Source of the DNA: an uncultured Clostridiaceae bacterium
GTDB taxonomy: Bacteria > Bacillota > Clostridia > TANB77 > CAG-465
NCBI GenBank assembly: GCA_947381905.1
Contig: CANCXL010000019.1
Span: 1 to 32,832, forward strand
Reading direction: 5' to 3'
DNA: 32,832 nucleotides
The translations under genes were made by a program, and so were the position numbers. The notes under the pieces are model-generated. The model was not told the DNA's origin, did not search any database, and saw nothing but the letters and a program-made list of their open reading frames with translations. Positions 1 to 32,832 of the stretch are shown here, piece after piece; position 1 is the first letter of the stretch, and every line of letters begins with the position of its first letter.

Positions 1-39
1 AAAACACTAGAACGTTAAATAAACATTCTAGTGTTTTTA
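1..39. terminator. Bidirectional intrinsic terminator at left edge
   Basis: A 12-bp perfect stem (AAAACACTAGAA with TTCTAGTGTTTT) encloses a 15-nt loop and is followed by a T-rich stretch on the plus strand and preceded by an A-run, so it can work in both directions. It separates this window from whatever lies to the left. Confidence 0.75.
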
Positions 40-205
40 TTATTGGCTGGGCTGGTCGTTAGATTTATATTCCCTAAATTGCCCTAAACTGCTCTATTAT
101 ACTAGTAGTAAGCATTTTGAAGATTCATTACACTTAAAACATACTTTATTTTACCCTATTTTTCTCTGACATTGCATTAAAAATTGCATTAAAATATTTA
201 TAATT

Positions 206-259
206 TTTTTAACTTTTTTCACCATTTTTCTTGACATACGTATATACGTATGATATAAT
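206..259 (+). promoter_or_regulatory. Consensus promoter with palindromic operator (RHH operon 1)
   Basis: TTGACA at 231-236 and TATAAT at 254-259 are separated by exactly 17 bp. An 18-bp perfect palindrome, CATACGTATATACGTATG (235-252), fills the spacer, a classic place for a repressor site. A TTTTTTTAACTTTTTT-like tract upstream recurs in front of the two other RHH promoters in this window. I infer autoregulation by the RHH protein encoded at 634-801. Confidence 0.85.
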
Positions 260-287
260 ATAGATGTAGTTAGGAAGGAGGTGCAAA

Positions 288-422
288 ATGGAACTAATGA
301 TAAAAATAATAGAACTACTTACTAGTATAATTTCTTTAATAATCACTCTAATAACTTTAAAGAAATCTACTAAAAAAAGTAGTTCTAATAAAAAAATAAT
401 CATAAGGAGAAGGAGGAGATAA
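288..422 (+). CDS. Small membrane peptide, first gene of RHH operon 1
   Basis: This 44-residue protein starts 7 nt after a strong GGAGGTG ribosome-binding site and follows a consensus promoter. Residues 4-25 form one hydrophobic helix (MIKIIELLTSIISLIITLIT), followed by a Lys/Ser-rich segment and a C-terminal run of five arginines. A single transmembrane helix with a strongly basic tail is reminiscent of small holin-like or type I toxin peptides, but I do not recognise a family. A GGAGGA/TCCTCC hairpin overlaps the stop codon. It is cotranscribed with a two-helix membrane protein and an RHH regulator. Toxicity is speculation; that the gene is expressed is well supported by promoter and RBS. 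Confidence 0.65.
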   Translation: MELMIKIIELLTSIISLIITLITLKKSTKKSSSNKKIIIRRRRR

Positions 423-463
423 TCCTCCAACCCCCTTATATATCATTAGTTTACCATAATATT

Positions 464-628
464 ATGAAAAAGTCAATATTAATATTAGCTATAGTTCTAT
501 GTATAATCAATATTGCTCTTATACTATTTAGCCTAGCAAAACCAGAATACAATTTTAATTCTATATCAATAATCATAAATAGTATATGTATCATTATCAA
601 TTTAACAACTTTAAAAAAGGAGAACTAA
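464..628 (+). CDS. Small two-helix membrane protein
   Basis: This 54-residue protein has two hydrophobic stretches: residues 4-24 (starting after MKKS) and about 33-48, joined by a short polar linker with KPEYN. It begins 41 nt after the preceding peptide and ends 5 nt before the RHH gene, whose AAGGAG ribosome-binding site lies within its last codons, so the two are likely translationally coupled. No clear ribosome-binding site of its own is visible, which lowers confidence. Function unknown; by analogy with its neighbours it is a membrane-acting accessory product of the phage-end operon. Confidence 0.5.
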   Translation: MKKSILILAIVLCIINIALILFSLAKPEYNFNSISIIINSICIIINLTTLKKEN

Positions 629-633
629 TAATT

Positions 634-801
634 ATGAGAAATTATTCTAAAGAATATGAAAAAGAAAAAGAGTCTAAAACAACTAGATTAGTAAAAATTG
701 AAAAACAATTATCTAAAGAACTATCAGAGAAATTAAAAAAAGAAAATAAAACATTTAATGGATTTGTTTTAGAAAAAGTAAAAGAATATCTAAAAAAATA
801 G
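634..801 (+). CDS. Ribbon-helix-helix (Arc/MetJ-type) DNA-binding protein
   Basis: The start at 634 is chosen because AAGGAG lies 12 nt upstream; an in-frame ATG at 586 lacks a ribosome-binding site and would overlap the preceding gene heavily. The 55-residue product has a charged N-terminus, a short strand (RLVKIEKQLS) and two helices (LSEKLKKENKTFNGFVLEKV), the layout of a minimal RHH dimer. RHH proteins normally bind palindromes and repress their own promoter; the 18-bp palindrome inside the promoter at 231-259 is the obvious target. It converges on a second RHH gene (810-977) with a shared terminator between them. Confidence 0.7.
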   Translation: MRNYSKEYEKEKESKTTRLVKIEKQLSKELSEKLKKENKTFNGFVLEKVKEYLKK

Positions 802-802
802 T

Positions 803-820
803 GCGGGGATTATTCCCCGC
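803..820. terminator. Shared terminator between converging RHH genes
   Basis: GCGGGGA and TCCCCGC form a 7-bp GC-rich stem with a short loop. It is followed by TTTTGCT on the plus strand and by an ACTATTTTTTT run on the minus strand, so it can end both converging transcripts. The stop codon of the minus-strand gene lies inside the hairpin. Confidence 0.75.
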
Positions 821-977
821 TTTTGCTATCTAAAAAATATTCTACTATCTGATTTACTACAGCATTAAAAGAAATATCATTTTCTTCAGCAAGTTTACAA
901 ATTTTATCATATGTATCTCCAGAAAATCTTATAGTATGTGTAATAGTATCTTTTAGTTTTTTCTTCTTAAATTCCAT
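810..977 (-). CDS. RHH-family regulator next to inverted-repeat array
   Basis: This 55-residue protein starts at an ATG with a GGAGGTG ribosome-binding site 7 nt upstream. It has a basic N-terminus (EFKKKKLKD), a short strand (THTIRFSGDTYD) and two helices (KICKLAEENDIS and FNAVVNQIVEYFL), typical of a ribbon-helix-helix dimer. Its weak promoter (TATAAT complement at 1004-1009) has a -35 region overlapping the first of six inverted repeats that extend to 1216. I infer that this protein binds the array, as an autorepressor or as a centromere-type binding protein. It lies just downstream of the amidase gene. Confidence 0.75.
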   Translation of the reverse strand: MEFKKKKLKDTITHTIRFSGDTYDKICKLAEENDISFNAVVNQIVEYFLDSKSGE

Positions 978-1026
978 GTATAATCACCTCCAATTTTGAG
1001 ATGATTATATAAAAATTCATTACAAA

Positions 1027-1216
1027 GTATAGTGTGTTATACTTTAACTTTTTTGCTTTGGTGTAGTGTGTTACACTTTAAAAATTTTTAATTCCGTAGT
1101 GTGTTACGTTTTAAAAAAATTTAATTCCATAGTGAGTTATGTTTTTATCCTGGTACACATCTAAAAAAATTCCGTAATGATTTACGCTTTTTTGAAAAAT
1201 GTGTAGTGTGTTACAC
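1027..1216. repeat. Array of six short inverted repeats (putative RHH operator array)
   Basis: Six copies of an 14-16 bp unit with consensus NNTA-GTGTGT-TANN lie at 1027-1042, 1061-1076, 1095-1108, 1128-1141, 1173-1186 and 1201-1216. The arms vary but stay complementary: TATA/TATA, TGTA/TACA, CGTA/TACG, CATA/TATG, CGTA/TACG, TGTA/TACA. The first four are spaced 33-34 bp apart, about three helical turns. The last copy, next to the amidase stop codon, extends to an 8-bp stem plus a T-run on the minus strand and may also terminate transcription. The array fills the gene-free gap 978-1219. Confidence 0.8.
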
Positions 1217-1219
1217 ATT

Positions 1220-2170
1220 TTAAATTTTATCTGCAAAACCTACTTTTAGATATGTACCATCAGATAATTTTAAAAATCCATTTACAATGCATGTAACATA
1301 TATTATTTCTCCTTTAGTTGCTAAACGAGTCACAGAAGAACTTAAACTTGCTTGGCTTCTGATATTAGGATAATCACAATTTATTTTATATTTAGTACCT
1401 TTTTGCTTTTCTCCTTCTACAGATAAATTTAATCCTGGTATAAAATTAGAATATCCCATTAATTTTAATTTATTACTCATATTTATGGCATTTTGTTTAT
1501 TAAGATATGCTCCACATTGAACTTTATATAAATCATCTATTTTTACTCTATAAGTATCAATTCCTTTAGTATTAAGTTCTAATGCTAATTTATCTGCATT
1601 TTCTTTATTAAAAAAAGCTCCAGTTTGTACTCTATATATTTCTGCAGTATTTGAATTAGTTCCTGTTAGTTTATAATATTCCTGTTTGATCATTTCATAA
1701 AAACGATTAATACCCATATCAAGAGTTCTATGAGGACAATATTTACCGCTTCTATCTTGATGTGTTCCTATTCTCTTATCATCAATACGATCTAATCCCC
1801 ATCCATATTGTTTCATAAGATAAGCTATATATTTTGCTGCAAGTTTTTCAGCTTTTATGAATCTATCTCCACCAGATAAACTATAACATATTTCTATTCC
1901 AATTGTATTTCTATTTCCAAAACCAGTAGCACTATCTCCCGCATGCCAAGCATTTCTATTATGTTCTATACCTCTTACTATTCTATAATCATCTACTGCA
2001 TCATGAAATGATACTTCATTATTATTTCCTATCATATATGATATTTCAGCTTTAGCAGATGCATCATTTGCTGTATTATGAATAGTTATTCCTTGTGGTT
2101 TCATTGAATACGGACATTTTATATTAAATTTATTTTCTGGACATAAAATTTTTGTAATTGGTACGCTCAT
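1220..2170 (-). CDS. Endolysin: N-acetylmuramoyl-L-alanine amidase with SPOR and SH3 domains
   Basis: The enzyme cleaves the bond between N-acetylmuramic acid and the stem peptide to lyse the host. An Amidase_2/PGRP-type fold covers about residues 10-160: zinc-ligand histidines are visible in ITIHNTAND near the start and in YCPHRTLDMG near residue 145, with GTHQDRSG just before it. Two SPOR-like peptidoglycan-binding repeats follow (YRVQTGAFFNKENA and YKVQCGAYLNKQNA), then a C-terminal SH3-like region (YPNIRSQASLSSS). I chose the ATG at 2170 because AGGAG lies 9 nt upstream; an ATG at 2179 adds three residues but sits directly against that site. It is the last gene of the lysis cassette. Confidence 0.92.
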   Translation of the reverse strand: MSVPITKILCPENKFNIKCPYSMKPQGITIHNTANDASAKAEISYMIGNNNEVSFHDAVDDYRIVRGIEHNRNAWHAGDSATGFGNRNTIGIEICYSLSGGDRFIKAEKLAAKYIAYLMKQYGWGLDRIDDKRIGTHQDRSGKYCPHRTLDMGINRFYEMIKQEYYKLTGTNSNTAEIYRVQTGAFFNKENADKLALELNTKGIDTYRVKIDDLYKVQCGAYLNKQNAINMSNKLKLMGYSNFIPGLNLSVEGEKQKGTKYKINCDYPNIRSQASLSSSVTRLATKGEIIYVTCIVNGFLKLSDGTYLKVGFADKI

Positions 2171-2171
2171 A

Positions 2172-2285
2172 TTACTCATCTCCTATTCCATTTGTTTCTT
2201 TCATAGAAAAATCATTTTCTTTTATATTTTTTTCATATTTTTCTTTATCAAATAATTCAACTGTTACTTTTACATCATCATCCAT
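2172..2285 (-). CDS. Small acidic protein between holin and amidase
   Basis: This 37-residue ORF begins MDDDVKVTVELFDKEKYEKN, with an AAGGAGG ribosome-binding site 10 nt upstream, and overlaps the amidase reading frame start region. It is highly charged with no membrane segment. Its spacing and good ribosome-binding site argue that it is translated and coupled to the amidase. No family recognised; position suggests a small accessory lysis-cassette protein. Confidence 0.55.
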   Translation of the reverse strand: MDDDVKVTVELFDKEKYEKNIKENDFSMKETNGIGDE

Positions 2286-2304
2286 AAAAAATTCCTCCTT
2301 ATAT

Positions 2305-2331
2305 AAAAAAGGGATGCGTTATTGCACCCCT
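2305..2331 (-). terminator. Terminator overlapping the holin stop codon
   Basis: In the minus-strand RNA a 7-bp stem (GGGGTGC with GCATCCC, one G-U pair) with a 6-nt loop is followed by TTTTTTA. It overlaps the last codons of the holin-like gene and precedes the amidase, so amidase expression would need readthrough. Confidence 0.65.
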
Positions 2332-2600
2332 TTATCTCCTATCTTGTTAAATAAGTCATGAATAAAGTTTGCTCCTCTACTCATCAAAATACCAGTTAAT
2401 ATCCATCCTACTAGTGGAATAGATAAACTAATCCCTTGCATAGCAAAAATGTCTATTTTGGCTAACATGCTTACACCAACGCTAACTATTAACGCACCTA
2501 TTGTATTTACATTTGCTTTTCCATCTTTCCATACCATTTTTAATGTTTCCCATATAGCTTCTACTAATAAAGCTATAGTTATAATTGTTACTATACTCAT
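2319..2600 (-). CDS. Holin-like membrane protein
   Basis: This 93-residue protein has three hydrophobic segments: residues 2-17 (SIVTIITIALLVEAIW), 33-48 (TIGALIVSVGVSMLA) and 59-75 (SLSIPLVGWILTGILMS). Size, helix count and position between the tail fibre genes and the amidase fit a phage holin that permeabilises the membrane to release the endolysin. A good AGGAGG ribosome-binding site precedes the start. It resembles the short holin family common in Clostridium phages; the exact family is not certain. Confidence 0.75.
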   Translation of the reverse strand: MSIVTIITIALLVEAIWETLKMVWKDGKANVNTIGALIVSVGVSMLAKIDIFAMQGISLSIPLVGWILTGILMSRGANFIHDLFNKIGDKGVQ

Positions 2601-2612
2601 TTTAAATTCCTC

Positions 2613-2942
2613 CTAAATTTTATATACTTTATTCCACAAATCATGGACATAGCTATTTGATTTTAAATCATTTGTATAATGCTCATATATTTCATGTGCC
2701 AGCACCTCTTCGTACTCACTTTTGTTTACACCTCTTAATTTTTCCTCTAAATGATTAATTAAGAAGATTCTGCATTGCATTATATCCATTTTATTAATTT
2801 TGTCATAAAAAGGAACTTGAATTTTATCAAGCCCCTTGTCTATTGATTTTTTTATTACACTGCATATAGTACTTAATGCCCCAATAAATCCAGCTAGTGC
2901 AATAATGAATGTTATTATTTGTGATATTGTTATATTACTCAT
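2613..2942 (-). CDS. Single-pass membrane protein, possible second holin or antiholin
   Basis: The start at 2942 (MSNITISQIITF) is preferred over one 33 nt upstream because a GAGGTG ribosome-binding site sits just before it and it overlaps the preceding stop codon (2935) by 8 nt. The 109-residue product has one N-terminal membrane helix (residues 5-26, ending SVIKK) followed by a soluble charged domain with EEVLAHEIYEHYTND. The layout, one helix plus cytoplasmic domain immediately before a holin-like gene, suits a lysis regulator or a haemolysin-XhlA-like protein. The function is not recognisable from sequence alone. Confidence 0.55.
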   Translation of the reverse strand: MSNITISQIITFIIALAGFIGALSTICSVIKKSIDKGLDKIQVPFYDKINKMDIMQCRIFLINHLEEKLRGVNKSEYEEVLAHEIYEHYTNDLKSNSYVHDLWNKVYKI

Positions 2943-3132
2943 TTTCTTGCACCTCTTCTTCTGTATTTTCTTCAATAACTGTATATTTATCCTCTACTAA
3001 AATCATAAGTTCAGAATATTGTTCTATTGTTATTTGACTAAATGTAGCAAAATTATTTAATAGGTCTATAATAGACTGCTTGTCTATATAGTATTTTCTT
3101 TCAATAAGTTTCTTTAACATATTATATAGCAT
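2935..3132 (-). CDS. Short protein after tail fibre (XkdX-like position)
   Basis: This 65-residue acidic protein follows the fibre gene by 1 nt. The N-terminal half (LYNMLKKLIERKYYIDKQS, then ITIEQYSELM) resembles the pattern of short XkdX-type proteins found after fibre genes, with an initial F/LY-x-x-hydrophobic-K start and a later I-T-x-x-E/Q-Y motif, but it is longer and ends in an acidic tail. Function unknown. Confidence 0.6.
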   Translation of the reverse strand: MLYNMLKKLIERKYYIDKQSIIDLLNNFATFSQITIEQYSELMILVEDKYTVIEENTEEEVQENE

Positions 3133-3133
3133 T

Positions 3134-5878
3134 CTAAATCACCTCACTTTCATTGTCTTTTGCAAGATTTTCTGCGAGTAAACTTGCAGTATTAGTCGAG
3201 CTTAAAAGTGCTTTTATTTCGTCAATTTGAGCTTGTAAATTATTTTTTAAATTTATATTCTCTTGTTGTACCTCTTCAAAAGCTTTATATAATGGTTTAT
3301 TATATTCAAAACTAAATGTTCCATTGTCTATAGAAATATTATTTAGATCTTCCATTAATTCTATTGAATTTAAAGCCTGTTGAGTTTCTTCTGGTAGTTC
3401 AATTATTTCTGGGATTTCTAAAGTATAAAACACAGTAATTGGTATACCCTGGGCGTATTGCTCTTGCAAAATATTTTTCCAATCATTCACAGATGATATA
3501 TCTGTAAAGCTTCCAAAAGCTAATGCCTTACCACTTACATCATAAATGTTAAACACATTTAGATTGTTCCATGTTCCAGCATTTGCGCCTAGTTTAAAAT
3601 GTGTGCATAGCGCCGCTTGATTATTAGTGTTTGCTATTTGAGCATTTTCAAGATTAAGAACATATCTATACCCTTTATTCGTGCTATTCGCATTCCAATT
3701 TTCAGTTCCATCTAATACTAACTCTTTTATATATTTGACCAAACACCATTTAGCATCTATTTTCTTAATTTCACCTTTGTAATCTCCTATAGCATTATTA
3801 AATTCGTTTTCTGGTAATGATATATTCTTTCTATAGCCATTATATGGTACGAATTTATCTATTCTTTCATATGTAAGCTGTGGATATATTACACAATCTA
3901 CACTAGAGTTTACCACGATTTCCGCATAGATATAACCTGCTGATAGATTTTCTGTCAATATACTATCTTGTAAATTATTCGCAACGGTGTACTTGTTATT
4001 TGAAAAAACAACTATTCTTGCTTTATTATTTTCGTTGTTTTTTATATATGAATAAATTCTTTTCGCTCTAGGTATATTTAGCCTAGTTCTAAATCTATCT
4101 TCATATGTTCCTAGTAATGGTATTGATACTGCTTGTGTTGAAGTTCCCACGCATTTTAAACCTAAGTCATCTTGCACTGTAAATGTTACTCCGTAGCGTG
4201 TTACTGTATATCCTGGTTTATAGTCTGGATTATCTATATATAGTAAATTTTCTTGGTTATCTTGGATATTCTGTTCTGCAGTTAGATTTATTTGTGACGG
4301 ATAGTCTAAACTTGGCATATTTGGATATCCTTCTACATAATCAATTTTAGTTGTTCCTTTTACCATCATTGGTTTAGCAATTTTCAAATCAGATAAGTTT
4401 ATTTCTGTTTCATCTATTTTTTTAATTACCAATTTAAAATATTTTGCATTTTCTGGAGTAGTAAAGTTCTGGTTTTGATGATTATTAATATTATCAGATA
4501 TACTCTGCTGTGCAGTTATCCATACCTTATTTAAATTATAGTAATGTATATTAACAAAAACATAATTAGAATTTTCTAGACTACAATAATATTTTGTAAG
4601 TTCATCTATTGCCATAAGTTCCTTTGTTCTTAATCTAGTGCTATTTTCCATTAGCTGTCCAGTTGTGCCTTCTAAACTTCCTACCTCCCAATATTTTTCT
4701 TCACTATATAAAATGTTAGCCGTAGGTATATGTGTTTCTTGCTTTAATTGATCTCCTTTTATTACTAAACCATCTATTTTAGAATTATCTGCATAAATTG
4801 TGCAAAAATCTTTGTCTATTACTTTATCTTTTAAAGCCCTTGAATATTTATTATCACTTTCGTTTCTTTCATTTTCAAGTGAATTTTCTACTTCTGTTTT
4901 AGCCTGTAAAGTTTCTTCTTTTAATGCCGAAGTATTATTATATATTCCTTGAGTATCATTTTTAATTTGCTCTGTATCACTTTTCGTTTTCTCTATAGAT
5001 GTTTTCATAGATGATATCTCATTCTTCATATTTTCTACAGAGGTTTTATCTGCAGATACCTGGCCAGCATTTGCAATTGATAACTCTGCATTCGCTTTGG
5101 AAATATTCGCTTGTTGCGTTGCCTCATCAACTAATTTTTCCACATCTTCAACAGATTTATCCATGCTTTCTTTTTGCTCGTCTATATGAGCTTTTGAGAC
5201 ATTTATATCTTCTTGAATACTTGTTATATTAGTTTCTATTTCTGTTACTCTATTTAGACTATTTTGTGCATTTTGTTCACTTGTCTTTGCATTAGTTTCA
5301 CTTGCTTTTGCATTTTGCTCTGATGTCTTTACTCTTCTCTCTATTTCTTCTATATCTGTTTTATTTTTAGATACTTCTTTTGATACTGCATCTATTTCTT
5401 GCTTTCTAGCATCTGCAATCGTATTGAATTTATTTGTTTCTAATAAAGCATTATCGTTATATTCTTTTATGCTTTCATTATAAAAGTCTTTCATCTCTTG
5501 TAGATATTGCTCTAATATATTCGGAGTTATTTCTTCTGTATATGTAGCTTCTTTATCATATGCTCCTTCTATTATTTCTAATGTATCAAGATTACTACAA
5601 TATCTGTCAATTAGTGCATTATCTTTACAATTAGGAGAAAAAATACCAATAAATAGCAAACCTGGTTTTTCTAGAACCTCATGTGGAATTTTTACTACAT
5701 TACTTATTCCTACGGATTCTATAATCTTTATATCATCATTTTTAAAATATACACTTAATAATCTGTCTTTATATATATCGTTATATTCTACATTTATTAG
5801 ATATGTATTTACATTTCCAGTTCTTAATTTCTCTTTATCAACAATTTTAACTTTTTTATCATTTATAATTATCTTCAT
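3134..5878 (-). CDS. BppU-like baseplate/tail fibre protein with coiled coil
   Basis: This 914-residue protein has an N-terminal beta-rich domain (residues 1-110, ending GLLFIGIFSPNCKD) like the BppU N-terminal domain that plugs receptor-binding fibres into a baseplate. A long coiled coil covers about 120-345, with Ala/Asn/Ser-rich repeats such as SEQNAKASETNAKTSEQNAQ. The remainder (about 370-870) is rich in aromatic, Asn and Thr residues, as in carbohydrate-binding fibre modules, and a short C-terminal coil follows (NINLKNNLQAQIDEIKAL-like). It probably contacts the host cell surface. The neighbours, a hub protein and a knob-like protein upstream and lysis genes downstream, fit this role. 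Confidence 0.82.
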   Translation of the reverse strand: MKIIINDKKVKIVDKEKLRTGNVNTYLINVEYNDIYKDRLLSVYFKNDDIKIIESVGISNVVKIPHEVLEKPGLLFIGIFSPNCKDNALIDRYCSNLDTLEIIEGAYDKEATYTEEITPNILEQYLQEMKDFYNESIKEYNDNALLETNKFNTIADARKQEIDAVSKEVSKNKTDIEEIERRVKTSEQNAKASETNAKTSEQNAQNSLNRVTEIETNITSIQEDINVSKAHIDEQKESMDKSVEDVEKLVDEATQQANISKANAELSIANAGQVSADKTSVENMKNEISSMKTSIEKTKSDTEQIKNDTQGIYNNTSALKEETLQAKTEVENSLENERNESDNKYSRALKDKVIDKDFCTIYADNSKIDGLVIKGDQLKQETHIPTANILYSEEKYWEVGSLEGTTGQLMENSTRLRTKELMAIDELTKYYCSLENSNYVFVNIHYYNLNKVWITAQQSISDNINNHQNQNFTTPENAKYFKLVIKKIDETEINLSDLKIAKPMMVKGTTKIDYVEGYPNMPSLDYPSQINLTAEQNIQDNQENLLYIDNPDYKPGYTVTRYGVTFTVQDDLGLKCVGTSTQAVSIPLLGTYEDRFRTRLNIPRAKRIYSYIKNNENNKARIVVFSNNKYTVANNLQDSILTENLSAGYIYAEIVVNSSVDCVIYPQLTYERIDKFVPYNGYRKNISLPENEFNNAIGDYKGEIKKIDAKWCLVKYIKELVLDGTENWNANSTNKGYRYVLNLENAQIANTNNQAALCTHFKLGANAGTWNNLNVFNIYDVSGKALAFGSFTDISSVNDWKNILQEQYAQGIPITVFYTLEIPEIIELPEETQQALNSIELMEDLNNISIDNGTFSFEYNKPLYKAFEEVQQENINLKNNLQAQIDEIKALLSSTNTASLLAENLAKDNESEVI

Positions 5879-5889
5879 TTTTTCACCTC

Positions 5890-6669
5890 TTAATTATACA
5901 CATAATAGACATCAACATAGCAGTGATATGCAGCTCTATCATTGTTAGTTGTAATTGTAATTGAATTGTTGCCTCCATTTATATCTACATAAATACTATT
6001 ATCTCCTTTATCTATATATGGTAAATTTTTTACTCTATCTGTCCCTTCTGGAACTGTAGGTTTATTGTAATAGGCAACGCCCTCATATTTTACAATTTTG
6101 CATATTCCTCCTTTTGTATTAATTCCCATTGGGACTTCTTTAGTACTTGCATTTGGAGCTGGTCCACAATCTATTCTTTTTACATATACTTTCTTTCCAT
6201 TTAAAATAGTATTAGTTTCATGTTCTTCTCCATCTTTAATTTCAATTTTTACTTCTGGAATTAATCTTCGCCACTCATATAACTTTAAATATTCTTGGCC
6301 ACAAGCACTCGCATACTCTGAAAATGTGCTCGAAGATATTTTCCCGTACCTATACCAAAACGTATCAGTTACAGTATCATATGCTATTTGACATGCATTT
6401 CCATTAGTGTATCCTAAAACAAATAAAATGCCCTCAAGAACTCCATCAAAGTATGTTTGTGTATTGAATGGAAAGTTTATTGCCCCTGATCTAATTCTGT
6501 AAATTCCTGGAGTAACAGAAAATCCCGTGTTAGCATCATTTACATATTTATCGTAAATTCCAACATCAAGCTTACCATTTATCATTTTAATCAAATCATT
6601 TTGAAGTTTATTAAGATTCGCAGCACTAATTGGTGTTGATAAATTAGGTTTATTTTTAAATTCAATCAT
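5890..6669 (-). CDS. Putative tail tip / receptor-binding protein with knob-like region
   Basis: ATG at 6669 is chosen because GAGG lies 6 nt upstream; the longer GTG start has no ribosome-binding site. It begins 1 nt after the upstream stop codon. The 259-residue product opens with FKNKPNLSTPISAANLNKLQNDL, a common opening of phage fibre-like proteins, followed by a GIYRIRSGAINFP ... DTFWYRYG region like the pyocin-knob fold, and a beta-rich C-terminus. It is probably a small baseplate or receptor-binding component; assignment rests on composition and location. Confidence 0.65.
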   Translation of the reverse strand: MIEFKNKPNLSTPISAANLNKLQNDLIKMINGKLDVGIYDKYVNDANTGFSVTPGIYRIRSGAINFPFNTQTYFDGVLEGILFVLGYTNGNACQIAYDTVTDTFWYRYGKISSSTFSEYASACGQEYLKLYEWRRLIPEVKIEIKDGEEHETNTILNGKKVYVKRIDCGPAPNASTKEVPMGINTKGGICKIVKYEGVAYYNKPTVPEGTDRVKNLPYIDKGDNSIYVDINGGNNSITITTNNDRAAYHCYVDVYYVYN

Positions 6670-6670
6670 A

Positions 6671-9190
6671 TTATTCCTCACTTTCTGGCTTCATAAAGCC
6701 ATATATTTGTAACGTAGCACTAATCATACCAGTTTTTAGTGCACAATTTACTTGATTATCTATACCATAATTGCTTGTACTATATGAAGGAATAGAGTCA
6801 GAACTTGCTATAACTAATCTATTATTTCCTTGTACTAAATATTTTCCTATATCTATTGTACTAATATTTTCTAATCCATTCCCTTCTGGCTGCCACAAGT
6901 TATTTTCTAGTCCAATATCAATCTCTTCTCCGTAGCTTTCCTCTACGTCAAAAAAAGAACTGTCTATATTCCATACTCTACTTATACTGTTAATAGATTC
7001 TTTATATACTTTTACATTTCTACTATATCCTTTACCTTTGCTACTACCTTGATATCGTACATCAAGAGGAAAATGATTCATAACAATTATCGCTTTTTCT
7101 ATTGCAAAATTTTCTGGTATATATGCATCAATAATAACTTTTGCTTTGAAATTAGACGAATTTAAACTATTAGCTCTAAATCCAACTTGTCCAAAAGTTC
7201 CAGATAAAGTATCATTCATATTGCTATGGCCAATATATTCTAAATTAGTAATAAGTCCTTTTCCTCCCAAAATACTTGTTCCATCAGCCATTCTTATTCC
7301 ATCACTATTGATTACTACAGCTCCATTTGCTATTGAAGCATTTCCTTTTTCATCAATAGAAAATCCACCATTAATTGTGGTATATCCTTCTAATGCCAAT
7401 TTAGAGGCTATAATTTTTATAGTTTCAGGAGTTAAGTTAATTTTTGCTATTAATTCTTCATCTCCAACTTTTTTGCTTACTTCTAATAATATTTCATCTG
7501 CAATTTGTTTTATTACTGAACTCATATAAACTTGTGTGGCATATAGCTCATTTAATTGGTTATTAAAAATATATGTTGCTTCTATATTCCAATTTTGATA
7601 TTCTTTTATTGAAATATAATTGTTTCCTTTAAATAATGTTAATTGTAAATTGTCATCTAAAATAATTTCTTCTGGCGTATCTAATATTTCAAAAGTATCT
7701 TCTCCAATTTCTTTAACATATATCAACGCCTTAACTATACAGCATCCTTTATCCTTATCAAATTCAACAACCAATTGATCATGTATGCCGTTATATTCAG
7801 ATAATGGATAAATACAATTATAGAAAAACTCTCTACTTTCTGTTCTATCTTCATTTTCCACTAATATAGTAATTTCATTTCCTGCATTTTGTGGATATAA
7901 ATCTTCACTAGGATATAGATATTCGCTAGGGAAAACACCATTATCTGTATTTTCTGCATGTAAAATAAGTTTCAAAATATTAGTATTTAAAGCATCCTCC
8001 AATAATATTTTGACTTTTCCTTCAACTGTTTTAGTAAAATTAGTAAAACTTGATACCGTTTGATTTATACTTGCAATGTCTTGTTCATTTTTAGTTATTT
8101 TTTCAGTATTTTCATCTGTTTCTTGAACTAATTGGGTTATCTTACCATCAATTTGATTAATTTCACTTTGCACTCTTCTAATTTTAGTTTCGGAGCTAAC
8201 CTTTTTTACTGTTGTATCTTCCTTTGCTTTATCTGATAATTTAGAATTAATATTGCCTAAAAATCTTCCTTTTAATTCAATATCATATTGATATATTACT
8301 GGTTTACCATCAATAACAACCTTATCTCCAACATCTAATGCTGGATTAATTCTTGTAGTACCAGATTCAAAACTATATGCAGTTAATCCATTTACTACAT
8401 CATATATACTCTCAATTTCAGAGGCCGAATTTACAAACATATTATTAGAATTTATCCATAACGTATTTCCTGATGCATCACCTAAATTGTATGACCTAAT
8501 ACCATCTTGATACTTTACTCTAGTTATTGTGTGTTTTTCTCCCCATTCGTATTTCTTAAATAATCTTAATTGAAGTGCTTCACTACTTTCATATATATTT
8601 TTTAAGTATAATTTTCCATCTCTTCCTATAACAGCAATGCATCCCGCTTTTTCTGCTATATAACTTAAGTATTCTCGAGCTTTTATTGTATTATCCCATA
8701 CCGCTATTTCATTATTTTCATTTAAAAAAGTAGCAGTACCAAGTTGTACTCCTACTTTACTACATATATCTAATAAAACTGTTTTTAGTGTTGCTGGATA
8801 ATTTAATGTGCTACCATCATAATTACTCTCAAATTTTATCATATTATCACGAGCTTTTATTGTTATAGTTGCATTATTGGTGTCGTCTACACTTTCCACA
8901 TTATACACACCTAAAGGTATAATTTCATATTCATCATCTACTAAAATGCCATAATCAATTTTAACTATATTTAGATTTGCTGGTAAATCTTTTTTATATA
9001 GTTTTAATTCTAAAGATTGAGATGTCGTTGTTCCAAGTATTATACTACTATCATCATTATATAAAGTATGTGATATCTTTAACTCCAATATTTTAACATC
9101 TACTAATTGTTCATTTATATATATATTAATTTTAGACTTAATTCCATCACTATATATTTTCTCTTTCCATTTATCACTTACTGGGTACAT
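6671..9190 (-). CDS. Tail hub / prophage tail endopeptidase-like protein
   Basis: This 839-residue protein begins with a beta-rich module (about 1-330) resembling tail hub proteins of the gp27/Tal type, with LGVYNVESVDDTNNATITIK and DNMIKFESNYDGSTLNY. A coiled segment (about 335-390, QSEINQIDGKITQLVQETDE) leads to an Ig/beta-rich middle and a C-terminal part with TINGGFSIDEKGNASIANGA, typical of fibre-like repeats. No clear peptidase catalytic motif is visible, so I call it hub rather than protease. It sits between the distal tail protein (4 nt upstream) and the knob-like protein, the usual place of the tail tip hub. Confidence 0.75.
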   Translation of the reverse strand: MYPVSDKWKEKIYSDGIKSKINIYINEQLVDVKILELKISHTLYNDDSSIILGTTTSQSLELKLYKKDLPANLNIVKIDYGILVDDEYEIIPLGVYNVESVDDTNNATITIKARDNMIKFESNYDGSTLNYPATLKTVLLDICSKVGVQLGTATFLNENNEIAVWDNTIKAREYLSYIAEKAGCIAVIGRDGKLYLKNIYESSEALQLRLFKKYEWGEKHTITRVKYQDGIRSYNLGDASGNTLWINSNNMFVNSASEIESIYDVVNGLTAYSFESGTTRINPALDVGDKVVIDGKPVIYQYDIELKGRFLGNINSKLSDKAKEDTTVKKVSSETKIRRVQSEINQIDGKITQLVQETDENTEKITKNEQDIASINQTVSSFTNFTKTVEGKVKILLEDALNTNILKLILHAENTDNGVFPSEYLYPSEDLYPQNAGNEITILVENEDRTESREFFYNCIYPLSEYNGIHDQLVVEFDKDKGCCIVKALIYVKEIGEDTFEILDTPEEIILDDNLQLTLFKGNNYISIKEYQNWNIEATYIFNNQLNELYATQVYMSSVIKQIADEILLEVSKKVGDEELIAKINLTPETIKIIASKLALEGYTTINGGFSIDEKGNASIANGAVVINSDGIRMADGTSILGGKGLITNLEYIGHSNMNDTLSGTFGQVGFRANSLNSSNFKAKVIIDAYIPENFAIEKAIIVMNHFPLDVRYQGSSKGKGYSRNVKVYKESINSISRVWNIDSSFFDVEESYGEEIDIGLENNLWQPEGNGLENISTIDIGKYLVQGNNRLVIASSDSIPSYSTSNYGIDNQVNCALKTGMISATLQIYGFMKPESEE

Positions 9191-9194
9191 ATCT

Positions 9195-9587
9195 TTATCC
9201 TTTCTGTGAATCTACTAATTCCTTTTGCATTATGCTAAATGATGCCTCCCATTTACTTTTACTTGCATCTTCATCTTCACCAGTTTTATGCATATGTGCA
9301 TTCCTTTTTGAACATCTAAAAGGGGCACTCAACATTCCATTAGGTACACCTGGACATTTTAATTTTATATTCATCGGATTTTTAAATGTTTCTTGTAATA
9401 TTTCTTCTGCTTCTTCTTCAGTCAGATAATCAAAACTAAATTGAGCTTTAACCATACCTACTGCTATTGGATTATCTATTAAAGAACCATCTTCTGCACT
9501 TGTATAGCTATCATTATCTGTATCTTCCATATCGATCTTAAAATCTGATGGACTTTTCATTAATTTTCCATCACTTTTCCATACCAT
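9195..9587 (-). CDS. Tail protein, DUF6711-like (distal tail region)
   Basis: This 130-residue protein has a GGAGATG ribosome-binding site just upstream of ATG 9587. Its start, MVWKSDGKLMKSPSDFKIDM, with a paired Trp-Lys and a short beta pattern, resembles small tail proteins placed between tape measure and hub in Firmicute siphophages. The tape measure stop codon is nearly 5 kb upstream, because accessory island 1 (9.6-14.5 kb) has been inserted between them. It probably links tail tube end and hub. Confidence 0.6.
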   Translation of the reverse strand: MVWKSDGKLMKSPSDFKIDMEDTDNDSYTSAEDGSLIDNPIAVGMVKAQFSFDYLTEEEAEEILQETFKNPMNIKLKCPGVPNGMLSAPFRCSKRNAHMHKTGEDEDASKSKWEASFSIMQKELVDSQKG

Positions 9588-9642
9588 GTTATCATCTCCT
9601 TTGGGGATATAATGAGCAGTTTAATGTCGTACTCAGGACAAA

Positions 9643-9669
9643 CAAAAGAGAATAGATTTCTCTATTCCC
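9643..9669 (-). terminator. Terminator closing accessory island 1
   Basis: In the minus-strand RNA a 9-bp stem (GGGAATAGA with TCTATTCTC) with a GAAA tetraloop is followed by TTTTG. It lies between the last cargo gene and the tail gene at 9587, giving the island its own 3' boundary. Confidence 0.75.
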
Positions 9670-9678
9670 TTAATTTTC

Positions 9679-9957
9679 TTATATCAATTTTGCACAATCT
9701 AAAATTATATCCTTTATCCAATTTTCATATTCTACTCTATCATATAAACTTAATTTGGAAAATCTAAAGTATTCAAATAAATCACTTACTTCTACCATTC
9801 CAGAATAATTATCAGAAGATATCATTTTTTTAGTTTGTATATTTAATTTATTTCTTAATTCATCATCAAAGAATAATATTTCTTTTTCTTCTGACATTAT
9901 AACTATACTTATATTTCCTAAATGTCCATGCGTAAATGTTATTGTCTTGCTTTCCAT
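9679..9957 (-). CDS. Hypothetical protein after antirepressor
   Basis: This 92-residue protein starts at ATG 9957, preferred over GTG 9966 because AAGGGG is then about 10 nt upstream; the upstream antirepressor stops 2 nt before. It is a soluble, mixed alpha/beta sequence with TFTHGHLGNISIVIMSEEKE early and an aromatic, acidic C-terminal half (FRFSKLSLYDRVEYENWI). I recognise no family. Being last in the RHH-controlled operon and just before a terminator, it is probably coexpressed with the antirepressor. Confidence 0.65.
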   Translation of the reverse strand: MESKTITFTHGHLGNISIVIMSEEKEILFFDDELRNKLNIQTKKMISSDNYSGMVEVSDLFEYFRFSKLSLYDRVEYENWIKDIILDCAKLI

Positions 9958-9958
9958 A

Positions 9959-10735
9959 TTATGCACACCCCTTTTCTATTAATGGTAATATATCATGTTC
10001 TTTTAATATTCTATATAAGAACATTCTACCTTTTTGTGTCCATTCCATATTAGGTTTTACATCTGGTGTTCCATCTTTATGATGAAAATGTACTACTTTA
10101 TTATGAGTATATCCATAACCTCTATGTTTACTATATAACAACCAATTTCCACCTTGTTTATATTGTATACCTAGACTATATAATAGCTTATTCATTTTAT
10201 TTGCTGTCATACCATAGTCATTTGCTATTGCATTTACTGTCATTGTTCCTTTTGTTCTTAATATCTTATCTGTATAATCTGCTTTGGGTTTTAATTCTCC
10301 TATTAGCTTTTGGTTTTGTTCATTTAATAAGCGTTCTTTCTTTAGCTCTGTTGCTAGATTTATTATTGTATCTGGATTTGTTAATACTTCTTCTATCTTA
10401 TCTGGTGTTAAATATGCTCCATGTTTTCTTATACTAGGTAGTACTTCATCTGTTACCATATCTTGAAATCTTCTTGCTACTTCATTTTTAGCTTTAAAAC
10501 ATAATTTGTAAAATATATTCTCTGGTATATATTCTGGTAATTTATATTTTTCGCAACTTGTTGCGAAAGAAAACTCACTTAAATATTTCTTTAGAGTTCT
10601 ATGTCTTACATATTCAACTCCATTTTTATTTTCAGTAAATCCAAGTCCTCTTGCTACATCCTCTAAGTTTAGCTGTGCCATACCATTTGCACTTTGATAT
10701 CCTCTTACATTATTTATTTTTAGTATTTCATTCAT
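9959..10735 (-). CDS. Phage antirepressor, N-terminal BRO/Ant-like with C-terminal KilAC domain
   Basis: The 258-residue product has an N-terminal Ant-like domain (residues 1-105: NLEDVARGLGFTENKNGVEY, RHRTLKKYL, FKAKNEVARRFQDMVTDEVL) and a C-terminal KilAC domain (about 160-255: GTMTVNAIANDYGMTANKMN, WTQKGRMFLYRIL). Such proteins inactivate prophage repressors or act as early regulators. Location inside the tail operon is unusual. It starts 3 nt after a 55-residue membrane protein whose last codons carry the AAGGGGG ribosome-binding site. Upstream lie an RHH repressor and a convergent short RNA, so its expression is likely tightly held down, as for Ant of phage P22. Confidence 0.88.
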   Translation of the reverse strand: MNEILKINNVRGYQSANGMAQLNLEDVARGLGFTENKNGVEYVRHRTLKKYLSEFSFATSCEKYKLPEYIPENIFYKLCFKAKNEVARRFQDMVTDEVLPSIRKHGAYLTPDKIEEVLTNPDTIINLATELKKERLLNEQNQKLIGELKPKADYTDKILRTKGTMTVNAIANDYGMTANKMNKLLYSLGIQYKQGGNWLLYSKHRGYGYTHNKVVHFHHKDGTPDVKPNMEWTQKGRMFLYRILKEHDILPLIEKGCA

Positions 10736-10738
10736 AAT

Positions 10739-10906
10739 TTACATCCCCCTTAACATTAAACTTTTTATTTTATTATATATACTTATTCCTGTTATCCAAT
10801 ATGTAACAGCTTGTATACTTGTTAAAACTATTAAACTTGGTACATGTATTAATACCATTTTAATTAAACACATTATTATTAAAATTATTACCTCAATTAT
10901 TCCCAT
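10739..10906 (-). CDS. 55-residue membrane protein, copy 1 of a duplicated family
   Basis: This small ORF has AAGGAG 8 nt before ATG 10906 and overlaps nothing else on its strand. It is almost entirely hydrophobic, with two helices (IIEVIILIIMCLIKMVLIHV, then SLIVLTSIQAV) and an amphipathic C-terminus ending LRGM. It is paralogous to the 55-residue protein at 23555-23722: identical length and, by my alignment, 24 of 55 identical residues, including ILIIMC, QA, ISxYN and a terminal LRG. In both copies the next gene is an effector whose ribosome-binding site lies in the last codons. Function unknown; likely an inner-membrane protein of the cassette. Confidence 0.75.
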   Translation of the reverse strand: MGIIEVIILIIMCLIKMVLIHVPSLIVLTSIQAVTYWITGISIYNKIKSLMLRGM

Positions 10907-10908
10907 AA

Positions 10909-11172
10909 TTAATTCTCCTTTACAGATGTATCAATTACATTTTTTAATTCCTCTCTTATTGAGAGTAAATAATCAAATAATATATCTGTAATAGTCTGAG
11001 TAGCTTCATACTTTCTTAATAGCTCATAATGTTGTTCAACTAACCTCAATTTTAAATCTACTGGTTCAGTATACGCTAATTCCTTTTCTATAAAATATCC
11101 TAATAAATCGTTTGCTTTAATTACATCATTTTGTATATCTTCTAATTTACTTACATTTACCTTTCTTTCCAT
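10909..11172 (-). CDS. Hypothetical helical protein in RHH cassette 1
   Basis: The start at 11172 (MERKVNVSKLED) is chosen because GGAGG lies about 10 nt upstream; the longer version from 11193 would contain that site. The 87-residue product is predicted to be mostly helical and charged (QNDVIKANDLLGYFIEKELA, LRLVEQHYELLRKYEATQTI). No family recognised. It occupies the variable slot between the convergent short RNA and the conserved 55-residue membrane protein; the corresponding gene in cassette 2 (23724-24113) is unrelated. Confidence 0.7.
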   Translation of the reverse strand: MERKVNVSKLEDIQNDVIKANDLLGYFIEKELAYTEPVDLKLRLVEQHYELLRKYEATQTITDILFDYLLSIREELKNVIDTSVKEN

Positions 11173-11201
11173 AAAAAAATGACCTCCATTCAAAATTTCT
11201 C

Positions 11202-11230
11202 TTGAACTTCAGCCCTTACTGTGATACAAT
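11202..11230 (+). promoter_or_regulatory. Plus-strand promoter for short RNA 1
   Basis: TTGAAC (11202-11207) and TACAAT (11225-11230) with a 17-bp spacer point away from the gene at 10909-11172 and into the gap before the RHH gene. Transcription should start near 11237. Confidence 0.8.
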
Positions 11231-11236
11231 AGATTT

Positions 11237-11307
11237 GTAAGGACCTCTGTTCTTATAGTTTCGAGATAATGTTATAGTTTGGCGACTGGACATTATCTCC
11301 TTTTTTT
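11237..11307 (+). ncRNA. Convergent short RNA 1, antisense to the RHH operon
   Basis: A consensus promoter and an intrinsic terminator define a transcript of about 70 nt. The terminator has a 10-bp perfect stem (GAGATAATGT, 11263-11272, with ACATTATCTC, 11290-11299), a 17-nt loop and a run of seven T. The RNA is antisense to the region between the RHH gene and the next ORF in the minus-strand operon. The loop contains AGTTTGGCGAC (11276-11286), the exact complement of GTCGCCAAACT in the terminator loop of short RNA 2 (24258-24268). Placement matches the sar RNA of phage P22; the role is inferred. Confidence 0.75.
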
Positions 11308-11500
11308 ATTTTATTTCTTCATCAATTTTTTCTATGAGCCATTTAGTCTTTGTTTTATTTTGCTCTTTAAGTACTTTTTCTATTGCATTATATTTATCAA
11401 TTGGTAATAATACATTAAAGTCTTTTCTAGTTTTTCTTCTTTCTTTAAAATATTCGGCTCTACTTTTATTATCTATTTTACTCCCTCCTATCTGTATCAT
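11306..11500 (-). CDS. RHH repressor of cassette 1
   Basis: The product is a small basic protein with an N-terminal basic segment (AEYFKERRKTRKDFNV), a strand and two helices (IDKYNAIEKVLKEQN, KTKWLIEKIDEE), the pattern of ribbon-helix-helix repressors. Two TATCATGATA palindromes flank its -10 box, so autorepression is likely. The start is odd. The ATG at 11500 coincides with the predicted transcription start and would be leaderless, while the perfect AGGAGGG site (11483-11489) lies 6 nt before an in-frame ATA at 11476, exactly where the sister gene has TTG. The true protein may be 56 residues from AUA. Its operon includes the antirepressor. Confidence 0.75.
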   Translation of the reverse strand: MIQIGGSKIDNKSRAEYFKERRKTRKDFNVLLPIDKYNAIEKVLKEQNKTKTKWLIEKIDEEIK

Positions 11501-11535
11501 GATATTATTATATCTTTATCATGATACAATGTCAA
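11495..11535 (-). promoter_or_regulatory. RHH cassette 1 promoter with twin palindromic operators
   Basis: On the minus strand TTGACA (11535-11530) and TATAAT (11512-11507) are 17 bp apart. Identical 10-bp palindromes TATCATGATA lie at 11517-11526 (in the spacer) and 11495-11504 (at the transcription start), 22 bp apart, on the same helix face. This is a typical two-site operator for an RHH repressor. Confidence 0.85.
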
Positions 11536-11638
11536 GAGTTTTTTTATAAAAAAGTTAAAAATATTTTTTCCTGTCTATTGGGTTTTGTTTTTTATGTTTT
11601 CAAGGTACAAAAAAGAGCTAACTTTCGTTAACTCTAAA
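11532..11638. repeat. Duplicated 107-bp flank, copy 1
   Basis: This stretch is about 90% identical by eye to 24561-24668, including an uninterrupted identical end of more than 40 bp that begins TTTTCAAGGTACAAAAAAGA. Each copy lies immediately upstream of an RHH cassette promoter and contains the terminator of the unrelated gene before it. It marks the upstream border of the duplicated cassette. Confidence 0.85.
11612..11636 (-). terminator. Terminator after Panacea toxin-antitoxin pair
   Basis: Minus-strand RNA forms a 9-bp stem (AGAGTTAAC with GTTAGCTCT) with a GAAA tetraloop followed by TTTTTTG, a few bases after the stop codon at 11639. Confidence 0.85.
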
Positions 11639-12061
11639 TTAATCATGATTATATAGTTTCCCTTTGGGATCAATATAGAATATATAAAATATATATTTAA
11701 TAAATACCCCTATTACTCTCCCATTTGTAGGATTATTATTAGGATATAATCTAAAAACACTATATTTCCCTGGAAATTTTCTATGTGAGTTACTATCCAA
11801 AAATCCTTTTGGTATCTGCTTATTAATCTGATTTTCTTCAATTAACTCTAGTCCTGTATTCTTTCTTCTTTGACTTATTAAAAGATATTCTTGACTAGAT
11901 AAATCAATTATTCTATCAAACAATGCTGCTTTTTCCTCTTGTGTCAAATCGTCTAAACCATAAGATATGAAAGAATAATTAAAAATCATATGTGTAGGTG
12001 AATAACAATTTGTACATGGCTTTATAATAGTATCTTTTACTTTTCTTAATTTTTTACTCAT
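11639..12061 (-). CDS. Putative toxin partner of Panacea antitoxin
   Basis: This 140-residue protein starts at an ATG overlapping the stop codon of the Panacea-domain gene by 1 nt, the tight coupling typical of toxin-antitoxin pairs. It has a CTNCY motif near residue 16 and a C-terminal beta-rich part (FRLYPNNNPTNGRVIGVFIK, then YIFYIDPKGKLYNH) that looks like the end of a RelE/HigB-type fold. Known Panacea partners are diverse toxins, so family membership is a guess from this C-terminal pattern and from context. The pair has its own promoter and terminator. Possible roles: stabilising the prophage or abortive defence. Confidence 0.6.
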   Translation of the reverse strand: MSKKLRKVKDTIIKPCTNCYSPTHMIFNYSFISYGLDDLTQEEKAALFDRIIDLSSQEYLLISQRRKNTGLELIEENQINKQIPKGFLDSNSHRKFPGKYSVFRLYPNNNPTNGRVIGVFIKYIFYIFYIDPKGKLYNHD

Positions 12062-12570
12062 TAAGCTTCTTCAAAAATATTATTATCAAAATATTCTTTA
12101 ATCAAACTATTGCTAATTATTGCATTCTCACCATTATTTGCAATAGTAATATCCCATGGAGTTCCTTCTTCATGAGTTTTATTTCTTAATTGCCATGCTG
12201 TATATCCTGCAAAATTTTCGTATGTTAATTCTAATGCTTGTTTTGCTTCTGGATTTCTTTCAACTATTACCATTCTTTCCTGTTCTTCTTTAGTTAAATT
12301 TGTATTTATTTCATTTCTTCCATTTACTTTATATACTCTATAAACTTCTTCTACAACAGGTCCATGTTGCCATGCACATATATCTTCTTTAAATAAAGGT
12401 TTGTTATATAAAGCTAAATATATTCCTTGTGCATAATATAATAGTTTTTGCAATTTTAAATGCGTTATTCCTTCGTATACTTCATAATTTTCATCATCTG
12501 TTATAAATTCTTTTTCTTTGCTATGATTTTTTGCTAGAAACCACAAAGCTACATCTAATGCACTAAACAT
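12061..12570 (-). CDS. Panacea (SocA/DUF4065) domain antitoxin
   Basis: The 169-residue protein carries the Panacea signature: THLKLQKLLYYAQGIYLALY at about residues 35-54, then KPLFKEDICAWQHGPVVEEV, ending in a helical region with EGTPWDIT. Panacea-domain proteins act as antitoxins for many unrelated toxins; SocA of Caulobacter is a related protein acting as a proteolytic adaptor. The toxin gene follows with a 1-nt overlap. A consensus promoter lies at 12602-12630, so the pair is an independently transcribed moron inside the phage tail operon. Confidence 0.88.
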   Translation of the reverse strand: MFSALDVALWFLAKNHSKEKEFITDDENYEVYEGITHLKLQKLLYYAQGIYLALYNKPLFKEDICAWQHGPVVEEVYRVYKVNGRNEINTNLTKEEQERMVIVERNPEAKQALELTYENFAGYTAWQLRNKTHEEGTPWDITIANNGENAIISNSLIKEYFDNNIFEEA

Positions 12571-12601
12571 ATCCTCACAACCTTTCTAAATAGTATATGA
12601 G

Positions 12602-12630
12602 ATTATAGCACAATTATTTACATAATGCAA
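12602..12630 (-). promoter_or_regulatory. Promoter of Panacea toxin-antitoxin operon
   Basis: On the minus strand TTGCAT (12630-12625) and TATAAT (12607-12602) are separated by 17 bp, about 35 bp upstream of the antitoxin start. The rest of the 12571-12825 gap is AT-rich and holds only this promoter and the terminator of the next gene. Confidence 0.75.
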
Positions 12631-12778
12631 CCTATTTCATATACCAACCCTCTTATTTTTTATTTTATCATATATTATAAATATATTTCTTCTTAAGAAA
12701 CGTTTTTATTCTTTTTTAATAAAATATGTTACATTTATTCTCTATTTTGAAATGTTTTTGAAATATTTATATATACAA

Positions 12779-12804
12779 AAAGAGCTAAACTTTTGTTTAA
12801 CTCT
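12779..12804 (-). terminator. Terminator after FxLYD-like membrane protein
   Basis: Minus-strand RNA has AGAGTTAAAC paired with GTTTAGCTCT around a short AAAA loop, followed by TTTTTG. Confidence 0.8.
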
Positions 12805-12825
12805 TTCTTATATTTTAAAATAAAA

Positions 12826-13440
12826 TTAATACATTGACGCTTCTACAATTTTAAATGTCGCATTTTTCATAGACTCTAACTTATCTGATGATACAAAAGT
12901 AAATATATCAAATGATTGGCTTTGACCTGCATTTAGATCATTTGCATATACATAATCTTGTGCTATTCTCGAACCATCTTCACTAACTGCTTCAATTTGT
13001 ATACTATATGATTTTTTTTCAGATGCTTTATTAGTAACTTTTACTGTAAGCTTTGTTTTTGAAAAATATTCTTCTTCAATAACTTCAAATTCTCCTAAAG
13101 ATACATCAACATAATTATTTAGAATATCTTCTGTATTTTTGCCAGTAGCATTATTTACAGAAGTATCTAAATCCTTACTCAAATCATCAAGTGAATCTGA
13201 CAAAGCTTTTTGAGAGTTTAGTGTTATAACAATAGCAAGTAATCCTATAATCAAAATAATAATATTTTTTACTTTACTATCCTTCTTTATTAAAGCAATT
13301 ATTGCAAATATTATAGCAAGTACACCTAGTACGAAAGATATATTATTTATAATAGGCATAAAAGATGTACAAATTCCTATTATACTTAATACCAAACCCG
13401 CTGTACTAAATCCGCTTTTCTTTTTTTCTTGATTTTCCAT
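12826..13440 (-). CDS. Membrane-anchored FxLYD-like lipoprotein-type moron
   Basis: This 204-residue protein has a DUF4190-like N-terminal region with membrane helices: residues 13-30 (TAGLVLSIIGICTSFMPI), 33-51 (ISFVLGVLAIIFAIIALI) and 58-73 (NIIILIIGLLAIVITL). A linker follows, then an extracellular Ig-like FxLYD-type domain (about 112-204) with EEYFSKTKLTVKVTNKASEK and DLNAGQSQSFDIF. Such proteins are found in Firmicutes and their prophages; the role could be surface modification or superinfection exclusion, which is inference. It has its own promoter and terminator and interrupts the tail operon. Confidence 0.75.
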   Translation of the reverse strand: MENQEKKKSGFSTAGLVLSIIGICTSFMPIINNISFVLGVLAIIFAIIALIKKDSKVKNIIILIIGLLAIVITLNSQKALSDSLDDLSKDLDTSVNNATGKNTEDILNNYVDVSLGEFEVIEEEYFSKTKLTVKVTNKASEKKSYSIQIEAVSEDGSRIAQDYVYANDLNAGQSQSFDIFTFVSSDKLESMKNATFKIVEASMY

Positions 13441-13466
13441 ATAAAATCCCCTTTCTTTACAAAAAG

Positions 13467-13494
13467 ATTATATACCATTTTTTCCAAAATACAA
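13467..13494 (-). promoter_or_regulatory. Promoter of FxLYD-like moron
   Basis: On the minus strand TTGTAT (13494-13489) and TATAAT (13472-13467) are 16 bp apart, and the gene starts 27 bp downstream after an AAAGGGG ribosome-binding site. Confidence 0.65.
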
Positions 13495-13529
13495 CATGTT
13501 ATTATGAAAAAATAATCACAAATTTGTAC

Positions 13530-13604
13530 CTATTCAAAAATAACTTCTAAATCTCCACCTGTTTTCCTCTTTACATCTTTAATCTCATCAATAGCTATTT
13601 GTAC
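13530..13604 (-). pseudogene. Remnant of a second tape measure protein C-terminus
   Basis: The minus strand reads VQIAIDEIKDVKRKTGGDLE then VIFE and a stop. The intact tape measure gene ends QIAIEDIKDIKRATGEDLE then VIFS. The fragment has no start and is truncated just upstream. It is similar but clearly diverged from the intact end, so it is not a recent copy: it is a scar carried in with cargo from a related phage. Confidence 0.85.
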
Positions 13605-13613
13605 TAATCATAA

Positions 13614-13639
13614 AAGAGTCAAACGAAAGTTTGACTCTT
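13614..13639. terminator. Terminator after SHOCT-domain gene
   Basis: A perfect 11-bp stem (AAGAGTCAAAC with GTTTGACTCTT) with a GAAA loop on the plus strand (TTTC on the minus strand), flanked on the minus strand by TTTATG. It separates the SHOCT gene from the tape measure remnant. Confidence 0.8.
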
Positions 13640-13649
13640 AATTAATATT

Positions 13650-14444
13650 TTATTTTACTTTATCTAAAAGTTCTTGTTTTTTTACACTAAATTCATAATC
13701 TGTTAATACTCCCGCCTCATGTAATTCAGAAAGTTTTTGAATTTTAGACATTGCATCTTCTTCTGTTATATATCTATGTTCTATTTTTGTTACTGTTCCA
13801 TTTTCGATATAGTTTTCTTTTCCATTTTTTATTATTATTTGCAATGTAGACTGTATTCTTTGTGCTTCTTTATATAATTTATTATATTTTGCACTATTTT
13901 CATTCAAATTAAAAATAGAATTTGGAGACTTTAAATATATTTTTTCATTTGGTTTAGATAAATTATTAACCACAACATTTACGTACAAATCTTTACAATA
14001 TTGTATTTCGCTTGAGAATGTATTTATTCTAGATTTTACTTTTCCATGTTTTAGTTTTCCACTACTAGTACCATATGACGAAGTTAAAGTGTTGCTATTT
14101 TTTATTATTTCACTCTCTAATATATCAGAAAAGCCAAAATAGCTTTGATTTAAATATATATTTTTTTCTTTTTCATTCACATAAAACTCATTATAAATTT
14201 TTTTATATCCTTTATTTAGTAATTCGTTATCTTTTATATTCTCATTATAGTCTTTCTGTTCTTTTATTTTATTATTTCTTTTTCTAATAAAATATGTGAA
14301 TGCAACAAGAGCAGTCAAAACTATACACACAACTCCTCCAGTTCTCATATCACTATCTGTTATTCCCACAATACCACATAGTCCAAAAAATAAACAAAAA
14401 CTAATCATACTAATATTAATAATTACATCTATAATTTTTTTCAT
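13650..14444 (-). CDS. Membrane protein with C-terminal SHOCT domain
   Basis: The 264-residue protein has two N-terminal membrane helices (residues 7-28, ISMISFCLFFGLCGIVGI, and 36-54, GVVCIVLTALVAFTYFI), a basic stretch (RKRNNKIKEQ), a soluble middle, and a C-terminal SHOCT motif (SKIQKLSELHEAGVLTDYEF then KKQELLDKVK). SHOCT domains are short oligomerisation modules found in many prophage and membrane proteins. It has its own promoter (14470-14498) and terminator, lies directly after the tape measure gene, and is probably a moron expressed in lysogeny. Function otherwise unknown. Confidence 0.78.
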   Translation of the reverse strand: MKKIIDVIINISMISFCLFFGLCGIVGITDSDMRTGGVVCIVLTALVAFTYFIRKRNNKIKEQKDYNENIKDNELLNKGYKKIYNEFYVNEKEKNIYLNQSYFGFSDILESEIIKNSNTLTSSYGTSSGKLKHGKVKSRINTFSSEIQYCKDLYVNVVVNNLSKPNEKIYLKSPNSIFNLNENSAKYNKLYKEAQRIQSTLQIIIKNGKENYIENGTVTKIEHRYITEEDAMSKIQKLSELHEAGVLTDYEFSVKKQELLDKVK

Positions 14445-14469
14445 ATAACACTCCTATAATATAGTAATA

Positions 14470-14498
14470 AGTATATACCAAAGTTTACCAATTATCAA
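14470..14498 (-). promoter_or_regulatory. Promoter of SHOCT moron
   Basis: On the minus strand TTGATA (14498-14493) and TATACT (14475-14470) are 17 bp apart, in the 69-bp gap between the tape measure stop codon and the SHOCT gene start. Confidence 0.65.
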
Positions 14499-14513
14499 TA
14501 TAAAGTATCATTA

Positions 14514-17378
14514 TTAACTAAAAATAACTTCTAAATCTTCTCCTGTAGCTCTTTTTATATCTTTTATATCTTCTATAGCAATTTGTCCTATTTTTTTATT
14601 TCCAACTATAGCTGTTATATTCAAACTTATTGGATTGTCATTCCCACTAGTATTTTCCTTTAATGCTTTTACAAAAGTTTCATACATTATACTTCTTGGC
14701 GATGTTATTTCAGGATCATTTTGAGCTCCAGAATATTCTCCAAAAACTCCAATAGTTTCTTTCCATGCAACATTCCCTTTAGCAAGTCGTGGTAATGAAA
14801 CAGTACTCATTTGATTTATATGAAATCCTATATCTTTTCCACCAAATATTGGTATCCAGTCTGGAATATGCACATTTATATTATTTAGTACATCTATTAC
14901 TTTATTAACACCCCATACTATACCATTGGCCATGGATTCTATTCCACCTAGTATAGAATTTATAACACTTTTTATTGTATTCCATATTCCATTCCAGACG
15001 TTAGACACTATACTAGAAATGAAATTCCAAATAGAGTTCCAAACTACTTTAATTTCATTTAAAACATTCGATATTATTTCTTTAATTTTAATAATAATTG
15101 TAGAAATTGTTGTTATTATTCCATTCCAGATAGAGCTTGCTACATTAGCTATACATGTCCAAACATTTTTAAAAGATGTAGCAACTGCTGTAAATATTTC
15201 TTCTGCTTTTTGCTTAAATAACTCCCAATTTTGTATTATTAACAATATTGCAGCAATCACCATTGTTATTCCTAAAACTATCCAAGCTGTAGAACTTGTA
15301 AACAATTTAAATGCTATTTTCGCTACTGATACAGCAGTTGTTAGTACAGAAATAGCTGTAGATAATGTATATATAATAATCGCTAAAGAAGTTAATATCT
15401 CTATGATTTTTGGATTTTCAACTAACCATTTAAAAACATCTATTAACCCACTTAATACATCTAAAGCCAATGCACCTATTGATAATCCTATTTCACTTAA
15501 AGCATCAATTAAAGGTTGCCATTCTATCTCTGCAAGTTTTTCTGTTATTTCCCTGAATTTATCAGAACAATTATTTAACCATTCTTGAAAACCTGGACTT
15601 TGTACTATGTTATTTATTGCTGTTAATAAATTATTTAATGCATTTGCAAGATTTTGAACGATTATATCTCCGTTACCATTGTAATTCCATGCATTCGCAA
15701 ATGCTTCTGCTATATTACCTATAATACTTAATATATTTTCTAAAATAGTATATACTGTGCCATTTGCAAATATATTTATAAAGCTTTGTCCTATGCTCTC
15801 TAGTAATAATCCTATTTGACTAAATGTTTCTTGAGCTTTTGATATTAGTTGTGGACTATATGTATTCCAACTTTCAACTAATGGTATAAAGAAATCTGCT
15901 AGTCTTTGTTGAAATGGAGTAAGTTGTGTATCTAAACTTGATAGATCCACGTTCGGTGATGATACACTATTACTACTATCTCCAGAGCTTGACGATACAT
16001 TACTTATTTCACTATGTATGCTTGCTAGGCTTTTATTAGCTTTACTTGCTTTATTAGCATTATTTGCCATAGAGCTATAAGCACTTGATCCTGCTTTTGC
16101 AAATATATTTACTTTAAATAAGGCATATATTACACTTTGTACTGCTTTTAATAATTGATAGAATAAATTAGTTACATATTGTATTACTGGTGCTACAGCA
16201 CTTCCTAGAGCATATTTCATATAGTCTATATTTGCACTTAGTTGTTTAGCTCCGCTATCTTGACTAGATAACCATGCTTGGCCCGCAGAACTTAATGAAT
16301 TATATACGCTTTTTAAACTAAATAATGTAGCTGCATATTTTAATAAGCTTTTCATTCCCCCACTTAAATTTGGAGTAAATTTTTTAAATATACTTACTAC
16401 CTTACCGCCAGCTTGGAATATTTTACCTAAACCAGCTGACATTGATCCTATTAATCTAAAAGCACCTTTCATTCCAGAACCTACTGCATTAAATATTGCT
16501 TGTAGTTTACTTGTCTTTGCGTTTGCTTTTTCTTGTTCTTTTGCTACTTGAGACGTGTTTTGTTTTAATTCATTTAGCTTACCTTTTGCGCTTTCAAGTA
16601 GACTACTATATTTATCTACTTCTAAATTTAGTTTATCTGTTTGTTGAATTAAACTATTATAATTATTATCAGATGCTAATTTTAAAGTAGTTTTGTTTTG
16701 CAATTGTTTTGAATCTAAATTAGGATTTTTACTTTTTATTTCTCCATAAACATCATCTTCAACCTTATTTACAGCACCTTGACTTATTTCTAATTTTAGT
16801 TTACTAGATGTCAATTTCTTTTGTAACGACTCAATTTCTTTTTCTAACTGCGTTATTTGTTGTGAAGCTTCTTCATTATTTACCTCTAACTCTATTTCAC
16901 TAGATTTGTTTTTATCTTTTACTTCTTCTAGTTTATCTTTAGTTTCTTTCATAGCTTTACCAACATCTTTAGCCATTTGTTGAATATTTGTATTATTCAT
17001 AGCCTCACTTATTTGTTTTGTTGCTTGAGCTACTTTTTGACCTACATCTTGCATATCCATTTTAGACAATTCTTCTTTTGCACTCTTGGTATATTGTGCT
17101 GCCTTTTTTAAGCTTTCATTGTATAGTTTTTCTGTAGCCTTTAAGAACCCTTCATCTAGCTTTTCTGGATTAAAAGTAGATTTAATTTGTTTCTTTACTT
17201 GATCTGTCCCTGCCTTTACTGTTTTATTCAATTTATTAAAATCTACTTTACTTATTTCTTCTGAAACTTCCTTCATTAATTTTGTAAGTTGGGGTTTCAT
17301 TTTGTAAAATTCTCTTAATGCTTCTTCTACTTTTGCAGTTACTATTATTTCTATCTCTTCGACTGTCGTATTACTCAC
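14514..17378 (-). CDS. Phage tail tape measure protein
   Basis: This 954-residue protein sets tail length and lines the tail tube. The N-terminal third is coiled coil (about 1-290; for example ASQQITQLEKEIESLQKKLT). It is followed by a Gly/Ala-rich segment (SGMKGAFRLIGSMSAGLGKI), long hydrophobic stretches (about 640-725, IIEILTSLAIIIYTLSTAIS and AWIVLGITMVIAAILLI), and repeated Trp-rich units (WNGIITTIS, WNSIWNFIS, WNGIWNTIK), all typical of the family. The C-terminus ends EDLEVIFS. It is the largest gene and follows the tail chaperones, with one extra cargo gene in between. Confidence 0.95.
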   Translation of the reverse strand: MSNTTVEEIEIIVTAKVEEALREFYKMKPQLTKLMKEVSEEISKVDFNKLNKTVKAGTDQVKKQIKSTFNPEKLDEGFLKATEKLYNESLKKAAQYTKSAKEELSKMDMQDVGQKVAQATKQISEAMNNTNIQQMAKDVGKAMKETKDKLEEVKDKNKSSEIELEVNNEEASQQITQLEKEIESLQKKLTSSKLKLEISQGAVNKVEDDVYGEIKSKNPNLDSKQLQNKTTLKLASDNNYNSLIQQTDKLNLEVDKYSSLLESAKGKLNELKQNTSQVAKEQEKANAKTSKLQAIFNAVGSGMKGAFRLIGSMSAGLGKIFQAGGKVVSIFKKFTPNLSGGMKSLLKYAATLFSLKSVYNSLSSAGQAWLSSQDSGAKQLSANIDYMKYALGSAVAPVIQYVTNLFYQLLKAVQSVIYALFKVNIFAKAGSSAYSSMANNANKASKANKSLASIHSEISNVSSSSGDSSNSVSSPNVDLSSLDTQLTPFQQRLADFFIPLVESWNTYSPQLISKAQETFSQIGLLLESIGQSFINIFANGTVYTILENILSIIGNIAEAFANAWNYNGNGDIIVQNLANALNNLLTAINNIVQSPGFQEWLNNCSDKFREITEKLAEIEWQPLIDALSEIGLSIGALALDVLSGLIDVFKWLVENPKIIEILTSLAIIIYTLSTAISVLTTAVSVAKIAFKLFTSSTAWIVLGITMVIAAILLIIQNWELFKQKAEEIFTAVATSFKNVWTCIANVASSIWNGIITTISTIIIKIKEIISNVLNEIKVVWNSIWNFISSIVSNVWNGIWNTIKSVINSILGGIESMANGIVWGVNKVIDVLNNINVHIPDWIPIFGGKDIGFHINQMSTVSLPRLAKGNVAWKETIGVFGEYSGAQNDPEITSPRSIMYETFVKALKENTSGNDNPISLNITAIVGNKKIGQIAIEDIKDIKRATGEDLEVIFS

Positions 17379-17396
17379 CTCCCAATAAAAATAATT

Positions 17397-17425
17397 AAAG
17401 AGCTAAACATTTAAGTTTAACTCTT
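17397..17425 (-). terminator. Terminator after PemK/MazF-like gene
   Basis: Minus-strand RNA pairs AAGAGTTAAAC with GTTTAGCTCTT around a TTAAAT loop, followed by TAATT. It lies between the toxin-like gene and the tape measure gene, so it should partly insulate them. Confidence 0.7.
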
Positions 17426-17432
17426 ATAATTT

Positions 17433-17822
17433 TTAATTTTGTTTAAATTTTTCTAACATTTCTACATTAAAATATTCTGATAACTCATTAAGATATAAAT
17501 ATAAATCAAATTTATTTACTTGACCTAATTTCTTTATAAGTTGCTCTTTTTCTATTTTAATTGGAGGTTCAATTCTTAAATAAGATTTATAATTTAATCC
17601 TACTTCATACCAGTTTTTAATTTCTTTTTTTCTTATAGAATTATTTTGAGTTGTTATTTTCATACCTAAGTAATCATTGCTTTTTTCAATAATAAAACCA
17701 TGCCCATCATCAATGATTAAGCACGGTCTTTTTTCTAATTCTACACTTATACTTTTTCCATTATTAACTTTTATTTTAGGAGTTAATACTATCCATATTT
17801 CTCCTATATTGGCTTTTTTCAT
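17433..17822 (-). CDS. PemK/MazF-like endoribonuclease fold protein, orphan
   Basis: The 129-residue protein opens MKKANIGEIWIVLTPKIKV, followed by KRPCLIIDDGHGFI and a second half with LGQVNKFDLYLYLNELSEYF. The pattern G-E-I-W, then R-P-x-L-I-I-D, then a K-L-G-Q-V/I segment matches the PemK/MazF family of mRNA-cleaving toxins. No antitoxin gene adjoins it. It has a strong GGAGGG ribosome-binding site and a terminator, and interrupts the usual chaperone-tape measure order. It may be a cargo gene or a domesticated PemK-like protein; activity cannot be judged. Confidence 0.65.
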   Translation of the reverse strand: MKKANIGEIWIVLTPKIKVNNGKSISVELEKRPCLIIDDGHGFIIEKSNDYLGMKITTQNNSIRKKEIKNWYEVGLNYKSYLRIEPPIKIEKEQLIKKLGQVNKFDLYLYLNELSEYFNVEMLEKFKQN

Positions 17823-17849
17823 TATAACTCCCTCCTTTTAAAATAAGAG

Positions 17850-18233
17850 TTAACTCTTCATTCTTCTTAACATTTTAATTTGTTCTTCTATTGTTTGTTC
17901 TTTTTTCTTAAATAAATTACCAAACATTTCTTTTAATTTTACAAATTTAGGTTTTTTAACGCACATAGAGTTTGACATTATTACCTTATCTGTCACAGCT
18001 TCAAAAAGTTCTATATTTCGTTTTATATCATCTGTTATCTTGAATAAATTAACATTACAATACAAAATTGCCTCTTTATATCTTGCATTCCAATACTCTT
18101 CTGGCTTCATTCCAAAATAATATGCTAATGCCTCTAGAGAATATAAAAACCCCTTTATATTTCTTGAATTTTGTATATTATCAAGTATATCTTCTATTTT
18201 ACTTAATTCTGATATCCTTGCGCTACAAATCCC
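17850..18233 (-). CDS. Tail assembly chaperone gpT-like frame (expressed by -1 frameshift)
   Basis: The frame with ATG at 18110 stays open upstream through and beyond the stop codon of the gpG-like gene at 18203, and is in the -1 frame relative to it. In it one reads ISELSKIEDILDNIQ, then GFLYSLEALAYYFGMKPEEY, a typical gpT-like sequence that would be lost if translation began at 18110. This is the usual architecture of lambda G/GT chaperones, made by programmed frameshifting and needed for wrapping the tape measure protein. I mark 18233 as a provisional junction at GGGATTT (18227-18233); no canonical slippery heptamer is evident. Confidence 0.75.
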   Translation of the reverse strand, partial: GICSARISELSKIEDILDNIQNSRNIKGFLYSLEALAYYFGMKPEEYWNARYKEAILYCNVNLFKITDDIKRNIELFEAVTDKVIMSNSMCVKKPKFVKLKEMFGNLFKKKEQTIEEQIKMLRRMKS

Positions 18234-18667
18234 TTGAATTGTTCTTGAGCTACTGATGTAATTGCTTTTTCTGCTGAAGTCTTGACAACATCCTCTAAAT
18301 TGACTTGTCCAAAAGGATTGCTCATTTTGTTTGCTATTTCTTTCTTGCTCATTTTTTTGTTGAAAAAACCCTCTTCATTTATTACCTCTGCTAATTCGTT
18401 ATAAATATCCTCGTATGTTTTTCCTGTTTCTGCTTTATAATCATCTATAAAATCATAAACTTCTGTTGAACTTTTAAATGGATTTGTTTTATCTTCATTT
18501 TCCGCAAGTAAATATATTATTTTAGATAAACTTTCTAAGTTTAATTTATTCATTGCCTTAAAATATACTTCTTCAAAGCTATCTCCTTTTAAAACATTTG
18601 CTATATCTACTAATTTTCTTGTTCTTATTACTAAATTAATTGTTTTGTTTTTAGTTACTAATTGCAT
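18203..18667 (-). CDS. Tail assembly chaperone gpG-like
   Basis: This 154-residue protein lies between the tail tube gene and the tape measure region, where phages encode the first tail chaperone. It is mostly helical, with FKSSTEVYDFIDDYKAETGK and YEDIYNELAEVINEEG, and ends FKGFVAQGYQN. Its last part overlaps the open -1 frame of the gpT-like segment, so a minority of ribosomes likely make a longer fusion (17850-18667). It helps assemble the tape measure and tube before joining to the head. Confidence 0.85.
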   Translation of the reverse strand: MQLVTKNKTINLVIRTRKLVDIANVLKGDSFEEVYFKAMNKLNLESLSKIIYLLAENEDKTNPFKSSTEVYDFIDDYKAETGKTYEDIYNELAEVINEEGFFNKKMSKKEIANKMSNPFGQVNLEDVVKTSAEKAITSVAQEQFKGFVAQGYQN

Positions 18668-18681
18668 ATTTTACCTCCATA

Positions 18682-19167
18682 TTAATATTTTGCTGAATCT
18701 GCTTCTACTGGATATCCATCAGTCTCTACAAGTTTGCTCTTTTTAAATAATCTTATTGTATCTTTTAGCAATTCTCCATCTTCAACTGCATTTGGTGCTA
18801 TAGCTAATGTAGCTTTAAATGAAAATACAATAGGGTTTTCATTATCAGAAGCTGTTCTTTGAGGATATTTTATGAAAAAGTATTTTTCTTCTTCATTGTC
18901 TGCAATTGCTTTTAATGATTTATGTCCTAAATGCGTGAATAAAACTTCTACATCTATCGCTTCTGCTTTCTTTTTGCCTTCAGCCATAAATTCCTCATCT
19001 TTATCTACAGCACTATATGTTATTCCATCTGGTAATTGTGCTAGTTGACCTATATTTTGTACCCATGCGACTTTTGTTTTTGCTCCTGTTAATGTACTAG
19101 CATATTCTAGAGTTGCTTTCATTGCAATCTCTGGATTTGTTTCTTTTGTAATTGTTGTTTCTGACAT
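18682..19167 (-). CDS. Major tail tube protein
   Basis: The 161-residue protein sits after the tail terminator-like gene and before the chaperones, the standard place for the tube subunit. The sequence is beta-rich, with KVAWVQNIGQLAQLPDGITY near the start, EAIDVEVLFTHLGHKSLKAI in the middle and NPIVFSFKATLAIAPNAVED, a pattern seen in Firmicute phage tube proteins. It polymerises into hexameric rings of the tail. An AAGGAGG ribosome-binding site precedes it, giving strong expression. Confidence 0.85.
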   Translation of the reverse strand: MSETTITKETNPEIAMKATLEYASTLTGAKTKVAWVQNIGQLAQLPDGITYSAVDKDEEFMAEGKKKAEAIDVEVLFTHLGHKSLKAIADNEEEKYFFIKYPQRTASDNENPIVFSFKATLAIAPNAVEDGELLKDTIRLFKKSKLVETDGYPVEADSAKY

Positions 19168-19180
19168 TTTTAATTCCTCC

Positions 19181-19573
19181 TTAAATTTTTACACAAAAAA
19201 AGGCATCATATAAAGCATTATAATTTACTTCGTATGTGCCTATCATTCTATATTTTTTTGTTATTTCATCAAATAGTATTGTTCCATTTGAATTAATCCT
19301 TAACATGTTTAGTTCTTTTAATTTTTCATCTGTTTTATTTATCATATCCATACATTTACGTTGTTTATCACACCAATTTTCCACTGTAATTTGGATTCTT
19401 TTTAATACTGGTGTTGTATTTTCTGCATTTCTTATACTTACTAAAGGAGTTAATATAACTCTACAAGGATATATGCTTTCAGACGTAGGTGTATCTAATA
19501 CCACCTCTTCTTCTAGTTCTTCTAATTTAGTACATACTAAATCAGACATATCTTTTTCTGTAAAATCTCTCAC
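19181..19573 (-). CDS. Tail terminator / completion protein
   Basis: This 130-residue protein overlaps the upstream gp10-like gene by 4 nt. It has an alpha/beta pattern with KLEELEEEVVLDTPTSESIY, then LKRIQITVENWCDKQRKCMD and a helix (INKTDEKLKELNMLR), then YRMIGTYEVNYNALYDAFF. This order, a strand with conserved I-T-V-E-x-W, then a helix, matches tail-completion proteins of the gp17/gpU type that cap the tail before head joining. Assignment is from pattern and position. Confidence 0.75.
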   Translation of the reverse strand: MRDFTEKDMSDLVCTKLEELEEEVVLDTPTSESIYPCRVILTPLVSIRNAENTTPVLKRIQITVENWCDKQRKCMDMINKTDEKLKELNMLRINSNGTILFDEITKKYRMIGTYEVNYNALYDAFFCVKI

Positions 19574-20118
19574 TTACATACCTCCTTTAGAAATTCTTTT
19601 ATTTTTGTATCTATAATTTTAATATTCTTTTCTCTAGTTTTAAACTCAGCATTTTCAAGGAAATGATTTGGTTTTGAACCTCTAGCGACATAAAACTCTT
19701 GTCCATTTATCATCTTAGTAGGATAACTAAGTGGTCTTAATACCTTATTTTTAGGAATATACCACTCCACAAACCCACTTTCTCTAAAATGTTTTGTTGG
19801 CTCAGGTACATGCTCCATTTCTGCATATTCTCCTGTTCCAAAATATTCAAAAAATAAATATTTTGCCTCTTTATTATTTGCATCTTTTGCAATGAATTTT
19901 TCTGGATCAGCATATATTCTTCCTTTAACTTCTTTAGTTGATACATTTACTATTTCAATTAATATTCCCTCTTCATTATGCCCTCTTTCAAGTCTTATTG
20001 CATCTATTTGTATGTTTTTTAGTATATCTTCTACACTTTCTTTTACTATTTCTGGTAATTTTTTTATAAGTTTATCTATGTTTTTAAATTTATGTTTTAC
20101 TTTAAATCTAACTTCCAT
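19570..20118 (-). CDS. HK97 gp10-like head-tail joining protein
   Basis: The 182-residue protein starts with a basic helix (FKVKHKFKNIDKLIKKLPEI) followed by an amphipathic one, then a central region with YLFFEYFGTGEYAEMEHVPE and KPNHFLENAEFKTREKNIKI. The F-x-E-x-GTG motif and the late PNHFLENAE-type motif are typical of the HK97 gp10-like family. It overlaps both neighbouring genes, as in a tightly coupled connector operon. Confidence 0.85.
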   Translation of the reverse strand: MEVRFKVKHKFKNIDKLIKKLPEIVKESVEDILKNIQIDAIRLERGHNEEGILIEIVNVSTKEVKGRIYADPEKFIAKDANNKEAKYLFFEYFGTGEYAEMEHVPEPTKHFRESGFVEWYIPKNKVLRPLSYPTKMINGQEFYVARGSKPNHFLENAEFKTREKNIKIIDTKIKEFLKEVCK

Positions 20119-20440
20119 TGTATTGCTCCAACCTATATAAATATGTATTGCCTATTATACTATGATCTAATACTCTATATTCTGGTACTATTTTCTCATC
20201 TTTTCTTACATTATTTAAAGATATACCAAAACCATTTTCTATATTATAATTTCTATCTATTCTAGCTTTTATAATACCATAATTTATTTCACCAGATGAC
20301 TTTCTATCAAGTTCGTTTATATCTTGTTGTAAATTTAAATACGCCTCTTTAAAAAATACCCATTTTATTGTATATTCTCCATATTCTTTTACTCTTTCTG
20401 GTCTAGTGATATAAACTTTTGTTAAATTCTTAAGTAACAT
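20108..20440 (-). CDS. Head closure / head-tail adaptor protein
   Basis: This 110-residue protein overlaps the preceding connector gene by 1 nt and the next gene by 11 nt. The sequence is beta-rich (EYTIKWVFFKEAYLNLQQDI; YRVLDHSIIGNTYLYRLEQY). It fills the slot of SPP1 gp16-like head closure proteins between the connector and gp10-like genes. Sequence signature is weak, so the call depends on gene order. Confidence 0.65.
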   Translation of the reverse strand: MLLKNLTKVYITRPERVKEYGEYTIKWVFFKEAYLNLQQDINELDRKSSGEINYGIIKARIDRNYNIENGFGISLNNVRKDEKIVPEYRVLDHSIIGNTYLYRLEQYNGS

Positions 20441-20748
20441 TATGGTAGCCTCCTCAATCCATCCTTTATAATATCGTTTCTAAGTTTGTCTTCTATATCT
20501 ATATATGAATAAGACTCACTACCTTCACTAGAACTATTCATTCCTTCTGCGCCTAGGCGAACATATTTGGATATTACAGCACCTTTTATGTATGGATATA
20601 ATCTTTTATCATCTTCTTTTAAATTAGATGTATTTGAGGCAATAGAACGCATTTCTTCATATATATCTAATATTATTGAATCAGTTCCTTCTTTATAATT
20701 TGCTCCTAAATATGCTTTTATTTTTAATAATATTTCTGTCTCGTTCAT
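20440..20748 (-). CDS. Head-tail connector (gp15/gp6-like DNA packaging protein)
   Basis: The 102-residue protein is helical, with NETEILLKIKAYLGANYKEG, SIILDIYEEMRSIASN and a YPYIKGAVISKYVRLGAEGM segment. This A-V-x-x-K-Y/V-R-x-G-A-E-G motif is characteristic of phage head-tail connector proteins found right after the major capsid gene. It forms the adaptor ring below the portal. Confidence 0.8.
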   Translation of the reverse strand: MNETEILLKIKAYLGANYKEGTDSIILDIYEEMRSIASNTSNLKEDDKRLYPYIKGAVISKYVRLGAEGMNSSSEGSESYSYIDIEDKLRNDIIKDGLRRLP

Positions 20749-20764
20749 TCTACTGCCTCCTTAA

Positions 20765-21952
20765 TTATCCCATTGAAATAATTCTTGCTATTGCAATTTC
20801 TTTATGGTCATAGTATTGTCCATCCGAACCTTTTACTAAATCCCAGTTTTCTCCATCTGCAAGTTCTTCATCTGTTGGAGAATCTGTTGCTTGATTTTTC
20901 ATTAGGTAGCTTATTCCATGAGGTGCAAATACTTTTCTTTGTCTTTCATATAAATAGTCTCTATCTTCTCCTGCAACTCTATCCATTTCATGTGGTACTT
21001 TAGCTCCGATATTTTCATAATCAAAAGCTCCTTTACCAAATACATAAGTTATATATTTTGGTGTTGTACTTAATGAAGCTTCATAGTAATTTCCAATATC
21101 TGCAACTATTGGTGTTTCCACTGCTGTATATGTAGCATTTTTACCTGTTCCAGATTTTGTATAATATGTTTTTCCTTCTTCTAAAGCTGTATCTGTTGTT
21201 TTAGTATACACTGTATCATACTCTTCAGTAATTTCATCATATTCAACCACAACTTTTCCATTCCATGTGTATACATTTAAATCCCTTTCAATTCCATTTG
21301 CATCATTAAATCTTAAGTTTGTTACTAACTTTTTACCTTCTAAACTTGTTACTACTGCTGAATTAGCAACTACAACAGCAAATTTTCTCCTTCTATCCCC
21401 ACAAGCTTTCTGCAATGCAACATTTAGTGTTGTTTCTTCGATTGAGCTGTTTGTTTCTTGTGAAATATCATAGGTATGTTTTTGTGCAAATTCTTTTCCT
21501 GCATCAGAAGTAATATTAAATAATGTTTTTGTTATTATTAATAATATATCTTCCCATACACCATCCCAATAATCATTTAATTGTGCTGCAACTTGACTCA
21601 TAAAATCTTTTCCAGATGTTACATCATATGTAAAATCATCTTCATAGAATTTATCTTTTCTGCCGATGACAACTACACCTTGTTTATATGTAGATAATGT
21701 TTTCCCTTCACCATATTTAGTTGTTCCATCATAATTTACTGGTTTTCCTTTTAATCTTCCTGTCATTGGGATTACTCCATATGCAGAACCAGTTTGTGAT
21801 GAAAATAGCTCCCTAATTCTTCTATTTCCTTGTAATATTCCAGATTTAATAAATAAATTTAATCTTTCTTGTGGTATGGTATCATAGTATGCTCCAAATG
21901 CTCTTTCATTAAAATATTTTTTATTAAATACTCCTTTATTTTCTTCTCCCAT
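20765..21952 (-). CDS. Major capsid protein with inserted domain
   Basis: This 395-residue protein follows the scaffold gene and is the likely capsid subunit of an HK97-type fold. The N-terminal part has FNERAFGAYYDTIPQERLNL and GRLKGKPVNYDGTT, and an internal VVVANSAVVTSLEGKKLVTN segment. Residues about 248-292 look inserted: TKTTDTALEEGKTYYTKSG followed by ATYTAVETPI and NYYEAS, a small beta module I recognise from other Firmicute phage virion proteins as a decoration-type insertion. After it the capsid sequence resumes at about 300 (KYITYVFGKGAFDYENIGAK), a segment typical of this coat family. A strong AGGAG-type site precedes the start. Confidence 0.92.
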   Translation of the reverse strand: MGEENKGVFNKKYFNERAFGAYYDTIPQERLNLFIKSGILQGNRRIRELFSSQTGSAYGVIPMTGRLKGKPVNYDGTTKYGEGKTLSTYKQGVVVIGRKDKFYEDDFTYDVTSGKDFMSQVAAQLNDYWDGVWEDILLIITKTLFNITSDAGKEFAQKHTYDISQETNSSIEETTLNVALQKACGDRRRKFAVVVANSAVVTSLEGKKLVTNLRFNDANGIERDLNVYTWNGKVVVEYDEITEEYDTVYTKTTDTALEEGKTYYTKSGTGKNATYTAVETPIVADIGNYYEASLSTTPKYITYVFGKGAFDYENIGAKVPHEMDRVAGEDRDYLYERQRKVFAPHGISYLMKNQATDSPTDEELADGENWDLVKGSDGQYYDHKEIAIARIISMG

Positions 21953-21972
21953 TCTCCTTTACTTCCTTTCTT

Positions 21973-22545
21973 TTAATCTTTATATTTTGGTAATTTACAA
22001 AGTTCTTCGTAAGTCATTTCACTTTCTGACTTATGATTACTTATGCCATCTCCCGTTTGTGGTGGTGGCTCCTTAGAATATTCACTTATTGCTTTTTCTC
22101 TATCTAATTTAGATGTCTTCTCAAAAATATCTAACTTTTTATTAATACTTTCTGCATTTTCTCTTGAAAAATCAATAGTATCTAAATACTCTATAGATAT
22201 ACCTCTTTGACTTGCTTGACGAATTGTTTCATCTTTTAATTTATAAGCATTTAATTCGCTTTCTGCTTTATTAGCTCTAGCTTTCTCCTGCTCTAATTCA
22301 TAACTTCTTTTTTGATCTTCGTCCATTTTTGCAAGTCTTTCTGCTTCTGCCTGTTTATTTTTATTGTCAGCCTCCCATTTTGTCTTAGCAGTTTGTAATG
22401 ATTGAGCTATTTTTTTATCAAATGCACTTTGATATTCTTTATCTTGTAATAACTCATCAAAACTTTTCTTTGTTTCTGTTGCTTTTTCTGCCCCAGCATT
22501 ATCTGTTGTTACCTCTGTCCCAACATCTTTCTTTTCATCATCCAT
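21973..22545 (-). CDS. Scaffold protein, DUF4355-like
   Basis: ATG 22545 is selected because AAGGAGG lies 7 nt upstream; a longer frame to 22584 has no such site. The 190-residue product is highly charged and helical (FDELLQDKEYQSAFDKKIAQ, then ALQTAKTKWEADNK-like and AERLAKMDEDQKRSYELEQE). It ends with a short acidic/proline segment. The F-x-x-x-L-x-x-K-E-Y-Q-S-x-F-D start and a long coiled region are hallmarks of DUF4355 scaffold proteins encoded before the major capsid gene; they guide capsid assembly. Confidence 0.88.
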   Translation of the reverse strand: MDDEKKDVGTEVTTDNAGAEKATETKKSFDELLQDKEYQSAFDKKIAQSLQTAKTKWEADNKNKQAEAERLAKMDEDQKRSYELEQEKARANKAESELNAYKLKDETIRQASQRGISIEYLDTIDFSRENAESINKKLDIFEKTSKLDREKAISEYSKEPPPQTGDGISNHKSESEMTYEELCKLPKYKD

Positions 22546-22635
22546 AAAAATCCTCCTTGTCCCAATTTGTTCATTTAAGCCCAAACTGTTACTTAATTTA
22601 ATCCTTTATTCAAGCTAACTAGGAAAAAACGCATA

Positions 22636-22658
22636 AAAAATAAGAGCTTTCGCTCTTT
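22636..22658 (-). terminator. Terminator ending accessory island 2
   Basis: Minus-strand RNA has AAGAGC paired with GCTCTT around a GAAA loop, followed by ATTTTTTATG. It lies after the 51-residue membrane protein and before the scaffold gene. Confidence 0.85.
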
Positions 22659-22673
22659 TTACCTTTTTAAATA

Positions 22674-22829
22674 TTATATTACTATTCTTACAATGCCTAT
22701 TGTAAATAATATTAACCAATATATTGCTACATTATAGTCTGTATTAAATATTTGATTTATTCCATTTACTACTAATGTATCTATATTAAACCAAGTTAAT
22801 ATCCATCCAAATAACATTATCCAAAACAT
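22674..22829 (-). CDS. Small tryptophan-rich membrane protein
   Basis: This 51-residue ORF has AAGGAGG 7 nt before its ATG, so translation is likely. It begins MFWIMLFGWILTWFNIDTLV and ends with a second hydrophobic stretch (NVAIYWLILFTIGIVRIVI), giving two membrane segments. No relation to the 55-residue cassette proteins is seen. It is bounded by terminators on both sides, so it may be its own unit, but no separate promoter is obvious. Confidence 0.6.
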   Translation of the reverse strand: MFWIMLFGWILTWFNIDTLVVNGINQIFNTDYNVAIYWLILFTIGIVRIVI

Positions 22830-22857
22830 ATTTTCCTCCTTTCAAAAAAATATATAT

Positions 22858-22889
22858 AAAGAGCTATAGATTAATCTATAACCCTTTAT
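22858..22889 (-). terminator. Terminator after HNH gene of cassette 2
   Basis: Minus-strand RNA forms a long stem around TATAGATTAATCTATA, extended by AAAGG and CTTT arms, followed by a U-rich tract. It begins 8 bp after the HNH stop codon. Confidence 0.65.
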
Positions 22890-22897
22890 TAAATAAT

Positions 22898-23551
22898 TTA
22901 TAACTTATATTTCCATATATACCCTCCTGCTGTTCTACGATTACCCCTGCAACAATTAGATATATTACAACTCTTTATTTTTATTTCTCTCTCAATATCT
23001 TTAATACAATTCCACTCTTTTATTATATTTTCATTTAAGTCATATTGTATAACTTTTTTAGATAATGGATTTTTTATACCTCTATTCCCATAATTGGGAT
23101 TAGCTATTCCCTTTCCTGTTACTTTTTTTAATTGTTCAGGTTGTTGACCATAACTCCAATGTTCTTTTCCTTTTTTTCTTAAGCCTATTCTCCAAGAATG
23201 ATCTTGATTTTCTTGATTATCACACCATTCTAAATTGCAAATACTATTATTTTGTTTATTTCCATCTTTATGATTTATTTGTGGTTTACCTTCTGGATTT
23301 GGTATAAATGCTTGTGCTACTACTCTATGTACCTTTATTGTAGTATTTACTCCATTTAAAGCTAAATTTGCTCTATAATATCCTCTTGTATCTTTACAAT
23401 ATTTTAATAATTTTTCGGGATAAGTTCTATAAAATCTTGACCCCTTAGGTCCTATTCTTTCTATTATTCTTCCTAAACTTTTAATTTTTCCCAAATTGCT
23501 AACTTGATATAATCCTTCATATCCTTTTATATCTTTCCATATTTCTTCCAA
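22898..23551 (-). CDS. NUMOD4-HNH-NUMOD1 homing endonuclease
   Basis: The 217-residue protein has a NUMOD4 motif (EEIWKDIKGYEGLYQVSNLG), an HNH domain in the middle (KVHRVVAQAFIPNP, INHKDGNKQNNSICNLEWC), and a C-terminal NUMOD1 DNA-binding motif (KKVIQYDLNENIIKEWNCIK, ISNCCRGNRRTAGGYIWKY). This is a complete domain set for a group I-like homing endonuclease that cuts DNA and promotes its own spread; the catalytic His and Asn are present. It sits as the last gene of cassette 2 in the slot that the antirepressor fills in cassette 1, and may have helped mobilise the cassette. Confidence 0.93.
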   Translation of the reverse strand: MEEIWKDIKGYEGLYQVSNLGKIKSLGRIIERIGPKGSRFYRTYPEKLLKYCKDTRGYYRANLALNGVNTTIKVHRVVAQAFIPNPEGKPQINHKDGNKQNNSICNLEWCDNQENQDHSWRIGLRKKGKEHWSYGQQPEQLKKVTGKGIANPNYGNRGIKNPLSKKVIQYDLNENIIKEWNCIKDIEREIKIKSCNISNCCRGNRRTAGGYIWKYKL

Positions 23552-23554
23552 ATT

Positions 23555-23722
23555 TTATATCCCCCTTAAAATATATCTCACTAAATTGTTATATAGACTT
23601 ATTCTTGTTAATCTATATACTATTGCTTGTACACTTATTAGTGTAATTATTGTTGGCATACACAAGCATATTATTCTTGCTATGCACATTATTATTAAAA
23701 TTGTTCCTTCTAATATACTCAT
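23555..23722 (-). CDS. 55-residue membrane protein, copy 2 of a duplicated family
   Basis: This protein starts MSILEGTILIIMCIARIICL and ends ISLYNNLVRYILRGI. It is the paralogue of 10739-10906 with the same length and 24 identical positions in my ungapped alignment. It has two hydrophobic stretches (6-22, 24-34) and a basic amphipathic C-terminus. The start overlaps the upstream stop by a few bases (TAATATG), and the HNH gene follows with its AAGGGGG ribosome-binding site in the last codons, exactly as in cassette 1. Function unknown; conservation in two modules with different effectors argues for a real cassette role. Confidence 0.75.
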   Translation of the reverse strand: MSILEGTILIIMCIARIICLCMPTIITLISVQAIVYRLTRISLYNNLVRYILRGI

Positions 23723-23723
23723 A

Positions 23724-24113
23724 TTAAATCCATCCTTTATAGCACATTACTTTCATTAACTCGTCTGCTATATTTTCTTCTTTAATATATGGATTTAAAT
23801 ATAATATTGGTCCAAAATCAGTATGTTGTAATCTTATTTGTCCATAATCTAACCAGTATGCTCTTTTAATTAAATATATATTTCTTTCTTCTTTATAAAC
23901 AAACCAATTTATTACTTTTTCAACTTGTTTTTCTTTCCACTCTTTTACCCAAGCTTCTATACTTTCTCTATTTTCTTTTAATATTTCTTCTATTATTTCT
24001 TGTACTTCTTCCTCATAATCTTTATTAATTTCTAATTTAAATTTACAGTTTTGTATATCTACTATAAATTTTGATCTACAATTTAAATTCTCTTTTATTT
24101 CTGTTTCAAACAT
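23724..24113 (-). CDS. Hypothetical protein in RHH cassette 2
   Basis: The 129-residue protein is highly acidic in the middle (INKDYEEEVQEIIEEILKEN) followed by WVKEWKEKQVEKVINWFVYK and a C-terminal aromatic part (RAYWLDYGQIRLQHTDFGPI). It is soluble and has no recognisable motif. It fills the slot between short RNA 2 and the 55-residue membrane protein and is unrelated to the gene in the same slot in cassette 1. Confidence 0.7.
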   Translation of the reverse strand: MFETEIKENLNCRSKFIVDIQNCKFKLEINKDYEEEVQEIIEEILKENRESIEAWVKEWKEKQVEKVINWFVYKEERNIYLIKRAYWLDYGQIRLQHTDFGPILYLNPYIKEENIADELMKVMCYKGWI

Positions 24114-24152
24114 AAAAAATTACCCCTCTCTTCAAATAATCCAAAACATCAC

Positions 24153-24181
24153 TTGAAAAAATGGGCAAAACTTGATATAAT
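24153..24181 (+). promoter_or_regulatory. Plus-strand promoter for short RNA 2
   Basis: TTGAAA (24153-24158) and TATAAT (24176-24181) with a 17-bp spacer point toward the RHH gene of cassette 2; start expected near 24188. Confidence 0.85.
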
Positions 24182-24187
24182 TACGAT

Positions 24188-24290
24188 AGTTACTTTATGT
24201 AACTAAACATAAAAATATCTCTTTCAAGAAGATATTTTGGTTGAGCAGTCTGTTTCGGTCGCCAAACTTTAGACAGGCTGTTCTTTTTTA
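24188..24290 (+). ncRNA. Convergent short RNA 2, antisense to the RHH operon
   Basis: This transcript of about 100 nt has three hairpins: TAGTTAC/GTAACTA (24186-24204), AAAATATCT/AGATATTTT (24211-24237) and an 8-bp terminator stem (CAGTCTGT, 24246-24253, with ACAGGCTG, 24273-24280, one G-U pair) followed by TTCTTTTTT. It is antisense to the gap between the RHH gene and the next ORF of the minus-strand operon. Its 19-nt terminator loop contains GTCGCCAAACT (24258-24268), fully complementary to the loop of short RNA 1. Antisense control of the cassette is inferred from geometry. Confidence 0.78.
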
Positions 24291-24331
24291 TTATTTTACA
24301 AATTAACATTAAATCTTGTCAATCCCTTTTT

Positions 24332-24508
24332 CTATTTATCTGAATTTTTCTCCAACTTATTTATTCCATCTCTAATACCTTTACTATATCCTATATTATT
24401 TTTATTACAATAATTATCTAATTTCTTAAATGTATCATCATCTAATCTTACTGTTAATCTTGTATTTTTTACAGAATCAGTTGGTCTTCCCATTTTCTTT
24501 TCAGACAA
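24332..24508 (-). CDS. RHH repressor of cassette 2
   Basis: Translation from TTG 24508 is supported by an AGGAGGG site 6 nt upstream, giving 58 residues that begin MSEKKMGRPTDSVKNTRLTV. A downstream ATG at 24493 lacks such a site. The strand LTVRLDDDTFKKL and helices (LDNYCNKNNIGYSKGIRDGI) are typical of the GRPT-type RHH proteins common in Clostridia phages. GTCTGACA and TGTCAGAC half-sites flank the -10 box, so it probably represses its own operon, which includes the HNH gene. The gap 24114-24331 is filled by the short RNA and its promoter. Confidence 0.87.
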   Translation of the reverse strand: MSEKKMGRPTDSVKNTRLTVRLDDDTFKKLDNYCNKNNIGYSKGIRDGINKLEKNSDK

Positions 24509-24524
24509 CTTTCTCCCTCCTTTC

Positions 24525-24565
24525 GTCTGACAATACTATTATATCATATGTCAGACATAAGTCAA
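24525..24565 (-). promoter_or_regulatory. RHH cassette 2 promoter with inverted operator half-sites
   Basis: On the minus strand TTGACT (24565-24560) and TATAAT (24543-24538) are 16 bp apart. GTCTGACA (24525-24532) and TGTCAGAC (24549-24556) form an inverted repeat with 24-bp spacing around the -10 box. The site differs in sequence from that of cassette 1, as expected if each RHH protein has its own specificity. Confidence 0.82.
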
Positions 24566-24668
24566 GAGATTTTTCTAAAAAAGTTAAAAATATTTTTTTC
24601 CTGCCTGTTTGGTTTTATTTTTTATGTTTTCAAGGTACAAAAAAGAGCTAACTTTCGTTAACTCTAAA
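24561..24668. repeat. Duplicated 108-bp flank, copy 2
   Basis: Second copy of the sequence at 11532-11638, in the same orientation relative to the RHH gene, with the final 40 or more bases identical. It abuts the -35 box of the cassette and ends at the stop codon region of the head gene upstream. Confidence 0.85.
24641..24666 (-). terminator. Terminator after small head-region gene
   Basis: Same 9-bp stem and GAAA loop as at 11612-11636, part of the duplicated flank, followed by a run of T on the minus strand. It separates the head genes from cassette 2. Confidence 0.85.
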
Positions 24669-24893
24669 TCATTTATTATTTTTTCTTAATAACCATGGAA
24701 TCTCAAATCCATGTTCTAATTCTTCTTTTAATTTTTCATCAGCTTTTTCATAATCAATGTCTTTAGTTAATGTTTTATAATGCTCTAGTACCTCTTTATC
24801 TTTCCAATCTAATTCATTATAAAATTCGACTGCTTGTTTTGGTGTAATTTCATTAATGTTTTTTATCTTTAAATATTCTTCCTTTAAACTCAT
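24669..24893 (-). CDS. Small helical protein after minor head gene
   Basis: This 74-residue protein starts at an ATG overlapping the minor head stop codon by 4 nt (ATGA). It is charged and helical (SLKEEYLKIKNINEITPKQA, VEFYNELDWKDKEVLEHY) and ends GFEIPWLLRKNNK. No family recognised. Coupling to the head gene suggests a structural or assembly role. Confidence 0.7.
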   Translation of the reverse strand: MSLKEEYLKIKNINEITPKQAVEFYNELDWKDKEVLEHYKTLTKDIDYEKADEKLKEELEHGFEIPWLLRKNNK

Positions 24894-26446
24894 TCTAATA
24901 TCTCCTTAATAATCTTATAAAATTTAGGTAATTTTTCTTTCAAGTTGTTTGGATTCTCAAAGTACTCTCTAAAACTCTCACTGAATATTTCAGTAATATA
25001 CTCTAATTTTATTTTTCCATAATTATCTTTAGTCTCATTTATATTATTGCAATGAATATACCCTTGATACTCATCTATAAAATTATCATTTTTTAGTGCA
25101 TATAGTAATCTATTGTCTCTCTCAATTATAGTTAATTTACTAACATTTACTAATTCTTGTTTTACTTTTAAGTATTCTTTATTCCCTTTTAATACTATAT
25201 CTTCTATTAAATGTCCTATTTCATGTATTACTTCATATTTATTTGCTCCTTGATAAATATATATCACTTTATTTTTAGAATCATATCTACTAAAATCGAA
25301 CTGACTTGTTCCTTTAGTTACAATAATAAATTGTAAATTATCATTTAAAGTTTTTCCTAATTTTATAGGTAATAAATTAATTGCATCATTTATAGCTTTT
25401 TCTTCGTTAATAGTATCATAGTCTTTTGTAACATTTTTTCTAATATATGGAACAATTATATCATCTTTATTTCTTAATGTCGATATATTTACATATTGAA
25501 TAGTCGAATGACACCAATGAAAAAATGAAGTTATAGGAGGAAGATTAGCTCCTTGTACTAAACCCCAAACTTTGATTTTTTCTTGTCTTATATCTTTTAT
25601 TGATAACCCTACATATCTTGTAAATTCATTATAATCATTAATACTAAATATCATTCCATCCATATATTTACACATCGGAGTTACATTATCACAATTATCT
25701 GATATAAAACGTACCTTTGCCTTCTTATCTAATAATTTTATTCCTTCAAGTTTTGCTCTATTATCTAATTCGATTAACTTATGGTCAATAACTCCATATA
25801 TTTTATTTCCATTTATTTTTATCTTATTATCTACTTGTCTATCTATAATATTTTGAAATTCTACATCGTATATGTCTAATTCTTTTTGCTGATTTATATT
25901 TATTATAGCTTGTCTATATAATTTATCTGTATTATTCTTTATTACTATTTGTTTATATGTATTAAGATCATATCCATAACTATCATTCATCGCTAATAAA
26001 CTCAAGAACAATATATCAGTTAATGTTAATATCTCTTTTCGTTTATAAAGAGGCAAACTTTCGTTTACCTCTTCTTGTCCTTTTGTATAATAGTAATTCA
26101 TATCATTATATATTACTTGATTTTCATACTCATCTAACTTATTTTGTTCTTCTATATATGCGCTATATATTAATAATTCTAATATTTCACTATTCTTTAC
26201 TCTTGTTCTATTATATATATTATTTGCTAAAGCTCCAAAATAGCCTTTTAAAAGTTTTTTATCCTTCCACTCAACTATTTTTACGTCTATCATATTTTTT
26301 GTCCTTTTATCTGTAATATTATAAATATTTTCATAAGTTAGATTAAGTATTTTAAAAATTTCCTGTAGTCTATTTTTGGTCTGTTTGCTAATTTTATTAT
26401 ATATTTTATTTAATTTCCTCATTTGGTTATCGTGATGTTGCCACAT
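24890..26446 (-). CDS. Minor head protein (SPP1 gp7-like) with HEXXH metallopeptidase-like region
   Basis: The 518-residue protein follows the portal gene by 12 nt, the usual place of gp7-like head morphogenesis proteins. The N-terminal half is helical; near residue 305-330 one reads KVWGLVQGANLPPI then SFFHWCHSTIQYVN, like the gp7-family segment with its Cys/His motif. The C-terminal part (about 370-518) contains VIHEIGHLIED, an HEXXH zinc-binding motif at residues 408-412, with further Glu residues downstream (ITEIFSESFREYFENP) that could be a third ligand as in the E-S-F-A-E-x-F pattern of zincins. It may be a capsid-associated peptidase. Start 26446 (MWQHHDNQ) follows GAGGTG. Confidence 0.82.
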   Translation of the reverse strand: MWQHHDNQMRKLNKIYNKISKQTKNRLQEIFKILNLTYENIYNITDKRTKNMIDVKIVEWKDKKLLKGYFGALANNIYNRTRVKNSEILELLIYSAYIEEQNKLDEYENQVIYNDMNYYYTKGQEEVNESLPLYKRKEILTLTDILFLSLLAMNDSYGYDLNTYKQIVIKNNTDKLYRQAIININQQKELDIYDVEFQNIIDRQVDNKIKINGNKIYGVIDHKLIELDNRAKLEGIKLLDKKAKVRFISDNCDNVTPMCKYMDGMIFSINDYNEFTRYVGLSIKDIRQEKIKVWGLVQGANLPPITSFFHWCHSTIQYVNISTLRNKDDIIVPYIRKNVTKDYDTINEEKAINDAINLLPIKLGKTLNDNLQFIIVTKGTSQFDFSRYDSKNKVIYIYQGANKYEVIHEIGHLIEDIVLKGNKEYLKVKQELVNVSKLTIIERDNRLLYALKNDNFIDEYQGYIHCNNINETKDNYGKIKLEYITEIFSESFREYFENPNNLKEKLPKFYKIIKEILE

Positions 26447-26458
26447 TAAACAACACCT

Positions 26459-28054
26459 CTATTCTTTAAAACCATTTATAGGCACTGAATCTTTTTGTTT
26501 TATATTATCTTTTTTGAGTTCTTTTTGTTCATATTGCTTGTTATTATTTTTCTTATCAGTATCTAGTCTTAACATTTTCATATTTTCTGCATTTTTCTTT
26601 ATATTTTCTTGATCTTGATTATCCATTTTAGATAATTCACTTATTGCATCTAAATCCATATTTAAAAGTTTAATAATTGTCTCGTCTGAAAGAAGACCTC
26701 TTAATTTTAATGCATTTATTATATCTGTTGATCTATCTGATGGTAGATTTCTATTTAGTTTTGTTTCTATGTCCCTATAATCATAACTTTTTCCTTTTTC
26801 TTTGTTTATTTTATTAAATATTATTCTCCATCTTCTATTATATCCTTCTGTAAAATCCCCCTCAAATGTTGCAACATATTGTTGTAAACCAAAAAATTTC
26901 TTTTCTAATGCTGCATTATTATCTGCTTGAGTAAATCCTAAATCTGTCATATTAGGACAAAACGAACAAAGGCATATTATGTCCATTAATGTCTTTTTAT
27001 GATTTTGTACTGCTGTATCATTTACATCCTTTTCTACCCACGCTATATCACTATTAACTTCCTTGCTACCATTTAAATACCTTACTCTACTTTCTAGGAC
27101 ATGTTGATCTTCTAATACTCTTGCTGGATTTATAATATCGTTTCCATTATCATCTTGTATTATTAATGGATTTTGTGGTTCATATCCTATAACCTTAAGT
27201 ATTGCTTCATCATTATATTTAAATAAATTTCTAGAGTTTTGTATACATCTCTCATAAGCTCTAATTAAACTAATTACTGGCTCAAATATAGCTTCTCCTT
27301 CACAATTTTCAATAGCAGTAGCAGGTATATCATCATCCCATTTTTTAGGTTGTCTTTCTTCTTTTTTTTCTTTGAATAATGGTTCATTCTTAAATTTTAC
27401 TTTGTACTCTGGACTTCCAAATAACTTTCTCTTTTCAGGAGTATCATAATAATATCTTTTTCCTTCTGAAGTAGTAAGTTCTATCATTTGCTGATATTCA
27501 CCATCTGCCATATATGTTTGTATAATTCTATATAATCCTATTAATTTCTTTTTTAATGAATAATCCCAAATAGCCACTGTTTCAAGCGCATCACTTCTAG
27601 CAATAGTTATTTCTTCTGTATTTTCATCTTTATAATATACTTCATAACAAGCTCTTTTAACTAAAAAATCTAAAACCATATGAAAGAAATGTGAAGAATC
27701 ATTATTATAATCTGTTATATGTTTTATTATCTCTTCTATTTCAGATATTTCTTTCTTGCTATTAGTCCCATAATTAAATATTTCTTGAATTATTTTATCT
27801 TTTTCTTCATTAAAAGCTTTAACTTTATACGTTGGCGCTTTACCTCCAAAATATCCTGCTGCCATTATACTAATATATCTTTCCAATGGAACTTTTATAT
27901 CCTCGTCAGATAAGCTAGATAGTTCTTCATCTGTTAATTTCCTTCTAAATGCTTCATATAATTTTTTTCTTTTGTCTAGTTCAACTTGAGCTTTACTATA
28001 TATAGCTGTTATACTTTCTTCTTGTGTTAGTCTTTCTTTACTATATCTTAACAT
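26459..28054 (-). CDS. Portal protein (SPP1 gp6-like)
   Basis: The 531-residue protein forms the dodecameric channel at one capsid vertex through which DNA is packaged. It begins MLRYSKERLTQEESITAIYS, carries the common MAAGYFGGKAPTYKV segment near residue 65, a central domain with YNDEAILKVIGYEPQN, then GFTQADNNAALEKKFFGLQ, and ends in a Lys/Asn-rich tail. Length and motifs fit SPP1-type portals. A good AGGAGG site precedes the start; the terminase lies 9 nt upstream. Confidence 0.93.
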   Translation of the reverse strand: MLRYSKERLTQEESITAIYSKAQVELDKRKKLYEAFRRKLTDEELSSLSDEDIKVPLERYISIMAAGYFGGKAPTYKVKAFNEEKDKIIQEIFNYGTNSKKEISEIEEIIKHITDYNNDSSHFFHMVLDFLVKRACYEVYYKDENTEEITIARSDALETVAIWDYSLKKKLIGLYRIIQTYMADGEYQQMIELTTSEGKRYYYDTPEKRKLFGSPEYKVKFKNEPLFKEKKEERQPKKWDDDIPATAIENCEGEAIFEPVISLIRAYERCIQNSRNLFKYNDEAILKVIGYEPQNPLIIQDDNGNDIINPARVLEDQHVLESRVRYLNGSKEVNSDIAWVEKDVNDTAVQNHKKTLMDIICLCSFCPNMTDLGFTQADNNAALEKKFFGLQQYVATFEGDFTEGYNRRWRIIFNKINKEKGKSYDYRDIETKLNRNLPSDRSTDIINALKLRGLLSDETIIKLLNMDLDAISELSKMDNQDQENIKKNAENMKMLRLDTDKKNNNKQYEQKELKKDNIKQKDSVPINGFKE

Positions 28055-28063
28055 TTCTTCCTC

Positions 28064-29467
28064 CTATGTTCTTATAAACGCCTTATTTGACATTTTCATG
28101 TTTTCATTTTTAGGTTTAGGATTTTCATATACACCTGTTAGGCAGTCTTCTGCATCGTCATGCTCATTTTTCCCAGTTCTAACATAGTGTTTTATGTGTT
28201 TTGCAAATTCTGGCCATTTATCTTCCCAGTTTATTGGAAAATATATATTATTCATAACTCCAGTTGAATTGCTTAATATTCTAGCCGTCTTATTTTCTCC
28301 TTGATGAAACCATCTAACATTTGTATGTCTATTTCCCATTTTTCTTAATTTTGTTATTACATTTCTAGCAAATCCTCTACCACCATTATTGCTTTCTATA
28401 TTTGCATTTCCTACATTATCCTTTGTCATCATTTTTGCTACTGCAGGTTCAGTTTCTTCCATTGCATCTTGGGTGTAAATAACATCTAAAATATAATAAT
28501 CATTGTTATACATTTGATAATCTATTGAACATAAAAAATCACTGCCTTCATCTGCAGTGTCTGTATAATTCATTATATAATGAGCTGGAGGTAACTTTTC
28601 ATATGTTTTAAAGTTACTATATAATCTATTCTTAACATCAATAGGTTCTTGTTGATAGTTAGCATATACTATGTCTTTATTCATATTCTTAGTTTTTAAC
28701 TTGTAATCTTCTTCATTTAATATGTCATCACATAGCATACTTCCATCATCTTGAACAGCCTTATAATTAATATGTCTTACATTATCATAATTATCTAATA
28801 TATATCCAGCTAAGTCTCCATCTGCCCATCTTGTCATTATTATAATTAGTTTAAAACCTGTTTCTGTTCTAGATAACATTGTATTATTAAACCAATCTAT
28901 TTGTTTTTGTAATGTATTTTCGTTGTATGCTTCTTCAACGTTCTTTATAAGATCATCTATTATCATAATAGTACATCCAAATCCTGTTGCTGTTCCTTTA
29001 GGCGATGTAGCAAGATAATTTGCTTGTCCACTACCTTCTAATGCCCATTTATTTGCGCTAGCCTCACCATCTTTTATTTTTGTATTCGGAAATATATCTG
29101 AATATGATATTATACCCTCTGTCTTTTGCGAAGCTATTTCATCTCTTACTGATTTTGCAAATGTCCCAGAGAGTATTTCATTATACGAACCCGTCATTAT
29201 CTTTTCTTTTGGATTTTTTCCTAATATCCACTCAACTAGTTTGCCTGCAGTTCTACTTTTTCCGTGTCTTGGTGGCATATTTATTACTAGAAATCTCTCA
29301 CTGCCTTCATAAAAGTCTTGTAATTCTTTACAGATGCTTTTTAAAAAATTTCTATCCTCTTTGTAAAAATCTGATGCAGTTAACTTACAATATTCAAAAA
29401 AATCACGTCTAGCTAATTCTAGATGTGCTTGCTTAATCAATTCTTCTTGTATGTTACTTATTACCAT
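28064..29467 (-). CDS. terL: Terminase large subunit
   Basis: This 467-residue ATPase/nuclease drives and cuts DNA during packaging. A Walker A motif is present at about 63-71 (NMPPRHGKS) and a Walker B at 166-172 (TIMIIDD), followed by an SRTETG and MTRWADGDLAG coupling motif. The C-terminal RNase H-like nuclease has acidic residues in DFLCSIDYQMYNNDYYI, NIESNNGGRG and HDDAEDCLTG. The start overlaps the terS stop by 14 nt, and no strong site precedes it, so translation is likely coupled. Confidence 0.96.
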   Translation of the reverse strand: MVISNIQEELIKQAHLELARRDFFEYCKLTASDFYKEDRNFLKSICKELQDFYEGSERFLVINMPPRHGKSRTAGKLVEWILGKNPKEKIMTGSYNEILSGTFAKSVRDEIASQKTEGIISYSDIFPNTKIKDGEASANKWALEGSGQANYLATSPKGTATGFGCTIMIIDDLIKNVEEAYNENTLQKQIDWFNNTMLSRTETGFKLIIIMTRWADGDLAGYILDNYDNVRHINYKAVQDDGSMLCDDILNEEDYKLKTKNMNKDIVYANYQQEPIDVKNRLYSNFKTYEKLPPAHYIMNYTDTADEGSDFLCSIDYQMYNNDYYILDVIYTQDAMEETEPAVAKMMTKDNVGNANIESNNGGRGFARNVITKLRKMGNRHTNVRWFHQGENKTARILSNSTGVMNNIYFPINWEDKWPEFAKHIKHYVRTGKNEHDDAEDCLTGVYENPKPKNENMKMSNKAFIRT

Positions 29468-30002
29468 AAACTATATTTCGCAATTCCTCAGTTGTCATTC
29501 CTGCAAATGGATTATTTACATCAATTTTTCCACCAACTTCAATTTTATCTCTAAACATTCCTAAATGTTTTCCTAAAAGTTCTAAAGCTTTTGTTTTATC
29601 TAAGAGTTTTACTTTTCGCGTATCTCCTACTTTTTCTCTATTATCTCCATAGCCTTCATATTCTTCAAGCGTTTCTAACGAAATTATTGCTCCTGCTATA
29701 TCATTATCAATTTCTTTTATATTTTTTAATCCTCCAGAATCATTATATAAACTCCTGATATCAGCAAAAGCTATTTTAGCTAATTCTTGTATCACTTTAT
29801 CTTGTGTTACTTTTGTTCTTTTTTCTCTTTCCTTAATTTTATCTGAAATATATTTTTTAATGTCAGCAAATGTCAGCAATCTATTTCCATTTACTGTTGC
29901 TGTATGATCTTTTTTTACTTTTGGATAAGCGACCTTATATGCTCTTGTTGCATTAAGATCAATTAAGTATTCGTCACAAAATCTTTGTTGTGAATTTGTC
30001 AT
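29454..30002 (-). CDS. terS: Terminase small subunit
   Basis: The 182-residue protein recognises the packaging site and recruits the large subunit. It begins MTNSQQRFCDEYLIDLNATR then AYKVAYPKVKKDHTATVNG, a typical Terminase_2 helix-turn-helix region, followed by KVTQDKVIQELAKIAFADIR and a C-terminal NPFAGMTTEELRNIV motif. AAGGAGGGGG precedes the start. It is the first gene of the packaging-head-tail operon, with the RNA-rich region upstream. Confidence 0.93.
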   Translation of the reverse strand: MTNSQQRFCDEYLIDLNATRAYKVAYPKVKKDHTATVNGNRLLTFADIKKYISDKIKEREKRTKVTQDKVIQELAKIAFADIRSLYNDSGGLKNIKEIDNDIAGAIISLETLEEYEGYGDNREKVGDTRKVKLLDKTKALELLGKHLGMFRDKIEVGGKIDVNNPFAGMTTEELRNIVYGNK

Positions 30003-30037
30003 ACAAGCCCCCTCCTTATATTTATTTTTTATTCTAA

Positions 30038-30066
30038 TTGATTTATTTATATATTTATGCTATAAT
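30038..30066 (+). promoter_or_regulatory. Promoter of plus-strand tRNA-like transcript
   Basis: TTGATT (30038-30043) and TATAAT (30061-30066) are 17 bp apart, pointing away from the terminase gene and toward the tRNA-like sequence, which starts 26 nt downstream. Confidence 0.75.
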
Positions 30067-30092
30067 GCAATTGATATGGATTTATCATCTGT

Positions 30093-30166
30093 ACCACATT
30101 AGCTTAATTGGATAAAGCAACTGTTTGCCTAACAGTTAGATGCGGGTTCAAATCCCGTGTGTGAAA
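30093..30166 (+). tRNA. tRNA-like gene, anticodon GCC (Gly) as read, imperfect acceptor
   Basis: A 74-nt cloverleaf can be drawn: D arm GCTT/AAGC with a GG-containing loop, anticodon stem ACTGT/ACAGT with loop TTGCCTA, variable loop TAGAT, and T arm GCGGG-TTCAAAT-CCCGT. The acceptor stem is poor: five of seven pairs form, and the outer two are mismatched (AC against AA). CCA is not encoded. T at position 37 is unusual. If the loop is read as TTGCCTAA, it looks like an Arg(CCT) loop with one extra base. It has its own promoter and terminator, so it is expressed, but whether it is charged is doubtful. Confidence 0.6.
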
Positions 30167-30197
30167 CTTAACAAGTAAATCTTGTTTATCATATACG

Positions 30198-30232
30198 AAA
30201 GAGTATGTACTTTAATACATACTCTTTTATTT
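30198..30232 (+). terminator. Terminator of tRNA-like transcript
   Basis: A perfect 12-bp stem (AAAGAGTATGTA with TACATACTCTTT) and a 6-nt loop, followed by TATTTA on the plus strand. Confidence 0.8.
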
Positions 30233-30344
30233 ACATTATATATTTCTTTTAATAAAATTCTTACACCTGTTATTTTCAAATTCTAATCTACAGTTGTTTT
30301 TATTCCTTTTAGTATCTCTTACTCCTTTTATCTATTTAATAAAA

Positions 30345-30455
30345 CAGAAAACACCTACATATTTAGTAGGTGTAATCTAATATGCATTCTCTGATATAGC
30401 CCTGTGAGAAATGCAGTGGCTTACTAGTATTAGCCTTTGCTATATCTGCATTATA
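30345..30455 (-). ncRNA. Candidate structured RNA with pseudoknot and terminator
   Basis: Stem A pairs TGCATTCTC (30383-30391) with GAGAAATGCA (30406-30415). Stem B pairs GATATAGC (30393-30400), which lies in the loop of A, with GCTATATC (30439-30446), giving an H-type pseudoknot or two exclusive folds. A small GGCT/AGCC hairpin lies between. On the minus strand the element is followed by a terminator (ACACCTAC/GTAGGTGT, 30351-30373, then TTTTCTGTTTT) and preceded by a TATAAT. No recognised RNA family. Strand is inferred from the terminator. The adjoining 30233-30344 stretch contains no convincing gene. Confidence 0.45.
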
Positions 30456-30489
30456 ATATTGTGTTTGTTAAACACATAAAAAGAGTATA

Positions 30490-30518
30490 AAAAAAGTAGC
30501 CAAATTTAATTGACTACT
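30490..30518 (-). terminator. Minus-strand terminator upstream of pseudoknot region
   Basis: Minus-strand RNA pairs AGTAG-TCAA with TTGG-CTACT around a short loop, then TTTTTTTATA. It should stop transcripts coming from the tRNA/antitoxin region. Confidence 0.7.
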
Positions 30519-30554
30519 ATACTAAAAAATATATTTTTTATTGTCGGTATTTTC

Positions 30555-30584
30555 TTTACAATTATATAATCTCAATGATATAAT
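30555..30584 (+). promoter_or_regulatory. Promoter of candidate type I toxin mRNA
   Basis: TTTACA (30555-30560) and TATAAT (30579-30584) are separated by 18 bp; the transcript should start near 30590, just inside a hairpin whose 3' arm is the ribosome-binding site. Confidence 0.7.
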
Positions 30585-30620
30585 AATATCACCTGCCTAA
30601 AGATGGGAGGTGATAGCCTT

Positions 30621-30680
30621 ATGGCAGAAACAATTATATTCGTTATTGTATTAATTTTCTTCATAAGAGAATTAAAATAG
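30621..30680 (+). CDS. Candidate type I toxin peptide, 19 residues
   Basis: The ORF encodes MAETIIFVIVLIFFIRELK: an acidic N-terminus, a membrane helix and a basic end, the build of Fst- or Ldr-like membrane toxins. GGGAGGTG lies 8 nt upstream, but its AGGTG is the 3' arm of a 5' hairpin (CACCT paired with AGGTG, up to TATCACCT/AGGTGATA), which would restrict ribosome access, as in many type I toxin mRNAs. A terminator follows the ORF. The translation start overlaps a sequence repeated at 30789-30818, transcribed on the opposite strand from a second promoter (candidate antitoxin RNA). No match to a named family; toxicity is inferred. Confidence 0.6.
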   Translation: MAETIIFVIVLIFFIRELK

Positions 30681-30696
30681 CAATAACTTTCTTGAT

Positions 30697-30730
30697 GGCC
30701 TGTGTTCCTCCACAGGTCGTTATTATTATA
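30697..30730 (+). terminator. Terminator of candidate toxin mRNA
   Basis: CCTGTG (30699-30704) and CACAGG (30711-30716) form a 6-bp GC-rich stem with a TTCCTC loop, followed by a broken T-run. The loop is complementary to GAGGAA in the antitoxin RNA. Confidence 0.6.
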
Positions 30731-30752
30731 TTTCTATTTTTCATTTTTATAC

Positions 30753-30905
30753 AAAAAAGAAGATAAGACTTCCTCTTCTTACCTTCTAATAGCCTATGGC
30801 TTAACAATTATATTCGTTTTCTATAACTTTCCCTTTTCGAAAAGGAGGAAATAATATGGGATTCATATTATTCCATTGTGCAATAAGATTATATTCTCTT
30901 ATTGT
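30753..30905 (-). ncRNA. Candidate antisense antitoxin RNA (convergent, par-like)
   Basis: A consensus minus-strand promoter (30912-30940) and a terminator (7-bp stem AAGAAGA/TCTTCTT at 30757-30780, then TTTTTT) define an RNA of about 150 nt. Within it the complement of 30789-30818 can pair with the start region of the toxin mRNA: ATAGCC and TATGGC blocks and an identical 16-bp AACAATTATATTCGTT (30803-30818 and 30629-30644). A second repeat, TTATTGTATTAAT, lies at 30643-30655 and 30899-30911, at the 5' end of this RNA. Convergent transcription over direct repeats is the defining layout of the Fst/par loci. The RNA also contains a palindromic CCTTTTCGAAAAGG hairpin. Confidence 0.6.
30789..30818. 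repeat. Direct repeat of toxin translation-start region
   Basis: Compared with 30613-30644, this copy shares ATAGCC, TATGGC and the 16-bp AACAATTATATTCGTT, differing by small indels between the blocks. Because the two copies are transcribed in opposite directions, the RNAs are complementary here. Confidence 0.85.
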
Positions 30906-30911
30906 ATTAAT

Positions 30912-30940
30912 ATTATAGCAATAATTGTTTTAATTGTCAA
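30912..30940 (-). promoter_or_regulatory. Consensus promoter of candidate antitoxin RNA
   Basis: On the minus strand TTGACA (30940-30935) and TATAAT (30917-30912) are exactly 17 bp apart, a perfect consensus and stronger than the toxin promoter, as expected for an antisense antitoxin. Confidence 0.85.
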
Positions 30941-31151
30941 CAATTAAAGCCTACAATTAGATAACATTATTATGTAAATTGGTATTTTATAGTATATATT
31001 AAGATATTGTATAGATATACTACAGCACTTTTAACTTTACATTTTTATGTTTTGTACACTCAAAAATACATATAAGGACAGATTTCACTCTGTCCTATAT
31101 TATATGAGGTTGATATATAAAAAAGGTGTTCTACCTTATCTGCATTCAATT

Positions 31152-31239
31152 TGGCGGAAGAAAAAGGATTCGAACCTTTGCGCCTTTTAAAGCCTAACAG
31201 TTTAGCAGACTGTCCCCTTTACCTCTTGGGTATTCTTCC
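31152..31239 (-). tRNA. tRNA-Ser(GCT)
   Basis: An 88-nt tRNA with a perfect 7-bp acceptor (GGAAGAA/TTCTTCC), discriminator G and encoded CCA. The D arm is CCC/GGG, the anticodon stem ACAGT/ACTGT with loop CTGCTAA (anticodon GCT, reading AGC/AGU), a class II variable arm (about 17 nt), and T arm AAAGG-TTCGAAT-CCTTT. All invariant features are present, so it should be functional. It is 8 nt downstream of the tRNA-Leu-like element on the same strand; a hairpin at 31075-31096 (AGGACAG/CTGTCCT) may end the transcript. Confidence 0.93.
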
Positions 31240-31247
31240 AAATAAAA

Positions 31248-31380
31248 AAATATAGGTTGGGATTTGCACCCAACATGCTACTTGTATTAATCGTTCACTA
31301 TAACAGAAAGGAGGTGAATGTATTCTTTTTCGTAGCGTAGTGGCTCATTCTACTCTGTCTACCTATTCCAGCACTATATT
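31248..31380 (-). tRNA. tRNA-Leu(GAG)-like element with oversized variable arm
   Basis: Acceptor arms AATATAG and CTATATT pair perfectly, and the pairing extends to 12 bp outward. The D arm (CTG-GAATAGGTAGA-CAG) matches the tRNA-Leu pattern. The anticodon loop ATGAGCC carries GAG, with one A-A mismatch at the stem base. The T arm is TTGGG-TGCAAAT-CCCAA (T55 replaced by G). Where the variable arm should be about 15 nt there are over 50: a GCTAC/GTAGC stem encloses a second TTCAC/GTGAA hairpin. No CCA is encoded. It is either an expanded, possibly repurposed tRNA or a degraded tRNA with an insertion. Confidence 0.5.
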
Positions 31381-31486
31381 TTTTTAAACACATAGTTTAC
31401 TTATACGACTATTCAATTTGTAAAAATTCCTTAATAGTCTTTGTCCTTTAATATTGTTCGTATAGAACATTGTATATTATCATAAG

Positions 31487-31517
31487 AGGAAGAGCATCTT
31501 TAACTCTTCCTTCTTTG
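31487..31517. terminator. Hairpin terminator upstream of tRNA region
   Basis: An 8-bp stem (AGGAAGAG with CTCTTCCT) with a 9-nt loop is followed by TCTTTG on the plus strand. It lies between the ArpU-like gene and the tRNAs. The rest of 31381-31601 is AT-rich with no gene visible. Confidence 0.6.
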
Positions 31518-31601
31518 ACCTATATATACTATAACATATTTGTTTTTTAAAAACCTGGATTTTTTTCGTTATTTTTTCGGTAAAATTTCGGTACATTTTC
31601 G

Positions 31602-32177
31602 TTATTTTATATCATAATATGCATAAACTCTAAAGCATTCTCTTTTAAATTCGTGCGAATAGTCTATCTTGTTATATGGTATAGACAATATATATTCAAT
31701 CATATATTTTAGCCCATCATACATTAAGTGTTGCATTCTATCATATCCTATAGTTTTCTCCCTTCTAAACTTGTTATTGAAACTAATATCTATGTCTTTC
31801 CACTTCATTTTATCTATTAAATTGCATTCGATAATAAAACTTGCTTCTTGATTTATTTCATCTAGATAATCAAGCGCTTTATCCATCAAATACATTTTTC
31901 TATATAAAGAATTTCTTTTATCTGTATATTTTTTTACTTCTTCTTTCGCTTTCTTTTTACCTATACTTTTTAAATTATATTCTATTTCTTGTGGTGCTAT
32001 ATTCTTTCTACTAGTTTGCACTGCAAGTTTTTCTTCTTCTATCTTTACTAACTCTATGATTTTATCATCAGAACTTAAACAATCATTATAATAAGCTATA
32101 GTATCATTATAATTTTGAATTAATGTTCTATATCTATCTATATTTTTAAACCATTCTTTTAAATCTTTTGTATTCAT
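31602..32177 (-). CDS. ArpU/RinA-family late transcription regulator
   Basis: This 191-residue helical protein has EWFKNIDRYRTLIQNYNDTI at the start, a coiled middle (EEVKKYTDKRNSLYRKMYLM) and a C-terminal sigma-region-4-like helix-turn-helix area (IIECNLIDKMKWKDIDISFN, then GYDRMQHLMYDGLKYMIEYI). Proteins of this type lie just before the terminase in Firmicute phages and switch on late packaging and structural genes. It is the last gene of the upstream region, separated from the terminase by the RNA-rich 1.6 kb stretch. A clear AGGAGGG site precedes the ATG. Confidence 0.85.
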   Translation of the reverse strand: MNTKDLKEWFKNIDRYRTLIQNYNDTIAYYNDCLSSDDKIIELVKIEEEKLAVQTSRKNIAPQEIEYNLKSIGKKKAKEEVKKYTDKRNSLYRKMYLMDKALDYLDEINQEASFIIECNLIDKMKWKDIDISFNNKFRREKTIGYDRMQHLMYDGLKYMIEYILSIPYNKIDYSHEFKRECFRVYAYYDIK

Positions 32178-32199
32178 ATTTCCCTCCTATTTAATTAAT

Positions 32200-32799
32200 C
32201 TATATTTTATATTCTATATTTCTAAATTGCTCATGGGTTACTATAGATTTAATTTCCTCTTTTATATATTTTAGTGGCATATAATCAGTCATCAAATATA
32301 TTTTATTATTTTGCTTTCTTATTTCTATAACTTCTTTTCCATTTACATAGTCTCCTTTTCCACTCTTACCTACCTTTTTCATATTTTCTATTCTTAAATT
32401 TGAGTTTACTAATCCTGTCTCTATTGAATGTTTAATATTTTCGCTATTTGTAACCCATTCGAGATTATCCATGCAATTATTTTGTTTATTACCATCTTTA
32501 TGATTTACTTGAGGTTTATTTTCTGGATTTGGTATAAATGCTTCTGCTACTAATCTATGAATTTTAAAAGCTTTTCCTCTGGAATTGTTATTATATAATA
32601 CTATTCCTAAATATCCTTTACTTCGTACAAGTGGTTTAAGTATTTTTTCTTCTTTAAATACTTTAGTTACATTTTTTATCCCAACATTAACCATTTTTGC
32701 TTTCCTTCTTATATGTCCAAGTGTGCTTACCTGATATTTTTCATAGCCTTTTATATCTTTCCATACTTCTCCTATATCTACTTTTATTTCATCTTTCAC
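32200..32799 (-). CDS. NUMOD4-HNH homing endonuclease
   Basis: The 199-residue protein starts at GTG 32799 with AAGGTG about 6 nt upstream. It has a NUMOD4 motif (EVWKDIKGYEKYQVSTLGHI), an HNH core (KIHRLVAEAFIPNPENKPQV, NHKDGNKQNNCMDNLEWVTN) and a C-terminal region without NUMOD1 (VIEIRKQNNKIYLMTDYMPL). It is clearly related to the HNH protein at 22898-23551 over the first 110 residues, with an unrelated C-terminus. It is a selfish homing endonuclease inserted before the late regulator. The catalytic His-Asn-His set appears intact. Confidence 0.92.
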   Translation of the reverse strand: MKDEIKVDIGEVWKDIKGYEKYQVSTLGHIRRKAKMVNVGIKNVTKVFKEEKILKPLVRSKGYLGIVLYNNNSRGKAFKIHRLVAEAFIPNPENKPQVNHKDGNKQNNCMDNLEWVTNSENIKHSIETGLVNSNLRIENMKKVGKSGKGDYVNGKEVIEIRKQNNKIYLMTDYMPLKYIKEEIKSIVTHEQFRNIEYKI

Positions 32800-32802
32800 A
32801 AT

Positions 32803-32832
32803 TTACACCTTCTCTACTAATCCTGCTTGAAT
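32803..32832 (-). CDS. Partial C-terminus of upstream gene
   Basis: Only IQAGLVEKV and a stop codon are visible before the window edge. The stop lies 3 nt before the GTG start of the HNH gene, suggesting coupling, but the frame is too short to identify. Confidence 0.3.
   Translation of the reverse strand: MQAGLVEKV

What the first reader, a model, noticed from the sequence alone, without database searches (positions are those of the whole stretch)
31248..31380. tRNA-Leu-like element whose expanded variable arm carries a 16S rRNA tail mimic
All four tRNA arms can be drawn, with Leu-type D arm, GAG anticodon and a perfect 7-bp acceptor stem extendable to 12 bp. The variable arm has grown to over 50 nt, with nested stems GCTAC/GTAGC and TTCAC/GTGAA. 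The inner hairpin holds CACCTCCTTTCT on the minus strand, matching the anti-Shine-Dalgarno tail of 16S rRNA. Such an RNA could bind ribosome-binding sites or titrate them. The other strand reads as a strong ribosome-binding site (AGAAAGGAGGTGA) followed only by a very short ORF, so a plain SD sequence is a competing explanation.
Basis: partly seen in the sequence, partly recalled or inferred. Interest (0 to 1): 0.72.

Follow-up and report, generated by a model that had tools for sequence, protein, structure and literature searches.

The report
Phage tRNA mimic lacking anticodon arm
The window holds one member of a large, apparently undescribed family of tRNA look-alike RNAs, found in more than a hundred phages of Firmicutes (including the textbook phage SPP1), that keep the tRNA 'elbow' and acceptor stem but have lost the part that reads codons; the supposed 16S rRNA mimic inside this copy is a chance feature.

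Summary
The tRNA-Leu-like element is real. It lies at 31249-31380 on the minus strand, 9 nt upstream of a true tRNA-Ser, in a siphophage contig. It belongs to a large family. A covariance model built without the window scores it 75.7 bits. Pattern scans gave 168 non-redundant relatives, almost all from Firmicutes phages, including SPP1, phi3T and Listeria and Enterococcus phages. The shared design is a 7-bp acceptor, a Leu-type D arm (loop GAAUAGGUAGA), no conserved anticodon arm, a variable middle with a long V stem, U48, and a 6-bp T stem with loop UGCAAAU (U55 to G). Covariation is overwhelming. Rfam 15 and ARAGORN do not recognise it. It usually lies on the coding strand; in at least 31 of 78 loci the nearest upstream gene is an ArpU/RinA-type late activator. 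Mini tRNA-like RNAs of 37-63 nt cluster around it. The anti-Shine-Dalgarno sequence is private: CCTCC occurs in 2 of 168 middles, 2.5 expected. The GAG anticodon has no support. Y RNA is not supported (no Ro60 motif excess, no TROVE protein in 20 phages). My best mechanism is a non-decoding tRNA mimic cut by host RNase P/Z within phage transcripts; that step is inferred. Novelty is judged from limited literature access.

The parts
31249..31380 (-). whole tRNA-like element (TLS), 132 nt
   Evidence: Leave-out covariance model R2: 75.7 bits, E about 1e-16; R1, which includes the window, 78.0 bits
31374..31380 (-). acceptor stem, 5' strand AATATAG
   Evidence: 7 bp with 31249-31255; all 7 pairs covary in the family
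31249..31255 (-). acceptor stem, 3' strand CTATATT; followed by U, no CCA encoded
   Evidence: sequence; covariation
31355..31371 (-). D arm: stem CTG/CAG (family GCG/CGC, compensated here), loop GAATAGGTAGA
   Evidence: D-stem compensation; loop unforced in T-arm-only search: 75 of 93 identical
31337..31354 (-). linker where an anticodon arm would be; contains GAG but no conserved arm
   Evidence: hairpins here at chance level in family: 38 vs 37 expected
31332..31336 (-). V-stem 5' strand GCTAC
   Evidence: V stem enriched in family
31277..31281 (-). V-stem 3' strand GTAGC
31282..31331 (-). hypervariable V-arm interior of this copy, inner stem TTCAC/GTGAA
   Evidence: present in the sequence; not conserved
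31305..31316 (-). CACCTCCTTTCT, the supposed anti-Shine-Dalgarno mimic
   Evidence: CCTCC in 2 of 168 middles vs 2.5 expected: private, chance-level
31256..31274 (-). T arm: 6-bp stem (G+TTGGG / CCCAA+C) with T loop TGCAAAT (31262-31268); U48 at 31275
   Evidence: covariation; G55 unforced in 69 of 77 long-gap elements with acceptor
31152..31239 (-). genuine tRNA-Ser(GCU), 9 nt downstream of the TLS, same strand
   Evidence: ARAGORN and Rfam RF00005, 59.8 bits
31602..32177 (-). 191-aa ORF just upstream, in the place where relatives have an ArpU/RinA-type late activator; homology not established
   Evidence: no Pfam/PHROG hit; HMM from 31 ArpU/RinA neighbours E 0.06; structure model too poor to use
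29454..30002 (-). terminase small subunit, next phage gene downstream on the same strand
   Evidence: PHROG 51, 1.2e-41

Best explanation
The element is a non-decoding tRNA mimic derived from a class II (Leu-type) tRNA. It keeps what builds the L-shaped elbow and acceptor branch: 7+6 bp acceptor/T stack, D loop with G18 G19, U8, A14, A15-U48, and T loop UGCAA of the UGNRA T-loop type. It has replaced the anticodon arm and variable arm by a phage-specific stem and insert. I propose that it is transcribed as part of phage transcripts, in many phages downstream of the ArpU/RinA late activator and before the packaging/head genes, and elsewhere inside phage tRNA clusters. Host enzymes that recognise elbow plus acceptor, RNase P at the 5' end and RNase Z at the 3' end, would then cut it out. 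That would punctuate the transcript and release a stable small RNA that cannot decode and, with a 13-bp branch, probably avoids EF-Tu. Shown here: structure, conservation, strand, gene position, loss of anticodon. Inferred: transcription, cleavage, and the purpose of cleavage. Identity as a tRNA-like family member is about 0.95 certain; the confidence given is for the processing mechanism.
For: Structure: 16 pairs, 99.3% paired, 372 cells with compensatory change (87 in shuffles), score 0.736 vs 0.190, all slid controls at or below 0.135. The window fits a model that excludes it at 75.7 bits. Searches that did not impose the result recover G55 (69 of 77 elements with an acceptor; with a 6-bp T stem 69 G, 1 U, 1 A) and the D loop (75 of 93 identical). 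Anticodon-arm hairpins are at chance level while the V stem is strongly enriched. The nearest genes lie mostly on the same strand (133:23 upstream, 119:32 downstream). The element sits within a few nt of real tRNAs on the same strand in the window (9 nt), P100 (3 nt) and L148 (a few nt), so its ends would be exposed to the same processing. Mini tRNA-like RNAs with perfect acceptor and T arm cluster around it, only on the same strand (18 vs 0 within 1 kb). Discriminator A is over-represented (95 of 168 vs 35% background, p 1e-8).
Against: No transcript or cleavage evidence was available. No CCA is encoded and the discriminator varies (U in the window). A 6-bp T stem lengthens the branch to 13 bp, not the usual 12. 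The hypervariable insert is larger than simple punctuation needs. In the window no ArpU homology could be shown for the upstream ORF. From general knowledge, not tested here, RNase P needs little more than acceptor plus T arm, which leaves the strict D-loop conservation unexplained.
Confidence: 0.42

Rival explanations
1. A trans-acting small RNA or decoy: the tRNA-like body gives stability and docks on a host tRNA-binding protein (for example a tRNA-modifying or cleaving defence enzyme that reads elbow or acceptor), while the hypervariable V arm is a phage-specific effector.
For: Strict conservation of D loop and T loop beyond the acceptor stem, hypervariable insert of 34-92 nt, presence in both temperate and lytic phages and inside tRNA clusters, companion mini tRNA-like RNAs.
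Against: No shared target sequence in the insert beyond lineage-specific words. The element is often in an operon position between fixed late genes, which a free decoy would not need.
Confidence: 0.27
2. A cis-acting element of late transcription: a structured leader that acts on RNA polymerase (antitermination) or on mRNA stability at the start of the late operon.
For: Nearest upstream gene is an ArpU/RinA-type late activator in at least 31 of 78 loci. E. faecalis phiFL2A: ArpU - TLS - gp34 - terminase large subunit. SPP1 and the G003/G006 prophages: directly before the scaffold gene.
Against: Also found in tRNA clusters of Herelleviridae and near yonN in phi3T, where no late operon is known to start. 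No sigma-70 promoter enrichment upstream.
Confidence: 0.2
3. One reading: an RNA that binds or titrates ribosome-binding sites through a 16S 3'-tail mimic.
For: CACCTCCTTTCT lies in the inner hairpin of this copy.
Against: CCTCC is in 2 of 168 middle regions, 2.5 expected by shuffling. No relative shares this insert.
Confidence: 0.03
4. A decaying tRNA-Leu with a random insertion.
For: D arm nearly identical to tRNA-Leu; poor anticodon arm; not recognised by ARAGORN.
Against: Relatives throughout Firmicutes phages share the same anticodon-less design with compensatory changes. A pseudogene would not keep all stems paired.
Confidence: 0.02
5. A phage Y RNA (YrlA type), tRNA-like RNA that tethers Ro60/Rsr to an exonuclease.
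For: Y RNAs are the closest known bacterial and phage tRNA mimics; authors of PMC12282133 suggest Y RNAs in a related Listeria phage.
Against: Ro60 motif GNCGAA(N)G in 4 of 168, 5.0 expected. No TROVE protein in 20 element-bearing phage records, control positive. No YrlA match to SPP1 or window elements. U55 is replaced by G, so the usual pseudouridine site is absent.
Confidence: 0.04

Closest known systems
class II tRNA-Leu
   Same: 7-bp acceptor, U8, D arm GCGGAAUxGGUAGACGC, U48, long variable arm, T arm
   Different: no conserved anticodon arm, 6-bp T stem with UGCAAAU loop, V region 34-92 nt, discriminator not fixed, no CCA; covariance score of true tRNA-Leu at most about 45 bits vs 50-87 for typical members
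bacterial Y RNAs of YrlA type (RF02553)
   Same: bacterial or phage noncoding RNA mimicking tRNA
   Different: no Ro60 partner gene, no Ro60 motif, not matched by the Rfam model
mascRNA/MALAT1-type tRNA-like processing element and viral tRNA-like structures (from general knowledge)
   Same: tRNA-like fold embedded in a longer transcript, cut by RNase P and RNase Z in mascRNA
   Different: eukaryotic; unrelated sequence; cleavage not tested here
allo-tRNA and tRNA-Sec (from general knowledge)
   Same: 13-bp acceptor/T branch and long V arm as in bacterial tRNA-Sec
   Different: 7+6 split rather than 8+5, no anticodon arm

Membership tests
UGCAAAU-loop phage tRNA-like family defined here | acceptor, D and T stems with the family's conserved D loop and T loop | tested here: met
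   75.7 bits to a model built without the window
UGCAAAU-loop phage tRNA-like family defined here | 6-bp T stem, U48, V stem before U48 | tested here: met
   G+TTGGG/CCCAA+C, T at 31275, GCTAC/GTAGC; family statistics
UGCAAAU-loop phage tRNA-like family defined here | position after an ArpU/RinA late activator, before packaging genes | tested here: inconclusive
   upstream 191-aa ORF in the right place but unassigned; terminase downstream
functional tRNA-Leu | 5-bp anticodon stem with 7-nt loop, purine 37 | tested here: not met
   A.A mismatch or 9-nt loop, C37; anticodon hairpin at chance in family
functional tRNA-Leu | discriminator A73 and TUC T loop | tested here: not met
   U after the acceptor; loop TGCAAAT
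functional tRNA-Leu | recognised by tRNA finders | tested here: not met
   ARAGORN finds no tRNA-Leu even with the V arm trimmed; Rfam RF00005 gives no match at the window element
Y RNA (YrlA) | Ro60-binding motif | tested here: not met
   4 of 168 vs 5.0 expected
Y RNA (YrlA) | Ro60/Rsr gene in the same genome | tested here: not met
   0 of 20 phage records have TROVE; the window's own genome was not searched for TROVE
Y RNA (YrlA) | match to Rfam RF02553 | tested here: not met
   no match at the element; the model gives only sub-threshold hits elsewhere in the host genome
16S anti-SD mimic | conserved CCUCC in the V arm | tested here: not met
   2 of 168
RNase P/RNase Z processed tRNA-like RNA | cleavage at acceptor ends | not testable with these tools
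   needs RNA mapping or in vitro cleavage

The most novel reading that the evidence does not exclude
Firmicutes phages carry a previously undescribed, very widespread family of anticodon-less tRNA mimics, accompanied by arrays of even smaller tRNA-like RNAs of 37-63 nt. The phage uses them as a non-translational RNA device, either a processing signal, a decoy or a scaffold displaying a hypervariable arm, in many phages placed where late gene expression begins. It has gone unnoticed even in SPP1.
Probability: 0.6. Interest if true: 0.85.

Novelty: new variant of a known kind. Interest (0 to 1): 0.74.

Why it matters
tRNA mimicry by an RNA that cannot decode is known in plant viruses, tmRNA, Y RNAs and mascRNA, but I know of no such widespread family in dsDNA phages. 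It occurs in model phages (SPP1, phi3T, Listeria and Enterococcus phages), so its function can be tested at once with ordinary phage genetics. It would also mean that a real part of 'empty' intergenic phage DNA near the late genes is structured RNA that tRNA finders and Rfam miss.

Tried and rejected
Terminase-based relatives (34 viral contigs and 3 prophages) share no DNA with the element and led nowhere by synteny. The break came from a weak 27-nt BLAST hit in two prophages of the same genus. Phylum-wide search with the R1 model: most hits below about 46 bits are probably ordinary tRNA-Leu; 5 of 299 genomes score 55 bits or more, the window's own among them. Promoter and terminator enrichment around the element: none convincing. 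The three abundant noncoding transcripts of Listeria phage CKA15 were considered as expression evidence; the most abundant region (26,236-26,727) does not line up with the element of the close relative cka11 (about 28,803-28,943), so I do not use it. Structure prediction of the upstream ORF was too poor to interpret. SPP1's 2018 re-annotation does not mention tRNA. The original Y RNA paper is not held in the library.

Full report
What was claimed.

What is there. The window is a whole 32.8-kb contig (G000:C19) of a 1.73-Mb genome. It carries a siphophage head, tail and lysis module on the minus strand. The element occupies 31249-31380 on that strand. Reading 5' to 3': acceptor AATATAG, UG, D arm CTG-GAATAGGTAGA-CAG, an 18-nt linker, V stem GCTAC with a 50-nt interior and GTAGC, AU, then a 6-bp T stem with loop UGCAAAU, and acceptor CTATATT. 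A true tRNA-Ser starts 9 nt downstream. ARAGORN does not call the element, even with the V arm cut out, and Rfam reports only the tRNA-Ser as a tRNA here.

How the family was found. DNA comparison with the same genus gave weak hits in two prophages (G003, G006). My structural scan showed there TATGTAG-UG-ATG-GAATAGGTAGA-CAT ... TTAGG-UGCAAAU-CTTAA-C-CTATATA, between a minor-head gene and a scaffold-like gene. 195 of 242 matches had a near-perfect acceptor and T stem, leaving 168 non-redundant elements, almost all from Firmicutes and their phages. BLAST with one member found it in annotated phages, among them SPP1 between genes 9 and 11, Listeria LP-101, Leuconostoc Ln-9, Enterococcus EfV12 and Bacillus KLEB27-1. 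A second BLAST search added phi3T.

Proof of structure. On 86 aligned elements the acceptor, D and T stems are 99.3% paired with 372 compensatory cells (87 in shuffles) and a covariation score of 0.736 against 0.190. Sliding the partners destroys it. The acceptor and T stems were partly selected for, but the D stem and the extra T-stem pair were not, and they covary too: GCG/CGC, GUG/CAC, ACG/CGU, CUG/CAG in the window, AUG/CAU in G003 and G006. A model made from 55 members without the window or G003/G006 scores the window 75.7 bits and G006 64.9. Typical members score 50 to 87 bits; the strongest hits that look like ordinary tRNA-Leu reach 45. Two members fall below that gap: a Listeria P100/cka11 variant with T loop UGAAAAU (42.9) and a partial match in phiFL2A (29.2).

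Unforced features. My first pattern imposed UGC in the T loop and most of the D loop, so I repeated the scans. With base 55 free and the gap too long for a normal tRNA-Leu, elements with an acceptor have G55 in 69 of 77. Elements with the 6-bp T stem are 69 G, 1 U, 1 A, while the U55 ones mostly have the ordinary 5-bp stem. With only the T arm fixed, 93 of 134 hits have acceptor, U8 and D stem, and 75 of these have the loop GAAUAGGUAGA.

What was lost. Hairpins where the anticodon arm should be occur at chance level (38 vs 37). A V stem closing directly before U48 is strongly enriched: at least 6 bp in 59 of 168 elements versus 7 in shuffles. The RNA therefore cannot be a decoding tRNA in the usual sense. 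With G at 55 the normal pseudouridine site is missing. UGCAA fits the general UGNRA type of T loop (my knowledge).

The anti-SD. CCTCC occurs in 2 of 168 middle regions (2.5 by chance) and SD-like GGAGG in 8 (11 by chance). The mimic is a private feature.

Where it sits. The neighbouring genes lie mostly on the same strand. In at least 31 of 78 loci with a usable upstream gene that gene belongs to one cluster of ArpU/RinA-type late activators (NCBIfam ArpU 16, RinA 13; PHROG 36 and 248). Downstream, HNH, terminase and scaffold families recur, each in a few loci. phiFL2A shows ArpU - element - gp34 - terminase large subunit. In Herelleviridae it lies inside tRNA clusters, 3 nt from tRNA-Asn in P100.

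Companions. Within 350 nt of the element there are 72 further canonical T arms in 159 loci. Requiring a 7-bp acceptor, all of those found within 3 kb are on the element's strand and none on the other; 18 of them within 1 kb are mini tRNA-like RNAs of 37-63 nt without room for an anticodon arm, none of which ARAGORN recognises. SPP1 has one such structure just downstream.

Mechanism. The RNA keeps what RNase P, RNase Z and CCA-adding enzyme read, loses what the ribosome reads, lies in phage transcripts (inferred from strand and position) and sits a few nt from real tRNAs. I therefore favour a processing role (0.42), with a trans-acting decoy or scaffold (0.27) and a cis element of late transcription (0.20) close behind. 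None of the three has been tested by experiment here.

Not a Y RNA. There is no Ro60 motif excess, no Ro60 protein in 20 phage records with a positive control, and no YrlA match at the window or SPP1 element.

Limits. E-values of home-made models are rough. The library holds only open-licence papers; ten full-text searches found no description, which does not prove novelty. The upstream ORF in the window could not be assigned to the ArpU/RinA family.

Noticed in passing
L057, L060, L085, L100, L114, L173, L178, L200, L217, L230, L269, L274 near the element: Mini tRNA-like RNAs of 37-63 nt with 7-bp acceptor and canonical T arm but no anticodon arm, 18 on the element's strand and 0 on the other within 1 kb; several end ...A-UUG.
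   Followed up: partly
L292 3116-3162 (SPP1): A second tRNA-like hairpin pair ACGGAC...GCGGG-UUCAAUU-CCCGG...GUCCGU followed by a U run, just downstream of the SPP1 element.
   Followed up: partly
L293 3312-3444 and 3687-3737 (Listeria LP-101): The element lies between the Rfam RNAs rli62 and mcrA, so this late-gene leader holds at least three structured RNAs.
   Followed up: no
L333/L334 3887-4027 (Listeria cka11, P100): Variant with T loop UGAAAAU inside the tRNA cluster, 3 nt from tRNA-Asn.
   Followed up: partly
L074, L276, L280, L127: Second T-arm-like hairpin (GUUCRANUC) inside the V region of the element.
   Followed up: partly
window 30606-30730 and 30845-30920, + strand: Two very short hydrophobic ORFs with strong ribosome-binding sites (MAETIIFVIVLIFFIREIK and MGFILFHCAIRLYSLIVLIL), like type I toxin peptides, on the strand opposite to the phage genes.
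   Followed up: no
window 30093-30167, + strand: tRNA-Gly on the strand opposite to the late genes, between terminase small subunit and the element.
   Followed up: no
window 22898-23551 and 32200-32799: Two NUMOD4/HNH homing-type endonuclease genes in the phage.
   Followed up: no
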